Assembly (NCBI GenBank): GCA_002281485.1
Contig: NCGF01000015.1
Location: 1 to 64,000, forward strand
Reading direction: 5' to 3'
From: Sphingomonas sp. 28-66-16
GTDB lineage: Bacteria > Pseudomonadota > Alphaproteobacteria > Sphingomonadales > Sphingomonadaceae
DNA length: 64,000 nt
Position numbers and translations under genes: made by a program. The notes beneath the pieces were generated by a model, which made no database searches, was not told the origin of the DNA, and worked only from the letters and a program-made list of their open reading frames with translations. This document shows positions 1 to 64,000 of this stretch, piece after piece; the stretch's first letter is position 1, and every line of letters starts with the position of its first letter.

Positions 1-339
1 ATCATAATCATGATCGTCGATGTTCGGACGCATCTTGATCTCCTTGATCTCCTGCGTCTTCTGGCTCTTGCGGGCGAGGTTGGCCTTTTTCTGGGCCTCG
101 TACTTGAACTTGCCGACGTCGAGGAACTTGGCGACGGGCGGATCGGCGTTGGGCGACACTTCGACAAGGTCGAGGCCGACGGCCTGCGCCTGCTCCATCG
201 CTTCGCGGGTGTACATCACACCCAGATTTTCGCCGTCCTGATCGATCACGCGCACCTTGGGCGAGACGATGAATTCATTGAAGCGCGGACCGTTGATCGG
301 CGGGGGCGCGAGCGGGCGCCGGGTCATGGGAGGACGTAT
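1..339 (-). CDS. infC: Translation initiation factor IF-3 (N-terminal part; 3' end outside window)
   Basis: IF-3 binds the 30S subunit and checks start-codon and initiator-tRNA selection. The visible 113 codons contain the typical IF-3 N-domain, with [36 protein letters not shown] and the linker start [20 protein letters not shown]. The C-terminal domain is cut off by the window edge; full-length IF-3 is usually about 170-180 residues. The first in-frame ATG (327) has no ribosome-binding site. Four codons upstream an ATA (339..337) lies 8 nt behind a perfect AGGAG, so I place the start there. Non-AUG starts (AUU, AUC, AUA) are a known hallmark of infC and underlie its autoregulation. The gene lies 74 nt after thrS, the usual thrS-infC order. 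Confidence 0.93.
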
Positions 340-347
340 GGGTAAAG

Positions 348-352
348 CTCCT
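348..352 (-). promoter_or_regulatory. Ribosome-binding site that decides the infC start (AGGAG before ATA)
   Basis: AGGAG on the minus strand is followed by 8 nt (CTTTACCC) and then ATA. The downstream ATG is preceded by CCTCCC, which is anti-SD-like and cannot serve as a Shine-Dalgarno sequence. Confidence 0.7.
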
Positions 353-413
353 GTAGTTGTAAGAGGTCCATATAGGCATTTTTACGCCGATGCGAAAGAG
401 CGATGCGGCGCGA

Positions 414-2414
414 TCAGCGAAGATCAGGCGGCGTTGCATCCCTGACGAGGTGCGCCACCAGGTCGTCGAGCGCCACGATCTGCTGCCGATCGCTGCCGAG
501 TTGGCGTAGCGCGACGGTGCCTTCCTCGCTCTCGCGCTTGCCGACGACGAGCAGGTTGGGGACTTTCGCCAGCGAATGTTCGCGCACCTTGTAGTTGATC
601 TTCTCGTTGCGCAGATCGGTTTCGACGCGGATACCCGCCGCCGCCAGCTTGGCCGCCACGACATGCGCATAATCGTCGGCATCCGACACGATCGTCGCCA
701 CCACCGCCTGCACCGGGGCGAGCCAGAGCGGGAATTTGCCGGCATAATGTTCGATCAAAATGCCGATGAAGCGCTCGAAGGTGCCAAGGATCGCCCGGTG
801 GAGCATGATCGGGCGGTGGCGCTCGCCGTCCGCGCCGACATAGCTCGCGTCGAGCCGTTCGGGCAGCACGGTATCGGTCTGGATCGTGCCGACCTGCCAG
901 GTCCGCCCGATTGCATCGGTTAGGTGAAACTCGAGTTTCGGCGCATAGAAGGCGCCCTCGCCCGGCAGTTCTTCCCAGCCATAGTCCGGCGTATCACGCC
1001 CGCTTGCCTTCACCGCATCGCGCAGCGATTGTTCGGACCAGTCCCACATGTCCTCGCTGCCGAAACGCTTGTCGGGGCGCAGCGCCAGCTTGATCGCATA
1101 GTTGTCGAAGCCGAGATCGCGATAGACCGAATCGAGCAGATCGCAGAACGCCTTCACTTCCTCGATCAGCTGGTCCTCGCGCACGAAGATATGCGCGTCG
1201 TCCTGCGTGAATTGCCGCACGCGCATGATGCCGTGGAGCGCACCGTGCGGCTCGTTCCTGTGGCAACAACCGAATTCGGCCATGCGGATCGGCAGGTCGC
1301 GATAGGATTTGATGCCCTGTTTGAAGACGAGGATATGCGCCGGGCAGTTCATCGGCTTCAATGCCATCATGTCGCCCTTGCCATGCAGCACCGGGCCTTC
1401 GCCCTCGGCATTGGGCACTTCGTCGGGCACGGCGAACATGTTTTCGCTATATTTGCCCCAATGGCCCGAGCGTTCCCATTGGCGCACATCCATCAGCTGC
1501 GGGGTCTTGATCTCGGCATAGCCCGCCGCGTCGAGCCGGCGGCGCATATAGGCCTCCAGCTGGCGCCACAGGATGAAGCCCTTGGGGTGCCAGAAGACCG
1601 AGCCTTGCGCTTCGCTTTGCAGGTGGAACAGGTCCATTTCCTGGCCGATGCGGCGGTGATCGCGCTTGGCGGCCTCCTCCAGCCGCGTCATATGCTCGGC
1701 CAGCTGCTTCTTGTTGAGCCAGCCGGTGCCGTAGATGCGTGAGAGCTGCGGGTTGTTCTGGTCGCCGCGCCAATAGGCCCCCGAGACGCGCGTCAACTTG
1801 AAGGCATCGGGATCGAGCTTGCCCGTCGAGGCGAGATGCGGCCCCCGGCACATATCGAGCCAGTCCTCGCCCGACCAATAGACCGTCAGCGGCTCGTCGC
1901 CCGGCAATTCGGCGGCCCATTCGGCCTTGAAGGTCTCGCCCTGCTGCTTCCAGCGGCTGATCAGCGTCGCGCGGTCCCAAACTTCGCGGCGCAGCGGCTT
2001 GTCGGCGCGGATGATCGCGCGCATCGCCTCCTCGATCGCGGGCAGGTCGTCGTCGGTGAACGGGCCATGCTCAGCCGTCGGCGCGAAGTCATAATAAAAG
2101 CCGTCGTCGGTCGACGGGCCGAAGGTGATCTGCGTCCCCGGAAACAGTTGTTGCACCGCTTCGGCGAGCACATGCGCGAAATCGTGTCGCGCCATTTCCA
2201 GCGCGTCCTTCTCGTCACGGTTGGTCACCAGCGCGAGCGTCGCACTCCCCTCGAACGGCCGCGTGATATCGCGCAGTTCGCCATCGACCCGCGCGCCGAT
2301 CGCGGCCTTGGCGAGGCCGGGGCCGATCGCCGCGGCAATATCGGCCGGGGTGGTGCCGGGCGCGACCTCTCGGACCGAGCCGTCGGGGAGGGTGATCGCA
2401 TAAAAATCGTTCAT
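414..2414 (-). CDS. thrS: Threonyl-tRNA synthetase
   Basis: Class II aminoacyl-tRNA synthetase that charges tRNA(Thr). It has 666 residues, normal for the family. In order: an N-terminal TGS domain (about 1-65), an editing domain with the HxxxH signature ([10 protein letters not shown], about 77-86), the catalytic core with [10 protein letters not shown] (zinc-ligand Cys), FTQDDAHIF (zinc-ligand His) and [13 protein letters not shown] (His), and a C-terminal anticodon-binding domain beginning around PLWLAPVQ. The start at 2414 ([10 protein letters not shown]) has AGGA 6 nt upstream. The open frame runs further upstream, but that part overlaps the attenuator and is not protein-like. It is the first structural gene of thrS-infC and sits behind a threonine-rich leader peptide, so its transcription is probably controlled by charged tRNA(Thr). 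Confidence 0.97.
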
Positions 2415-2484
2415 GATCGTTCCTGTCGCATGGGCGCGCTTATGCATAAAGGGGCGGCCGGGGAAAGAGCGGAACGAAGTAGTG

Positions 2485-2541
2485 GACGCCAGCCCCCCGT
2501 TCCCGGGCGGAGCCTGAAGCGCCAGCGTCAACCGGTGACGC
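2485..2541 (-). promoter_or_regulatory. Putative threonine attenuator: antiterminator and terminator hairpins
   Basis: On the minus strand, GCGTCA (2541..2536) pairs perfectly with TGACGC (2530..2525) across a 5-nt loop. The second arm overlaps GACGCTGGC (2529..2521), which can instead pair with GCTGGCGTC (2493..2485; 9 bp including two G-U pairs) around an inner CCCG-GGAA-CGGG stem. The two folds exclude each other. The stop codon of the leader peptide lies inside the switch. There is no clean U-run after the larger hairpin; only TTCGTT and CTCTTT follow, so termination efficiency is uncertain. Confidence 0.6.
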
Positions 2542-2608
2542 GTAACCCCAAGCCCCCAGGGACAGCCCGGGTGGTGGTAGTCGTGGTTAAGGGAGAAGGA
2601 TTGGTCAT
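2528..2608 (-). CDS. Threonine leader peptide (26 aa) upstream of thrS
   Basis: A 27-codon frame on the minus strand starts ATG ACC AAT and holds six consecutive threonine codons at positions 8-13 (ACC ACG ACT ACC ACC ACC), plus Thr2 and Thr25. It ends at TGA 2530..2528. Such a run is the hallmark of attenuation leader peptides. There is no Shine-Dalgarno sequence, and the ATG lies only 7 nt after a good -10 box, so the transcript probably begins at or next to the ATG (leaderless). This resembles the leaderless trpL of Sinorhizobium. The peptide itself probably has no other job than sensing Thr-tRNA(Thr) supply. Confidence 0.75.
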
Positions 2609-2615
2609 CGCCAAC

Positions 2616-2644
2616 AATCTAGGTCGGTCGGCTTAACGGCACAA
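2616..2644 (-). promoter_or_regulatory. Putative sigma-70-type promoter of the thrS leader
   Basis: On the minus strand TTGTGC (2644..2639) and TAGATT (2621..2616) are separated by exactly 17 nt. The expected transcription start, about 7 nt after the -10 box, falls at the ATG of the threonine leader peptide (2608). Confidence 0.5.
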
Positions 2645-2741
2645 GTCACCTCAAGCGGCGCCCCCGCCTCTTCCAACCCATTGTGTTGCCGGCGGGCCCC
2701 GGCTTACCCTGTCGCATCGTCAACGTCACGGGAGTCGCCGC

Positions 2742-3590
2742 ATGCTCGACCTGACCCGCCCCGAGGGCACCGAACCGCAGGATTTCCACGTCACCCGGCG
2801 CACCGCCACGAGCATGTTCTTCGTCGGCTATGCGCTCGCCGCCGTCGCCGCCGACGCCAAGCCGGTGACGACGCCCGCCGACGGGCTGATCATCGAGGAA
2901 GTGCTGATCCCCAACGGCGCGACCAACCCGCTGCCCGCCTATGTCGCGCGGCCCAAGACGCCAGGCAAGCATCCGTGCGTGATCGTCGTCAACGAGATTT
3001 TCGGGGTGCACGACTATATCAAGGACATCTGCCGCCGCTTCGCCGCGCTCGGCTATGTCGCGGTCGCGCCGCAGTTCTTCTACCGTTCGGGCGTCGATCT
3101 GCCCGCGCTGACCGACTTCGCCGAGATCCGCAAGGTCGTGGCGCAGGCCGGCCCCGATCAGGTCGACGGCGACGTCAAGGCGACCTCGGCATGGCTCAAG
3201 GCGGCCAAGTTCGCGAACGGCAGCAAGATCGGCATCACCGGGTTCTGCTGGGGCGGCGCGGTCGTCTGGCGGGCGGCGATGGTCGATCCCGATATCAAGG
3301 CAGGGGTCGCGTGGTACGGCGCGCTCAAGTCGTTGATCCCGCGCGCGATCGAGCTGCACGTGCCGGTGCTCGGGCTGTACGGCGCGCTCGATCAGGGCAT
3401 CCCGCAGACCGATGTCGAGGCGATGCGCGCCGCGCTCAAAGCGAACGCCAAGACGGGATCGCAGATCATCGTCTATCCCGATGCCCAGCACGGCTTCCAC
3501 GCCGATTACCGGCCGAGCTACAACGAGGCCGACGCCAAAGACGGCTGGGTCCGGATGCTCGCCCATTTCAAGGCCAACGGCGTGGCCTGA
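2742..3590 (+). CDS. Dienelactone hydrolase family protein
   Basis: Alpha/beta hydrolase of the dienelactone hydrolase (carboxymethylenebutenolidase-like) family, 282 residues. The Cys nucleophile is seen in GFCWGGAVVWR, the acid in LYGALDQGIP and the His in PDAQHGFHADY, giving the usual Cys-Asp-His triad. EIFGVHDYIKDICRRFAALG is the conserved oxyanion region. The N-terminus carries TRR followed by a hydrophobic stretch ending AAVAADA, which could be a Tat-type export signal, though the hydrophobic core is weak. GGGAG 7 nt upstream supports the ATG. It is divergent from the thrS leader. The real substrate is unknown; members act on many esters and lactones, and no aromatic-degradation genes lie nearby. 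Confidence 0.85.
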   Translation: MLDLTRPEGTEPQDFHVTRRTATSMFFVGYALAAVAADAKPVTTPADGLIIEEVLIPNGATNPLPAYVARPKTPGKHPCVIVVNEIFGVHDYIKDICRRFAALGYVAVAPQFFYRSGVDLPALTDFAEIRKVVAQAGPDQVDGDVKATSAWLKAAKFANGSKIGITGFCWGGAVVWRAAMVDPDIKAGVAWYGALKSLIPRAIELHVPVLGLYGALDQGIPQTDVEAMRAALKANAKTGSQIIVYPDAQHGFHADYRPSYNEADAKDGWVRMLAHFKANGVA

Positions 3591-3637
3591 GCCCCGGCGC
3601 TGCCCCGATCCACCTCGGCGCAGCGCCATCGATCAGC

Positions 3638-4918
3638 TCACCGAACCCGTTCGCCGCCCTTGATCACCGCGCTCGGATGTTCGAGCAGGCGGATATTGGC
3701 GAGCGGATCGCCCTTCACCGCGACGATATCGGCGTAGCGCCCAACCGCGATCGTGCCGACGTCGCCGGGGCGCCCCAGCGCTTCGGCGGCATTGCTCGTG
3801 GCGGCGCGGATCGCGTCGATCGCGGGCATCCCCCATTCGACCATCTTGGCGAATTGCAGCGCATTCTGCCCGGCCGGAAAGACGCCGCCATTGTCGGTCC
3901 CGAACACCATCTTCACCCCGGCCCTATAGGCATCGCGAAAGGTCTCGCGCTGCTTGCGGCCGATCTGGCGTTCCTTTTCGAGGCTTTCGGGGAACACGCC
4001 GTTCTTGGCGCCCTCGGCGAGGATATAATCGTCGTCATAGATATCCATCGAGAACCACGCGCCATGTTCCTTGGCGAGCCTGAAGCTCTCGGCATCAGCG
4101 AGGCTGGCATGCTCGATCGTGTCGATCCCGGCGCGCAGCGCATCGTTGATGCCGGCGGTGCCATGGGCGTGCGCGGCGACGCGCAGGCCGAGCATATGCG
4201 CCTCGTCGGCGACCGCCTTGAGCTCGTCGAAGGTCATCTGCTGCGCGCCCGCGACGTCGGACTTCGACAGCACCCCGCCGGTCGCGCACACCTTGATCAC
4301 CTCGGCACCATATTTGCGCACCGTCCGCACGAGCTTGCGATAGCCCTCGGGGCTGTCGGCGACCGAGGGATTGGGCAACACGCCAAAGCTCGGCGGCAGC
4401 CCTTCGCTGCCGTCGCAATGCCCCCCGGTCGCGCCGAGCGCGTAGGTCGCGGGCACGATACGCGGGCCGGGAATGACACCGCGCTCGACCGCCTGCTTGA
4501 GGCCGACATCGTCATAATCGGGCGAGCCGACATTGCGCACGGTGGTGAAGCCGGCATCGAGCATCGCCTTGGCGTTGGCGACGCCGACCGCCTGCCAGAA
4601 GCTGTCGGTATAGTCGAGGCTGCGAAACCCCGACAGCGTCGGATCGCCGTTGAGATGGACGTGCATGTCGATCAGCCCGGGCAGGATCGTCTGGCCCGGC
4701 AGGTCGATCCGCGTCGCATTGGGCGGGATCACCGGGCGGGCGCCGCCGCGCGTGACGATCGACGCGATCCGCCCGTCAGTGACGACCACCACCGGCTCGT
4801 CGAGCGTCTTGCCCGAGACGACGTCGATCATGTGATCGGCGGTGACGACGACGCTCTCGGCGTGCGCAGTGGCGGCCAGCACGAGCGCGCCGGCGGCGGC
4901 GATTAGGTGTTTCAGCAT
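3638..4918 (-). CDS. Secreted metal-dependent amidohydrolase (imidazolonepropionase / dipeptidase-like)
   Basis: Amidohydrolase-superfamily enzyme of 426 residues. A signal peptide ends near ATAHA (residue 20). Metal ligands fit the family: HVH (86 and 88), a probably carboxylated Lys in EVIKVCATGG, His in RVAAHAHG and TIEHAS, and Asp in FGTDNGG. The sequence type matches the group with Xaa-Arg/Lys dipeptidases and carboxypeptidases, so it may trim peptides in the periplasm; this is inference. An ATG three codons upstream (4927) is possible, but only 4918 has GGGGA at proper spacing. It follows the S41 peptidase gene by about 30 nt and is probably the last gene of the pdhC run. Confidence 0.87.
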   Translation of the reverse strand: MLKHLIAAAGALVLAATAHAESVVVTADHMIDVVSGKTLDEPVVVVTDGRIASIVTRGGARPVIPPNATRIDLPGQTILPGLIDMHVHLNGDPTLSGFRSLDYTDSFWQAVGVANAKAMLDAGFTTVRNVGSPDYDDVGLKQAVERGVIPGPRIVPATYALGATGGHCDGSEGLPPSFGVLPNPSVADSPEGYRKLVRTVRKYGAEVIKVCATGGVLSKSDVAGAQQMTFDELKAVADEAHMLGLRVAAHAHGTAGINDALRAGIDTIEHASLADAESFRLAKEHGAWFSMDIYDDDYILAEGAKNGVFPESLEKERQIGRKQRETFRDAYRAGVKMVFGTDNGGVFPAGQNALQFAKMVEWGMPAIDAIRAATSNAAEALGRPGDVGTIAVGRYADIVAVKGDPLANIRLLEHPSAVIKGGERVR

Positions 4919-4949
4919 CAAGTCCATCCCCTGTTGACGTGCGGCGCGA

Positions 4950-6122
4950 TTAAGTGCCCGGGCAAGCGCGCGCGACGAAAGCCGCGCGCGGGATGCCGTC
5001 GGTCGTGGCCAGCCGCTCGGCAGGGAGCTTCACGACCATCCCGCTCGATGGCAAGGCAAAATCATAGACAGCGCCCCTGAGCTGCGCCATCGCCCCGCCG
5101 CAGACCGCAGCGCCGATCGCGCGAAAGCCGATCGCGATCCCCTCGCCCATGCTGCCGGTCCAGCGGCCGACCTCCACGCGTACCTTGCCGGCATGATATT
5201 TGCCCGCGCGCGGCAGCACCTGTTCGATCCACTGTCGCGCGATGCCGGTCTCGCGTTCCTCGGCGGGCAGGCTGTGGACCTGATAGCTGGTCGGCGCCCG
5301 GACGAACCAGCCCATCATCGCCCGTGCCACGCTGGTATTGCCGCCGCTCGGGGTATCGCTCAGGTCGATGATGACGGGATTGTCGGGCGCAATCGTCGCC
5401 ATCGCCGCATCGAACGCCGCGATCGTCGTCGGGTCGCCCAGGCTGTTGTTGATCCTGATCCGGCTGGGCGCCTTGGCGCCGCTCGACACGCTGACCGGCG
5501 GCTGGTCGAGATGGATGGTGTAAAGGCTCGGCAGCGTCACCGTGCGCGCCTGGCCGCCATGCGCCACGGTCAGCACACGCGGCCGGTCGCGCCGGCCGGC
5601 GGCCAGGACGCGGGCGGCGTAATCGGCACGCTCCGGCGTGACGTCCAGCCCGAGCGCTTGCCAGAATCCCGCGACGGCCTGCACGGTTGGCATGTCCGCG
5701 ATCGCCGTTACCCCGTCACCCTTGACGATACCCGCCTCGGCCGCCGGGCTGCCGGATTTCACCGCGTCGACGACATAGCGATCGCCGCGCCGCACGATCC
5801 ACAGATCGGCATAGGTCGGCACGACGGCCCAGCTGTCCTTGAACGAACTCCCGGTGATCGCGTGATGGTCGGCGAGCGAGGCGATCCGGTTCTCGGCATA
5901 ATGGAGCAGGCTGTCGCGGTCATGCACCGCCGCCCGCTCGGCGGCGAGCACGGGCGAGTCGGGCAATCGACCGCCCGGCCAGTGATCCTGATAGGCATAA
6001 TTATCGATCACCCGCTGATCGAGCGCCCGGGCGTCGGCGGCATAATCGATTGCCGATGCGGGGACCTGCGCCTGCGCTGCCGCGGCGCCGGCCAGCAACC
6101 CCAGCAGCCACACCGTTTTCAT
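4950..6122 (-). CDS. Secreted S41-family (tail-specific/C-terminal processing) peptidase
   Basis: 390 residues with a clear signal peptide (MKTVWLLGLLAGAAAAQAQ). A PDZ-like segment follows (VDAVKSGSPAAEAGIVKGDGV). The catalytic S41 half has INNSLGD, VIIDLSDTPSGGNTSVA and the nucleophile region WTGSMGEGIAIGF, where Ser precedes MGEG. I could not identify a convincing catalytic Lys, so a variant dyad or a substrate-binding relative is possible. The ATG overlaps the lpdA stop as ATGA (6122..6119), indicating translational coupling. Its role next to pyruvate dehydrogenase genes is unclear. Confidence 0.85.
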   Translation of the reverse strand: MKTVWLLGLLAGAAAAQAQVPASAIDYAADARALDQRVIDNYAYQDHWPGGRLPDSPVLAAERAAVHDRDSLLHYAENRIASLADHHAITGSSFKDSWAVVPTYADLWIVRRGDRYVVDAVKSGSPAAEAGIVKGDGVTAIADMPTVQAVAGFWQALGLDVTPERADYAARVLAAGRRDRPRVLTVAHGGQARTVTLPSLYTIHLDQPPVSVSSGAKAPSRIRINNSLGDPTTIAAFDAAMATIAPDNPVIIDLSDTPSGGNTSVARAMMGWFVRAPTSYQVHSLPAEERETGIARQWIEQVLPRAGKYHAGKVRVEVGRWTGSMGEGIAIGFRAIGAAVCGGAMAQLRGAVYDFALPSSGMVVKLPAERLATTDGIPRAAFVARACPGT

Positions 6123-7516
6123 ATGTGCAGCGCGCGCCCATAGGCCGCGAGCACGCTCTCGTGCATCATTTCGGAGAGGGTCGGATGCGGGAAGACGCTT
6201 TCCATGAATTCGGCTTCGGTCAGTTCGCCGGTCTTGCCGATCGTATAGCCCTGGATCAGCTCGGTCACTTCCGCGCCGATCATGTGCGCGCCGAGCAATT
6301 CGCCGGTCTTGGCGTCGAAAACCGTTTTGATGAAGCCTTCCGCCTCGCCCAGCGCGATCGCCTTGCCGTTGCCGATGAAGGGGAAATTGCCGACCTTGAC
6401 CGCATAGCCCGCTTCCTTCGCCTTGGCCTCGGTCAGCCCGACGCTGGCGATCTGCGGGTGGCAATAGGTGCAGCCGGGGATGTTCTTGGGGTCCATCGCG
6501 TGCGGATGGCCCCCCGCAATCGCTTCGGCGGCGATCACGCCCTCATGGCTCGCCTTGTGTGCCAACCAAGGGGGCGCGGTGATGTCGCCGATCGCCCAGA
6601 GACCCGCGACATTCGTGCGGCACATCGGGTCGGTCTTCAAGAAGCCCCGATCTATCGCGACGCCCAAGGCCTCCAGCCCGATATTTTCGGTATTGGGCAC
6701 GATCCCGACCGCGACGATGACATGGCTGAACGCGCTGGAAGCGACCGTGCCGTCTTTCGCCTTGATGCTCGCCGTCACGCCATTCGCGCCGATATCGATC
6801 TTCTCGACGCCAGCGCCGGTCATGATCGTCATGCCCTGCTTCTTGAGCGATTTTTCGAGGAAGGCGGAGATTTCGGCATCCTCGACCGGCACGATCCGGT
6901 CGAGCATTTCGACCACCGTGACCTCGGCGCCCATGTCGTTGTAGAAACTGGCGAACTCGATCCCGATCGCGCCCGATCCGATGACGAGCAGCTTGGTCGG
7001 CATTTCGGGCGGTACCATCGCGTGGCGATAGGTCCAGATCCGCTTCCCGTCGGCCTTGGCAAAGGGCAGGTCGCGGGCGCGGGCACCGGTCGCGACGATA
7101 ATGTTCTTCGCGGTCAGCTCGGTGGTCTTGCCATCCTTGTCGGTGACGGTCAGCGCGTTGGCGGCGGTCAGCTTGCCCTCGCCCATATGCACCGTGATCT
7201 TGTTCTTCTTCATCAGGTGGGTGACGCCCTGATTGAGCTGCTTGGCGACCCCGCGCGAGCGCTTCACCACAGCGGCGATGTCGGCGCTGATGCCCTCGGC
7301 AATCAGCCCGTAATCCTTGGCATGCTGCATGTAGTGATAGATTTCGGCCGATCGCAGCAGCGCCTTGGTCGGGATGCAGCCCCAGTTGAGGCAAATGCCG
7401 CCGAGCAGTTCGCGCTCGACGATCGCGACCTTCAGGCCAAGCTGGCTCGCGCGGATCGCCGCGACATAGCCGCCGGGGCCCGAGCCGAGCACGATGAGGT
7501 CATAGGTATCAGCCAC
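6119..7516 (-). CDS. lpdA: Dihydrolipoyl dehydrogenase (E3)
   Basis: Flavoprotein disulfide reductase that reoxidises dihydrolipoamide in 2-oxoacid dehydrogenase complexes. It has 465 residues, the usual size. FAD motif GSGPGGYVAA at 11-20, redox disulfide GGICLNWGCIPTK (C42/C47), NAD-binding VIGSGAIGIEFASF, and the C-terminal dimer-interface region HPHPTLSEMMHES with the catalytic His and Glu neighbourhood. The start is GTG at 7516, with AGGAG 6 nt upstream; upstream frame residues are not part of the family. It lies in the same run as pdhC (E2), so it most likely serves pyruvate dehydrogenase. Confidence 0.97.
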   Translation of the reverse strand: MADTYDLIVLGSGPGGYVAAIRASQLGLKVAIVERELLGGICLNWGCIPTKALLRSAEIYHYMQHAKDYGLIAEGISADIAAVVKRSRGVAKQLNQGVTHLMKKNKITVHMGEGKLTAANALTVTDKDGKTTELTAKNIIVATGARARDLPFAKADGKRIWTYRHAMVPPEMPTKLLVIGSGAIGIEFASFYNDMGAEVTVVEMLDRIVPVEDAEISAFLEKSLKKQGMTIMTGAGVEKIDIGANGVTASIKAKDGTVASSAFSHVIVAVGIVPNTENIGLEALGVAIDRGFLKTDPMCRTNVAGLWAIGDITAPPWLAHKASHEGVIAAEAIAGGHPHAMDPKNIPGCTYCHPQIASVGLTEAKAKEAGYAVKVGNFPFIGNGKAIALGEAEGFIKTVFDAKTGELLGAHMIGAEVTELIQGYTIGKTGELTEAEFMESVFPHPTLSEMMHESVLAAYGRALHI

Positions 7517-7539
7517 AATAAGCTCCTGGGGAGGGAGGA

Positions 7540-7929
7540 TCAGACAAGAACGTCGCCGATCACGCGCGGCATCCGCCGTTCGTCGATCGCGACAAAGGTG
7601 AAACGCGCCTGGGTGACGAGGCACGACTCCTCGGCATGCCGATCGCGGCGCCAGCTCTGCACCTCGATCGTCATCGACGTGCGGCCGACCCGCGCCAGAT
7701 CGGCATAGACCGAGACTTCGTCACCGACGAAGACCGGTGCGTGGAACTTCATCGCCTCGACCGCGATCGTCACCGCGCGGCCCTTGGCATGGCGCGCCGC
7801 GACCAGCCCGGCGGCCGAATCCATCAGGCTCATCAGCCAGCCGCCGAAAATGTCGCCGTACGCATTGGCGTCGGCGGGCATCGCGGTGACGCGGATCGCC
7901 AGCCGATCGTCGAGGGGCATCGCGCTCAT
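7540..7929 (-). CDS. YciA-like acyl-CoA thioesterase (hotdog fold)
   Basis: 129-residue hotdog-fold thioesterase hydrolysing acyl-CoAs in the cytosol. Family hallmarks are ANAYGDIFGGWLMSLMDSAAG (active-site loop and Asp) and VEAMKFHAPVFVGDEVSVYA. The ATG at 7929 overlaps the stop of the upstream oxidoreductase as ATGA, so it is translationally coupled, and it ends 23 nt before lpdA. A role in relieving acyl- or acetyl-CoA build-up beside pyruvate dehydrogenase is plausible but inferred. Confidence 0.9.
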   Translation of the reverse strand: MSAMPLDDRLAIRVTAMPADANAYGDIFGGWLMSLMDSAAGLVAARHAKGRAVTIAVEAMKFHAPVFVGDEVSVYADLARVGRTSMTIEVQSWRRDRHAEESCLVTQARFTFVAIDERRMPRVIGDVLV

Positions 7930-8543
7930 TCGGCCGACAGCACCCAGGCCATCGTAGCGGGCATCCCATGTGCAAAGGCCTGCGCGATCCACAGCCGTGC
8001 CATCCCCTCGAGCTCGCGCGCATAATCGAGCCCGCCGGCGTCGCGCGCGTCGAACCCGCAATCGACGAGCAAGCCGATGATCGCGGCACGCGCGGCGGCA
8101 TCGTCGGCGGCGACGAACTGCAGCGGGCGCAGCGCCCGATCGGGGGCATCGGCCATCACCCCAGAGCCGACCTGGTTGAGCGCCTTGACGACGATCGCAT
8201 CGGTCTTGGCCTGAAGGATCGCCGCCGCCGACTGATCGGGCGCGATCAGCGGCGCGAGCGCGTTGCGGAAATCATAGGGGTTGATCGGATCGATCAGGAT
8301 CTTGCCCGTGATCGGCCCCATCGCAGCGAGCGCGTCATCGATCGCGTCGAAGCCGATCGCGAGCAGGATGGCGTCGGCCCAACCGGCGGCGTCCGCCATT
8401 GTCTTCAGCGGCACGCCGTGGTCGCTCGCATAGCGGGGGTCGGCGGGATCGCGCACGCCGTACACCGCCTCATGCCCGGATCGTGCGATCACCGGGGCGA
8501 TCGCCGCGCCGACGCGACCCTTGCCGATCACCGCTATCTTCAT
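7926..8543 (-). CDS. NADP-binding oxidoreductase, F420-dependent-reductase-like family
   Basis: 205 residues. An N-terminal Rossmann motif reads MKIAVIGKGRVGAAIAPVIA. Later LIDPINPYDF and VVKALNQVGSGVM match the family of coenzyme-F420-dependent NADP oxidoreductases, which in proteobacteria lacking F420 are NADP(H)-binding proteins of unknown substrate. It overlaps both neighbours by ATGA (8543..8540 and 7929..7926), so it is firmly part of the pdhC run. The function is not known. Confidence 0.8.
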   Translation of the reverse strand: MKIAVIGKGRVGAAIAPVIARSGHEAVYGVRDPADPRYASDHGVPLKTMADAAGWADAILLAIGFDAIDDALAAMGPITGKILIDPINPYDFRNALAPLIAPDQSAAAILQAKTDAIVVKALNQVGSGVMADAPDRALRPLQFVAADDAAARAAIIGLLVDCGFDARDAGGLDYARELEGMARLWIAQAFAHGMPATMAWVLSAE

Positions 8544-8755
8544 TGCCCGTTCGCTCCCTGCTTGCCGGCCTGATCGGCGCGCCAGGCGCCGCGAAGCGGC
8601 TGGATGCCCATCACCACGATCACCGCGATCGCGACATAATCGATGAACCAGATCGTATCGGCGGCGCGCGGCACGGCCCAGGCCGAGAGCGCCGCAATCA
8701 CCAGCGCGGCGACGATGCCGGCGGCGATGTGGAACAGCTCGATCAGGACGCGCAT
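8540..8755 (-). CDS. Small inner-membrane protein, unknown function
   Basis: 71 residues with two predicted membrane segments (about 5-24, LIELFHIAAGIVAALVIAAL, and about 33-50) and a short basic C-terminal tail. It begins 7 nt after the pdhC stop and ends in an ATGA overlap with the next gene. I do not recognise the family; its position suggests coregulation with the E2 gene. Confidence 0.7.
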   Translation of the reverse strand: MRVLIELFHIAAGIVAALVIAALSAWAVPRAADTIWFIDYVAIAVIVVMGIQPLRGAWRADQAGKQGANGQ

Positions 8756-8762
8756 GCTGCCG

Positions 8763-10076
8763 TCAAGCGATCATGCCGAGCGGGCTTTCGACCAGCGCCT
8801 TGAACGCCTGCATCAACTGCGCGCCGTCGGCGCCATCGATCGCGCGGTGATCGAAGCTGCCGGTCGCGCTCATCACCGTGGCCACGCCCAGCGCGTCGTC
8901 GATCACATAAGGGCGCCTTTCGCCCGCGCCGATCGCCATGATCATCGCCTGGGGCGGATTGATCACCGCTTCGAACTGCTTGATCCCGAACATTCCCATG
9001 TTGGAAAGGCTCGCGGTGCCGCCCTGATATTCGTGCGGCTGGAGCTTGCCCGCCTTGGCCTTGTCGGCGAGCGATTTCATCTCGGTCGAGATCGCCGACA
9101 GCGCCTTTGCCTCGGCGCCGGCGATGATCGGGGTGATCAGCCCGGTCGGCGTCGACACCGCGACCGAGATGTCGGCGCGGCTGTAGCTGATCAGCTGCTC
9201 GCCCGCGAACGAGACGTTGCACACCGGCACCTCGATCAGCGACTGGGCGAGCGCCTTGATCAGCAGATCGTTGACCGACAGCTTGATCCCGCGCGCGGTC
9301 AGCGCCGCGTTGAGCTCGCCGCGCAGCTTGAGCAGCGCATCGAGGCGGATGTCCACCGTCAGATAGATATGGGGAATCTGCTGCTTCGATTCGGTCAGCC
9401 GCCGGGCGATCGTCTTGCGGATATTGGAGAGCTTGGCCGCCGTGTGCGGAATTTCGGTGCTGAACGGGGCAGGCGCGACGGGCGGCGCCGGGGCTGCGGC
9501 GGTCGGCTGGGCGGGCGAGGGCGTTGGCGCCGCGCTCGGCGCGGGCGCTGGCGAGCCAGCGGTGGCGGTTGCGCCGGCCAGATCGGCCTTGACGATCCGG
9601 CCATTCGGCCCGCTGCCCGAGAGGCTGGCGAGATCGACCCCGGTCTGCGCCGCGATTCGCCGTGCCAGCGGGCTCGCCTTGATCCGCTCGCCATCGTCGC
9701 GCGCCGGGGCGGCCGGCGGCGACGACGGATCGGCGCGCTCGGCGGCCGTCGGTGTCGCCGCTGGCGCTGGCGTGGCGGTCGGCGCAGGCGCGGGGGTCGA
9801 GGCCGGCGCCGGCGTCGATGCGGCAGCGTCTTCGCCATCCTGGGTCAGCAAGGCGATCGCCGTGCCGACCTTCACATTGTCGGTCCCCTCGGCGATCAGG
9901 ATCTTGCCGATCACGCCTTCATCGACCGCTTCGAATTCCATCGTCGCCTTGTCGGTCTCGATTTCCGCCATCAGATCGCCCGAGCGGACCGTGTCGCCTT
10001 CCTTGACCAGCCATTTGGCGAGCGTTCCCTCCTCCATCGTCGGCGACAGAGCGGGCATCTTGATCTCGATCGGCAT
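8763..10076 (-). CDS. pdhC: Pyruvate dehydrogenase complex dihydrolipoamide acetyltransferase (E2)
   Basis: 437 residues. An N-terminal lipoyl domain has the lipoylated Lys in [12 protein letters not shown] long Ala/Pro linker follows, then the peripheral-subunit-binding domain ([17 protein letters not shown] ... [11 protein letters not shown]), a second Ala/Pro linker, and the catalytic acetyltransferase domain ending with [13 protein letters not shown], the HxxxDG active site. GAGGA 6 nt upstream supports the ATG at 10076; upstream frame is not family sequence. It heads a seven-gene minus-strand run that includes lpdA. The E1 genes pdhA and pdhB, often adjacent in alphaproteobacteria, are absent here. 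Confidence 0.95.
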
Positions 10077-10144
10077 GGATGATCCTCGAACGATTCCTGG
10101 GGAGCGGATGCGCGCGTCCTTCGCCATCCGGGCGCGCGGGTCAA

Positions 10145-10179
10145 GACCATCGCGCAGTCGGCGGGCTTGCGCAATGGTC
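10145..10179. promoter_or_regulatory. Inverted repeat between pdhC and the stress-protein gene
   Basis: GACCATCGCGCA (10145-10156) and TGCGCAATGGTC (10168-10179) are inverted copies matching at 11 of 12 positions, with an 11-nt spacer. It sits in the 148-nt divergent promoter region, so a regulator site or a transcript hairpin are both possible. Confidence 0.4.
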
Positions 10180-10224
10180 GCGCGCCGCCCACCTAACGCC
10201 AGAGACAGGTCGGGGGCCGGGGCA

Positions 10225-10680
10225 ATGCGCATCTATCTGGTGGTGATCGACGAAAGCCCCGAGGCGAGCGTCGCGCTGCGCTTTGCCGCCCGTCGCGCGG
10301 TCAAGACCGGCGGCGGCGTCGCCATCCTGACCTTGCTGCCGCCCGCCGAGTTCGTGCCCTGGGGCGGCGTGCAGGCGACCATCGAGGAAGAGGCGCGCCA
10401 GCATGCCGAAGGCCTCGTCGCCGCCGCGGCAGGCACGCTGATCGCCGAATCGGGGCTCAAACCGACGATCACGGTGCGCGAGGGCGATGCGAGCAAGGTC
10501 ATCCGAGAGATGATCGCCGACAACAGCGAAATCGCCGCGCTGGTGCTCGCCGCCGCCGCCAGCGGCCCGCCGGGCCCGCTCGTCAGCCACTTCGCCGCCA
10601 GCGAGGCCGGCGCGCTGTCGATTCCGGTGATGATCGTGCCGGGGTCGCTGAGCCCCGAGGCGATCGACCGGCTGAGTTGA
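10225..10680 (+). CDS. Universal stress protein family protein
   Basis: 151-residue single UspA-type domain. It starts [20 protein letters not shown] and ends with the conserved [21 protein letters not shown]. The nucleotide-binding G-2x-G-9x-G(S/T) pattern is only partly recognisable, so ATP binding is uncertain. It is divergent from pdhC. The stop overlaps the possible upstream start of the next peptidase frame, but the true start of that gene is further down. Its specific role is unknown. Confidence 0.85.
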
Positions 10681-10733
10681 TCGAATCGACCAGGTCGCTT
10701 GAACCGGCGGCGTATCGCGTGCACGATCATGCG

Positions 10734-12029
10734 ATGCGCACCCTTTCCCTGCTTCCGCTCCTGCTCGCCCTGCCCGCCGCTGCGAATGCCGCCGATGCGC
10801 CCGATCCCGCGAGGCTCAAGACCACCGTCGAAAAACTGGTGTCGTTCGGGACCCGCCACACGCTTTCCTCGCCGACCGATCCCAAGCGCGGCATCGGCGC
10901 GGCGCGCGCCTGGGCGGCCGACGAACTCGACAAGATCGGTGAAGCGTGCGGCTGCCTGCAGGTCCAGCGGATCGGCCGCACCTTCACCGGCCCGCGCGCG
11001 CCGGATGGGGTCGAGGTGATCGACGTGCTCGGCATCCAGCATGGCCGCAACCCCAACCGCGTCGTGATCGTCGGCGCGCATATCGACAGCCGGGTCAGCG
11101 ATGCGATGGACGCCACCAGCGACGCGCCCGGCGCCAATGACGACGGATCGGGCGTCGCGCTGGTGCTGGAAGCCGCGCGCATTCTGTCGAAGGAGAAATT
11201 CGACGCGACGATCGTCTATGCGATCTTCTCGGGCGAGGAGCAGGGGCTGTGGGGCGGACAATTGCTCGCCGAAACCGCCAGGGAGCGTGGCTGGGAAGTC
11301 TCGGCGATGCTCAACAACGACATCGTCGGCAACACGATGGGGCAGAACGGGGTGCGCGTGGCCGATCGCGTCCGCGTCTTTTCGGAAGGCATCCGCGCCT
11401 CGGAAGACCTCAAGGAGCAGCTCGCGCGGCGCGGCAATGGCGGCGAGGATGACGGCCCGAGCCGGATGCTCGCCAAGACGATCGACGGCATCGCCGCCGC
11501 CATCCCCGGCGGGCTCGACGTGTTCGTCGATCGGCGGCCCGATCGTTTCGGGCGCGGCGGCGATCACGAACCTTTCCTCAAGCTGGGCTATCCGGCGGTG
11601 CGTTTCTCGGTCGGCGCCGAGAACTGGACGCAGCAGCATCAGGACCTGCGCACCGAGGGCGGGATCGTCTATGGCGATACCGTCGACAAGATGGATTTTC
11701 CCTATCTCGCCAAGGTGACCGCGATCAACGTCGCCGCGATCCGCCGCTTCGCCAGCGCGCCGGGCACGCCCGCCGGCGTTACGATTTCGGGCGCGCTTTC
11801 CTATGATACCCAGGTCAAATGGCAGCCGGTCGCTGGGGCGACTGGGTACCGCATCCGCTGGCGCCGCACCGACGCACCAGGCTGGACCGGGTCACGCGAC
11901 GTCGAGGGCACCAGCGCGACAATCGCCAACGTGATCGTCGACGATCACCTCTTCGCGGTCTCGGCGCTCGGTGCGAACGGCGCCGAAAGCGTCCCCGCGC
12001 TTGCCGGCCCCGAACCCCGGCCGCGCTGA
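10734..12029 (+). CDS. Secreted M28-family zinc aminopeptidase with C-terminal fibronectin-type domain
   Basis: 431 residues. Signal peptide MRTLSLLPLLLALPAAANAA. The two-zinc site of M28 peptidases is visible: GAHIDSRV, GANDDGSGVALVLE, FSGEEQGLWG (catalytic Glu pair), NNDIVGN, and a C-terminal His in WTQQHQDLR. The last 95 residues (from about TPAGVTISGAL) resemble a fibronectin type III module, with VKWQPVAGATGYRIRWR. The frame opens upstream at 10677, but the ATG at 10734 starts exactly at the signal peptide. It probably releases N-terminal amino acids from peptides outside the inner membrane. Confidence 0.9.
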   Translation: MRTLSLLPLLLALPAAANAADAPDPARLKTTVEKLVSFGTRHTLSSPTDPKRGIGAARAWAADELDKIGEACGCLQVQRIGRTFTGPRAPDGVEVIDVLGIQHGRNPNRVVIVGAHIDSRVSDAMDATSDAPGANDDGSGVALVLEAARILSKEKFDATIVYAIFSGEEQGLWGGQLLAETARERGWEVSAMLNNDIVGNTMGQNGVRVADRVRVFSEGIRASEDLKEQLARRGNGGEDDGPSRMLAKTIDGIAAAIPGGLDVFVDRRPDRFGRGGDHEPFLKLGYPAVRFSVGAENWTQQHQDLRTEGGIVYGDTVDKMDFPYLAKVTAINVAAIRRFASAPGTPAGVTISGALSYDTQVKWQPVAGATGYRIRWRRTDAPGWTGSRDVEGTSATIANVIVDDHLFAVSALGANGAESVPALAGPEPRPR

Positions 12030-12048
12030 TCGGCGGCGTCGGAAAAAC

Positions 12049-12981
12049 TCAGCGGCAGCCGCACTGGCGCGGTGCCGGGCGCCATTTGCGCACCGGCTTG
12101 CGATAGACACGGCGGACGACCGGCGCGCGATATTCGACTTCCTCGATATATTCGGTCGTCGTCGTGGTCACCACTGGCGCCGACTGGACGGTGATCGTCG
12201 TCGTCACGCCGGGCGGGGAGACCCACTGGCCGTTGACATAGGTGCCGCTATACGTCCCGGCATAGCTGCCCCCGGCGGCATAGCCACCCGAATAGCCCTG
12301 CTGATAGGTCGGCTGGACGACCTCGCGCGGCTGATCGTAAACGACCGCCGGTGGCTGGGTATAGGTGCCCTGATACGTTCCCTGAAAGCCATAGGTCGGC
12401 GCCGAATAGGGCGCACCGTAACGCGGCTGAGGCTGATAGCTGCGCTGATCGCCATAGTCTCGCTGCTCGGCGTAGCCCCGCTGATCAAGATAGGCGCCGC
12501 CATCGTCATCGCGGTCCCAGTCGAGCCCGTTGACCGAGTCCCACACCCGGCCGCCGCGATCGACCAGGACCGCATCGTCGTAATAGCGCGTCCAATAATA
12601 ACCCTGCGGCGGCACCGACAGGCCATAGGACGCATAATTGCCGATGAAGAAGCTCGGGGCGACCCAGTAGCGCGGCAACGTCCAGCCGCGTGACGGGCGG
12701 CGATAGGCCTGCCAGCCGCCGGGCGCCTGCATCCCGCCGACCCAGCGGCCGCCGACCTGCCCGCCCCAGCGCTGGCCCCGCGCGGCGCCTTGGAAGGTCG
12801 TGCGCTGCTGCTGGATGCTCCCCTGAGGGAAGCCAGGCTGTGGCATCGCTCGCTGGGGGAAGCTCGCCTGGGGATAACCCTGTCGCGGCGCGCCGACTCG
12901 TTGCGCCTTGGCTGGCCCGGCGAGCATGCCCCCCGAAAGCCCCACCGAAAGCCCCAGGGCCAAAATCGTGCGAATCGCCAT
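12049..12981 (-). CDS. Secreted RcnB-family protein
   Basis: 310 residues, signal peptide ending at AGPAKA. The RcnB domain is recognisable around RPSRGWTLPRYWVAPSFF and GLSVPPQGYYWTRYYDDAVL. The rest is Gly/Gln/Tyr-rich with Thr-rich and basic C-terminal stretches. E. coli RcnB helps nickel and cobalt homeostasis in the periplasm; sphingomonads have many RcnB-like proteins whose function is not established. GGAGAG 5 nt upstream supports the start. It converges with the M28 peptidase gene, 19 nt apart. Confidence 0.8.
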   Translation of the reverse strand: MAIRTILALGLSVGLSGGMLAGPAKAQRVGAPRQGYPQASFPQRAMPQPGFPQGSIQQQRTTFQGAARGQRWGGQVGGRWVGGMQAPGGWQAYRRPSRGWTLPRYWVAPSFFIGNYASYGLSVPPQGYYWTRYYDDAVLVDRGGRVWDSVNGLDWDRDDDGGAYLDQRGYAEQRDYGDQRSYQPQPRYGAPYSAPTYGFQGTYQGTYTQPPAVVYDQPREVVQPTYQQGYSGGYAAGGSYAGTYSGTYVNGQWVSPPGVTTTITVQSAPVVTTTTTEYIEEVEYRAPVVRRVYRKPVRKWRPAPRQCGCR

Positions 12982-13093
12982 GGTTACTCTCCGAAACCGG
13001 CGCCGAATACGACCGACGCCTGCAATGATCTTAACCTTTTTGTTACCATTTTCAGGCGCCGCTGACCAGCGGGCGAGACTGTCCCGCTACGGG

Positions 13094-13573
13094 TCAGATA
13101 CGCGCCGCCAGCAACGCCGCGAGCGCCTCGACGCCCGCTGCATCCTCGCCATCGAACCGCGCCGCCTTGGGGCTGTCGAGATCGAGCACCCCGATCAGCG
13201 CGCCGGCGCGGATGATCGGCACGACCAGCTCCGAACGACTGTCGGCATCGCAGGCGATATGACCCGGAAACGTCTCGACATCGTCGACGCGCTGCGTTTC
13301 CAGCGTCGCAGCCGCCGTGCCGCAGACGCCGCTGCCGATCGCGATGCGGATGCACGCCGGCTTGCCCTGGAACGGCCCGAGCACCAGCGTATCGCCGACC
13401 AGCCGGTAAAAGCCCGCCCAGTTGAGGTCGGGCAGATATTGCCAGATCAGCGCGGCCGCATTGGCCATGTTGGCAATTGGATCGGGCTCGTCGCCGGTCA
13501 GCGCGTCGAGCGCCCCCAGCAGATCGCGGTAGAGCGCGCGCTTTTCCGAACCATCCACATCGAAAGCGTACAT
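13094..13573 (-). CDS. msrC: Free methionine-(R)-sulfoxide reductase (GAF-type)
   Basis: 159 residues. GAF-domain enzyme reducing free methionine-R-sulfoxide. It matches the family closely: LNWAGFYRL, LGPFQGKPACIRI, GSGVCGTAAAT, FPGHIACDADSRSELVVP. The conserved catalytic and resolving cysteines lie in KPAC, GVCG and IACD. The ATG at 13573 has GAGG 5 nt upstream. It is the last gene of a minus-strand rluA-like/arfB/msrC group with 19 nt to arfB. Confidence 0.92.
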   Translation of the reverse strand: MYAFDVDGSEKRALYRDLLGALDALTGDEPDPIANMANAAALIWQYLPDLNWAGFYRLVGDTLVLGPFQGKPACIRIAIGSGVCGTAAATLETQRVDDVETFPGHIACDADSRSELVVPIIRAGALIGVLDLDSPKAARFDGEDAAGVEALAALLAARI

Positions 13574-13592
13574 AGTTTCCTCTTTGTAAGGG

Positions 13593-14000
13593 CTAATCGA
13601 GATCGATCCGGCCGCGCCCCGCCTTGATCGCGCTGCGGCCCTTCTTGGCATCGACCCGCCGCGCCTTGGCGGCCTTGCTCGGCTTGGTCTTGACGCGGCG
13701 CACCGGGCGTTCGTGCGCCTTGCCGATCAATTCGGCGAGGCGCGCGCGGGCATCGACGCGATTGGCATCCTGGGTGCGGAATTTGCGCGCAGTGACGATC
13801 AGCTCGCCCGCCGCCGTCATCCGGGTGCCCGCCAGCGTCTTCAGCCGCTGATAGACGTCGGGTGCGAGCCCGAGCCGGAACACCGCCACCCGCAGTTGCA
13901 CCGCCGTCGCCACCTTGTTGACATTCTGCCCGCCCGGCCCCGAGGCGGCGAGGAAACGCTCCTCCTCGATCGCGCTTTCGGGGAGGACATAGTCAGCCAT
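13593..14000 (-). CDS. arfB: Alternative ribosome-rescue factor / peptidyl-tRNA hydrolase ArfB
   Basis: 135 residues with the release-factor catalytic motif SGPGGQNVNK (GGQ) and a basic Lys/Arg-rich C-terminal tail. ArfB inserts that tail in the empty mRNA channel to release stalled ribosomes. There is no RF codon-recognition domain, which separates it from RF1 and RF2. The ATG at 14000 overlaps the end of the pseudouridine synthase gene by 8 nt; an ATG at 14015 in the same frame is possible. Confidence 0.92.
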   Translation of the reverse strand: MADYVLPESAIEEERFLAASGPGGQNVNKVATAVQLRVAVFRLGLAPDVYQRLKTLAGTRMTAAGELIVTARKFRTQDANRVDARARLAELIGKAHERPVRRVKTKPSKAAKARRVDAKKGRSAIKAGRGRIDLD

Positions 14001-14670
14001 CGCCGGGCTCGGCAAGCGCGACCGGGCCGAACCCCGCCGCCACGAATCGCTCGGGCAGCGGCGCCTGCGCCGTCACGTCGGGCTTGCCCTCGCGCGGCAC
14101 CGTGAGCGCGGCGGCATGGAGCAGCATGCCGTGCGGTCCCTTTCGGCCATAGACCGGGTCACCGGCGACCGGCGCACCGAGCCCTTCGGCGGCATGGACC
14201 CGGATCTGATGCGTGCGCCCCGTTTCGGGGGTGAACTCGACCAGCGCCTGGCCGCCCTCGATCCGCACCAGCCGCCAATGGGTGCGCGAGGGGCGGCCCT
14301 CGGGATCGCCGATCATCCGCCAGCCCTCGGCCTCGCTGCTGATCTTGCTCAGCGCCAGATCGATCAGCCCCTCGGTCCCTGCCGGGATCGCATCGAGCAC
14401 CGCCAGATAGCGCTTGGCGACGAGCCCCGCCTCGAACGCGCGCTGGAACCGCTTGTGCGCCTTGGGATTGCGCGACAGCAGCAGGCAGCCGCTGGTGTCG
14501 CGATCGAGCCGGTGGACCGCCTGCGGCCAGCGCTGAAAGCCGAAGGTCAGGCTCTGGAGATGGTTCTCGAGGCTCAGCGCGCCGTCGCGCGGCGGATCGA
14601 CCGGCAAGCCGGCCGGCTTGTCGATCACGATCGCCTCGCCGTCGATGAACAGGACATGGTCTGTAATCAT
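13993..14670 (-). CDS. RluA-family RNA pseudouridine synthase
   Basis: 225 residues. The catalytic motif HRLDRDTSGCLLL holds the nucleophilic Asp; ETGRTHQIRVHAA is the second family signature. There is no S4 domain, so it is a short RluA-type enzyme; which uridine in rRNA or tRNA is modified cannot be told. The ATG at 14670 fits the family N-terminus (VLFIDGEAIVIDKPAGL); upstream frame belongs to the divergent gene. First of three translation- and repair-related genes on this strand. Confidence 0.9.
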   Translation of the reverse strand: MITDHVLFIDGEAIVIDKPAGLPVDPPRDGALSLENHLQSLTFGFQRWPQAVHRLDRDTSGCLLLSRNPKAHKRFQRAFEAGLVAKRYLAVLDAIPAGTEGLIDLALSKISSEAEGWRMIGDPEGRPSRTHWRLVRIEGGQALVEFTPETGRTHQIRVHAAEGLGAPVAGDPVYGRKGPHGMLLHAAALTVPREGKPDVTAQAPLPERFVAAGFGPVALAEPGDG

Positions 14671-14730
14671 AAGCGAGGCCCTTGCCACTGTGCGCGCGTG
14701 CGTGCCAGAAAAAGCGAGTCTCGCGGGGGA

Positions 14731-15519
14731 ATGATGAAACGACCGATCGTCTGCTTGCTGGCGCTGTTCGCGGTGACCCCGGCGGCGCTGGGCGCCGAAC
14801 TGCTGTGCGTCAGCGAAAGCATCCCGCCCGGAATCGACGGGCGGCTGCTCGGGCATCTGCCCTATACCGAAGTCGGCCCCGCCGATCTCGTCCCCGCCCC
14901 GGCCGGTTTCGCGCTCAACGGCGTCTGCCTGCTCCGCCGCGATGCGGCGAACGATCTCGCGCGGATGCTGATCGCTGCCGATTCGGTGCCGGCGGTGTGG
15001 GGGCGGTTGCGGGCGGTTTCGTGTTTTCGCAGCATCGCCCGGCAGCGCGCGGTGTTCTGCGCCCAGATCGGGCCGCACAAACGGTGCCGCAATGCCGCCG
15101 AACGCGCCCGGGCGGTGGGACCACCGGGCTTCAGCGAGCATGCCACCGGCTATGCGATCGATTTCGGCACCCGGCCCTCGCCCGGTTGCGGCGACGCCAG
15201 CGCCTGCTTCGCGCAGACGCCGGCGGGCCGCTGGCTGATCGATCATGCCCCCGACTTCGGCTTCGAGCTATCGTTTCCGGCCGGCAACGCGCAAGGCGTG
15301 ACCTGGGAACCGTGGCACTGGCGCTGGGTGGGCACGGGGATCGCCAGCCCCGGCGCGGCGGTCGCCCGATCGATCTTCGTGCGTGCGCGTCAGGAATTTC
15401 CGGCCCAGCCGACCACCCCCGATACGGCGATACGAGCGCTCATTCCGCCCGCCATCGCCATGCCGATGCCGGCGCCGACGGCAACCCCGCATATCGAGGT
15501 GCCGTCGACGATCCGGTGA
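14731..15519 (+). CDS. Secreted M15-family (VanY-like) D-Ala-D-Ala carboxypeptidase
   Basis: 262 residues. Signal peptide RPIVCLLALFAVTPAALGAE. Zinc-peptidase residues fit family M15: SEHATGYAIDF (His and Asp ligands) and TWEPWHWRW (catalytic Glu and His ligand). It probably trims peptidoglycan stem peptides in the periplasm. The last 40 residues form a Pro/Ala/Thr-rich tail outside the catalytic domain. Two adjacent ATG codons (14731, 14734) follow a GGGGGA. Divergent from the pseudouridine synthase gene. Confidence 0.87.
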   Translation: MMKRPIVCLLALFAVTPAALGAELLCVSESIPPGIDGRLLGHLPYTEVGPADLVPAPAGFALNGVCLLRRDAANDLARMLIAADSVPAVWGRLRAVSCFRSIARQRAVFCAQIGPHKRCRNAAERARAVGPPGFSEHATGYAIDFGTRPSPGCGDASACFAQTPAGRWLIDHAPDFGFELSFPAGNAQGVTWEPWHWRWVGTGIASPGAAVARSIFVRARQEFPAQPTTPDTAIRALIPPAIAMPMPAPTATPHIEVPSTIR

Positions 15520-15526
15520 TCGCCGT

Positions 15527-16129
15527 TCAGGCGATCAGCTTGCCGGCGGTTTCGGCGATCCGCCGCCCCTGATAGCGCGCGCCATCGAGGTCCGTCGCCG
15601 ATGGCTGACGGCTGCCGTCGCCATCCGCGATCGTCGTCGCGCCATAGGGCGATCCGCCCTTGACCTCGTCGACGCCCATCTGCGCCTGATAGCCGTAATC
15701 GAGCCCGACGATGGTCATGCCGAAATGCAGCAGGTTGGTGATGATCGAGAACAGGGTCGTTTCCTGCCCGCCATGCTGCGAAGCGGTCGAGGTGAACGCG
15801 CCGCCGACCTTGCCGTGCAGCGCACCGCGGAACCACAGGCCGCCGGCGAGATCGAGAAACGCCGCCATCTGGCTCGGGATCCGGCCGAACCGGGTCGGCG
15901 CGCCGATGATGATCGCATCGTAATCGGCCAGTTCCTCGACATTGCCGATCACGGGATGGGCGGTGTCGGTCTTGAAATGCGCGGCTTCGACCACGGCTTG
16001 CGGGGCCGTTTCGGGGACGCGGCGAATGTCGACCTGGGCACCGGCGGAACGCGCGCCCTCGGCGACGGCATCGGCCATCTGCTCGATGTGGCCATAGGAC
16101 GAATAATAGAGGACGAGCACTTTGGTCAT
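15527..16129 (-). CDS. wrbA: NAD(P)H:quinone oxidoreductase WrbA
   Basis: 200-residue flavodoxin-like enzyme that makes two-electron reductions of quinones with FMN. Recognised by [15 protein letters not shown] (FMN phosphate loop), [28 protein letters not shown] and [23 protein letters not shown] 7 nt upstream supports the ATG. It lies downstream of the pirin gene on the same strand, a common pairing in proteobacteria and consistent with quinone or redox stress. Confidence 0.95.
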
Positions 16130-16235
16130 GACGTAATTCCTTGAAATCGAATGTTTCTGATCGGGAAAGACTATCGGGAGAAAGATATCGGGGCGGACAT
16201 ATCTCGGGGGAGGGGAGGAGCTATGCCCGCCCCGT

Positions 16236-16257
16236 CCGGTCCCGCGAGCGGGCCCGG
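16236..16257. repeat. GC-rich hairpin between pirin and wrbA genes
   Basis: CCGG-T-CCCGC (16236-16245) pairs with GCGGG-C-CCGG (16248-16257). No T-run follows on either strand, so it is not a standard intrinsic terminator; it may shape the transcript between the two genes. Confidence 0.4.
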
Positions 16258-16278
16258 AAACGAGGAAAGGAGGAAAGG

Positions 16279-16992
16279 TTATTCGCTGTCGACGAGGACG
16301 ATCTCGGCATCCTCGATCGCGCTGATCGCGATCGTCATCGGGCCGCGAAGCGCCACCCCGTCGCGCGCCTCGATCCGCTCGCCGTCGATCTCGATCGCGC
16401 CGGTCGCGGGCACGAGATAGGCGTGGCGCCCCTCGCCCAGCTCATGGCTGATCGTCGCGCCGGCAGCGACGGTCGCCGCCAGCAGCCGGGCATCGGCCCG
16501 GATCGGCAGCGCGCCGGTATCTTCGGCAAAGCCGCTGGCAAGCGTCACGAACTGCCCCGAACGATCGCCTTTGGGGAAGGGCTTCGCCCCCCAGCTCGGC
16601 GATCCGCCGAGGCGCTTGGGCTCGATCCAGATCTGGAACAACGTCGTCGTCTCGGATTCGAGATTATATTCGGCGTGGCGGACCCCGGTGCCGGCGCTCA
16701 TCACCTGGACGTCGCCCGCGCCGGTGCGGCCCTTGTTACCCAACGAATCCTGGTGGGTGATCGCGCCGGTACGGACATAGGTAATGATCTCCATGTCGCG
16801 GTGCGGATGCGGCGGAAAGCCCGAATTGGCAGCGATCTCGTCATCGTTCCAGACGCGGATGCTGCCCCAGCCCATCCGGGCGGGATCGTAATATTCCGCA
16901 AAAGAGAAATGATGCCGCGCGTTGAGCCAGCCGTGATCGGCGTGGCCGAGGCTGGCGAAGGGGCGGCGATCGATGCGTGATTTGGTCAGCAT
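16279..16992 (-). CDS. Pirin family protein (cupin; quercetinase-like)
   Basis: 237 residues, bicupin. N-terminal metal site [16 protein letters not shown] (HPH plus later His/Glu), then [13 protein letters not shown] and [13 protein letters not shown], all typical of YhhW/pirin proteins. Some members dioxygenate quercetin-like flavonols. AAGGAG 8 nt upstream of ATG. Same strand and 150 nt before wrbA, probably cotranscribed; a LysR gene lies about 850 nt away in the opposite direction. Confidence 0.92.
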
Positions 16993-17056
16993 AGCTAATA
17001 CTCCTTGTCTCGGAGCCTAGATAGCAACCCGAATCAGCACGTAAATGGAAACAGAA

Positions 17057-17071
17057 GAAACGCTTCGTTTC
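17057..17071. promoter_or_regulatory. Inverted repeat upstream of the pirin gene
   Basis: GAAACG-CTT-CGTTTC is a perfect 6-bp-arm inverted repeat 65-80 nt upstream of the pirin start. Position and size would suit an operator, for example for the nearby LysR protein. No direct evidence. Confidence 0.35.
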
Positions 17072-17102
17072 GGTTTTGATGTCGTTGATCGTTGGTCGAT
17101 CG

Positions 17103-17702
17103 TCAGCGACGCACCTCGCATACCGACATCACCGTCGGCCGTGTCGTCCGCCATTTGCCGGTCCAGCTGCCGTTCGCGCGCGTGGCAACGCCTGGACACA
17201 CGCGCTGGGCGTCGAACTGCGTGACCAGCCAGCTACCGGCCTCCACCTCTTCGATCACGGGCTCGCGCGGGCGGCGATCATAGCCGTCGCGGCGATCCCC
17301 GAAGCCATTGCCGCGGAATCGATCGCCACCAAATCCGCCCCGCGGACCGTTCTCGACCGAAGCGATGCGGTAGAGCGGCCGATAGGCGCCGCCCCGCTCG
17401 GTGATCAGGATGGCGCGCGCGCCGAGATTGAGGCGGATCTGGACGTCGCGCGTCGGATCGTTGAGATCGATCCAGTCGGGCCCGCGCGCCAGTTCGTCGA
17501 ACCGCGCCTTTATCTGCTGGCCCATGCCATATTCGGTCCAATGGCCGCGACCGTCATAGACGAACCGGCCGCCGGGATAATTGACCGTACTGACGTTGGC
17601 CTCGCGGTTCTCATAGCCTGTGGGCCGGCCCCAATCCTGCGCCGCTACCGGCGCCGCGAGCGTGATCGCCAATGCTGCTGCAGCCAATGAATACCACGTC
17701 AT
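17103..17702 (-). CDS. Secreted protein with C-terminal mannan-binding-lectin-like repeat
   Basis: 199 residues, signal peptide ending APVAAQ. The N-terminal half (RFVYDGRGHWTEYG ... QIRLNLGARAILITERGGAYR) is not recognised. A Gly/Arg/Asp-rich linker follows (about 120-145). The last 45 residues (AGSWLVTQFDAQRVCPGVA ... GSWTGKWRTT ... MSVCEVRR) resemble one repeat of the mannan-binding lectin MVL family, whose repeats read roughly W-SNAEAQ ... FTGQW-T ... MSV-EV. Two cysteines (VCPG and SVCE) could form a disulfide. Sugar binding is inferred from this similarity recalled from memory. Confidence 0.6.
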   Translation of the reverse strand: MTWYSLAAAALAITLAAPVAAQDWGRPTGYENREANVSTVNYPGGRFVYDGRGHWTEYGMGQQIKARFDELARGPDWIDLNDPTRDVQIRLNLGARAILITERGGAYRPLYRIASVENGPRGGFGGDRFRGNGFGDRRDGYDRRPREPVIEEVEAGSWLVTQFDAQRVCPGVATRANGSWTGKWRTTRPTVMSVCEVRR

Positions 17703-17834
17703 CGAACGTCACTCTCCTGCCGGCCATCGCCCTTTCGCCCGTATCTCGCCCAGACCGACGAGGCCGATCAATCGGCATTTCGGAAACGATAGACTCCCGT
17801 TGTTTCGCGGCCTGTTAGCCCTTATCGGGATGGC

Positions 17835-18740
17835 ATGCGTCTGCCGGACCTTGAAGCCTGGGCGATCTTCGCCAGCGTCGTCGAGCATCGGTCGTTCAGC
17901 GGCGCCGCCGAGGCGATCGGCCTGTCGAAGGCGACGGTTTCGAAGGCGATCACGCGGCTCGAGGCGCATATCGGCACCAGCCTGTTCAACCGCACCTCGC
18001 GCCGCCTGTCGCTCACCGAGAGCGGCAGGACGCTCGCCGACCACGCCCAGCGGATCCTCGGCGAAGCGCGCGCGGCCGAGGAAGCCGCCCATGATTCGAC
18101 GTCGGCGCTCGCCGGCGTCGTCCGGGTGAGCGCACCGATGAGCTTCGGCCTGCTCCATGTCGCCCCGGCCATCGCCGATTTCATCGCCGCGCATCCGGCG
18201 ATCGAGATCGATCTCAACCTGTCCGACGCGCTGATCGATATCGTCGCCGAAGGCATCGACATCGCGCTCCGGATCGGTGATCTGCCCGACAGCAGCTTGC
18301 GCGCGCGACGGCTGGGGCCGATCCCGACGCATATCGTCGCCGCGCCTGCCTATCTCGCCCGCCATGGCCGGCCGACGCACCCCGCCCAGCTCGGCGAACA
18401 CGCCTGTTTTGCCTATACCAATGCCAGCGGCCCCTGGCGCTTCACGGGTCCGATGGGCGAGGAGGTCGCGGTGCGCCCGTCGGGGCCGTTCCGGTCGAAC
18501 AGCGGCGATGCGATGCTGCCGGCGCTGCGCGCGGGGCTTGGCATCGCCACCCTGCCCGATTTTTTCGTCGGGGCCGATCTCGCAAGCGGTGCGCTCGAGG
18601 CGATCCTGACCGAGTGGCACGGCCCGCCGGTGGCGCTGCATCTGATGACCCCGCCGAGCCCCTTGCGCCCGCGACGCGTGGAAATGCTCGTCAATCACCT
18701 CAGCGTTTCGTTGTCGGCGCCGCGCCACGCGCCGAATTGA
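17835..18740 (+). CDS. LysR-family transcriptional regulator
   Basis: 301 residues. The N-terminal winged helix-turn-helix is typical (EAWAIFASVVEHRSFSGAAE, then GLSKATVSKAITRLEAHIG and LFNRTSRRLSLTESG). The effector-binding domain contains VRVSAPMSFGLLHVAP and GLGIATLPDFFV, like the aldehyde/quinone-responsive subgroup that often sits beside oxidoreductases. It is divergent from the lectin-like gene and close to pirin-wrbA, which could be its targets. The ligand is unknown. Confidence 0.9.
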   Translation: MRLPDLEAWAIFASVVEHRSFSGAAEAIGLSKATVSKAITRLEAHIGTSLFNRTSRRLSLTESGRTLADHAQRILGEARAAEEAAHDSTSALAGVVRVSAPMSFGLLHVAPAIADFIAAHPAIEIDLNLSDALIDIVAEGIDIALRIGDLPDSSLRARRLGPIPTHIVAAPAYLARHGRPTHPAQLGEHACFAYTNASGPWRFTGPMGEEVAVRPSGPFRSNSGDAMLPALRAGLGIATLPDFFVGADLASGALEAILTEWHGPPVALHLMTPPSPLRPRRVEMLVNHLSVSLSAPRHAPN

Positions 18741-18769
18741 TCGCCGCGCCGCCGCGCAATTGCCTCAGG

Positions 18770-18784
18770 GATTCTACGCGACTC
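18770..18784. promoter_or_regulatory. Two GANTC (CcrM) methylation sites in the ctrA promoter region
   Basis: GATTC at 18770-18774 and GACTC at 18780-18784. In Caulobacter a GANTC in the ctrA P1 promoter couples ctrA transcription to replication through CcrM methylation. Confidence 0.5.
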
Positions 18785-18799
18785 GTGGATTGAGGCCGA

Positions 18800-18815
18800 T
18801 TAATCTCAAATTAAC
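18800..18815 (+). promoter_or_regulatory. CtrA box upstream of ctrA (TTAA-N7-TTAAC)
   Basis: TTAA (18800-18803), TCTCAAA, TTAAC (18811-18815): an exact match to the published CtrA consensus TTAA-N7-TTAA, about 97 nt before the ctrA ATG. It implies autoregulation. An additional TTAA half-site is at 18840-18843. Confidence 0.7.
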
Positions 18816-18911
18816 CTTTTACCTTCATCACTGATGAGGTTAATGGATTGTGCGTGAGAGCGCCGGGCAATTGGGGATGTTCGGGGCTGAGAGCAACAGG
18901 GGAACTGCCAG

Positions 18912-19613
18912 ATGCGCGTGCTGCTGATCGAAGACGAGCCGACGACGGCCAAGGCAATCGAACTGATGCTCTCGGCGGAGGGCTTCAACGTCTATACGAC
19001 CGATCTGGGCGAGGAAGGCCTCGATCTGGGCAAGCTCTATGATTACGACATCATCCTGCTCGATTTGAACCTCCCCGACATGCACGGTTATGACGTGCTC
19101 AAGAAATTGCGCGTCGCCCGGGTGCAGACGCCGGTGCTGATCCTTTCGGGCATCAGCGAGATGGACTCGAAGGTCCGCTCGTTCGGATTCGGTGCCGATG
19201 ATTACGTGACCAAGCCCTTCCACCGCGACGAACTCACCGCGCGCATCCATGCCGTCGTGCGCCGCTCGAAGGGACATTCGCAGTCGGTGATCCGCACCGG
19301 CAAGCTCGCCGTCAATCTCGATGCCAAGACCGTCGAAGTCGATGGCGCCCGCGTCCATCTGACCGGCAAGGAATATGCGATGCTCGAGCTGCTGAGCTTG
19401 CGCAAGGGCACCACGCTGACCAAGGAAATGTTCCTCAACCATCTCTACGGCGGGATGGACGAGCCCGAACTCAAGATCATCGACGTCTTCATCTGCAAGC
19501 TGCGCAAGAAGCTCAGCATGGCGTGCGAAGGCGACAATTATATCGAGACGGTGTGGGGCCGCGGCTATGTGCTGCGCGAGCCCGACGAGGTGACCGAAGC
19601 CGCCGTCGCCTGA
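18912..19613 (+). CDS. ctrA: Cell-cycle master response regulator CtrA
   Basis: 233-residue OmpR-type response regulator, nearly identical in pattern to Caulobacter Ctr[21 protein letters not shown], phospho-acceptor D51 in [35 protein letters not shown], and a winged-helix DNA-binding domain with [15 protein letters not shown] and [20 protein letters not shown]. The C-terminus ends AAVA, compatible with the ClpXP-degraded Ala-Ala type tail of CtrA. AGGGG 9 nt upstream. It controls polarity, motility and, in Caulobacter, replication; in sphingomonads mainly motility and development genes. Confidence 0.97.
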
Positions 19614-19633
19614 GCATCATCATCGAGCGGGGG

Positions 19634-19673
19634 AAAGCCCGCGGTCCCTTCGCCGGGGCCGCGGGCTTTTTTT
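19634..19673 (+). terminator. Intrinsic terminator of ctrA
   Basis: AAAGCCCGCGG (19634-19644) and CCGCGGGCTTT (19659-19669) form an 11-bp stem followed by a T-run to 19673. Confidence 0.9.
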
Positions 19674-19774
19674 GTCCGGCCGGCACGCCGGATGGGCGAT
19701 TCTGCTTGCGGGTGGCGCTGGCGCAAGCAGCGCCATAAGAGGCGTTGAGCGATCCCCCGTGATGAAAGACCGTC

Positions 19775-20881
19775 ATGACCGAAGCGTCCGCACCCGGCGC
19801 CCCTGCCCACGCAACCCCTGCCCCCGCAACCCCTGACCGCCTTGTCCTTCGCGAACCCGACGACTGGCACGTCCATCTGCGCGACGGCGCGATGCTCGCC
19901 GCCGTCGCCGATTACACCGCGCGCCAGTTCGCTCGGGCGATCGTGATGCCCAATCTCGCCCCGCCGGTCACCACCACCGCGCTCGCCCGGTCCTATCGCG
20001 ACCGCATCGTCGCCGCGACCGATCCGGCGCTGGGCTTCACCCCGCTGATGACCGCCTATCTCACTGACGCCAGCGACCCCGGCGACCTCGCCCGGGGCTT
20101 TGCCGACGGCGTGCTCACCGCGTGCAAACTCTATCCCGCGCATGCCACCACCAATTCGAGCCACGGCGTCACCGACGTCGCGCTGATCGATCCGGTGCTG
20201 GCGGCGATGGAACGGATCGGCATGCCGCTGCTCGTCCACGGCGAGGTCACCGACGCGCATGTCGACATCTTCGATCGCGAGGCGGTGTTCATCGATCGGG
20301 TCCTGCGCGGGATCGTCGCGCGTTTTCCCGGGCTCAGGATCGTCTTCGAACATATCACCACCGCCGACGCGGTCGATTTCGTCGCAGCCGAAGGGCCGCA
20401 GATCGCCGCGACGATCACGCCGCACCATCTCGCGATCAACCGCAACGCGATGTTCGCCGGCGGGATCAGGCCGCATCTCTATTGCCTGCCGGTCGCCAAG
20501 CGCGAGACCCACCGGCTGGCGCTACGTCGGGCCGCAACCTCGGGATCGCCCAAATTCTTCCTCGGCACCGACTCGGCGCCGCATGCGATCGAGACCAAGG
20601 AAGCGGCGTGCGGCTGCGCCGGAATCTTCAACGCGCCCTATGCGATCGAAAGCTATGCGCTGACCTTCGAGGAGGAAGGCGCGCTCGACCGGCTCGAAGG
20701 CTTCGCCTCGGTGTTCGGCCCGACTTTTTACGGCCTGCCGCTCAATCCGGGGCGGATCGTGCTCGAGCGCGCGGCGGCGACCGTTCCCGATCGAATCCCC
20801 GGCCCCGGCACGACGATCATCCCCTTCCATGCCGGCGAGACGCTGCCCTGGCGCTTCTCGGGCAAGATCGCCCAGGGTTGA
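19775..20881 (+). CDS. pyrC: Dihydroorotase (class II)
   Basis: 368 residues, third step of pyrimidine synthesis: cyclises carbamoyl aspartate to dihydroorotate. Zinc ligands HVHLRDG, the carboxylated Lys in LTACKLYPAHAT, His in LLVHGEV and FEHITT, and Asp in LGTDSAPH. It is homologous to the E. coli PyrC type. Before the family start (LREPDDWHVHLRDG) lies an Ala/Pro/Thr-rich 22-residue extension, so the start might be misplaced, but no other start is obvious. No strong ribosome-binding site is seen. Confidence 0.94.
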   Translation: MTEASAPGAPAHATPAPATPDRLVLREPDDWHVHLRDGAMLAAVADYTARQFARAIVMPNLAPPVTTTALARSYRDRIVAATDPALGFTPLMTAYLTDASDPGDLARGFADGVLTACKLYPAHATTNSSHGVTDVALIDPVLAAMERIGMPLLVHGEVTDAHVDIFDREAVFIDRVLRGIVARFPGLRIVFEHITTADAVDFVAAEGPQIAATITPHHLAINRNAMFAGGIRPHLYCLPVAKRETHRLALRRAATSGSPKFFLGTDSAPHAIETKEAACGCAGIFNAPYAIESYALTFEEEGALDRLEGFASVFGPTFYGLPLNPGRIVLERAAATVPDRIPGPGTTIIPFHAGETLPWRFSGKIAQG

Positions 20882-20951
20882 CGCCTGGCGGGGCGCCCCT
20901 GGCGGGCCCGCCGCCGTCACATCGCTTGATCCGCCCGCGTGCGCTCGGTAG

Positions 20952-23033
<2,082 letters not shown>

Positions 23034-23183
23034 TGCCTTTTTGCAACGCAACATGAACCGATTGTGTCCGACGCTGGCGCAGCCTCGCTCTGTCATCGAA
23101 GAGAAATAATTCCGCTGCATGGGGCTCGGGACGGTGCATTTCACCGCGCTTTTTTAGCGACTCTTCGTCTCAAGGGGAAAACA

Positions 23184-26100
23184 ATGCGTAATCAGCTTTT
23201 TATGGGCGTGGCGATGGCTGCGCTGATGGTTCCTGCCGCGGCCAGCGCGCAGGAAACGACATCGATCATTCGCGGTCAGGTCACTTCGAATGGCGCGCCC
23301 GTCGGCGGCGCGACCCTGACGATCACGCACGTTCCCTCGGGCACCGTTTCGCGGACCACCACCGACTCGTCGGGCGGTTTCAGCGCCTCGGGCCTGCGCA
23401 CGGGCGGCCCTTACACGGTCGACGTCGCCAGCAGCCAGGGCGACACCCAGATCACCGGCATCTACGCCGTCGTCGGCCAGCCCTATGATCTGCCGATCGA
23501 CGTCTCCGCCGCGACCGGCGCCGACATCGTCGTCACCGCCTCGTCGATCAAGGGCGCCGGTGCCGCGTCGGACGGCCCTCAGACCGTTCTCGACGCGACC
23601 GACATCGCCAAGGTCGCCTCGGTCAACCGCGACATTCGCGACATCGAGCGCCGCAGCCCCTTCGCCAGCATCGATCTCACCAACAGCCGCGCGGTGTCGT
23701 TCGCCGGCACCAACCCGCGCTTCAACCGCTTCACGATCAACGGCGCGCAGGTCGGCGATACCTTCGGTCTCAACCCCGATGCCAGCCCGACCCGCCGCGG
23801 CCCCGTCCCCTTCGACGCGATCGCGCAGGTCTCCGTCTCGATCGCACCGTATGACATCCGCCAGACCAATTTCCAGGGCGGCGTCATCGACACCACGCTG
23901 TTGTCGGGTACCAACGAATATCACGTCAACGGCTTCTATTCGCAGAGCACCGATGGTCTTCAGGGCGACAACATCCAGGGCCTGAAGATCAACCTGCCCA
24001 AGTACAAGAGCGAAACCTATGGCGCGACCGTTTCGGGTCCGATCATCAAGGACAAGCTGTTCATCGCCGGCTCGTACGAGCGCAACACCGATCCCCGGCC
24101 GCTGACGCCCGGTGCCGTCAACCAGGTCTTCAACCTGACCGACGCGCAGGTCGCCCAGATTCAGAACATCGCCAAGACCGTCTACAATTACGACACCGGC
24201 GGCATCCTTCCGGTCACCAACAATCTCGACGAGAAATTCTTGGTCAAGGTCGACTGGAACATCACCGAGGGCCAGCGCTTCTCGCTGTCGTACATCAATT
24301 CCTATGATGCGCAGGACAATCCGCAGAATTCGAGCACCTCGACCACCTCGCCCTCGATCGGCCTCGCGTCGAACGCCTACAAGCTCACCGAATTGCTGCG
24401 CACCGGCATCGTCCAGTTGAACTCGGATTGGTCGGATCGCTTCTCGACCGAAGCGCGCTTCAGCTACAAGGCCTATACGCGCGGCCAGGACCCCGAGCTC
24501 GGCCGCGGTTTCGCCCAGTTCATCGTCTGCACCGCGCCGACCAGCGTCAACAGCGGAAGCGATCGCACCACCTCGTGCGGTACCGGCAATCCGACGGTGG
24601 CGTTCGGCCCCGATATCAGCCGCCAGACCAACGCGCTGTTCACCGACACCTATGACGGCTCGTTCCTCGCGCGCTTCAAGGCCGGCCAGCACGACTTCAA
24701 GGCGCTGTTCCAATATGTCGAGAACCGCACGACCAACGCGTTCCTGCAGCGCAGCGCCGGCGCCTATTATTTCGACTCGATCGCCGATCTGCAGAACCGC
24801 ACGGCGAGCCAGTTCGATTATGCCAACGCCCTGACGCTCAACCCCGACGATACGACCGCGAGCTTCAAATACGGCACCTGGTCGATCGGTCTGCAAGACG
24901 ATTGGCAGATCATGCCCAACCTGCGCCTCACCTATGGCGCCCGCTATGATCTTTATGCCTCGTCGAGCGCGGTCGGCCTCAACACCGATTTCGTCAATCG
25001 CTATGGCTTTGCGAACACCAACACGTTCAACGGCCTCGATGCGTTCCAGCCGCGCCTCAGCTTCGACTACAAGCCGTTTTCGCGGCTCACGCTGCGCGGT
25101 GGTGTCGGCGTCTTCTCGGGCGGCACGCCGGACATCTACTTCTCGAATTCCTACTCGAACACCGGCGCCAACCAGAACCGCATCCAGACGGTGACCCGGG
25201 CGACCCCGGTCGGCGGCAATGTCGCCACCTGCACCGCGCCCTACACCGGCGCGAACGCCGCCGTCTGCACGGCCGCGCTCAACAACGTTCAGGGTACGGT
25301 TGGCTCCATCTCGCCGATCGTGAACAATTATCTGACAGCCAACATCGGCTCGCTGGCAACCGCCGGCACTGCCTCGGTAGCGCCCGATTTCCGCCTGCCG
25401 TCGCAGACCCGCGCCACGCTGTCGGCCGATTACAACATCTGGGGCATCAACTTCGGCGCCGATTATGTGTTCTCGAAGGTCAACAACGGCGTCACGTTCA
25501 CCGATCTGCGCTCGCGCATCATCGGCACGCTGCCCGATGGCCGCCCGCGCTACAATTTCGTGCCGACCCCGGGCGTCGTCGGTCAGACCGTCGATACCAA
25601 CACCGACATCCAGATCGGCAACACCGGTCAGGGCCGCAGCCACATCTTCGTCGTCCGCTTCGACAAGGAATTCAAGAAGCTCGGCGTCTCGCTCGGCGGC
25701 AGCTACACCTGGCAGAGCGTTAAGGACGTTTCCAACGCGACCTCGTCGGTGGCCTCCTCGCTCTACAACGCCCAGGCGGTGATCGATCCGAACAACGCCG
25801 CTTACGGGATCAGCAGCGACGAGATCAAATGGCAGTTCAAGTACAGCCTCGGCTATGATCATGCCTGGTTCGGCGATTATCGCACGATCATCCAGCTGTT
25901 CGGCGAAACCCGTGCAGGGCGCCATTACAGCTTCACCGCGCAGGATACGACCTCGGGCCGCTCGGCAGTGTTCGGCACCACCGGGAACAACAACCGTTAC
26001 CTGCTCTATGTCCCGACCGGCACCACCGATCCGATCGTCAGCTATGACTCGCCCGCAACCCAGACCGCGCTCGAAACGCTGATCAACAACACCGCGCTGA

Positions 26101-26492
26101 AGAACTATCGCGGCGCGATCGCCGCGAAGAACATCGCTCGCTCGCGGGCCAACACCCGGATCGATCTCCACCTCGAGCAGGAAATCCCCACCTTCATCGG
26201 CAAGTCGCGCATCAGCGTCTACGCCGATATCGAAAACCTGCCCAACCTGCTCAACAAGAACTGGGGCGGCGTGAGCCAGTTCGGCTTCCCGGGCACTGCC
26301 GACGTCGTTCGCGTCCAGTGCCTGAGCACGCCGGTCGCCACCGGCACCGCGCCGGCGGCGGCGGTGATCAACACCAGCCCGACCCAGCCCTGCGCGCAGT
26401 ATCGCTACTCGGCTTACGTTGCCCCCGCCGAGCGTCTGACGACCGATATCTCGCTCTATCTGATCCGGCTGGGCGTGCGCGTGAAGTTCTGA
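23184..26492 (+). CDS. Oar-like TonB-dependent outer-membrane receptor
   Basis: 1102 residues. Signal peptide MRNQLFMGVAMAALMVPAAASAQ. A carboxypeptidase-regulatory-like (CarboxypepD_reg) module (SIIRGQVTSNGAPVGGATLT) is followed by a plug and a long beta-barrel ending in RLGVRVKF with terminal Phe, typical of outer-membrane insertion. The N-terminal Oar-type architecture fits large TonB-dependent transporters of sphingomonads that take up glycans or peptides; the substrate is unknown. AAGGGGA precedes the ATG with proper spacing. A strong terminator follows. Confidence 0.9.
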   Translation: MRNQLFMGVAMAALMVPAAASAQETTSIIRGQVTSNGAPVGGATLTITHVPSGTVSRTTTDSSGGFSASGLRTGGPYTVDVASSQGDTQITGIYAVVGQPYDLPIDVSAATGADIVVTASSIKGAGAASDGPQTVLDATDIAKVASVNRDIRDIERRSPFASIDLTNSRAVSFAGTNPRFNRFTINGAQVGDTFGLNPDASPTRRGPVPFDAIAQVSVSIAPYDIRQTNFQGGVIDTTLLSGTNEYHVNGFYSQSTDGLQGDNIQGLKINLPKYKSETYGATVSGPIIKDKLFIAGSYERNTDPRPLTPGAVNQVFNLTDAQVAQIQNIAKTVYNYDTGGILPVTNNLDEKFLVKVDWNITEGQRFSLSYINSYDAQDNPQNSSTSTTSPSIGLASNAYKLTELLRTGIVQLNSDWSDRFSTEARFSYKAYTRGQDPELGRGFAQFIVCTAPTSVNSGSDRTTSCGTGNPTVAFGPDISRQTNALFTDTYDGSFLARFKAGQHDFKALFQYVENRTTNAFLQRSAGAYYFDSIADLQNRTASQFDYANALTLNPDDTTASFKYGTWSIGLQDDWQIMPNLRLTYGARYDLYASSSAVGLNTDFVNRYGFANTNTFNGLDAFQPRLSFDYKPFSRLTLRGGVGVFSGGTPDIYFSNSYSNTGANQNRIQTVTRATPVGGNVATCTAPYTGANAAVCTAALNNVQGTVGSISPIVNNYLTANIGSLATAGTASVAPDFRLPSQTRATLSADYNIWGINFGADYVFSKVNNGVTFTDLRSRIIGTLPDGRPRYNFVPTPGVVGQTVDTNTDIQIGNTGQGRSHIFVVRFDKEFKKLGVSLGGSYTWQSVKDVSNATSSVASSLYNAQAVIDPNNAAYGISSDEIKWQFKYSLGYDHAWFGDYRTIIQLFGETRAGRHYSFTAQDTTSGRSAVFGTTGNNNRYLLYVPTGTTDPIVSYDSPATQTALETLINNTALKNYRGAIAAKNIARSRANTRIDLHLEQEIPTFIGKSRISVYADIENLPNLLNKNWGGVSQFGFPGTADVVRVQCLSTPVATGTAPAAAVINTSPTQPCAQYRYSAYVAPAERLTTDISLYLIRLGVRVKF

Positions 26493-26516
26493 CCGCTCGA
26501 CCACCGTTGACGAACG

Positions 26517-26553
26517 AGCCGCCGTCCCCGCAAGGGGGCGGCGGTTTGCTTTT
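26517..26553 (+). terminator. Intrinsic terminator of the TonB receptor gene
   Basis: AGCCGCCGTCCCC (26517-26529), a short GCAA loop and GGGGGCGGCGGT, followed by TTGCTTTT. Stem with one bulge. Confidence 0.7.
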
Positions 26554-26570
26554 GGCGCGGCGGCGACGCC

Positions 26571-26608
26571 AAAAAATGGGGCCTCGCCAATCGAACCGGC
26601 GGGGCCCC
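26571..26608 (-). terminator. Intrinsic terminator of the HD-domain gene
   Basis: On the minus strand GGGGCCCCGCC (26608-26598) pairs with GGCGAGGCCCC (26588-26578), followed by ATTTTTT (26577-26571). Confidence 0.8.
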
Positions 26609-26649
26609 TTGTCGTCGCGGCATTTTGTCTTCGGGCGATCGGCGGCCGA

Positions 26650-27252
26650 TCAGGCCGGCTCGGCGACCTTTGCGTAGAGGCTGTTGATCGGCCGCGCCAT
26701 CACCCGCGCGACCATCGGCTCGAAGAAGCTCAGCGGCGCGCTTTCATAGCTCGGGTCGAATGCTGCCTGATCATATTTCTCGCAGAATTCGGCGCAGGCC
26801 TCGAAATGCGGGTGGCCGCGGTAATTTTCGCGCAGGTCGCGGTCCATGCCGAGATAGTGGAAATAATAATAGCCCTGGAACACGCCGTGATTGTTGGCGA
26901 TCCAGTGGAGTTCCTCGCTCACGAACGGGCGCAGCATCGCTGCCGCGATCTCGGGATGGTTGAAGCTGCCGAGCGTGTCGCCGATGTCGTGGAGCAGGGC
27001 GGTGACGACATAGGCCTCGTCGCGCCCGTCGCGGTGGGCGCGGGTCGCGGTCTGCAGCGAATGTTCGAGCCGATCGACCGGAAAGCCGCCATAATCGCCG
27101 TCGAGCAGCTTCAAATGGGTCAGCACGCGCGCGGGCAGGTCCTTCGCGAAGGCGCGGAAATGGGTGCTGATCGTCATCCAGTCCTCGCGCGTGCCCTCGG
27201 TCATCGCGGTGAAGCTGGCGCGGTCGTGCGTCAGGTCGATTGCGTCGGTCAT
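26650..27252 (-). CDS. HD-domain protein (predicted phosphohydrolase / PhnZ-like oxygenase family)
   Basis: 200 residues. HD metal site ALLHDIGDTLGSFNHPEIAA plus an upstream His in VDRLEHSLQTATRAHRDGRD and downstream NHGVFQGYYYFHYLG. This resembles the predicted HD phosphohydrolase group that also contains the mixed-valent di-iron oxygenase PhnZ, so both hydrolase and oxygenase chemistry are possible. AAGGAGAG upstream supports the start at 27252. It is a lone gene with its own terminator, divergent from the sensor kinase. Confidence 0.8.
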   Translation of the reverse strand: MTDAIDLTHDRASFTAMTEGTREDWMTISTHFRAFAKDLPARVLTHLKLLDGDYGGFPVDRLEHSLQTATRAHRDGRDEAYVVTALLHDIGDTLGSFNHPEIAAAMLRPFVSEELHWIANNHGVFQGYYYFHYLGMDRDLRENYRGHPHFEACAEFCEKYDQAAFDPSYESAPLSFFEPMVARVMARPINSLYAKVAEPA

Positions 27253-27320
27253 GGCCTCTCTCCTTGTCGGCGACAGCATACGCCCCTTCCGGCGCGCTTG
27301 TCAGCCGGTATAAGGGGGCG

Positions 27321-27353
27321 ATGCCCGCCGCGCGCCTGCCCCGTCCGCAATGA
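27321..27353 (+). CDS. Possible 10-codon upstream ORF coupled to the sensor kinase gene
   Basis: ATG CCC GCC GCG CGC ... CAA TGA. The stop overlaps the kinase ATG as ATGA (27350-27353). AAGGGGG lies just before its ATG, while the kinase ATG has no ribosome-binding site of its own. Confidence 0.3.
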   Translation: MPAARLPRPQ

Positions 27354-28456
27354 CCGATCCGGCCAAGCCCGGCGTCTTCGTGCGCCCGTTCTTCGAACAG
27401 AAGAACCGCGCCTTCTGGCTGCTCCAGGCAGCGGGGTGGAGCGGCTATCTGGTGCTGCGCTCGGTGTCGAGCATCTCGAACGGGCTGTCGCTCGCGGTGA
27501 TCATCGCGGTCGTGATCGAATCGATCATCGGCTATTGCATCACGCTGCTGCTTTCGACGCTCTACGGCTATTATCGCAGCCTGCCGCGCGTCAGCCTGGT
27601 GCTGCTCACCGTCTTCACGCTGGCGATCGCGACCGCGCTCTATGCGGTGCTCGACGCCTTTTCCTTCTCGTTCATCAAGCTCGAAAGCCCGGGGATCAAC
27701 ATCAAGCTCGTGCTCGGCACGATCTTCCTCAATTTCACCGTGCTCGCAGGCTGGACCGCGCTCTATTTCGGGATCAACTTCTATCTGATCGTCGAGGAGC
27801 AGATCGATCAGCTCGAACGGCTCGGCAGCCAGGCTTCGTCGGCGCAGCTGGCGATGCTGCGCTATCAGCTCAACCCGCATTTCCTGTTCAACACGCTCAA
27901 TTCGATCTCGACGCTCGTCCTGCTCAAGCAGACCGAGCGCGCCAACGCGATGCTCAGCCGGCTGTCGTCGTTCCTGCGCTACACGCTCGCCAACGAGCCG
28001 ACCGCGCACGTCACGATCGCGCAGGAGGTAGAGACGCTCAAACTCTATCTCGAGATCGAGAAGATGCGCTTCGAGGACCGGCTGCGGCCGAGCTTCTCGA
28101 TCGATCCGCGCGCCGCCAAGGCGCGGCTGCCCTCGCTGCTGCTCCAGCCCCTGGTCGAGAATGCGATCAAATATGCGGTCACCCCGCGCGAGGACGGCGC
28201 CGAGATCAACGTGCTCGCACGGCTGAACGGCGATCGGGTGCAGATCAGCGTATCCGATACCGGGCCGGGGTTGAACGAAATGAAATCGCGGCCAAGCCTT
28301 TCAACCGGGGTCGGGCTTGCCAATATCAGGGACAGGCTGGTGCAGGCATATGGGCCAGACCATAAATTCGAGACGCGATCGAATCCCGGGGGCGGATTCA
28401 GGGTGGAGATCGACATTCCGTTCCAGCTCGAGGAACCGACGAAAGAGGCCGCATGA
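27350..28456 (+). CDS. LytS/YehU-family membrane sensor histidine kinase
   Basis: 368 residues. Four predicted membrane helices lie between about 20 and 150. The His_kinase (LytS) phospho-acceptor region is QLNPHFLFNTLNSI. The ATPase domain has LLLQPLVENAIKYAV (N box), SDTGPGLNE (G1) and STGVGLANIRDRL (G2). Overlaps the response regulator by ATGA. The signal is unknown. Confidence 0.92.
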   Translation: MTDPAKPGVFVRPFFEQKNRAFWLLQAAGWSGYLVLRSVSSISNGLSLAVIIAVVIESIIGYCITLLLSTLYGYYRSLPRVSLVLLTVFTLAIATALYAVLDAFSFSFIKLESPGINIKLVLGTIFLNFTVLAGWTALYFGINFYLIVEEQIDQLERLGSQASSAQLAMLRYQLNPHFLFNTLNSISTLVLLKQTERANAMLSRLSSFLRYTLANEPTAHVTIAQEVETLKLYLEIEKMRFEDRLRPSFSIDPRAAKARLPSLLLQPLVENAIKYAVTPREDGAEINVLARLNGDRVQISVSDTGPGLNEMKSRPSLSTGVGLANIRDRLVQAYGPDHKFETRSNPGGGFRVEIDIPFQLEEPTKEAA

Positions 28457-29253
28457 CGATCCGCACGATATTGGTCGATGACGAACCGCTCGCGATCCAG
28501 GGCTTGCAGCTCCGGCTCGCGCCTTATGACGATGTCGAAATCGTCGATACCTGCATCAATGGCCGCGAGGCGATCCGCAGCATCAAGACCCACAAGCCCG
28601 ATCTGGTCTTCCTCGACATCCAGATGCCCGGGTTCGACGGGTTCTCGGTCGTGCAGGGGCTGATGGAGGTCGAACCGCCGCTGTTCGTCTTCGTCACCGC
28701 CTATTCGGATCACGCGATCCGCGCGTTCGAGGCGCAGGCGATGGATTATCTGATGAAGCCCGTCGAGGAAGGCCGGCTCGCCGACACGCTCGATCGCGTC
28801 CGCCAGCGCCTCACCGAAAAGCGCGGCGCCGAGGAGGTCGACCGGCTCAAGGAAGTGCTCGCCGAGGTCGCGCCCGATTCGGTGGAGAATCTCGCCGAGA
28901 GCAATGACGCGCCCTCGTCGAACCGCTTCGAAAAGCTGATCAACATCAAGGATCGCGGCCAGATCTTCCGCGTCGACGTCGACACGATCGAGCGCATCGA
29001 CGCCGCCGGCGACTATATGTGCATCTATACCGGCGACAACACGCTGATCCTGCGCGAGACGATGAAGGACCTCGAAAAGCGCCTCGATCCGCGCCGTTTC
29101 CAGCGCGTCCACCGCTCGACGATCGTCAACCTCGATCTCGTCAAGGAAGTGAAGCCGCACACCAACGGCGAATGCTTCCTGGTGCTGCAATCGAACGCGC
29201 AGGTGAAGGTCAGTCGCAGTTACCGCGACGTGGTGGCGCGCTTCGTGCACTGA
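28453..29253 (+). CDS. LytTR-family response regulator
   Basis: 266 residues. Receiver domain with acidic pair VDDEP, phospho-acceptor D55 in LVFLDIQMPGFDG, and YLMKPVEEGRL. A linker (about 125-160) is followed by a LytTR DNA-binding domain with FRVDVDTIERIDAAGDY, FQRVHRSTIVNLDLVKEV and KVSRSYRDVV. Cotranscribed with the LytS-type kinase upstream, forming one two-component system. Targets are unknown. Confidence 0.94.
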   Translation: MTIRTILVDDEPLAIQGLQLRLAPYDDVEIVDTCINGREAIRSIKTHKPDLVFLDIQMPGFDGFSVVQGLMEVEPPLFVFVTAYSDHAIRAFEAQAMDYLMKPVEEGRLADTLDRVRQRLTEKRGAEEVDRLKEVLAEVAPDSVENLAESNDAPSSNRFEKLINIKDRGQIFRVDVDTIERIDAAGDYMCIYTGDNTLILRETMKDLEKRLDPRRFQRVHRSTIVNLDLVKEVKPHTNGECFLVLQSNAQVKVSRSYRDVVARFVH

Positions 29254-29769
29254 GGGGGGACGGTTTTCGCTCGTGAGGTGCGGACATTTCGCCCGCATCG
29301 CCACGCCGGACCTGGTCCGGAGGACGCCGGGCAACGACGGACGACAAGGCTCGTCGAGAAGTGGCCCCGGAACAAGATTGTGACGGTGGGGCGCATGGCG
29401 GCGGCCAGCGCCCGTGTCCGAGCCGACCGACTCCTCATCTCAAGCCGCTCCCCTTCAGGGGAGGGGTTCGGGGTGGGGGCGCGCCTCCGGCCCAGCGTCG
29501 GATTCGCGGAGAGCCCCCGCCCCACCCCCTCCCCCGAAGGGGAGCGGCTATAGGCTCGTCTCGGCGAGTCGTTGGATCAGACCATTCGGTTTCGAAGGCC
29601 AGCCGTTTGTCGGGTAGTGGTTTTCGACGGGAGATGGGCCGGGAGGGGACTGACCGCCCTTATGCAGGAATGCCGGGAGCGCACGTTCGATCCGCTACGA
29701 TGCCAGTCTCCTATTTGCCACTCGTCAGCACATGATTAATGTTCACTTTGTCGCACCACCGAGGCCAAG
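29254..29769. other. 516-nt noncoding region upstream of the AlbA/GNAT gene
   Basis: It holds a large GC-rich inverted repeat (29443-29549). No open frame with protein-like composition was found on either strand, no tRNA and no clear promoter. The last 130 nt are visibly lower in GC than the rest of the chromosome and merge into the next gene. Confidence 0.6.
29443..29549. repeat. GC-rich palindromic element with about 37-nt arms
   Basis: Left arm (29443-29480) begins AGCCGCTCCCCTTC and right arm (29513-29549) ends GAAGGGGAGCGGCT. They are inverted copies over about 37 nt with a few differences and a 32-nt centre. The core CCCCT...AGGGGAGGGG recurs at 36521-36544. Confidence 0.75.
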
Positions 29770-31164
29770 ATGAGCGAACAGAAGCGTCTAAAATTGCTGA
29801 GCGATACGACTCGCGCTCATTTGGCGGCCGGCGAAGGACAACTCGTGGATTTCAAGCGCGCCCCCGACGGCGTAAGCGCTGACGATCTCGTCGCTTTTGC
29901 TAATGCAGCGAATGGCGGTACGATCTTGGCAGGAGTTGGCGAGCAGAGCGTGGATGGTGCGCAAGTAGGCGTGGTGCTCGGTTGCGACGTCAGCGACAAC
30001 ACGATCCTTCAACTTCTTAACAAAGCGATCAGCTGCATCCCACCCGTATCGATCGACGTCGTCATTGAAAATTTGAACGACAGACCCATCCTGCGAATAG
30101 GGGTTCAATCAAGCCCGACTAAGCCACATTGCACGCCGAAAGGTTTATATTGCCGGCGAGACGGTGCCAGGAACCGCGCTCTCCATCCCAGCGAGCTTCT
30201 CAAAATTTTCTTGGACACCGAAGCGCAAGTCTTTGCTGAACGCTTCGAATCGGCTGCCGCGCATATATCGGAGGAAATCGGCAACCTTGAAGGATCGCTC
30301 GCAAACACCATTAAGAACATGAGTGATCAGCTCGGTTGGGCGGACTCTAATCTCGACGACACTTCACACACGATCAATACCGTGCTCGCCTATGCCAAGC
30401 TGATCAAGGACGAGACCGACGATACGGCCACCAGGCTTCGCACGATTTTCCGGCAGGATACGCGCGACGATCCCATTCGCGCTCGCGAAAAGAAGAAGCT
30501 GGTCGATTTGCTTGTCGAGCAGATATCCGAAGACAAGGGCCTCACCAAAGCGGTGCTGGAGGGGCACCCGCTGAACTACACGATGACGGGCAAACCAGCC
30601 CTAGAACTCACCGAACAGGATGGTCAGGAGGCTTTGGCCGAAGCGTACAAAGCTATTCGAGACCGAGAGGATAAAAAACAATACAAAGCGAAATGCGTGG
30701 CGCCGGGCGAATGCGATGAGGTTTCATTAACCGCGATCTCAGCGTTCATAGCCCGTGACGGGGATCAGGCTGAGATTGCGGCCGGGCTCGGTAAGGCCTT
30801 TCGCCTCGGATTCACGTCTTACAAGGGACAGATCGTCGCCTCTGCTGTCCTTAAGAAGCCGAACGCCACCTCCCGATCTAAACTGTTCGAAAGAACCGAT
30901 GCAGATGCCGACCCAAAGCACTTCAAGATACAATTGGACTGTATCTACCTCCACCCTGACCATCACGGCAAGGGTGCGTTGTCCAAGCTCATTACGAAAC
31001 TGCTCTCAGCGGTAAAGGGAGAGCCAGTGTTTTCAGTGGTCATGCTTGGTGACACCTTGCAGAGGCAAGTTCTCGAACACATGAAATTCAAGGCGGCGAT
31101 ATTGAAGCCGCACAGCCACCGTCAGACTAAGCGCAGCGATGATTTGTTTCTGCTAGCTAAATAG
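29770..31164 (+). CDS. Schlafen/AlbA_2-type domain protein fused to a GNAT-like domain
   Basis: 464 residues. Residues about 14-140 match the AlbA_2 (Schlafen-type, ATP- or nucleic-acid-binding) domain: GQLVDFKRAPDGV, DLVAFANAANGGTILAGVGE and GLYCRRDGARNRALHPSEL. About 150-215 is helical and probably coiled (ERFESAAAHISEEIGNLE). The C-terminal third ends in a GNAT-like fold with IYLHPDHHGKGALSKLITKL (acetyl-CoA loop) and TLQRQVLEHMKFKAA. Base composition is clearly lower in GC than its neighbours (three 60-nt lines counted by hand: 52-57%), and codon use is less biased, indicating acquisition by transfer. GAGG 5 nt before the ATG. AlbA_2 proteins act as regulators or in anti-phage and RNA-related roles; the function here is unknown. 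The following 289 nt up to the next gene show no supported gene. Confidence 0.7.
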   Translation: MSEQKRLKLLSDTTRAHLAAGEGQLVDFKRAPDGVSADDLVAFANAANGGTILAGVGEQSVDGAQVGVVLGCDVSDNTILQLLNKAISCIPPVSIDVVIENLNDRPILRIGVQSSPTKPHCTPKGLYCRRDGARNRALHPSELLKIFLDTEAQVFAERFESAAAHISEEIGNLEGSLANTIKNMSDQLGWADSNLDDTSHTINTVLAYAKLIKDETDDTATRLRTIFRQDTRDDPIRAREKKKLVDLLVEQISEDKGLTKAVLEGHPLNYTMTGKPALELTEQDGQEALAEAYKAIRDREDKKQYKAKCVAPGECDEVSLTAISAFIARDGDQAEIAAGLGKAFRLGFTSYKGQIVASAVLKKPNATSRSKLFERTDADADPKHFKIQLDCIYLHPDHHGKGALSKLITKLLSAVKGEPVFSVVMLGDTLQRQVLEHMKFKAAILKPHSHRQTKRSDDLFLLAK

Positions 31165-31453
31165 CATTCTGCAACGCCGCTCCGTTGACCAAAGCGCAGA
31201 TCCACCTTTGCTGGTGTCGACTGAGGCTCCCCTAACGGAAAGCCGCTTTTAGGATTACCAGCTGGGTGGGCGAACGTCTGATATTAGGGCGCAAAGCCGC
31301 CAGGACGTCCCGGCTCGACCAGCCGCCGACATCCTCGTGTCGGCGCTCCGAATGCCGACCGACGCCAATCCGGTGGTCAACGGCCTCCCCGCCAACATCC
31401 TCCCTCTATCCTCGCCGCCCCGCGCCCGGCATAATCCGCTCGGGAGGTCGGTC

Positions 31454-32209
31454 ATGTCGGATAAATTCACCACTTTCACCAAGCTCCATGTCCCCGGTGA
31501 TCCGCTGATCCTGTTCAACGTCTGGGATGCCGGCTCAGCCGCCGCGGTCGAGCGTGCGGGCGCCAAGGCCGTCGCGACGGGGAGCTGGTCGGTCGCCGCC
31601 GCGCACGGGTTCGCCGACGCCGAAAGCCTGCCGCTCGATCTCGCGCTCGCCAATGCCGCGCGCGTCGTCGCAGCGATCACGCTGCCCGTGAGCATCGATT
31701 TCGAAGGCGGCTATGCAACCGATCCGGTGCGCACCGCCGCCCATGTGGCCGCGCTCGCCGCGACCGGGGCGATCGGGTGCAATCTGGAGGATCAGGTGAT
31801 CGGCGCGCGCCCGCGCGCGCTCCATCCGCGCGCCGATCAGGCCGCGCGGATCAGGGCGATCCGCCAGGCGGTGGGGCCGAAATTCTTCCTCAACGCGCGC
31901 ACCGACATTTTTCTGGCGGCGCCCGCCGACGTGCACGACGCGGCGATGCTCGATGCGGCCATCGAACGCGCGTACGCCTATGCCGATGCGGGGGCCAATG
32001 GCTTCTTCGTGCCGGGGCTGATCGATCTCAGCCTGCTCGAAAAGATCTGCAAGCGATCGCCGCTGCCGGTCAATTTCATGGCCTTTGCCGGCGCGCCTTC
32101 CGCCGCCCAGGTCGCGCAGACCGGCATCGCCCGCATCAGCCACGGCCCGGGCCCGTACCGGCTGGCGATGAACGCGTTCGAGGACGCCGCACGGGCGGCG
32201 TTGGCTTAG
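31454..32209 (+). CDS. Isocitrate lyase / PEP phosphonomutase family protein
   Basis: 251 residues, TIM-barrel lyase of the PEP-mutase/isocitrate-lyase superfamily. ILFNVWDAGSAAAVERAGAK, VSIDFEGGYATD (metal Asp/Glu), GAIGCNLEDQVIG and FFLNARTDIFL are characteristic. The KKCGH motif of true isocitrate lyase is absent, so it is a short oxaloacetate-hydrolase or 2-methylisocitrate-lyase-like member with unknown substrate. GGGAGG 6 nt upstream fixes the start. Its stop overlaps the convergent DUF3297 gene by 4 nt. Confidence 0.88.
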   Translation: MSDKFTTFTKLHVPGDPLILFNVWDAGSAAAVERAGAKAVATGSWSVAAAHGFADAESLPLDLALANAARVVAAITLPVSIDFEGGYATDPVRTAAHVAALAATGAIGCNLEDQVIGARPRALHPRADQAARIRAIRQAVGPKFFLNARTDIFLAAPADVHDAAMLDAAIERAYAYADAGANGFFVPGLIDLSLLEKICKRSPLPVNFMAFAGAPSAAQVAQTGIARISHGPGPYRLAMNAFEDAARAALA

Positions 32210-32481
32210 GCCTCGGGGGCTTCCTCGATCGCCGCATCGGCGCCGGGCCGCTCGAACCAGGCCTCGACCTCGCCCGAGAGCTTGAGCGTCAGCGGCTGGC
32301 CGTGGCGATCGACCTTCTTGCCGAGCGCGACGCGGATCCAGCCCTCGGACAGGCAATATTCCTCGACGTCGTGGCGCTGCTGGCCCTTGAAACGGATGCC
32401 GATGCCGCGCTCGAGCAGCGACTGGTCGAAATAGGGGCTGCGCGGGTTGCTCGACAGCCGGTCGGGGGGTGTATCGCTCAT
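32206..32481 (-). CDS. DUF3297 family protein
   Basis: 91 residues, recognised as DUF3297 by SNPRSPYFDQSLLERGIGIR and VEEYCLSEGWIRVALGKK. Small cytosolic protein of unknown function found widely in proteobacteria. The start at 32481 (MSDTPPDRL) matches family members; a longer frame to 32511 is unlikely. Convergent with the lyase gene. Confidence 0.85.
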   Translation of the reverse strand: MSDTPPDRLSSNPRSPYFDQSLLERGIGIRFKGQQRHDVEEYCLSEGWIRVALGKKVDRHGQPLTLKLSGEVEAWFERPGADAAIEEAPEA

Positions 32482-32603
32482 GGCCCGCGCTTCTGCGTCA
32501 AGCCGCGCCAAAAGGCCAGCCCGGCGACGACAAAAGCGCGCACGACCGGGTCGCGCGCGCTCCTGACGAAAGGTCTTGCGAAAGCCGGGCCGATATGAAC
32601 CGG

Positions 32604-33005
32604 TCAGCGGCAGACGCGCACCAGCACCGGCTGGCGATAATAGCGATCCCAGCGGCGCTCGGTGTAGCAGCGCGGATAGCGATCGCGATAGCGATAGGCG
32701 TAATAGCCGTTCTGCGGATAATAGCCGTGATCGTTGTAGTAGCGATAATCATAATCGATCGGATAGCCGCGATCGATATAGTAACGGTCGCGATAACGGT
32801 CGTTGGCGTTCGACGCGATCGCCGCGCCGATCGCCAGTCCGGCGATCCCGGCGACGATCGCGGGGCCGGCATTGCCGCCGCCGCGATAGCCATGGCCGCC
32901 ATAGCCGCGTCCGCCATAACGCTGCGCCTCGGCCGGCGCGGCGGCGGTCAGGGCGGTCGCGGCGAGAGCGATACCGAGCCCTGCCTTCTTCATCATCGAA
33001 TGCAT
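32604..33005 (-). CDS. Secreted Gly/Tyr/Arg-rich protein, unknown function
   Basis: 133 residues. Signal peptide MHSMMKKAGLGIALAATALTA ending near PAEAQ. A short glycine-rich part (GGRGYGGHGYRGGG) is followed by a hydrophobic Gly/Ala stretch (AGPAIVAGIAGLAIGAAIA), possibly a glycine-zipper membrane segment, and a Tyr/Arg/Asp-rich tail ending VRVCR. Similar proteins are common in sphingomonads; no function is known. GGGAG 7 nt before the ATG. Confidence 0.75.
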   Translation of the reverse strand: MHSMMKKAGLGIALAATALTAAAPAEAQRYGGRGYGGHGYRGGGNAGPAIVAGIAGLAIGAAIASNANDRYRDRYYIDRGYPIDYDYRYYNDHGYYPQNGYYAYRYRDRYPRCYTERRWDRYYRQPVLVRVCR

Positions 33006-33160
33006 GTCACGTCTCCCAATTTGCTGCCCAAGCCCCAACTTGCATCAACGCTGACGGCGGTGAGCATGCGCCATGTTATTGGTGATTCGCAATGAACCTG
33101 CGCAGAATGGCTCGTTCATGGCGGGTTTAGGACGATCGACGCGGTGTCGGGAGGGCATGA

Positions 33161-33562
33161 ATGGCATATTGGCTGATGAAATCGGAGCCAGAAAGCTATG
33201 GCTGGAGCGAGCTGATCGCCGACGGCAGGACCGAATGGGACGGGGTGCGCAATGCGACCGCCGCGATCAACCTGCGCGCGATGGCGGTCGGCGACGAGGC
33301 CTTTCTCTATCACAGCGTCAGCGACAAGGCGGTGGTCGGCATCATGCGGATCATCCGCGCCTTCCGCCCCGATGGCGAGGGCGGCAAATGGGCCTCGGTC
33401 GAGGTCGCGCCGGTGCGCGCGCTCGCCCGCCCCGTGACGCTCGCGGCGATCAAGGCCGAGCCGGCGCTCGCGGCGATGGAGCTACTCCGCCAGTCGCGGC
33501 TGTCAGTGGCGCCGGTGCGCCCCGCCGAATGGGCGCAGATCCTCGCCATGGGAGCGGGCTGA
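33161..33562 (+). CDS. EVE-domain protein
   Basis: 133 residues forming one EVE (PUA-like, YTH-related) domain: YWLMKSEPESYGWSEL at the start, WDGVRNATAAINLRAM and FLYHSVSDKAVVGIM. EVE domains bind modified bases in DNA or RNA, and some occur fused to restriction enzymes. This is the stand-alone housekeeping-like version. GGGAGG upstream. Confidence 0.92.
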   Translation: MAYWLMKSEPESYGWSELIADGRTEWDGVRNATAAINLRAMAVGDEAFLYHSVSDKAVVGIMRIIRAFRPDGEGGKWASVEVAPVRALARPVTLAAIKAEPALAAMELLRQSRLSVAPVRPAEWAQILAMGAG

Positions 33563-33644
33563 GGCGGGCGCGCCGCGACGATCGCGGGCGCCCGGCGCAC
33601 GCGCGGCGGCTGGCAAAGCCCGGGGGGCGACCTATGCTGGCGCG

Positions 33645-34037
33645 ATGGCCGACTCCGCCGCGGCGCAACCGCGCGACACGCTGATCCTGGTGTACAACGC
33701 CGATGGCGGCGCGCTCGCGGCGCTGCGCGATGCGGTTCACAAGCTCGTCTCGCCGGCCAGCTATCCCTGCTCGCTCTGCGCGGTCAGCTATGGGGCGGTC
33801 GGCATGAAGGCCGACTGGCGCCGGTTTCTCGACAGTCTGCCGGTCGCCACCCGGTTTCATCACCGCGACGATTTTCAGGCTGCCTGGCCGGGGCTCGCCA
33901 TCGCCCTGCCCGCGATCCTGCTCCAGCGCGGCGGAGCGGCCCCGGCCGTGCTGATCGATGCCGCCACGCTCGACGCGCAGCGCGATGTCGGCGCGCTGAT
34001 CGAAACGCTGCGCACGGCGCTGGCGGCGGCGCGATGA
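33645..34037 (+). CDS. Conserved protein of unknown function with CxxC motif
   Basis: 130 residues. LILVYNADGGALAALRDAVH and YPCSLCAVSYGAVGMKADWR are conserved in similar proteins I have seen in proteobacteria; the CxxC (PCSLC) could be redox-active or metal-binding. No signal peptide or membrane segment. Lies between the EVE-domain gene and katG on the same strand. Confidence 0.75.
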   Translation: MADSAAAQPRDTLILVYNADGGALAALRDAVHKLVSPASYPCSLCAVSYGAVGMKADWRRFLDSLPVATRFHHRDDFQAAWPGLAIALPAILLQRGGAAPAVLIDAATLDAQRDVGALIETLRTALAAAR

Positions 34038-34113
34038 GGAAAATCGATCACACAGATCAGAAGCGCTCGTTTAGCGCCGCCGCGATGGCGGGCTAGGCTC
34101 GGATCGGGTATAA

Positions 34114-36351
<2,238 letters not shown>

Positions 36352-36520
36352 TCGACGCTGGTCGGTCGTGGGCGGGGACGCCGGCGACCGACCAGCGCGA
36401 TCGGTATCGCCGCTCAGCGGGTCAGGCCGCGCTTAGCTGCTCGATCCGGATCGATCATGCTGCGGGTTGCTCTGCGGGGCCCCGCTTATCCCAAGTCTTG
36501 ATGACCGCGACCCATCGTAA

Positions 36521-36544
36521 GCCCCTCCCTATCAGGGGAGGGGC
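36521..36544. repeat. GC-rich hairpin between katG and typA
   Basis: GCCCCTCCC (36521-36529) and GGGAGGGGC (36536-36544) with a 6-nt loop, between convergent genes. It may end both transcripts, though no T-run is present. Its core resembles the element at 29443-29549. Confidence 0.6.
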
Positions 36545-36572
36545 CATAAGTTGCGCTCAGTGAGACCTGGAC

Positions 36573-38408
36573 TTACGCCGCTTTCGCCCGGCTCGCGCGC
36601 TTGCGCTCGTTCGGGTCGAGATAGCGCTTGCGCAGCCGGATCGACTTTGGCGTCACTTCGACCAGTTCGTCGTCGTCGATATAGGCGATCGCCTGTTCGA
36701 GCGTCAGCCGCCACGGCGGGGTCAGGCGGATCGCGTCGTCCTTGCCGCCGCTCGCGCGGAAGTTGGTCAGCGCCTTGGCCTTCATCGGGTTGACTTCGAG
36801 GTCGTCGGTCTTGGCATTCTCGCCGATGATCATGCCTTCGTAGAGCGCCTCGCCGGGGGCGACCATCATGATGCCGCGCTCTTCGAGCGGCCCGAGCGCA
36901 TAGGCATTGGCCTCGCCCGAGCCGTTCGAGATCAGCACGCCGTTCTTGCGGCCCTCGATCTTGCCCTTGTGGGGCCCATATTTTTCGAACAGCCGGTTCA
37001 TGATGCCGGTCCCGCGCGTGTCCGACAGGAATTCGCCGTGATAGCCGATCATCCCGCGGCTGGGCGCGGAGAAGGTGATCCGCGTCTTGCCACCGCCCGA
37101 GGGGCGCATGTCGGTTAGCTCGGCTTTCCGAATGTTCATCTTCTCGACGACGGTGCCCGAATATTCCTCGTCCACGTCGATGATGACGGTTTCATAGGGT
37201 TCGGTCTTGTTGCCGTGCTCGTCTTCCTTGAACAGCACGCGCGGGCGGCTGATGCCGAGTTCGAAGCCTTCGCGGCGCATCGTCTCGATCAGCACGCCGA
37301 GCTGCAATTCGCCGCGGCCTGCGACTTCGTAGGAATCGCGGTCGTCGCTCTCGGTGACCTTGATCGCGACGTTCGATTCGGCTTCGCGGAACAGGCGGTC
37401 ACGGATCATGCGGCTGGTGACCTTGCTGCCCTCACGCCCCGCCATCGGCGAATCGTTGACGGCAAAGCGCATCGACAGCGTCGGCGGATCGATCGCCTGC
37501 GCGTGGAGCGGCTCGGTCACGCTGGGGTCGCAGATAGTGTTGGCAACGGTCGCGATCGTCAGGCCGGCGAGGCTGATGATATCGCCGGCGTTGGCCTCGT
37601 CGACCGGCAGCCGCTCGAGCCCGCGAAACGCCATGATCTTCGAGGCGCGGCCGGTCTCGACGATCTTGCCCTCGGGGTCGAGCGCGTGGATCGGCATGTT
37701 GGTCCTGACGCTGCCCGAAAAAACCAGGCCGGTCAGGATGCGGCCGAGGAAATTGTCGCGGTCGAGCAACGTGACGAGGAACTTGAACGGACCATCCGGG
37801 TCGGCCGAGGGGGCGGGGACGTGCTCGACGATCTTGTTGAACAGCGGGTCGAGCGTGCCTTCGCGGACATCGGGATTGTCGCCGGCATAGCCGTTGCGAC
37901 CGCTCGCGAAGAGCACGGGGAAATCGAGCTGGTCGTCGTTGGCTTCGAGGCTGACGAACAGATCGAAGACCTCGTCGAGCACTTCCTGCGCGCGCGCATC
38001 GCTGCGGTCGATCTTGTTGACGACGACGATCGGGCGCAGGCCGAGCGCCAGCGCCTTGCCGGTCACGAACTTGGTCTGCGGCATCGCGCCTTCGGCGGCG
38101 TCGACCAGCAGGATCACGCCGTCAACCATCGACAGGATGCGCTCGACCTCGCCGCCGAAATCGGCGTGGCCGGGAGTGTCGACGATGTTGATCCGCGTCT
38201 TGTGCCCGTGATGGTCATCCCACTCGATCGAGGTGCACTTGGCGAGAATCGTGATCCCGCGCTCCTTTTCGAGGTCGTTCGAATCCATCGCGCGCTCTTC
38301 GACGCGCTGATTGTCACGGAAGGTGCCCGATTGGCGGAAAAGTTGATCGACCAGCGTTGTCTTGCCGTGATCGACGTGAGCGATGATCGCCACGTTGCGG
38401 AGGCTCAT
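36573..38408 (-). CDS. typA: Translational GTPase TypA/BipA
   Basis: 611 residues. GTPase motifs [14 protein letters not shown] (G1), the VDTPGHADF region (G3) and [10 protein letters not shown] (G4). EF-G-like domains III and V, and the C-terminal TypA-specific domain ending with lysine/arginine-rich residues, are present. Binds the ribosome and aids 50S assembly under stress or cold. AGGA upstream of ATG at 38408; the open frame beyond is not family sequence. Confidence 0.97.
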
Positions 38409-38496
38409 AAAGTGTCCTGATGCTAAAGCGGAGGTGTTGGGGGCGCGCATAGCGCAAAATGTTGCGCTGCGCAAAGGTGACGCGCGCCCGGGGCGA

Positions 38497-38904
38497 TCAG
38501 GCGGTCCAATCCTCGACGCGCAGACCCTCGACCCGGCCGAACTCGCTGGTATTGGCGGTGACGAGGGTCAGCCCACGTGCCAGCGCCTGCCCGGCGATCA
38601 TCACGTCATAGGGCATCACGTCATAGGGACCGATCGGCGTACCGCGCCTGCGCAGGGTGGCGCGGATTTCGCCAGCGGCGCGGGCGTCGTTGTGGTCGAA
38701 GGGGAGGATGGGGATGCCGAAGCCTTCGATCTCGCGCAGGTTGCGGTCGACCCGCTGGCTGTTGAACGCGCCGAAGTAGAGCTCGTGAAGGACGATCGAC
38801 GACAGGGCGATGTCAGGGCGGTGGCGGGCGATCAGCTCGGTCACGACGGGATTGCCCCGAGCCACCCAGGAGATCATCATGTTGGTATCGGGCAGAAAGC
38901 GCAT
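38497..38904 (-). CDS. vapC: VapC-family PIN-domain toxin (with in-frame duplication)
   Basis: 135 residues. Acidic active-site residues of PIN RNases: D6 in LPDTNMMISW, E41 in LHELYFG, D95 and/or D100, and the C-terminal VTANTSEF. Usual VapC/FitB proteins read GPYD followed by a hydrophobic helix into IAGQALARGL; here PYDVM occurs twice (GPYDVMPYDVMIAGQ), an insertion of five residues at the catalytic Asp. The start overlaps the vapB stop by one base (TGATG). Likely an RNase inhibited by VapB; activity may be altered by the duplication. Confidence 0.85.
   Translation of the reverse strand: MRFLPDTNMMISWVARGNPVVTELIARHRPDIALSSIVLHELYFGAFNSQRVDRNLREIEGFGIPILPFDHNDARAAGEIRATLRRRGTPIGPYDVMPYDVMIAGQALARGLTLVTANTSEFGRVEGLRVEDWTA
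38599..38628. repeat. Perfect 15-bp tandem duplication inside vapC
   Basis: CATCACGTCATAGGG occurs twice in direct tandem (38599-38613 and 38614-38628). It is exactly five codons and keeps frame. Confidence 0.95.
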
Positions 38905-39155
38905 CAATCGAAAGACGGCCCGCCGGGCATCTCCTCAGGACCGGGGCGATCGTCCAGCACCGCGCGGACGAAGTCTTCGTCCAGACTGCCCGACAAGCGC
39001 CGGGCCCAATCTTCATCGCTCTCTGTGTTCGGCTCCAGGATAACCTTGTCCCCCTCCCGCCGGATCGTCACCTCCTTGCCTTCGAAGCGATATTCCTTGG
39101 GCAGGCGGACGGCCTGGCTGCGGCCGGTCCAGAAGATCTTGGCCACGTCGCTCAT
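38904..39155 (-). CDS. vapB: VapB-type antitoxin (AbrB/MazE-like DNA-binding)
   Basis: 83 residues. The N-terminal swapped-hairpin AbrB domain KIFWTGRSQAVRLPKEYRF and VTIRREGDKVILEP is followed by an acidic C-terminal tail that would mask the toxin. The ATG at 39155 has GAGG nearby; a GTG three codons earlier is possible. The pair is arranged antitoxin first and is probably autoregulated through the palindrome upstream. Confidence 0.88.
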   Translation of the reverse strand: MSDVAKIFWTGRSQAVRLPKEYRFEGKEVTIRREGDKVILEPNTESDEDWARRLSGSLDEDFVRAVLDDRPGPEEMPGGPSFD

Positions 39156-39167
39156 GCGATTCACCTC

Positions 39168-39179
39168 TGATAGCTATCA
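39168..39179. promoter_or_regulatory. Palindromic operator of vapBC
   Basis: TGATAGCTATCA is a perfect 12-bp palindrome 12 nt upstream of the vapB ATG, with an AT-rich TATATAT next to it that could be the -10 box. VapBC complexes typically bind such sites. Confidence 0.55.
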
Positions 39180-39249
39180 TTGATATATACCGGCATCCGC
39201 ATAGCGGCAACGCTTTACCTGTGGGGAGCCGGTGCCTAGGCGCGCAGGC

Positions 39250-40212
39250 ATGTCGCTCGTCCGCCGCCTGATGCCCGATCGCTTCATCCTGATCCTGGTC
39301 GCGACGCTGGTCGTGGCGACGCTGCTGCCGGCGACGGGCGGCGCGCTGGTCGCGATCGGCTGGCTGTCCAATGCCGCGATCTTCTTGCTGTTCTTCCTCC
39401 ACGGCGCGCGGCTCAGCCGGCAGGCGGTGGTCGATGGTGCAAAGCGCTGGCGATTACAGGTGGCGATCCTGGCATTCGGGTATGTCGCCTTTCCTGCGGT
39501 CACGCTGGCGCTGACGCAGCTGCTCGGGCGCTGGTTCGCGCCTGAACTGCTGATGGGGCTGCTGTTCCTGGGCGTGTTGCCGACGACGGTGCAGTCGTCG
39601 ATCGCTTATGCCTCGATCGCGCGCGGCAACGTCGCGGCGTCGGTGATCGCGGCGGCAAGCTCGAATCTGCTCGGGGTCGTCCTGACGCCCATCCTGTTCG
39701 CGCTGCTGGCGAGTACCGCGTTCGGCGCGCTGTCGCTGGGCGGCGTTGGCAAGGTTGCGTTGCTGTTGCTGCTCCCCTTCGCGCTCGGGCAGCTGCTTCG
39801 TTCCGTGGTGCTGCCGACCATCGAGCGCCATGCGAAGGTTGCGGGGATGATGGACAAATTGACGATCATCCTGGCGGTTTATGTCGCCTTTTCCGAAGCC
39901 GCCACGCAGGGCTTGTGGCGCCGCGTCAGCACGATCGAACTGGCCGGATTGGGCGGGATCGCCCTGCTGCTGCTGCTCGCCGCGTTCGCGGGTGCCTGGG
40001 CGCTGGGAGGGGCGATGAAACTCGCCCCCGCCGATCGCGCGACGATGTTGTTTTCGGGCGCGCACAAAAGTCTCGCCACCGGCGCCCCGATGGCGCGAAT
40101 TCTTTTCCCGCCAGCGCTGGCGGGGGCAGTCATCCTGCCCTTGATGCTCTATCATCAGCTGCAGTTGATGTTGAGCGCGGTGATTGCCGCTCGACTTGCA
40201 CGGGACGATTAG
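39250..40212 (+). CDS. Bile acid:sodium symporter family (SLC10-type) transporter
   Basis: 320 residues, about ten membrane segments. The family features are FLHGARLSRQAV near the N-terminus, LPTTVQSSIAYASIARGNVAA and FSGAHKSLATGAPMARILFP. It resembles the SLC10A7-like bacterial group, whose substrate is unsettled. ATG 39250 is assumed; a GTG at 39232 in frame with GGGGAG before it is an alternative. Divergent from vapBC. Confidence 0.88.
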   Translation: MSLVRRLMPDRFILILVATLVVATLLPATGGALVAIGWLSNAAIFLLFFLHGARLSRQAVVDGAKRWRLQVAILAFGYVAFPAVTLALTQLLGRWFAPELLMGLLFLGVLPTTVQSSIAYASIARGNVAASVIAAASSNLLGVVLTPILFALLASTAFGALSLGGVGKVALLLLLPFALGQLLRSVVLPTIERHAKVAGMMDKLTIILAVYVAFSEAATQGLWRRVSTIELAGLGGIALLLLLAAFAGAWALGGAMKLAPADRATMLFSGAHKSLATGAPMARILFPPALAGAVILPLMLYHQLQLMLSAVIAARLARDD

Positions 40213-40293
40213 CGTATTACATGAACGATACACTTGAACGCACGGGCGATCGGCGGCAATGAGGCCGAGGACACGCGTTGCTGGAGGAACTTG

Positions 40294-41499
40294 ATGGCGA
40301 CCCAGACCGACACTGCGACCAACGATCTCGTGCTGACCCCGCCCGATCCCGTCCCCGTCGTCGCACCCGAACGCGCGGTCGGGCTGGTGCCGGTCGACGA
40401 CGAGAAACGTACTCAGTTGCAGGCCAAGGTCGATAGCTTCGTCAGCGATCTGGTCGCGCAGGACGTCAACTCACCCGAATTCGGCAAGCGTGTCGATGCG
40501 ATCAGCGCGATGGGCCAGAAGGAAATCCGCGACGCCGCCGGGCAATCGAACCGCTTCCTCGATCGACCCGTCAAGGCGATGGACCAGGAATCGGGGGTCG
40601 GGGCCGATCTCGCCGCGCTCAGGCGGACGATCGAGGACCTCGATCCCGGCAAGAAGGGCAGCCTGATGGCGCCGAAGAAGATATTCGGGATCATCCCGTT
40701 CGGCAGCAGGATGCGCGATTACTTCGACGGCTATAAATCGTCGCAGGGGCACATCTCGTCGATCCTGAAATCGCTCGGCTCGGGCAAGGACGAGCTGCTG
40801 ATGGACAATGCCGCGATCGACGTCGAGCGCGCCAATCTGTGGACCGCAATGGGGCGGCTCGAACAGATGATCGTGCTCGCCAAGACGATGGACGCGAAGC
40901 TCGAGGATACCGCCAACGAGCTCGACCACACCGATCCGGCCAAGGCCAAGGCGATCCGCGAAACCGCACTTTTCTATGTCCGCCAGCGCACCCAGGACCT
41001 GCTGACGCAGATGGCGGTGACGGTGCAGGGCTATCTCGCGCTCGATCTGGTCAAGAAGAACAATGTCGAGCTGGTGAAGGGCGTCGATCGCGCGAGCACC
41101 ACCACCGTCGCGGCGTTGCGCACGGCCGTCACCGTCGCGCAGGCGCTGACCAACCAGAAGCTGGTGCTCGAACAGATCACCGCGCTCAACACGACAACCG
41201 CCAACATCATCGATTCGACCGGCAAGCTGCTCAAGAGCCAGACGGCGACGATCCATGAACAGGCCGCCGCCTCGACGATCCCGCTCGAAACGCTCCAGCG
41301 CGCCTTCCAGAATATTTATGACACGATGGATGCGATCGACAGCTTCAAGCTGAAGGCGCTCGACAGCATGAAGACGACCGTCAATTCGCTCTCGGGCGAG
41401 GTCGAGAAGTCGAAGGGATATATCGCCCGTGCCGAGGGCCAGGCCCAGGCGGCGCTGAGCGGCCCGTCGGCCGACACCTTCAAGCTCGAGGCGGTCTGA
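40294..41499 (+). CDS. telA: TelA-family toxic anion resistance protein
   Basis: 401 residues, mostly helical. TelA signatures include VDDEKRTQLQAKVDSFVSDL, FGIIPFGSRMRDYFDGYKSS and VQGYLALDLVKKNNVELVKG. Family members have been linked to tellurite and other anion resistance and to envelope stress. GGAGG 6 nt upstream of ATG. The next gene begins one base after the stop. Confidence 0.9.
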   Translation: MATQTDTATNDLVLTPPDPVPVVAPERAVGLVPVDDEKRTQLQAKVDSFVSDLVAQDVNSPEFGKRVDAISAMGQKEIRDAAGQSNRFLDRPVKAMDQESGVGADLAALRRTIEDLDPGKKGSLMAPKKIFGIIPFGSRMRDYFDGYKSSQGHISSILKSLGSGKDELLMDNAAIDVERANLWTAMGRLEQMIVLAKTMDAKLEDTANELDHTDPAKAKAIRETALFYVRQRTQDLLTQMAVTVQGYLALDLVKKNNVELVKGVDRASTTTVAALRTAVTVAQALTNQKLVLEQITALNTTTANIIDSTGKLLKSQTATIHEQAAASTIPLETLQRAFQNIYDTMDAIDSFKLKALDSMKTTVNSLSGEVEKSKGYIARAEGQAQAALSGPSADTFKLEAV

Positions 41500-41500
41500 C

Positions 41501-42211
41501 ATGACCGATATCGACCGGCAGATCGCGCGCTCGGCCGAGCTGATCAACCGGGTGGATTCGCGCTCGCGGGCCAGCGAGCGGCGCCAGCGACGGGTCAACG
41601 AGGTCGGCACGCGGTTGACGCGGATCGCGCTGGCCGATTCGGCGATCCTGATCCTCGCGGTGGTAGCGGGGCTGTTCGTCCCGCTCGGGATGTTCGGCGC
41701 GCTCGCCGTGATGCTGCTGCTGGTGGCGACGACGCTGACCTTGGCGATCTTCCCGACGGCGGCTGCGCCGACCGCCGAGAAGCTGCGCCAGGTCGAGCTC
41801 AAGGCGCTGCCCGCGCAGACCGACCGCTGGTTGCAATCGCAGCGCCCCGCGCTCCCTGCCCCCGCCGTCAGCCTGATCGACCAGATCGGGATGCGGCTCG
41901 ACACGCTCGGCCCGCAGCTCGCCACGCTCGGCGAGAACGAGCCCGCCGCCGCCGAGGTCCGCAAGCTGGTCGGCGAGCAGCTGCCCGAATTCGTCAAGGG
42001 CTATACGCGGGTGCCGCCCGAACTGCGCCGCGTCGAGCGCAATGGCAAGACCCCCGATGCGCAGCTGATCGAAGGTCTCAAACTGATCGAGGGAGAGATC
42101 GGCGAGATGAGCGCGCAGCTCGCCGCGGGTGATCTCGACTCACTGGCGACCCGCGGACGGTTTCTCGAGATCAAATATCGCGGCGATGCCGAAGGCGGCA
42201 CATTAAGCTGA
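41501..42211 (+). CDS. Membrane protein coupled to TelA, unknown function
   Basis: 236 residues. A basic N-terminus (ASERRQRRVNEVG) is followed by a pair of membrane segments around residues 43-88 (SAILILAVVAGLFVPLG and LAVMLLLVATTLTLAIF), then a cytosolic helical domain. TelA genes are often beside XpaC-like membrane proteins, and this occupies the same place, though I do not see clear XpaC motifs. One-base gap to telA indicates coupling. Confidence 0.75.
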   Translation: MTDIDRQIARSAELINRVDSRSRASERRQRRVNEVGTRLTRIALADSAILILAVVAGLFVPLGMFGALAVMLLLVATTLTLAIFPTAAAPTAEKLRQVELKALPAQTDRWLQSQRPALPAPAVSLIDQIGMRLDTLGPQLATLGENEPAAAEVRKLVGEQLPEFVKGYTRVPPELRRVERNGKTPDAQLIEGLKLIEGEIGEMSAQLAAGDLDSLATRGRFLEIKYRGDAEGGTLS

Positions 42212-42298
42212 CGTCGCAACCCGCGTGTCAGGTCAGTTTCACCAAAGCTTCATCTTGCCGACTGGCGAATTGGCATTTTAATGACGTTAGAGACCAGC

Positions 42299-42323
42299 CC
42301 CAAAGAGTTTGATCGTCTTTGGG
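42299..42323. repeat. Hairpin downstream of the telA operon
   Basis: CCCAAAGA (42299-42306) and TCTTTGGG (42316-42323) with a 9-nt loop in the 187-nt gap before the sulfatase gene. No T-run follows, so terminator activity is uncertain. Confidence 0.4.
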
Positions 42324-42398
42324 TGTATCACGACTAATCGATTGATCGGCGTCGAATGACTGTGAGACTGTTCCATCGTCTTGAGATGGAGACTCATC

Positions 42399-44456
42399 AT
42401 GGCAACCACCCCCGATCAGCCGACGCAGCGCCCCAACATCCTCGTGATTACCTGCGATCAATATCGCTTCCCGCGGTTTTCCTATGGCGCCGATGGCGGG
42501 TTTGACGAGCCGCTGAAGGAAATTCTCGGCTTTCAGGGGACGATCAAGGCCGACAATCCTTACGCCAAATTCTTTCCCGGTCTGCTGCGGCTGCGCGAGA
42601 ATGCGGTCGTCCTGCGCAATCACACGATCGCCGCGAGCGCGTGCACGCCGAGTCGCACGGTGATCTATACCGGCCAATATGGCACGCGCACCGGGGTGAC
42701 GCAGACCGACGGTCTGTTCAAGAATGGTGATTCGTCGAACTTCCCCTGGCTCGCGGCGGACGGCATCCCGACGCTCGGGACGTGGATGCGCCAAGCCGGC
42801 TATTCGACGCATTATTTCGGCAAATGGCATGTCTCCAACCCGCCCGAGCATTCGCTCAAGCGCTACGGGTTCGACAATTGGGAGGAATCCTATCCCGAGC
42901 CGCACGGTGCCCAGCCGAACAATCTCGGCGTCTATCGCGACGCGGGCTTCACCGACAGTGCCTGCAGCTTCATCCGCCGGCAGGGGCTCGCGCTCAACTA
43001 CAACCGTGCCTTCGCGCAGATGGCGGTCGAGGACCCCGCGACGACCGGGCCCGACACCGCCGCGATCCCGCCGTGGTTCGCGGTCGCCTCGTTCACCAAC
43101 CCGCACGACATCGCCACCTATCCCGGCGTGATCGCCCAGGCGCTGCCCGATCCGCAGACGAGAACGGGCACCCAATCGATCTTCGGCCCGCTGGCCGTGC
43201 CCGATCAGGGCGACGCGACGCCGCCACCCGTCCCGGGCACGATCCGGATCCCGCTCAATCCTGACGGCTTTCCGCAGGATTGTGCGCGGCCCTCGCCTAC
43301 CCAGGACGAATCGCTCGCCGAAAAGCCCAGCTGCCAGCATGAAGCAGCCTACAAGGTCGGGCTCGCGCTCGCCGCGAAAGGCGGCTTCAACATCGTCAAC
43401 GGCCTCGTCGGCGCCGCCACCGCCGCCGGGATGCCGCCGCCCACCGGGATCGACCGGGCGGCGGCGATCGCGGACGCCGTCGCGCTGTCGCTCAAGAGCT
43501 GCATCCCGTTCCAGCTCACCGACGACCCCGATCAGAACTGCCTCGTCTTCCTGCAATTATACGCGTGGCTCCACGCCGTGGTCGATCGGCACATCGACGC
43601 CGTGCTCACCGCGCTCGAGGAATCGGGCCAGGCCGACAATACGATCGTGATCTTCCTGTCGGATCACGGCGAATATGGCGCGGCGCACGGCATGATGATC
43701 GAGAAATGGTACGCCGCCTATCAGGAGGCGCTGCATGTGCCGGTCGTGGTGCGCTTCCCGGGCGCCGCGACGACGACGCGCAGCACCGACATCGGCGTGA
43801 TCGCGCCCGAGCCGGCGCAGATCGATGCGCTGACCAGCCATATCGACATTCTGCCAACGGTGCTCGGCCTTGCCGGTATCGATGTGGCCGCGCGACGGGC
43901 GCTGAGCGCGGAACTCGCGCTCAGCCGCACGGTGCCACCGCTGCCGGGGGTCGATCTTGCACCGATCATCAGCGGCGTGCTGGCCGGTGCGCCCACTGGC
44001 CCGATCGTCGAGCCCGATGGCAGCGACCGCGAGGGCGTGCTGTTCATCACCGATGACGAGATCACCGCGCCGCTGCCCCCGTCGCGGACCGCGCAGGAGA
44101 AGCACTCCTATGAAGAATTCGCGGTCTATGACGCGGTCGTGCAGGCGGTGATCGACGGCGCCAACGGCAAGCCGGGGGTCGATCTCGAGCGCGGCGCGGT
44201 CAAGCAGCCCAATCATGTCCGCTGCGTGCGCACGCTCGACTACAAGCTCGCGCGCTATTTCGATCCCTCGGGCAAGGCCCCGCAGGAGTGGGAAATGTAT
44301 GATCTCAGGAACGACCCCAACGAGGCGCTGAACCTCGTCATGGTCACCACGTCGCCGCCCACCGCCCGTGCCGATCTTCCCGACGCGACGACGATCCAGG
44401 CCGCCGCCGACCAGCTCGCCGCGCTGCTCGAAAGGCTCGAACGGCGCGACCTATAG
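42399..44456 (+). CDS. Cys-type sulfatase family protein
   Basis: 685 residues. The start is sulfatase-like (RPNILVITCDQYRFP), the formylglycine motif is SACTPSRTVIYTGQYGTRTG (CxPSR), and metal/substrate residues appear in FGKWHVS and VIFLSDHGEYGAAHG. It lacks a signal peptide, so the enzyme is probably cytosolic. A region of about 200 residues (about 190-390) that includes Cys-containing FPQDCARPSPTQDES is longer than in ordinary sulfatases. GGAGA 6 nt upstream. Whether it hydrolyses sulfate or phosphonate esters is unknown. Confidence 0.85.
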   Translation: MATTPDQPTQRPNILVITCDQYRFPRFSYGADGGFDEPLKEILGFQGTIKADNPYAKFFPGLLRLRENAVVLRNHTIAASACTPSRTVIYTGQYGTRTGVTQTDGLFKNGDSSNFPWLAADGIPTLGTWMRQAGYSTHYFGKWHVSNPPEHSLKRYGFDNWEESYPEPHGAQPNNLGVYRDAGFTDSACSFIRRQGLALNYNRAFAQMAVEDPATTGPDTAAIPPWFAVASFTNPHDIATYPGVIAQALPDPQTRTGTQSIFGPLAVPDQGDATPPPVPGTIRIPLNPDGFPQDCARPSPTQDESLAEKPSCQHEAAYKVGLALAAKGGFNIVNGLVGAATAAGMPPPTGIDRAAAIADAVALSLKSCIPFQLTDDPDQNCLVFLQLYAWLHAVVDRHIDAVLTALEESGQADNTIVIFLSDHGEYGAAHGMMIEKWYAAYQEALHVPVVVRFPGAATTTRSTDIGVIAPEPAQIDALTSHIDILPTVLGLAGIDVAARRALSAELALSRTVPPLPGVDLAPIISGVLAGAPTGPIVEPDGSDREGVLFITDDEITAPLPPSRTAQEKHSYEEFAVYDAVVQAVIDGANGKPGVDLERGAVKQPNHVRCVRTLDYKLARYFDPSGKAPQEWEMYDLRNDPNEALNLVMVTTSPPTARADLPDATTIQAAADQLAALLERLERRDL

Positions 44457-44557
44457 CCGGCCGCTCACCTCCCCGCCGGCGGCGATTGACCAGGCGCCAA
44501 TAAATCGGCATGTCGACTGCCAATAGGGCGCGAACTGCCCGCCGCAGGAGCACGCCG

Positions 44558-44971
44558 ATGCACGTCGCCAATGCCGTCATGCCGACCCCCGACCAGATCG
44601 CCGCCTTTTTCAGCGCGGTCGAGGACGGTCCGTTCACGATGGTCAATCTGCTCAAGTTCAAGGCGAAGGCCGACTATCCCGACGGTCGCGACGCACAGCT
44701 GACGGGGTTCGAGGCCTATATGCGCTATGGCATGGCGGTCGGCGCGCATATCGAGGCGGTCGGCGGGAGGCCGGGCTATGCCGGGCGCGTCACCGGCCTG
44801 ATGCTCGGCGAGGTCGAGGAATTGTGGGACATGGTCGCGCTGGCCGAATATCCCTCGCTCGCGGCATTTCAGGCGATGGTCGCCAACCCCGGCTATCAGG
44901 CGATTTCGGTGCACCGCGAAGCAGGGCTTGCCGGCCAGCTCAATATCAAGACACAAGGGCCCCGCGCCTGA
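44558..44971 (+). CDS. DUF1330 family protein
   Basis: 137 residues, dimeric alpha-beta-barrel type. PFTMVNLLKFKAKADYPDG, GGRPGYAGRVTGLML, VALAEYPSLAAFQAMVANPGY are typical of DUF1330. Unknown function. AGGAG 7 nt before the ATG. It follows the sulfatase and precedes a DsbA-family gene by 31 nt. Confidence 0.85.
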   Translation: MHVANAVMPTPDQIAAFFSAVEDGPFTMVNLLKFKAKADYPDGRDAQLTGFEAYMRYGMAVGAHIEAVGGRPGYAGRVTGLMLGEVEELWDMVALAEYPSLAAFQAMVANPGYQAISVHREAGLAGQLNIKTQGPRA

Positions 44972-45002
44972 CGGTGGCGCGCTCGCACCCGGGAGGCGTG
45001 TC

Positions 45003-45650
45003 ATGGCCAGGACGCTTAAGATCGATTTCGTCTCGGATGTCGTCTGCCCGTGGTGCGTGATCGGGCTGCGCGCGCTCGAACAGGCGCTCGCCAGCGCGCA
45101 TGACGAGGTCGACGCGGCGATTCACTTCCAGCCGTTCGAACTCAACCCGGCGATGCCGCCCGAAGGCCAGAACATCGTCGAGCATGTCGCCGAGAAATAT
45201 GGCGCGACGCCGGAGCAATCGGCGGCGAACCGCGCGGGGATTCGGGCGCGCGCCGCCGAGCTTGGTTTTACGATGACCGGCACCGAGACCAGCCGGATCT
45301 ACAACACCTTCGACGCGCACCGCCTGCTGCATTGGGCCGAGGGCGAAGGCAAACAGGCCGCGCTCAAGAACCGGCTGTTCGCGATCTATTTCAGCGAGGG
45401 CGGCGATCCGTCCGATCGCGCGACGCTGGTTGCCGCTGCGGGTGCCGTCGGGCTCGATCCCGAGACGGCGCACGCGATCCTCGCATCGGACCGATTTGCC
45501 GCCGACGTGCGCGCCGCCGAGCGCCATTGGCAGGCGCAGGGGATCAGCGGCGTCCCGGCGATCATCGTCGACGACAAATATGTGATCATGGGCGGCCAGC
45601 CGCCCGAAGTTTTCGAACGCGCGCTGCGGCGCATCGCCGCCGAGGGCTGA
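45003..45650 (+). CDS. DsbA-family oxidoreductase, FrnE-like
   Basis: 215 residues. Thioredoxin-fold redox motif VCPWC at residues 15-19, with the FrnE/HCCA-isomerase-like core (FELNPAMPPEGQNI, ISGVPAIIVDDKYVIMGGQ). No signal peptide, so cytosolic. In Deinococcus FrnE is a cytosolic disulfide isomerase. GGGAGG 6 nt upstream. Stop is adjacent to the stop of the convergent next gene. Confidence 0.92.
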   Translation: MARTLKIDFVSDVVCPWCVIGLRALEQALASAHDEVDAAIHFQPFELNPAMPPEGQNIVEHVAEKYGATPEQSAANRAGIRARAAELGFTMTGTETSRIYNTFDAHRLLHWAEGEGKQAALKNRLFAIYFSEGGDPSDRATLVAAAGAVGLDPETAHAILASDRFAADVRAAERHWQAQGISGVPAIIVDDKYVIMGGQPPEVFERALRRIAAEG

Positions 45651-46022
45651 TCAGCGCTTGGTCAGCCGCGCGGCGAGCCGGGCGAAAAATGGCTGGGGCA
45701 GCGCCAGCGGGAGCCGCGACACGCTGTCGCCATCGTGCCGATCGACATAGACGATCTCGCCATCCTCGATCGCCTGCAGGCGCGCATAGGGCAACTTGGC
45801 CGATAGTTCCTGGCGCGTCAGCGAGGCCGGATCGATCACGCACAGGATGAAGCCGCCGGGCACGAAGGTCGAGGCATAGACCTTGCCCTCGTGGATCAGC
45901 GCGGGCGGCAAATAGCGATAGGCGCCCTTGGGCTGTTTGCCGTCGATATAGAGCTGGCCGCAGCCCGGCCCGCCGAGACCCACTTCGAGAATGTCTTTCC
46001 AGTCGATCGTCGGTTCGGTCAT
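45651..46022 (-). CDS. Hypothetical protein, unknown function
   Basis: 123 residues with no signal or membrane segment. VGLGGPGCGQLYIDGKQPKG and YASTFVPGGFILCVIDPASL are its most distinctive stretches; I do not recognise a family. It follows the IMPase-like gene by 61 nt and may share its transcript. Confidence 0.65.
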   Translation of the reverse strand: MTEPTIDWKDILEVGLGGPGCGQLYIDGKQPKGAYRYLPPALIHEGKVYASTFVPGGFILCVIDPASLTRQELSAKLPYARLQAIEDGEIVYVDRHDGDSVSRLPLALPQPFFARLAARLTKR

Positions 46023-46083
46023 CGGGTCCGCCTCTGCCCGTCAAAGATAGAGTGGCGGCTGGGCAGCGGCAAGCAGCCCACGC

Positions 46084-46872
46084 TCATCCCACGATCGCCC
46101 GGGCACGATCGGCGAGCCGCGCGACGGCAGCGGCATGGATTCCCGGTGTCGTCGCCAGCACGCCAAACGCCTGCGCGCTCGGCGTATTGAACGCGAGGTT
46201 CCCGCCAAAAGCGTCGCTGACCGTCGCCCCCGCCTCGGTCGCGATCAGCGCGGCGGCGGCGATGTCCCACTCAGACCCCCAGCGCAGCGTTGCCACCAGA
46301 TCGGCCTCGTCGGCCGCGACCATGCCGATCCGCAGCGCGATCGAATTGGGCTTTGGCACCATCACCAGATCGGCATCGTTTTTCGGCAGTTGATCGGTCG
46401 GCACGCGCGCGCCAGCGAAGCTCGTCCGGTTTCCCGCACTCAGCACGATGCCGTTGCGCGTCGCGCCGCCACCCGCGATCGCACGCCAGCGCTCGCCGCG
46501 CGCGGGCGCGTCGAGCACACCGACGATCGGGACGCCATGATCGACCAGTGCCACCGAAACGGCCCACCCCGGCAGGCCGCGCAGATAATCGCGCGTGCCG
46601 TCGATCGGATCGACCACCCAGAGCCGAGCGCAGCCGAGCCGATCGGCATTGTCGGCGGTTTCTTCGGAGAGCCAGCCGGCAGCCGGATCGAGCGCGTACA
46701 GCCGCTCCTTGAGCAGCGCATTGACCTCGAGATCGATATCGCTGACCGGATTGCCCGGCGATTTCTCCCACCGCCCGAAATCGTCCGGCCAGCGGGCCAG
46801 CGCCAGTGCGCCCGCCTCCGCCGCGATCGCCGCGATATCGTCGACCAGCCGGTCGGACGATCGGTCAGCCAC
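46084..46872 (-). CDS. Inositol-monophosphatase-family phosphatase (CysQ/IMPase-like)
   Basis: 262 residues, Li-sensitive metal phosphatase family. GWLSEETAD and LWVVDPIDGTRDYLRG carry metal ligands; GSEWDIAAAALIATEAGATVSD is the C-terminal signature. It probably removes the 3'-phosphate of PAP or dephosphorylates inositol phosphates. The start is GTG at 46872, overlapping the pmbA stop by 8 nt, a pairing found in many alphaproteobacteria. Confidence 0.9.
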   Translation of the reverse strand: MADRSSDRLVDDIAAIAAEAGALALARWPDDFGRWEKSPGNPVSDIDLEVNALLKERLYALDPAAGWLSEETADNADRLGCARLWVVDPIDGTRDYLRGLPGWAVSVALVDHGVPIVGVLDAPARGERWRAIAGGGATRNGIVLSAGNRTSFAGARVPTDQLPKNDADLVMVPKPNSIALRIGMVAADEADLVATLRWGSEWDIAAAALIATEAGATVSDAFGGNLAFNTPSAQAFGVLATTPGIHAAAVARLADRARAIVG

Positions 46873-48211
46873 TCGCCACCGTCATGCCCTCGATCGCGAT
46901 CGTCGGCACGTTGACTGCATAGCGGAATTCGAGATCGTTGGCGGGGGTGAGATTGAGGAACATGTCCTTCAGATTGCCGGCAATCGTGATCTCGGCAACC
47001 GGGCTCGTCAACGCGCCATTCTCGATCAGGAAACCGGCTGCGCCCCGGCTATAATCGCCGGTCACGCCATTCACGCCCATCCCGATCAGCTCGGTGACAT
47101 AGACGCCGTGGGTGACACCACCGATCAGCGTTTCGGGGGGCACGTGCCCGGCTTCCATGAACAGATTGCTCGACGAGACGCCGGGCGCGCCGCTGGAGCC
47201 GCGCACGGCATGGCCGGTGGGCTCGAGCCCCAATTGGCGCGCCGAGGCGCTGTCGAGCAGCCACGCCTCGAGCATCCCATGCTCGACGATCGCCATCGGG
47301 GAGACGGGCAGCCCTTCGCCATCGAAGGGACGCGAGCGCAACCCCTGCGGGCGATGCGGATCGTCGCGGATCGTCACCCCCTCGCCGAAGATGCGCGTAC
47401 CGAGCGCATCGAGCAGGAAGCTGGTCTTGCGGGTGATCGACTGGCCGGCGATCGCGCCGATCAGATGCCCGATCAGGCTGTTGCCGACGCGCGGATCGAA
47501 CACCACGGGCATGCTGCCGCTTGGCACCCGCACGGGGTTGAGCCGCTTGATGACGCGCTCGCCAGCCCGCCGCCCGACGATTGCCGCATCCTCGAGCCGA
47601 TCGAGGTGCCGGGCGCTGTGATAGGCATAGTCGCGTTGCATGTCGCTGCCCGTCCCGGCCAGCACGCTCGCCGAGACGACATGGCTCGACACCGAATAAG
47701 CGGCGGCAAAACCATGGCTGGTGGCGAGCGCCCGCACCGATCGACCGGCGCTCGCGCCGCCGCCCTCGCTGTTGGTGACACCCGGGACGGCGCGGGCGGC
47801 GTCCTCGGCCGCCAGCGCGCGCTCGCGGAGCGCTTCGGGGGCAATGTCCCGCCCGTCGTCGAGATCGAGATGCGGCGGGCTGCCGTGCATCAGCCGGTCC
47901 TCGGGGGCCAAACCCGCCCATCTATCCTCGGGCGCTTCGCGCGCCATCGCGATCGCCCGCTCGACCAGCGCGTCGAGCATATCGGGCAGCAAATCGGAGG
48001 TCGACACGCTGGCATTGCGCCGCCCGACGAACACGCGCAGCCCCAGTTCCTCGTTTTCGGAGCGCCCGACATCCTCGAGCGCGCCGAGCCGAATCGAGAC
48101 ATCGATCGAGGCATCGGCGGCGAAAACCGCATCGGCGGCGTCGGCCCCGGCGGCAATGGCGCGGGCGACGATATCCTGTGCCCGCTCGCGGGCCTGTTCT
48201 GGCGTTTGCAT
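46865..48211 (-). CDS. pmbA: TldD/PmbA-family metallopeptidase
   Basis: 448 residues. The TldD/TldE (PmbA) proteins form a heterodimeric protease that matures microcin B17 and degrades CcdA. Motifs seen: ENEELGLRVFVGRRNASVST, GERVIKRLNPVRVPSGSMPVV, VRGSSGAPGVSSSNLFMEAG and GDYSRGAAGFLIENG. The TldD zinc motif HExxxH is absent, as expected for PmbA. Its partner TldD is not in the window. Overlaps the IMPase gene. Confidence 0.92.
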   Translation of the reverse strand: MQTPEQARERAQDIVARAIAAGADAADAVFAADASIDVSIRLGALEDVGRSENEELGLRVFVGRRNASVSTSDLLPDMLDALVERAIAMAREAPEDRWAGLAPEDRLMHGSPPHLDLDDGRDIAPEALRERALAAEDAARAVPGVTNSEGGGASAGRSVRALATSHGFAAAYSVSSHVVSASVLAGTGSDMQRDYAYHSARHLDRLEDAAIVGRRAGERVIKRLNPVRVPSGSMPVVFDPRVGNSLIGHLIGAIAGQSITRKTSFLLDALGTRIFGEGVTIRDDPHRPQGLRSRPFDGEGLPVSPMAIVEHGMLEAWLLDSASARQLGLEPTGHAVRGSSGAPGVSSSNLFMEAGHVPPETLIGGVTHGVYVTELIGMGVNGVTGDYSRGAAGFLIENGALTSPVAEITIAGNLKDMFLNLTPANDLEFRYAVNVPTIAIEGMTVASG

Positions 48212-48262
48212 CGACGCGACTTAGGCCGCCTGACGCCGGATTTGAACCAGTATCGGCAATGA

Positions 48263-49180
48263 TTATTGTGCCGTCGTGCCGACGACCACACAGGCGGCCG
48301 CCATCAGCAGCCCGGCAAAGCGGTTCGACCGGAAGCGGGCGAGCGCGTTGGCGCCGTCATCGGGGATAAGGGTGGCCACCTGCCAGCCGAGATGCAGCGC
48401 AACCGGCAGCAGCGCGACCAGCGCGAGCGGATCGGCCCGAATTTGCCAGAAACTTACGCCCCAGCAACCAAGCGCGATGGCATAAAATGCGGCGACGCCG
48501 GGCTTCACCTGGCGCCCCATCGCTCTGGCCGACGATCGGATACCGACCAGCGCGTCGTCCTCGCGGTCCTGGAGCGAATAGATCGTGTCGTAGCCGACGA
48601 CCCAGGCGATCGAGCCCAGATAGAGCAGCAGACCGGGCAGCGAGAGCGCGCCTGCAACCTCGCCCCAGCCGACCAAGGCTGCCCAGGAAAACACCAGCCC
48701 CAGCCATGCCTGCGGCCACCAGGTGATCCGCTTCATGAACGGATAGGCCGCGACCGGCGCAAGGCTGAGCAGCGCGACGATCGCCGCATAAAGGTGGAGC
48801 TGGACCAGCACGACGAGGCCGATCAGGCAGAGGGTGACGAGCCAGATCCACGCGGCTTGGAGCGAGATCGCGCCGCTCGCCAGCGGCCGATCGCGCGTGC
48901 GCGCGACACGGGCGTCGAGATCGCGATCGATGATGTCGTTGTAGACGCAGCCGGCGCCGCGCATCGCGATCGCGCCGATCAGCAACCAGACGACCAGATC
49001 CCAGCGGGCAATCGCCCCGCCGGCCAGCGCCACCCCCCATGCGCCCGGCCAGAACAGCAACCACCACCCGATCGGCCGGTCGAAGCGCGCGAGCATCGCA
49101 AAACCGCGCAGACCGGCCGGAAGCCGCCCGATCAGCCCGCGATATTCGCTGTCGGGGACGATTCCGGTTCGATCAGTCAT
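48263..49180 (-). CDS. ubiA: 4-hydroxybenzoate polyprenyltransferase
   Basis: 305 residues, eight or nine membrane segments. Aspartate-rich prenyl-diphosphate motifs YNDIIDRDLDARVARTRDRP and YDTIYSLQDREDDALVG. Attaches the polyprenyl tail to 4-hydroxybenzoate in ubiquinone synthesis in the inner membrane. Start at 49180 precedes the conserved region; AGGG lies 4 nt upstream. Divergent from serS. Confidence 0.94.
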   Translation of the reverse strand: MTDRTGIVPDSEYRGLIGRLPAGLRGFAMLARFDRPIGWWLLFWPGAWGVALAGGAIARWDLVVWLLIGAIAMRGAGCVYNDIIDRDLDARVARTRDRPLASGAISLQAAWIWLVTLCLIGLVVLVQLHLYAAIVALLSLAPVAAYPFMKRITWWPQAWLGLVFSWAALVGWGEVAGALSLPGLLLYLGSIAWVVGYDTIYSLQDREDDALVGIRSSARAMGRQVKPGVAAFYAIALGCWGVSFWQIRADPLALVALLPVALHLGWQVATLIPDDGANALARFRSNRFAGLLMAAACVVVGTTAQ

Positions 49181-49336
49181 CTGGCCCTGCCCTTTTCGCG
49201 CATCACCGCGCCTGTGCCACCGAGCGCGTGCGCTGTCATCTGTCGTTCGGCCCACCGCCGGATTGTCGTATGCGCCGATCGTCGCTAGGACCGCTCGCGC
49301 CGGGCCGGCATTTGCGCCCCCAATTCGAAGGTCCCC

Positions 49337-50581
49337 ATGCTCGATATCAAGTTCATCGTGAACAACGCCGACGATGTAGCCCGCAACGCCAAGGCGCGCG
49401 GTTACGACGTCGATGTCGATGCGATCATCGCGCTCGATCAGGATCGCCGCACGCTGATCGTCGAGATCGAGGAACGGCGCAAGGAAAGCAAGGCGCTGGC
49501 GGCGAAGAGCGGCGCCGGCGCGGTCGATCCCGATTCCATCCGCGCCCGCGCCCGCGCGATCAAGGAGGCAATCTCGCAGGGCGAGGCACGTCTGCGCGAG
49601 ATCGAAGACGATCTCAACGATCGGCTCGCCCGCGTACCGAACATGCTCGATCCGCGCGTGCCGATGGGCAGTGAGGATGATTTCACCCTGTTCCGCGAAT
49701 GGGGCACCCCGCGCCGGTTCGATTTCACGCCGCGCTCGCACGAGGATGTCGCCGAAGGGCTCGACATGCTCGACATCGCCCGCGGCGTTTCGGTCGCCGG
49801 CAGCCGATTCTACGTGCTGAAGAACGATGCGGTGCGGTTGCGCTATGCGATGATCGGGCTGTGGCAGGCGATGGTCGCCGATGCGCCGTGGCAACTCGTC
49901 AGCCCGCCGCTGCTGGCGCGCCCCGAAACGCTTTTCACCGCCGGCTACACGCCGTTCGCGTCAAAGGAAAACTACAAGATCGAGGACAGCAACCTGTCGC
50001 TGATCGGCACTAGCGAACAGGCGATCCTGGGCTTTCACATCGACGAGATTCTCGAATCGCTGCCGCTGCTCTACATGGGCGACAGCATGTGCTTCCGCAC
50101 GGAGGCGGGCGCCGCCGGCCGCGATACGCGCGGGATCATCCGCGTCCATCAGTTCTTCAAGCTCGAGCAGGTGGTTTTCTGCCGGCCCGAGGAATCGGAG
50201 CATTGGCATCTGCAATGCCTCGCCAACGAGGAGCGCTTCCTCCAGCTGCTCGACATCCCCTATCGCGTGATCGTCTGCTCGTCGGGCGACATCGCCGCAC
50301 CCGGGCATTTCAAATACGACATCGAAGCCTGGATGCCCGGCCAGGATCGTTATCGCGAGGTGACCTCGAACACCAATCTCACCGATTTCCAGACGCGGCG
50401 CGGCAATATCCGCTGGCGCGACGAGGACGGCAAGCGAGTCTATCCGCACACGATCTCGGCGACCGGCTTTTGCGATCGCCACCTGCTCGCATTGCTCGAA
50501 ACGCACCAGAATGAAGACGGCTCGCTGACGATTCCGCCGGCTTTGGTGCCCTATATGGGTGGGGTCGAGCGGATCGGCTGA
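49337..50581 (+). CDS. serS: Seryl-tRNA synthetase (divergent form)
   Basis: 414 residues. N-terminal tRNA-binding coiled coil (about 1-105), then the class II core: serine-binding TSE at 225-227, motif 2 CFRTEAGAAGRDTRGIIRVH (252-271), and YREVTSNTNLTDFQTRR (338-354). The usual bacterial sequence around here is CSN and DFQARR, and motif 3 is NGSGLAVGR. Here they read NTNL and SATGFCDRHLLALLE (374-388), so the protein departs from the common form. GAAGG 5 nt upstream. It may be the only SerRS or a second paralogue; the window cannot tell. Confidence 0.88.
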   Translation: MLDIKFIVNNADDVARNAKARGYDVDVDAIIALDQDRRTLIVEIEERRKESKALAAKSGAGAVDPDSIRARARAIKEAISQGEARLREIEDDLNDRLARVPNMLDPRVPMGSEDDFTLFREWGTPRRFDFTPRSHEDVAEGLDMLDIARGVSVAGSRFYVLKNDAVRLRYAMIGLWQAMVADAPWQLVSPPLLARPETLFTAGYTPFASKENYKIEDSNLSLIGTSEQAILGFHIDEILESLPLLYMGDSMCFRTEAGAAGRDTRGIIRVHQFFKLEQVVFCRPEESEHWHLQCLANEERFLQLLDIPYRVIVCSSGDIAAPGHFKYDIEAWMPGQDRYREVTSNTNLTDFQTRRGNIRWRDEDGKRVYPHTISATGFCDRHLLALLETHQNEDGSLTIPPALVPYMGGVERIG

Positions 50582-50647
50582 CCGCGGGGTTGACGAGGGG
50601 GAGGATCGGGATGCGTGGGCCCACCAGCACGACCTCGGATCAGCACC

Positions 50648-51190
50648 TTAGAACGGATTGATCGAATATCCCTGCTGCTGCAGCAACGCGAGCGCGGTCA
50701 TTGCCGAAAGCGCCATCTTCACCCCCGGCAAGACATCCGCCTTGGCGATCGACGCGGCGGCGGCGCTTTGCCCGCACAGCCAGATGTCGACGCCATGGGC
50801 GGTCAATGCGGCAATCGCCGCCGCGCTGCCATTGGCGGCGCCGTTGTTGCGCTGGGCATAGGGGCCTGCCTTCAGAAGATCCGTCGAGGCCGGCCCATGA
50901 ACAACGATGGCGACATGGATATTGGCGAGCGGCACGCCGGCTTCGACATGCATGTTGATGAATCGCGCGGCCGACTCGATCGCTCGGCTGAGCTCGCCGG
51001 GCTTGGCCTTTTCCGAGACGTTGAAGGCGACATGGAACACCGTCGTCGGCGGGAGCGGCATATCGCTGTCCACCGAGGCGACATCGCCAAATTCGGCAAA
51101 CACGGGTCCGGGGTGAAATCCGGTGCGCGGCGCCGCGCTCGCTTCGATCGGCAGCAGTAGCAGGGCAAGCAGAATCGGCAGTTTCGTCAT
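50648..51190 (-). CDS. Secreted DsrE-family protein
   Basis: 180 residues. Signal peptide TKLPILLALLLLPIEASA. DsrE/DsrF-like fold: FHVAFNVSEKAKPGEL, INMHVEAGVPLANIHVAIVVHG and VDIWLCGQSAAAASI with a single Cys at the usual active position. Periplasmic DsrE-like proteins are poorly understood. The ATG at 51190 begins the signal peptide; a Shine-Dalgarno is distant (12 nt), so the start is moderately certain. Convergent with serS. Confidence 0.8.
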   Translation of the reverse strand: MTKLPILLALLLLPIEASAAPRTGFHPGPVFAEFGDVASVDSDMPLPPTTVFHVAFNVSEKAKPGELSRAIESAARFINMHVEAGVPLANIHVAIVVHGPASTDLLKAGPYAQRNNGAANGSAAAIAALTAHGVDIWLCGQSAAAASIAKADVLPGVKMALSAMTALALLQQQGYSINPF

Positions 51191-51325
51191 GGCAGCCAGT
51201 GCTCCTGATGAATCGCTATCCGCTGCCTCTATACACGCGTGCCGGGCCAGCGCGAGAGCATCACGATTGCCGATCAACGCACGGCGATGCCACCTGGCCC
51301 ATGAGCTGGGCCCGATGAGCCGGCC

Positions 51326-51817
51326 CTATGAAGGGCAGCGCGGATCACCCGGACAATCAGGCAGGCGCGCCAGCGTGGCGGCATCGGGCTCGAGCGGCCC
51401 CGAGCCCCGCTGCCCGCCGTTCAAGCCCGTGCCCGAGATCACAAGCGACCCGTCGTTGGCGATGCGGAGCGTGGTCGAGCAGGCCAGGGACATCGGCTTG
51501 ATCTCGCTGCAGGCGATCCAGATCTGCGGCCGGCCGGCCGCGCTCACCCGGACCTTCTTGCGCACCAGATCCCAGGCGAAGACGCGCCCCGCAGGATTGC
51601 CGAGCTTGCTCGTCCCGCCGAACAAAAAGGCGCGATCGGCGCGGAACAGCGGCGTATCACCATCGTCATAAGCGACGACCTTGGAATCGGTGAAGGTGAT
51701 CAGCTGATCGGGCCCGCCGGCGAACTGGACGACGCTCAGCGAAAAGGCCTGGGCGATCGCCGCCGCCGGCAGCGCGCAAACCCCGACCGCGATCCCGAAA
51801 CGCATCAGCCATGCCAT
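51326..51817 (-). CDS. Secreted protein, unknown function
   Basis: 163 residues with signal peptide WLMRFGIAVGVCALPAAAIA. The mature part (SLSVVQFAGGPDQLITFTDS, AFLFGGTSKLGNPAGRVFAW) has four Cys (IACSEIK, LACSTTL, PDCPGDPRCPS) that may form disulfides. Family not recognised. AGGGGA 6 nt before ATG at 51817. Confidence 0.7.
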   Translation of the reverse strand: MAWLMRFGIAVGVCALPAAAIAQAFSLSVVQFAGGPDQLITFTDSKVVAYDDGDTPLFRADRAFLFGGTSKLGNPAGRVFAWDLVRKKVRVSAAGRPQIWIACSEIKPMSLACSTTLRIANDGSLVISGTGLNGGQRGSGPLEPDAATLARLPDCPGDPRCPS

Positions 51818-51907
51818 GATTGATCCCCTCTCGACGCCAAGCAGCAATTTCCTTACGCGTGATGGCCAGGCGCAACAAGCAAACGGGATAAGGGAAATTG
51901 TCGGGCG

Positions 51908-52663
51908 ATGCTTGATGACGTGGCCGAGCTTCTCGGCGCCGCCGACGAGGATGGGCCCGACACGCCGGAGGAGCGCGAGCGCAAGGCGTGGCATCGACGG
52001 ATCACGATCGGCGCCGCCGGCTTCTTCCTCGCGGTGATGCTGGCCGCGATCAACGCCATCTCGGCCATACGTGGTTCGGTGATCGTCGTGCAGCCGCCAG
52101 AGCAGGTGATCCTCTATCGCGATGGCGACGACGACAAGGCCGTGCTGACGATGGCGATGCGACTCGCGATGATCAACGCCGCCGGCGCCGAGCATGGCGA
52201 TGTGCTGATGGAGGCAACGATCACGCCGATGAAGGGCGGCCCCGCGTTCAAATTCGCCGGCTCGGTCAAGCCCGTCTTCACCAATGATCCCGATGCCGCC
52301 AGCAAGTGCGAGATCGGCGCGCGCTGCGTCACGCTACCCGGCCTGCTCGCGATCGAGCAGGGCGACGACATCATCGACATTCCCGGCGGTTCGGTGCGCT
52401 CGCCCTATCTCGCTTATCCGGTGACCGATTGGAATTGCGAGGGCGATGCCAAGCAATGCGGGCGCTTCACCAATTTCGACCACGCCATCGCGGCGATCGC
52501 GCGGGGGGAGGGCGAATTCACCGTCAACGTCAATTTTTACAGCGACGGCAAGCGCCGCATCATCTGCCAGGGGCGCGCGATCGACCTCGCCTATCTTCGC
52601 AAGACCGGCTGGATGACGATCGGCTGCAAACAGACGAAGATCACCGGCGCGCCCGTTTTCTGA
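51908..52663 (+). CDS. Single-pass membrane protein, unknown function
   Basis: 251 residues. A charged cytosolic N-terminus is followed by one membrane helix (about 31-55, RITIGAAGFFLAVMLAAINA) and a periplasmic domain of about 190 residues with several Cys (KCEIGARCVTL, WNCEGDAKQCGRF, CQGRA, GCKQ). Family not recognised. It converges with the TpsB gene. Confidence 0.7.
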   Translation: MLDDVAELLGAADEDGPDTPEERERKAWHRRITIGAAGFFLAVMLAAINAISAIRGSVIVVQPPEQVILYRDGDDDKAVLTMAMRLAMINAAGAEHGDVLMEATITPMKGGPAFKFAGSVKPVFTNDPDAASKCEIGARCVTLPGLLAIEQGDDIIDIPGGSVRSPYLAYPVTDWNCEGDAKQCGRFTNFDHAIAAIARGEGEFTVNVNFYSDGKRRIICQGRAIDLAYLRKTGWMTIGCKQTKITGAPVF

Positions 52664-52680
52664 GGGCGGCGGCGCCGCGC

Positions 52681-54573
52681 CTATCGCCGGCGCAGGAGCG
52701 CGAGCGGATGAAGGGTGACGCGGAATTGAAACCCCCGATCCTGCAGGTCGCGGCTGCCGACCTGGGGCGCGTCGATCAGCGCATAGGCATAACTGACCCG
52801 AGCCGTGATCGCGTCAGCGGGCACCCAGGCAAGGCCGGCACCGACGCTGGCGAGCCGATCGGGCCGTGGCTGGGGATCGCGGGCATTGCCCAGCACCGCG
52901 CCGTCGACGAATGCCGACACCCCGAAAGCTGCGAGATTGACGCCATGGGCGTCGGCTCCGCGGCCCGAGAGCGACACCGGCTGATAGAGTTCGACCGAAC
53001 CGATCAGCCCGCGGTCGACCAGCGCCAGCGTCTCGCGATAGCCCCGCACCGTCGCGTCGCCGCCTGCCGCCAGTCGCTCCCCCGAATAAAGCAGCCCTTC
53101 AGCCCATTGTCCGGTCAGTCGCAACCGCACTTCGAGCCCGTCGCTGGTCAGCCGGCGGGCATGGCTCGCCTGCACCAGCAGCGCGCGAAAATCGGTGGTC
53201 GGCACGCGATCGAGCAGCGCGGCAGCATCGACGGGGTTGGTGGGGATGACGCGCGATCCGGCCAGCCCCTGCGTGAATGTCACCGACAGCGCGGTCACCT
53301 GGGATATCCCGCGCTCGACCCAGTCGCCGACCAGCCGCAGCGCGGTATAGTCTGACCGGCCGTCGACCGCACCGGGCGAGAAGGAAAAGGGCTGGCCGAG
53401 CAGGAACGTCGCGGTCTCGCGGTGGGCCAGGCGCACGCCCACCGAGATGCTCCGCGCCGCCCGCCAGCCGCCCGCCGGGCGCGGGGTCAACGGGCGGAGG
53501 ACCAGCGTCTGGTCGAGCCCAGCCTCGACGTTCCAGTCGCGCGCGCTGATATCGAGCGGCACCAACGGGCGATCGACCACCGACGCCAGATTATAGCCGC
53601 CGCGCATCAGGAAATTGGTCCGCGTGCCGAAGATCGGCGTCTGATAGCTCGCCGAGGCATCGGGCTGGCCGGCGGTGATCCCTGCCTCGGCGCTGGCCAG
53701 ATCGCCGGCGGTGATCAGGTTGCGGATCGATCCGCCGATCGCACCGCGCTGGGCGCCGACGGCGGGGGAGCGACTGTTGGCGACGCTCGCGTAGAGATCG
53801 ATCCGGGGTGCCGGATCGACCGTCAGCGCCAGTGTCGCCTCGCCCGGGCGGGCGCCGGGCCGCAGATCGGCGCGCACGGTGGCAATCGCCGGATTCTCGG
53901 ACAGCAAGCGAAAGGCACGCTCGATCGAGAGCGCGTTGAGCGGCACCTCGCGGGCTGCCTGCATGCGATCGGTGACAAAGCCCGAGGTCAGCCCGCGCGC
54001 GCCGCCCGCCCCCCAGCGCACGATCACCGGCGAAGCGTCGCCATCGGCGGTCAGCCGACCGAACACCAGCACGAGGTGGAGCACCCCGCCATCAACCAGC
54101 GCGCCGCCGGTGATCCGCACGCCCGAATTGATATAGCCGTTGCGAACGAAGGCGAGGTTGATGAGCTGGATCAGCGCCGTCGTCCGATCGAGCGGCATTC
54201 GCGCGCCGATCAGGCCGTTGAGGGCGAACTGGTGCTTGACCCACGCCGCGTCGAAGCCGCGGCTTGGCGGTTGTTCGAGCGTGAGCCCGGTCACCGGATC
54301 AGGCGTCGGCGCCCAATCGGCAGCCGCGGGCGCGCTGCCCGGCCCGCCCGCAACATCGACATCGGCGATCACGATTCCGGCATCGTCGACGGCCGGCACG
54401 GTGGCTGCAGGCGCATCGATCGGCGGCACCAAGGCTGGCGCCGGCCTGGAAAAGGCCGGCAGCGTCGGCGCCGTCGCGCCCGGCCCGGTTCGGTCGCCGG
54501 GCGCCTCGGGCCGTTGCTGCGCCTGGGCCTCGGTCGCGCAAAGCGCGGCCGATACGACGATGGTCCTGAGCAT
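52681..54573 (-). CDS. TpsB-type outer-membrane transporter (ShlB/FhaC/HecB family)
   Basis: 630 residues. Signal peptide MLRTIVVSAALCATEAQA. A Pro/Ala-rich stretch is followed by a ShlB-type POTRA region (about 100-250) and the 16-stranded FhaC-like barrel, with the conserved late motif LAAGGDATVRGYRETLALVDRGL (VRGY). It would export the TpsA protein encoded just upstream. A GTG at 54588 overlaps the TpsA stop as GTGA, so translation may begin there instead. Third gene of the CHAT-TpsA-TpsB operon. Confidence 0.87.
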   Translation of the reverse strand: MLRTIVVSAALCATEAQAQQRPEAPGDRTGPGATAPTLPAFSRPAPALVPPIDAPAATVPAVDDAGIVIADVDVAGGPGSAPAAADWAPTPDPVTGLTLEQPPSRGFDAAWVKHQFALNGLIGARMPLDRTTALIQLINLAFVRNGYINSGVRITGGALVDGGVLHLVLVFGRLTADGDASPVIVRWGAGGARGLTSGFVTDRMQAAREVPLNALSIERAFRLLSENPAIATVRADLRPGARPGEATLALTVDPAPRIDLYASVANSRSPAVGAQRGAIGGSIRNLITAGDLASAEAGITAGQPDASASYQTPIFGTRTNFLMRGGYNLASVVDRPLVPLDISARDWNVEAGLDQTLVLRPLTPRPAGGWRAARSISVGVRLAHRETATFLLGQPFSFSPGAVDGRSDYTALRLVGDWVERGISQVTALSVTFTQGLAGSRVIPTNPVDAAALLDRVPTTDFRALLVQASHARRLTSDGLEVRLRLTGQWAEGLLYSGERLAAGGDATVRGYRETLALVDRGLIGSVELYQPVSLSGRGADAHGVNLAAFGVSAFVDGAVLGNARDPQPRPDRLASVGAGLAWVPADAITARVSYAYALIDAPQVGSRDLQDRGFQFRVTLHPLALLRRR

Positions 54574-54584
54574 TGTCGCGGTGG

Positions 54585-57425
54585 TCACTGTTTGCAAACC
54601 GTCCAGCTGGTCAGCGCGCCGGCGACGGTCGACGCGGCGGCGCCGTCGGGGGCGGCGATGCCGGCATAGGGCCCGGTCGGACGCAGATTGAGCTGGTTGG
54701 TGCCGCCGCGCCGCGTTGCCGCGCACTGGCCGCGCAGCACCGACGACGCATCGAGGAACGACAGATCGACTGGCGCGGCGCCGGTCGAAAGATCGCCGAC
54801 CTGGCTGTCGACGAGCAGCAGCCCGTCCACCGACAACAGGTTGAGCCGATCCGACGAGCGGATGTAGAAATCGGACTGGATCAGCACATCGGCGCCGAAT
54901 GCCTCGCCCAGCGCCAGAATCTGGCCGCCATCAGAGAGGATCAGATAGGGGCTGGCGATCGTGATGATGCCACCGGTGCCCGGCCCCGACGACGTCGTGA
55001 TGACCCCCGATTGCGCCGCGCCGCGCAGCAACAGCGTCCCCGTGCGTGGCATCAGCAGCGTGATGTCGCCCGCCGGGCCAGCGATCGAATTGGTCGAGAT
55101 CGCGGCGCCATCGCGCAGCTCGACGCGGCCGGCGTCGATCAGGATGCCCCCCGCAAGCCCGCCCCGATCGGATAGATTCTCGCTGGTGATTTCCGATCCC
55201 GCGCCGCGCGCGATCAGCGTGCCCACCGTCAGCAGGATCGCGCCGGCCGGATCCGGATTGAACGACGTGCTTTCGATCCGACCACCGTTGACGATCTCGA
55301 TCGTGTCGGCGGTGATGTCGATCCCACCCGCCGTCCCCGCCACCGCGCCGGTCGCTGCCGAGGCGATTTCGGCGCCGTCGAGCACCAGTGATTTGGCCTT
55401 GATCGCGATCTCGCCGGCAAATCCCGTATTGGCCACGCTGGTGCTGATCGAAGGTGCGTCCGCGGGGCCGAGATACAACCGGTTCGCCTCGATCGACACG
55501 CTGCCGGCATCGCCCGTCGCCGCTGCGCCGGTCTGCGCGGACGTGATCCGCGCGCCGCCGGTGATCGCGATGTCGAGCGGCCCGTCGCCCGAAGGTTCGA
55601 TGAGGATGTCCCCCGCCCGCCCGGTCGAAAAGGTCTCCGAACTGATCCGGCTGCCGCTCGAAAGATCGATCGAATGCGCGCTGATCTGGATCAGACCCGC
55701 GATTCCCGAACCCCGCGTCGAGGTGGCGATCTCGCCGGTATTGCGCAGGGTGAGGTCCCCGGCCTGTACGACGATGATGCCCGCCGCCCCGGTGCCGCCG
55801 AGCGCGGCGCTGTTGAGCGCGCCATCGTCGATGAGCAGGTGATCGGCATTCACGACCAGCGTCCCGCCCTGCCCCGATCCCTCGGTCACCGACGAGATCT
55901 CGCTGCCCGACAGGATCCGCAAGGTCTTCGCGTAGATCCCGACCTCGCCCGCGCCGCTACTCTGGCCGCCGATCGAATCGGCGGCGATGCTCGATCCGTT
56001 GCGCAGCTCGATCGTGTCCGCAGCGACACCCACATAGCCGCCATATCCCGCGCCCAGATTGGACGAGGTGATGCGGGCGCCGTGATCGAGCGCGACGGTC
56101 TTGGCGAGAATCGAGACGGTCCCCGCGTCGCCCGTCGCGCTCGATTCGGCTTCGGACGCGATCAGCCCGCCGTTCATCGTCAGCGAGCCGGTGTCGATCA
56201 GCAGATCGCCGCCGTTCCCCGCGCCGAAGGTGGTCGAATCGATCATCCCGCCAGAGGTGATCGCGATGCTGTCGGCAGCGATGTCGATACTGCCCGATCG
56301 CGAATTGCCATAGGCAGACGAGACGATCGACGCGTCGGTTGCGATCAGCAGTGAGCCGGTGCGGATGCGGATGTCGCCGGCATTGCCCATCGCCCCGGGC
56401 AGCGCCTGCGAGCTGATCTGGCTGGTGTCGGACATCATGATCCGCAGCGCGTCGATATCGACGACGGCGGCGTTACCGATCCCGGGCGCAAAGCTGCCGA
56501 GATAGGTCTGGTTGGCGCCGCCGGCGCTGCCGCGCAGGATCAGATCGCCGACCAGCAGGTGGAGGCCAGCGGCACTCCGGTCGTTGGAATCCGAGGCGAA
56601 GATCGAACTGGTCAGCGTCATCCGCGCGGCAGCGGCACGGACCCGGCCGGACTGGCTCGCGCTGGGCTGGACGCTGACGAAGCTGTCAGTGAACGACAGG
56701 TTCCCGCTCGTGAACCGCGCCGCGAGTGGCTGATCGAGCGCCACTTCGGCGCTGGCGGTGCCGAGCGCGACAAGATCGAGCGCGCCGGGGACGAAGGTCG
56801 ATCGGTCGATGCTGATATTGGCCGCGCTGAGCGACAGGCCGGTATCGGCGCCGACGAAGCCGTCGCCGGCGCCGACGATGCTGATATCCCCCTGGGCGCC
56901 GAGAAAGCCGAACGCGGCAGGCGCGGCCATCGAAAAGCTCGAGCCGCCGGGGGTCGTCACCCCGAACACGCCGCCATCGGCAAAGCGCAGGCTGCTCGCG
57001 GTCGAGAAATAGGCCGCATTGGGCACCGCGACCGACGCATTGGCGCCGAAGATGATTCCGGCCGGATTGATGAAGAAGAAATTGGCGCGATCAAGGCCTT
57101 GGGTGGCGATCGTACCGTCGATCGTCGAGATGCTGCCACCGGTGATGCGATTGATGACGTTGGCGATGCTGCCGCCGTCACCGCCCGATCGCACCCATAA
57201 GGCGGTGTCGCCCGTCCCGAGCGAAAAACGCGCAAAACTGTGAAACAGATTGTCGCCGACGCGGCGACCGCCGTCGATCACCGTGGTGGTGCCCGTGGTC
57301 GTCGCGGTGGTGCCGGTGGTGAGCGCAGGCGGCGCATCGGGCGTGATCGCGGTCTGGGCGCCCGCAGGGATCGCCGACAGCAACACGAGCGCGCCCGCGC
57401 CCATCCCGATCGCGGCGTGCCTCAT
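54585..57425 (-). CDS. TpsA-type secreted exoprotein (haemagglutination-activity domain)
   Basis: 946 residues. Signal peptide MRHAAIGMGAGALVLLSAIPAG. The TPS domain (about 25-260) has the typical NLFHSFARFSLGTGDTALW and FFFINPAGIIFGANASV. The rest is a long beta-helix-like run of Ser/Thr/Gly-rich repeats (SGSISIA, ITS-type strands). The C-terminus has Cys in VLRGQCAATRRGG and WTVCKQ, a pair resembling the anchoring disulfide of HMW1-type exoproteins. The ATG overlaps the CHAT gene stop as ATGA. Likely a surface or released adhesin-like protein secreted by the TpsB partner. Confidence 0.88.
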   Translation of the reverse strand: MRHAAIGMGAGALVLLSAIPAGAQTAITPDAPPALTTGTTATTTGTTTVIDGGRRVGDNLFHSFARFSLGTGDTALWVRSGGDGGSIANVINRITGGSISTIDGTIATQGLDRANFFFINPAGIIFGANASVAVPNAAYFSTASSLRFADGGVFGVTTPGGSSFSMAAPAAFGFLGAQGDISIVGAGDGFVGADTGLSLSAANISIDRSTFVPGALDLVALGTASAEVALDQPLAARFTSGNLSFTDSFVSVQPSASQSGRVRAAAARMTLTSSIFASDSNDRSAAGLHLLVGDLILRGSAGGANQTYLGSFAPGIGNAAVVDIDALRIMMSDTSQISSQALPGAMGNAGDIRIRTGSLLIATDASIVSSAYGNSRSGSIDIAADSIAITSGGMIDSTTFGAGNGGDLLIDTGSLTMNGGLIASEAESSATGDAGTVSILAKTVALDHGARITSSNLGAGYGGYVGVAADTIELRNGSSIAADSIGGQSSGAGEVGIYAKTLRILSGSEISSVTEGSGQGGTLVVNADHLLIDDGALNSAALGGTGAAGIIVVQAGDLTLRNTGEIATSTRGSGIAGLIQISAHSIDLSSGSRISSETFSTGRAGDILIEPSGDGPLDIAITGGARITSAQTGAAATGDAGSVSIEANRLYLGPADAPSISTSVANTGFAGEIAIKAKSLVLDGAEIASAATGAVAGTAGGIDITADTIEIVNGGRIESTSFNPDPAGAILLTVGTLIARGAGSEITSENLSDRGGLAGGILIDAGRVELRDGAAISTNSIAGPAGDITLLMPRTGTLLLRGAAQSGVITTSSGPGTGGIITIASPYLILSDGGQILALGEAFGADVLIQSDFYIRSSDRLNLLSVDGLLLVDSQVGDLSTGAAPVDLSFLDASSVLRGQCAATRRGGTNQLNLRPTGPYAGIAAPDGAAASTVAGALTSWTVCKQ

Positions 57426-59893
57426 CTCCAGCCCCCCAACAGCGTGAATGCCGCCCAGATCGACGGATGCGCGAGATCGCCGCCCTGCTTGATCAGCGCC
57501 AGTTGGGCGGTGCGCAGGGCCGCCGCCTTGCCGTCGCCGGCGCGGTAGCGATCGTAAAATGCCTTCATCAGCGCGACGGTGCCGGTGTCGTTGACCGACC
57601 AGAGCGACGCAATCGCGCTGTCCGCGCCCGACTGGACGGCGGCCCCGGCAAGGCCCATGCTCGCGAGATCGTCGCCGACGGCAGTTTCGCACGCGCTGAG
57701 CACCAGCAGGTCCAGATCATCGCCGCGCGCGCGGCCCGATCCGATCAGGCCACGAAGGTCGGCGAGCGGGATCGCTTCGCCATTGGCGACGATGAAGCTT
57801 CGGTCGGATCGCCCGTTGAACGCGGCATGCGTCGCCAGGTGCAGCACGTCGACATGGCCGCCCGCGAGCGCCTGCCGCAGATCGGCCTCGCGGAAATCGT
57901 CGATCACGGTGCCGCCGGGGCCCGCCGCCGCGATCGCCTCGTCGCGGGTGCCCTCGAGCTTGGCGAAGCGCCCGGCGGGGAGCACGACGTCGCGCTGGAG
58001 CGCCACCGCGACGACCTTGAGCGGCCGCCCGCTGCGATCGCGACCGGGTTGCGAATAAGCGAGCGCGGGCGCCAGCGCGAGTGGCGTCCGCTCGATCAGA
58101 TAGCTGCCCTCGCCATCGATCAGCGCGGCAAAGGGCAGCGCGCGCAACGGCCCGTCAGGCACGATCACGAGGGTGCCACCGGGCGCCAGCTTGCCTTCGA
58201 TCGGCTTGATCAGCAGGGCATAGAGCGCGTGCGCGGCCACCTTCCAGCCATCGTCGCCCCCGCCCACCAGCGAGCCGACCATCTCGTCGACCAGTTGGGC
58301 GACCGCCGCCCGCGTCGTCGGTTCGCCGGCCGGCAACCGGCTGAATCGCGCCGTGCCGTCGCGGCTGCCCGCGACGAACAGGAGCTCCACCCGATCGTCG
58401 AGCAGGATGGGATAGAGCAGCACCTCGCCCGCGCGCAGCGATGCCGGGTCGACGGGATCACGCGCCGGCACGCAATTGGCGCCGAACGCCGATTGCAATT
58501 CGGCCTCGCGATAAGCCTCGACGATCCGTTGTGCACCAGCAATGCGCGCCGGATCATTGCCCCGTTCGGCAAGCTGCGTCGCCACCGCCGCTTCGAACAC
58601 CGGCCGCATCTGCACCGCGAAGGTCGATTCCTCGGTCAGTGGATCGTTGAGCGGCAGGATCGGGCGGATTGCCTCGAGCGCGCGATAAGCCTGCAGCACC
58701 AGCGCCGCGCGCCGGCCGGGCTCGGCCTCGGCGAGCAACAACAGCCAGCTCGGCATCCGCAATGGCTGCGCGCGTTGCCCTTCGAGAAACACCGCGTTTT
58801 GCAGCGCGCGCGCCGCTGCCGGTCGGTCGCCGGCGGCGAGAAGCATCCGGCCTTCGATCGCCGCTGCAAAGGCCAGCGCGGCAGGATCCGCCGATCCGCC
58901 CGCGCGCATCGTCGCGACCGCCGGCATCAGCGCCGGATCGCCCGGATCGACCGCGACGAGGACCTCGGCGAGCCGCCCCGTGAGCAAGGCCCGGCGCGGT
59001 TGACTCGTGATCGCCCGAGCATGGTGCAACCCCGCCCGAGCGGCGGTTGCGGCTTCGGCGCGCAGCGCGCTCGCCCGGAACGGCGCCGCGGCAGTTTCGG
59101 CAATCACCAGCCGCGCGAGGCGCAACTGGGCAAGCGCGGCCCGGTCCGCATCGCCTGCCGCCAGCGCGCGGGCCGATGCGCAACGCAACGCCGACCGCGC
59201 GAGAAAGCGACCGACCCCGCGCACGACCGGCACTTCGATCGCCAGGCACGGGTCGTCGGTCGCTGGCTCGGTGCTGTCGGTCACGACAGGGGCCAGCGGC
59301 GGAACCGGCGCCGCCGCGCCGCGCGTGTTCGCCCCCGAAGCGCCCTCGCCGCCGAGCAGGATCAAGCCCAGATAATAAGCGGCGCGGGCCTCGATCGCCG
59401 ACTCGCCGGCCTGGTGCGCCAGGTTGACCGCCGCCACCAGAAACTGCCGTGCCTCGAGTTGATTGCCCGCGGGATCGACCCGCATGAGTTCGCCCGCCGC
59501 GGCGCAATAGCGCGCGCGGACCGCCGCCGGCGCGATCTCGCCCCTGCCGTCCGCGATGGTCAGAAGGTCGAGGTCGCTGTTGCCGGCGCTCGCCAGGCGA
59601 TGGCGCTCGATCGCGGCTTCGGCGAGCACGCTGGCGCGCTCGATTGCCCGCGCGTCACCCACCGGCGCCGGGGACGAATCGCTTAGGCAGATCGAGGCTG
59701 GCCCGGCCGCTGCGGCGCCCGCCGGCGCGCCAAAGAGGGCGACGACGATCACCCCGCCGGCGATGCGCGAGTGCCGCGCGAATTGTTTCCAGGCATCCCC
59801 CACCGACGCGACGTAACAGGTTGCCAAAACGCCGTAAAGCAACCGGCCGAAGGCACGCCGCCATTTGTCCGACGTGCCGTCCCGACGGTGCAT
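57422..59893 (-). CDS. CHAT-domain cysteine peptidase with helical-repeat N-terminus
   Basis: 823 residues as drawn. The N-terminal two thirds are Ala-rich and helical, compatible with TPR-like repeats. The C-terminal CHAT (caspase-like) domain has the catalytic pair His689 (VLHLATHAAFNG) and Cys735 (LVLSACETAVG), then AVQSGADSAIASLWSVND. A signal sequence is likely: KQFARHSRIAGGVIVVALFG (about 36-55) is followed by an AAAA cleavage-like site. The start is unsure: ATG 59893 lacks a ribosome-binding site, and a GTG at 59803 would put this signal at the very N-terminus. It is the first gene of the TpsA/TpsB operon. Confidence 0.82.
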   Translation of the reverse strand: MHRRDGTSDKWRRAFGRLLYGVLATCYVASVGDAWKQFARHSRIAGGVIVVALFGAPAGAAAAGPASICLSDSSPAPVGDARAIERASVLAEAAIERHRLASAGNSDLDLLTIADGRGEIAPAAVRARYCAAAGELMRVDPAGNQLEARQFLVAAVNLAHQAGESAIEARAAYYLGLILLGGEGASGANTRGAAAPVPPLAPVVTDSTEPATDDPCLAIEVPVVRGVGRFLARSALRCASARALAAGDADRAALAQLRLARLVIAETAAAPFRASALRAEAATAARAGLHHARAITSQPRRALLTGRLAEVLVAVDPGDPALMPAVATMRAGGSADPAALAFAAAIEGRMLLAAGDRPAAARALQNAVFLEGQRAQPLRMPSWLLLLAEAEPGRRAALVLQAYRALEAIRPILPLNDPLTEESTFAVQMRPVFEAAVATQLAERGNDPARIAGAQRIVEAYREAELQSAFGANCVPARDPVDPASLRAGEVLLYPILLDDRVELLFVAGSRDGTARFSRLPAGEPTTRAAVAQLVDEMVGSLVGGGDDGWKVAAHALYALLIKPIEGKLAPGGTLVIVPDGPLRALPFAALIDGEGSYLIERTPLALAPALAYSQPGRDRSGRPLKVVAVALQRDVVLPAGRFAKLEGTRDEAIAAAGPGGTVIDDFREADLRQALAGGHVDVLHLATHAAFNGRSDRSFIVANGEAIPLADLRGLIGSGRARGDDLDLLVLSACETAVGDDLASMGLAGAAVQSGADSAIASLWSVNDTGTVALMKAFYDRYRAGDGKAAALRTAQLALIKQGGDLAHPSIWAAFTLLGGWR

Positions 59894-59979
59894 TTGCGTC
59901 GCGGGCCAAAAGAGCTAGACGCTCTCTTCGTGTCCGCCACACCCGCCCCCCGCACCGGTCGCTCGCCAAGGAACTCGCC

Positions 59980-61458
59980 GTGAAATCAGGCCATCCCCGC
60001 ACGGCCCGCGCGGACAAGGCAAGCGTGATCATCGACGCCGATGAGTATTTTCGCGTCGCGCGCGCGGCGATGCTCAAGGCCCGAAAAAGGATCATGCTGA
60101 TCGGATGGGATTTCGACGCCCGCATCGAGCTGATCCGGGGGGAAGATGCCCGCGATGCCGGCGAAGCGCCGGTCACCATTGGCGACCTGATCTATTGGCT
60201 GGTCGAGCGCACGCCGGCGCTGGAAGTCTATCTGCTGCGCTGGGATCTCGGCGCGCTCCATTCGCTGTTCCGTGGGAAAACCATCTTCACCGTCGCCAAA
60301 TGGGCGATGCATCCGCGCATTCACGTCAAGCTGGATCATCATCACCCGCCGGCGGCGTCGCATCATCAAAAGATCGTCGTGATCGACGACACCTTTGCCT
60401 TTTGTGGCGGGATCGACATGACGGCCGACCGCTGGGATACCCGTGCGCACGCCGACGACGATCCCGATCGCAAGGCACCCGGCGGCGCGGCATCCGATCC
60501 CTGGCACGATGCCAGCAGCGCGCTGCAGGGGCCGGCCGCCGCCGCCCTCGGCAAGCACGCGCGTGACCGCTGGAAGCGCGCCAGCGGCGAGACCCTGACC
60601 GGGATCCGCGCCAAGCATGATTGCTGGCCCGACGATCTGCCGGTGCAGTTTTCCGACGTCGCGGTTACCATCGCCCGCACCGCGCCGGAGATGGACGATC
60701 AGCGACCGGTGCACGAGATCGAGCAGCTCTATCTCGCGCAAATCTCCCGGGCGCAGCGCTGGATTTATGCCGAGAGCCAGTATTTCGCGTCGCGGCGCGT
60801 CGCCGAGGCGCTTGCCCGCCGGCTCGACGAAACCGACGGCCCCGAAGTCGTCATCATCAACCCGCTGACCGCCGAAGGCTGGCTCGAACCGATCGCGATG
60901 GATTCGGCGCGCGCCCGGCTTGTCGAGGCGCTGCGCCGCCGCGATAAATATGGGCGGCTGCGCCTCTATCATCCCCATACGCGCGACCGCCAACCGATCT
61001 ACGTCCACGCCAAGATCATGATCATCGACGATGCGATCATCAGGGTCGGCTCGTCCAACCTCAACAATCGATCAATGCGGCTCGACACCGAGTGCGACAT
61101 CGCCATCGACTGCGCGGACAATGCCGACCGGCACGGCGATTGTGCCGAGGCGATCGCCGCGATCCGCAACGGCCTGATCGCCGAGCATCTCGCCGTCGAC
61201 GTCGAAAGCGTGGCGGCGATGATCGCCGATACCGGATCAATTGTGCAGACGATCGAAAGCCTGCGCTTCGACGGGCGCAAGAATGCCAGGGATCGTCGGG
61301 CCACGCTGATCCCCTATGAGGTGCCCGATCTGTCGTCGGTCGAAGCGTGGCTGGCCGACAACGAGGTGCTCGATCCCGAAGGCCCGGGGGAAATGTTCGA
61401 GGCGTTCGACGAACGCGGCCTCTTCCGCCAATTGTCGCTGTGGCGCAAATCGCTGTAA
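59980..61458 (+). CDS. Phospholipase D-family protein
   Basis: 492 residues. Two HKD motifs: HHQKIVVIDDTFAFCGGID and VHAKIMIIDDAIIRVGSSNL. Also RIMLIGWDFDARIEL and IYAESQYFAS, as in bacterial PLD/cardiolipin-synthase-like enzymes. GTG at 59980 preceded by AAGGA 7 nt upstream is chosen; a longer frame upstream is not family-like. No signal peptide. It would hydrolyse or transfer phosphatidyl groups. Divergent from the CHAT gene. Confidence 0.88.
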   Translation: MKSGHPRTARADKASVIIDADEYFRVARAAMLKARKRIMLIGWDFDARIELIRGEDARDAGEAPVTIGDLIYWLVERTPALEVYLLRWDLGALHSLFRGKTIFTVAKWAMHPRIHVKLDHHHPPAASHHQKIVVIDDTFAFCGGIDMTADRWDTRAHADDDPDRKAPGGAASDPWHDASSALQGPAAAALGKHARDRWKRASGETLTGIRAKHDCWPDDLPVQFSDVAVTIARTAPEMDDQRPVHEIEQLYLAQISRAQRWIYAESQYFASRRVAEALARRLDETDGPEVVIINPLTAEGWLEPIAMDSARARLVEALRRRDKYGRLRLYHPHTRDRQPIYVHAKIMIIDDAIIRVGSSNLNNRSMRLDTECDIAIDCADNADRHGDCAEAIAAIRNGLIAEHLAVDVESVAAMIADTGSIVQTIESLRFDGRKNARDRRATLIPYEVPDLSSVEAWLADNEVLDPEGPGEMFEAFDERGLFRQLSLWRKSL

Positions 61459-61549
61459 TTCAGCGGATCGACAGTGCCCGAGCAGGGGACGCATCGCGCG
61501 CACCTAAAGCGGCCAAAAGCTTTGCAATGCCCGACGATCCGGCTAGGTT

Positions 61550-61561
61550 GCAATCGATTGC
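61550..61561. promoter_or_regulatory. LacI-type palindromic operator candidate
   Basis: GCAATCGATTGC, a perfect 12-bp palindrome with central CG, 55 nt upstream of the carboxylesterase ATG. Symmetry and the AATCGATT core suit LacI/GalR-family repressors. Confidence 0.4.
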
Positions 61562-61615
61562 TCGAAGCGCCGCCTCAGATTGCCGTCCGAAACGCGGGAT
61601 ACAAGGAAGAGGGAA

Positions 61616-63316
61616 ATGGCTGGAACATCCTTGGCTGCGACTCGTCGGGCAATGCTCAAAGGCGCAACTTTCGCCGTCAACGGGCTGGCCTGTTCCATGT
61701 TCGCCGGAACCGGAACGGCAATCGCCGCTGGGGGCGCGCACGCGAGCAGAGACCGGGAGTCCCTGGTCGCCGGCACCGGCATCGCCGCAGTCCAGACCCA
61801 GTACGGCAAGATCGCCGGCTATCGTGCCCATGACATCTTCGCGTTCAAGGGAGTGCCTTATGGTGACACTACCGGGGGTGCCAATCGCTTCCTGCCGCCG
61901 CGCCCGCCAAAGCCATGGACCGGGGTGCGCAGCGCCCGAAGCTACGGACTGGTCGCGCCACAGGACAAGGGCACCGGGCGCCTTCACGACGACGAAGCCT
62001 TTCTGTTCCAGTGGAACGACAGCGTCGAGGGCGAGGATTGTCTGCGCGTCAATATCTGGACCCCCGGCATTGCCGACAATGCCAGGCGTCCCGTCATGGT
62101 GTGGCTCCACGGCGGCGGTTTCGCTGCGGGCTCGGGAAATGATTTGCCGGCCTTTGACGGCCATAATCTGGCCCGGCGCGGTGACGTGGTGGTGGTCACG
62201 CTCAACCATCGACTCAATCTGCTCGGCTTTCTGGACTTGGCCGCCCATGGGTCGGCCTATGCACGATCGGGCAATGTCGGGATGCTCGACATCGTCGCTG
62301 CGCTGGCATGGGTGCGCGACAACATCGCCAATTTCGGCGGCGACCCTGATCGTGTGACGATTTTCGGTCAATCGGGCGGCGGGGCCAAGGTCAGCACGTT
62401 GATGGGCATGCCGGCTGCCAAGGGCCTTTTCCACCGCGCGATCGTGCAAAGCGGGTCGGTAGTGCTTCGTAACACGCCGGAAAGATCGCGCCGTCTCACC
62501 GAGCTCACGCTGCGCGAACTGGGGATCGGCGGCAATCCGATCGAGCGGCTCCAGGCGATGCCCTATGCCGACCTCGTCCGCGCCAGCGACGCAGTGATGC
62601 AGCGCGAAAACAAGCCGATGGGCCCCGTCTTCGACATGCGCCGGATGGTCGGCAATCTCGGCTTCGGGCCGGTGCTCGATGGCGACGTCCTGCCGACCGC
62701 GCCGTTCGGACCGGACGCGCCGGAAATGACGGCGGACGTACCGATGATCATCGGCACGACGCTCAACGAATTCGCGACGGCGATAAACCATCCCGAATAT
62801 GAAGCGATGACGATGGATGACCTGCGCGGGCGCTTGGCCGCGATGTTCCCGGATCGCGCCGACGCCGTGCTCGCCGCATTTCGCCAGCGCACGCCGCAGG
62901 CCAGCCCGTTCGACCTGTGGTCGCGCATCGCAAGCGCACCGATGCGTCGCGGTGCAATCGATCAGGCCGCGTCCAAGGCTGTGCAGCGTCGCGCACCGGC
63001 TTATCTTTACTGGTTCCAATGGCAGACCAACGTGCTCGACGGTCGCCCCCGCGCTTTCCACTGTGCAGAGATTCCATTCGTCTTCGCCAATGCCGAACGA
63101 TGCGACCACATGACCGGCGGCGGCCCGCGCGCAGCGGCGTTGGAAGCGAGCATCGCCGACGCCTGGATCGCGTTCGCCCGAACCGGCAATCCGAATCATG
63201 CCGGCCTGCCCGTCTGGCGCCCCTATGAGGCGACGACGCAGGCGACGATGCTGTTCGACGACCGCTGTCGGCTCGTCCTGGGCATTGATCGCGAGGAACA
63301 GGCGAGCGTCACCTGA
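61616..63316 (+). CDS. Tat-exported type-B carboxylesterase
   Basis: 566 residues. Tat signal ATRRAMLKGATFAVNG. Carboxylesterase/cholinesterase family with FKGVPYGD, EDCLRVNIWTP, VWLHGGGFAAGSG (oxyanion hole), Ser253 in IFGQSGGGAKV, Glu in GTTLNEFATA and His in FHCAEIPFVF. Acts on unknown esters in the periplasm. GAGGG before ATG at 61616. Followed after 53 nt by another secreted esterase. Confidence 0.92.
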   Translation: MAGTSLAATRRAMLKGATFAVNGLACSMFAGTGTAIAAGGAHASRDRESLVAGTGIAAVQTQYGKIAGYRAHDIFAFKGVPYGDTTGGANRFLPPRPPKPWTGVRSARSYGLVAPQDKGTGRLHDDEAFLFQWNDSVEGEDCLRVNIWTPGIADNARRPVMVWLHGGGFAAGSGNDLPAFDGHNLARRGDVVVVTLNHRLNLLGFLDLAAHGSAYARSGNVGMLDIVAALAWVRDNIANFGGDPDRVTIFGQSGGGAKVSTLMGMPAAKGLFHRAIVQSGSVVLRNTPERSRRLTELTLRELGIGGNPIERLQAMPYADLVRASDAVMQRENKPMGPVFDMRRMVGNLGFGPVLDGDVLPTAPFGPDAPEMTADVPMIIGTTLNEFATAINHPEYEAMTMDDLRGRLAAMFPDRADAVLAAFRQRTPQASPFDLWSRIASAPMRRGAIDQAASKAVQRRAPAYLYWFQWQTNVLDGRPRAFHCAEIPFVFANAERCDHMTGGGPRAAALEASIADAWIAFARTGNPNHAGLPVWRPYEATTQATMLFDDRCRLVLGIDREEQASVT

Positions 63317-63369
63317 CGCGGATCGTGATGCGGCATTTCGGCAACAGCTTGTGATCGGTGGGTGAGACG

Positions 63370-64000
63370 ATGAACGGATATGCGATGAGCACCAAGGGCC
63401 CCGCGCTGCTTCTGGCGATCGCGACATTGTGCGCCGCGACGGTGGGCGAAGCGAAAGACCGCTGGGTCGGCACATGGGGCACCGCGCAGCAGCTCGCCCC
63501 AATGCCGACACCCCGGATGCCGCCCCGCCCGACCGGCGCTCCGGCGCCGTCACCGCCACCGCAAGCGCCGTCGCCAATTGCGCCGACCCCGCCCGAGTTG
63601 GCCGACCAGACCGTGCGGATGGTCGTCCGCCCCACGCTCGGGGGCAAATTGCTACGCGTGCAATTCTCCAACGCATCAGGTGGCGCGCCCGTGACGATCG
63701 GGCGGGCGCAGCTGGCGAAGAGCGCCGGTGCGGGGCGTATCGCACCGGAGAGCGACCGCCCGATCCGCTTCGGCGGGCAAACCGCCGTCACCATCCAGCC
63801 TGGCCAGCTGGCGATCAGCGATCCGGTGGCGCTCGATGTCGCCGCACTCGAACCGCTGGCGGTCTCGATCTATCTGCCCGGGAAAACGGCAGTAAACACA
63901 CTGCATCCGCTGGGTTTGAACACCACCTATGTCGCCAAGGGCGACCGCACGATCGCCGCAAGCCTGCCCGGTACGGAGACTAACCGTTCCTATTTCTGGC
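63370..64000 (+). CDS. Secreted SGNH/GDSL-type esterase (5' part; runs off window)
   Basis: At least 210 codons to the window edge. Signal peptide about 1-28 (KGPALLLAIATLCAATVGEA). WVGTWGTAQQL, then a Pro-rich linker (about 44-75), then VRMVVRPTLGGKLLRVQFSN, SDRPIRFGGQTAVTI and HPLGLNTTYVAKGD. This matches the N-terminal beta-domain that precedes the GDSL catalytic domain in a family of bacterial esterases; the catalytic part lies beyond the end. ATG at 63370. Same direction and probably same operon as the carboxylesterase, suggesting joint use on an esterified polymer. Confidence 0.78.
   Translation, partial: MNGYAMSTKGPALLLAIATLCAATVGEAKDRWVGTWGTAQQLAPMPTPRMPPRPTGAPAPSPPPQAPSPIAPTPPELADQTVRMVVRPTLGGKLLRVQFSNASGGAPVTIGRAQLAKSAGAGRIAPESDRPIRFGGQTAVTIQPGQLAISDPVALDVAALEPLAVSIYLPGKTAVNTLHPLGLNTTYVAKGDRTIAASLPGTETNRSYFW

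Follow-up and report, generated by a model that had tools for sequence, protein, structure and literature searches.

The window analysed here, a 64,000-nt stretch of contig NCGF01000015.1 from Sphingomonas sp. 28-66-16, carries on its minus strand a gene for threonyl-tRNA synthetase, thrS (414..2414; 666 aa), whose coding sequence (2414..417 plus stop) contains the Pfam domains tRNA-synt_2b, HGTP_anticodon, TGS and tRNA_SAD. Downstream on the same strand lies infC (1..327), a name we take from its sequence (IF3), which is cut by the window end. Upstream of thrS, again on the minus strand, a -35 box TTGTGC (2644..2639) and a -10 box TAGATT (2621..2616) are separated by a 17-nt spacer, the latter lying 7 nt before the ATG at 2608 of an apparently leaderless ORF of 26 codons (2608..2528; stop codon TGA at 2530..2528). 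This ORF contains a run of six Thr codons (ACC ACG ACT ACC ACC ACC; 2587..2570), the presumed sensor, and the distance from its stop codon to the start of thrS, the presumed controlled gene, is 113 nt. Both the promoter pair with its 17-nt spacing and the 26-codon frame with six consecutive Thr codons are present just as an earlier, sequence-only reading of this locus had described them; that reading proposed a leaderless threonine attenuator in front of thrS and infC.

No Rfam model, the enteric Thr_leader included, matched at its gathering score across the window, and the Rfam covariance models gave nothing up to an E-value of 10 within 2380..2700. Folded alone, the window leader was no better than its shuffles (z = 0.67). 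Since its fold energy was unremarkable, we examined the relatives of this leader, and the case for an attenuator made below is a comparative one, drawn from sequences.

Upstream sequences of thrS were collected from 147 genomes of the order, 142 of which had a thrS match, and from 80 named loci. Thirty of the 142 came as loci; of the other 112, 100 were fetched for the upstream scan, which spanned 400-420 nt before thrS. The scans yielded 41 accepted Thr leaders, the window's included, once L001 (DNA identical to L002), L266 (14 aa, no layout) and L026, L129 and L178 (4 or 5 Thr in 8, layout not fitting) had been dropped before counting; L105, which belongs to another group, was kept separate. 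Near-copies are included in the 41, of which 40 are distinct in the pair counts for helices 2:3 and 4:5 and 29, at below 75% identity, serve in the arm-swap test (both described below). The leaders have 21-27 codons and end 112-161 nt upstream of thrS, and many of the peptides share an ending pattern, a Thr run followed by PG.RGR..A. In the window's own family, 25 of the 64 genomes of the order set carry the leader, and two more (G114 and G144) have it farther upstream. No convincing leader was seen in 66 upstreams fetched from seven other families, four of these stretches being short. Over the whole collection, the upstreams of limited length were L157, L172, L183 and L199 (22-315 nt), L300 (152 nt) and L054 (101 nt).

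A short predicted ORF with a run of Thr codons, upstream of a threonine gene, is rare elsewhere in the same loci. With such an ORF defined as 12-35 aa long, starting with ATG or GTG and having at least 5 Thr in 8 codons, 16 of 55 thrS upstreams contained one (L032-L086, with L054 offering just 101 nt), vs. 1 of 1,586 other 400-nt stretches of these loci. The codons themselves are also distinctive. ACT makes up 19% of the 307 Thr codons of the leaders vs. 3% of 777 Thr codons in the available thrS genes of the carriers, so the Thr run is not ordinary Thr coding; ACG is depleted (21% vs. 46%).

To each leader we assigned the in-frame start and the pair of boxes with the best joint score, allowing spacers of 16-19 nt and a -10 box 5-8 nt before the start, a restriction that makes the distance from -10 to ATG partly a matter of construction. 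For L112 and L139 the start was fixed manually beforehand; in 12 of the 41 leaders the scoring then selected an in-frame ATG farther upstream. As some box is always found by such a search, it is the score that counts: the best promoter score averaged 10.08 over the 41 leaders vs. 6.22 with the same best choice after shuffling of the 75 nt that precede the ORF (sd of the means 0.18; maximum of 200 shuffles 6.66). The spacer was 17 nt long in 38 of the 41 leaders, vs. a mean of 10.4 and a maximum of 18 in the shuffles, and the chosen -10 box begins with TA in 39. The promoter placement on which the idea of leaderless transcription was founded is, by these measures, a conserved one, and the transcript would start at or next to the ATG of the leader ORF.

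Alignment of the leaders brings out a series of arms with alternative partners (window coordinates are for the minus strand). Arms 1 and 2, CCCCGG and CCGGGG, form helix 1:2 (2574..2562 with 2561..2552; -13.2 kcal/mol), which starts at the last Thr codons. A competing helix of about ten pairs can unite arm 2 with arm 3 (helix 2:3; 2561..2546 with 2520..2502; -20.5 kcal/mol), and further pairings are possible of arm 3 with arm 4 (helix 3:4; 2514..2503 with 2502..2489; -14.5 kcal/mol) and arm 4 with arm 5 (helix 4:5; 2506..2495 with 2482..2469; -13.3 kcal/mol). A further helix, C (2494..2484 with 2463..2451; -11.8 kcal/mol), is built from the sequence lying between arms 4 and 5 and a partner located beyond arm 5, and is followed by CUUUAU; it is the candidate terminator, and the window's copy has, by eye, one mismatch in the conserved core. 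The helices form two mutually exclusive sets, 1:2, 3:4 and C on the one hand and 2:3 and 4:5 on the other, with 3:4 assigned to the state in which a ribosome sits at the stop codon and 2:3 and 4:5 to the state in which it stalls.

We compared the pairing of each species' own arms with that of arms exchanged between species. In 29 non-redundant leaders, this arm-swap test gave z-scores of -8.5 for 4:5, -4.6 for C, -3.8 for 2:3, -3.2 for 3:4 and -2.5 for 1:2, making 4:5 the helix with the strongest covariation of all. Similar values were obtained with 37 held-out rows (-8.7 for 4:5, -5.8 for C, -4.9 for 3:4, -4.5 for 2:3 and -2.5 for 1:2), taken from 40 same-family sequences unused in building a model of the leader (after removal of L218, which duplicates L217, of the near-copy L220 and of L248, which aligned poorly); helices 3:4 and C are absent from that model. 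Alignment cells in which both sides of a pair had changed numbered 41 vs. 14.9 in shuffles for 2:3 and 4:5, and 47 vs. 19.3 for 1:2, 3:4 and C, counts reached in 0 of 500 shuffles in either case, with the reservation that kinship among the species makes all such covariation figures optimistic. The 40 held-out sequences had 31 such cells vs. 6.3 (0/500) for the model's own pairs, in an alignment fitted to the model. Two of the five covariation summary measures, the numbers of pairs showing a both-side change, were less extreme (matched by 5/500 shuffles for 2:3 and 4:5 and by 21/500 for 1:2, 3:4 and C); slid controls agreed in direction with the shuffles. Because both exclusive helix sets covary, the comparison indicates that two incompatible structures are maintained side by side. 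Alignment of the Thr codons and stems across relatives, which had been suggested as a check of the attenuator, thus finds them conserved in the 41 leaders, with helices that covary: the exclusive helices carry compensatory changes and could be selected by the position of a ribosome. The consensus fold of the first alignment had almost no structure, perhaps because the exclusive states cancel each other out.

Two hairpins had been picked out in the window by itself: the stop codon had been placed in one at 2541..2525 that was to exclude a larger one at 2529..2485. The stop-codon hairpin does exist as sequence, stacked within helix 2:3 of the window at its tip, and it finds weak support over the 41 leaders (z = -2.1), but this support disappears within the seven leaders most like the window's (z = +1.1). 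The larger hairpin is likewise present as sequence (GACGC/GCGTC at 2529..2485); its swapped arms pair as well as its own (z = +1.7; 4798 of 5000 permutations as good), and it was rejected for want of any covariation of the stop region with 2489..2485. Two other hairpins, 6:7 and 7:8, were weaker in the arm swap (z = -3.4 and -2.1, respectively) and were omitted from the model.

Folding the part of each of the 41 leaders left free by a ribosome, the reach of which is an assumption, gave a pairing that changes with the position of that ribosome. With the ribosome at the stop codon, the mean expected pairs were 6.6 for 3:4, 1.1 for 4:5 and 4.0 for C; with the ribosome at the last Thr codon, they were 7.5 for 2:3, 5.0 for 4:5, 2.6 for 3:4 and 2.0 for C. 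Only some of the leaders switch in equilibrium folding. Helix C had at least 4 expected pairs in 20/41 leaders at the stop codon and still did so in 10/41 at the stall, while 4:5 had at least 4 at the stall in 19/41. The switch was almost complete in L008, L011, L012, L016, L019, L067 and L120; equilibrium folding of the window's own sequence gave no clean fold either way, helix 3:4 not being favoured. The more general claim of the sequence-only reading, that ribosome-dependent alternative structures precede thrS, is borne out by a predicted pairing that shifts with ribosome position, cleanly in some leaders.

We propose that thrS is preceded by a ribosome-mediated attenuator with a relay ending in helix C, a reading to which we would give a probability of about 0.8. 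Transcription would begin at or next to the leader ATG, and a ribosome loading on the leaderless message would translate the Thr run at once. When charged Thr-tRNA is plentiful, the ribosome would reach the stop codon and cover arm 2; 3:4 would then pair, leaving arm 5 free, helix C would form and thrS expression would be stopped. When charged Thr-tRNA is short, the ribosome would wait on the Thr codons and cover arm 1, allowing 2:3 to pair and freeing arm 4 for 4:5; the loop of 4:5 would enclose the 5' arm of C, so that C would be lost and thrS read. That the leader is an attenuator of thrS sensing Thr codons seems to us highly probable. The attenuator of the enteric his operon also has more than four arms, and alternate pairing relays the signal to a distal hairpin. 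There, a neighbouring arm captures an arm of the terminator itself, whereas in the sphingomonad leader the 5' arm of C would lie within the loop of 4:5.

How helix C would act on thrS admits several answers. Its tail has a mean of 2.7 T in 8 nt vs. a background of about 1.3 (37 leaders, the four with gaps in helix C being left out), and in L043, outside the 37, there is by eye no T in the 8 nt after helix C. With the U-tract so weak, we hold intrinsic termination at helix C only tentatively as the output, at somewhat less than even odds. The weak U-tract would also suit an output through Rho, in which the same Thr sensor and switch would expose the pyrimidine-rich loop of C in the replete state and hide it through 4:5 in the stall state. 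The loop has a mean composition of 0.39 C and 0.15 G and holds more C than G in 28 of 30 leaders (eleven were left out of the loop measurements), compared to 0.36 C and 0.31 G for the whole leader; however, at 26 nt on average it is below the length usually expected of a Rho site, and two other alphaproteobacterial thrS leaders, described below, have a plain U-tract terminator. We consider this output possible, though unlikely. It is less probable still that the same sensor works on translation, with helix C or a 4:5/C pseudoknot blocking the next start codon. By general rules the loops of such a pseudoknot would be feasible (medians of 6, 4 and 12 nt in 30 leaders), but the end of the model, just past C, lies a median of 51 nt before thrS, and the predicted unpaired fraction of the thrS RBS was 0.54 vs. 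0.56 between the two states (A above B in 15 of the 41 leaders). As the RBS appears equally open in both states, control would likely be exerted before thrS translation, and we rejected a translational switch at the thrS RBS for lack of a difference in accessibility. A few loci described below have an exoribonuclease-like gene inserted between leader and thrS, and there helix C, by eye, ends shortly before the start of that gene, with no U-tract; in this clade a translational output is possible.

Two further explanations would do without an attenuator altogether. The leader could be a conserved gene for a small protein and nothing else, the RNA structures being a by-product of GC-rich coding, as the ending shared by many of the peptides might lead one to think. 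This is barely credible, given that the best covarying helices, 4:5 and C, are located beyond the stop codon together with most of 3:4, and double changes keep the pairs there. Autoregulation by ThrRS of the E. coli type would act through hairpin 7:8, a tRNA-like structure near the start codon with a loop that is often TGTGCCAT. By eye, a hairpin with a partly conserved loop does lie between C and thrS in many leaders; however, among the pairings tested that of 7:8 is supported least (z = -2.1), its loop triplet varies, and the Thr run and the 2:3/4:5 helices would be left unexplained, making this explanation very improbable. If the ribosome-mediated attenuator is taken as the preferred reading, its most elaborate form would be a new architecture: a relay of at least five arms, in which arm 4 does or does not enclose the 5' arm of C (possibly as a pseudoknot) depending on where the ribosome stands at the Thr codons, transcription being ended without a U-tract, for example by uncovering a Rho site, and the whole being inherited across the family and standing, in one clade, before an exoribonuclease-like gene that precedes thrS. 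Taken as a package, this is a speculative proposal that we think is rather unlikely to hold.

Thr leaders of a more conventional kind occur elsewhere in the class. We scanned 93 thrS upstreams from it (70 of the 104 class genomes were covered, and L299, L313, L317, L322 and L330 were without a thrS start) and found plausible Thr leaders in three other alphaproteobacteria, L105, L267 and L282. In L105 and L267 the leader closes with a GC hairpin followed by TTTTTT, the textbook form of an attenuator, which suggests that control of thrS by plain termination exists in the class. Promoter-like boxes can be seen by eye just upstream of the Thr ORF in all three.

A covariance model built from the 41 leaders (R1), which has no Rfam counterpart, scored 66.5 bits in the window, the next best match having 12.1. 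It found one match each in 125 of 347 genomes of the family, in 39 of 96 genera, a count that is a lower bound given strict filters. The match lay upstream of thrS and on the same strand in all 125 genomes: in 103 of 103 this followed from the coordinates, and the other 22 were within 30 loci that were opened (30/30). The distance from the end of the match to thrS was 20-90 nt in 93 genomes and 152-599 nt in 10. Among 289 genomes of the class, R1 gave five matches, three of them in the window's own family and two outside it at E-values of 0.0055 and 0.0081, about what chance would produce in that many genomes.

Within the family, the leader comes and goes. In the window's genus, 3 of 10 genomes were seen to have it, and many near relatives are without it. 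On a thrS tree of 85 rows, its presence calls for at least 11 changes vs. 24.3 in shuffles, counting L009 as lacking the Thr leader, though a divergent copy sits farther upstream there. The sequence and structure shared by the leaders lead us to favour a single old origin followed by many losses. In three of the opened loci a gene is inserted between leader and thrS (L242:287-793, L243:188-679 on the minus strand and L009:927-1412). It has no Pfam match and is weakly similar to the polyadenylate-specific 3'-5' exoribonuclease RNase AS (NCBIfam E-values of 0.0011 for L242 and 2e-05 for L009, the two that were tested), a similarity far below the curated cut-off. In this clade helix C is kept with quite different letters, as judged by eye.

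The control of thrS is a standard example of how differently synthetase genes can be regulated, with T-boxes in Firmicutes and autoregulation by the protein in E. coli. These systems likewise control synthetase genes through the charging of tRNA or the enzyme itself; they differ from the sphingomonad leader in binding tRNA or protein directly, with no leader ORF. Both T-box riboswitches and the autoregulation of E. coli ThrRS are touched on in PMC2965389. Stalling on an apparently leaderless Thr leader, with family-wide support from covariation, would be a further solution to the same problem.

The use of leader-peptide attenuation for a synthetase gene had been thought less expected, but there is precedent in Streptomyces lividans, where leader peptides stand before thrS, leuS, trpS and other genes, the first three being leaderless (PMC8079986). 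The thrL of strain TK24 is, like the sphingomonad leader, a short leaderless ORF directly before thrS; unlike it, thrL has just two Thr (MKRVRPFLETTPGFVPAR) and belongs to a distant phylum, with no evident homology, and the accessible text describes no comparative or structural test of it (PMC8079986). The peptide of thrL (..ETTPGFVPAR; PMC8079986) has TTPGF in common with several sphingomonad leaders, which may be coincidence or a common constraint, one that arm 1, formed by the Pro-Gly codons, might impose. Attenuators of leuS and trpS in Streptomyces were predicted earlier (PMC1262725) and similarly involve leader peptides of synthetase genes (PMC1262725, PMC8079986); they differ in the amino acids and the bacteria concerned, and leuS is described as having an antiterminator and a terminator with a poly-U tract. 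Also established is the leaderless trpL/rnTrpL of Sinorhizobium meliloti, an alphaproteobacterial leader peptide with the ATG at the very start of its transcript; it belongs to a biosynthetic operon, responds to Trp and, in the sections of the two reports consulted, is described without any relay of the 4:5/C kind (PMC7298713, PMC10117765).

The kind of element is therefore already known, as leaderless leader peptides before synthetase genes; its relay is longer than the classical four arms. The literature that we searched contained no description of the sphingomonad thrS element, an earlier prediction being possible in a 2010 comparison of synthetase operons. The leader RNA constitutes a defined family with no Rfam 15 match in the window, and can therefore be annotated and put to the test at once. 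It also offers a well-sampled case of attenuation in which no U-tract is apparent, and so bears on an open question about GC-rich bacteria.

As for the extent of the unit, the suggestion that infC is controlled together with thrS found no support. Among 53 loci extending more than 1 kb beyond thrS, 26 had infC downstream on the same strand, but only 2 of the 15 leader-positive ones did (with a partial infC query, so that some may have been missed); we therefore rejected it as a conserved part of the unit. Between thrS and infC, within 413..328 of the window, there is by eye a TATATG box, which suggests a separate infC promoter. Closer to the leader, a motif like TGTGCCATGGCGC or CATAAGCGC can be seen at 2450..2430, about 30-50 nt before thrS, which may be a second, proximal thrS promoter or hairpin 7:8. 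By eye, it recurs in relatives at the same place, whether the leader is present or absent.
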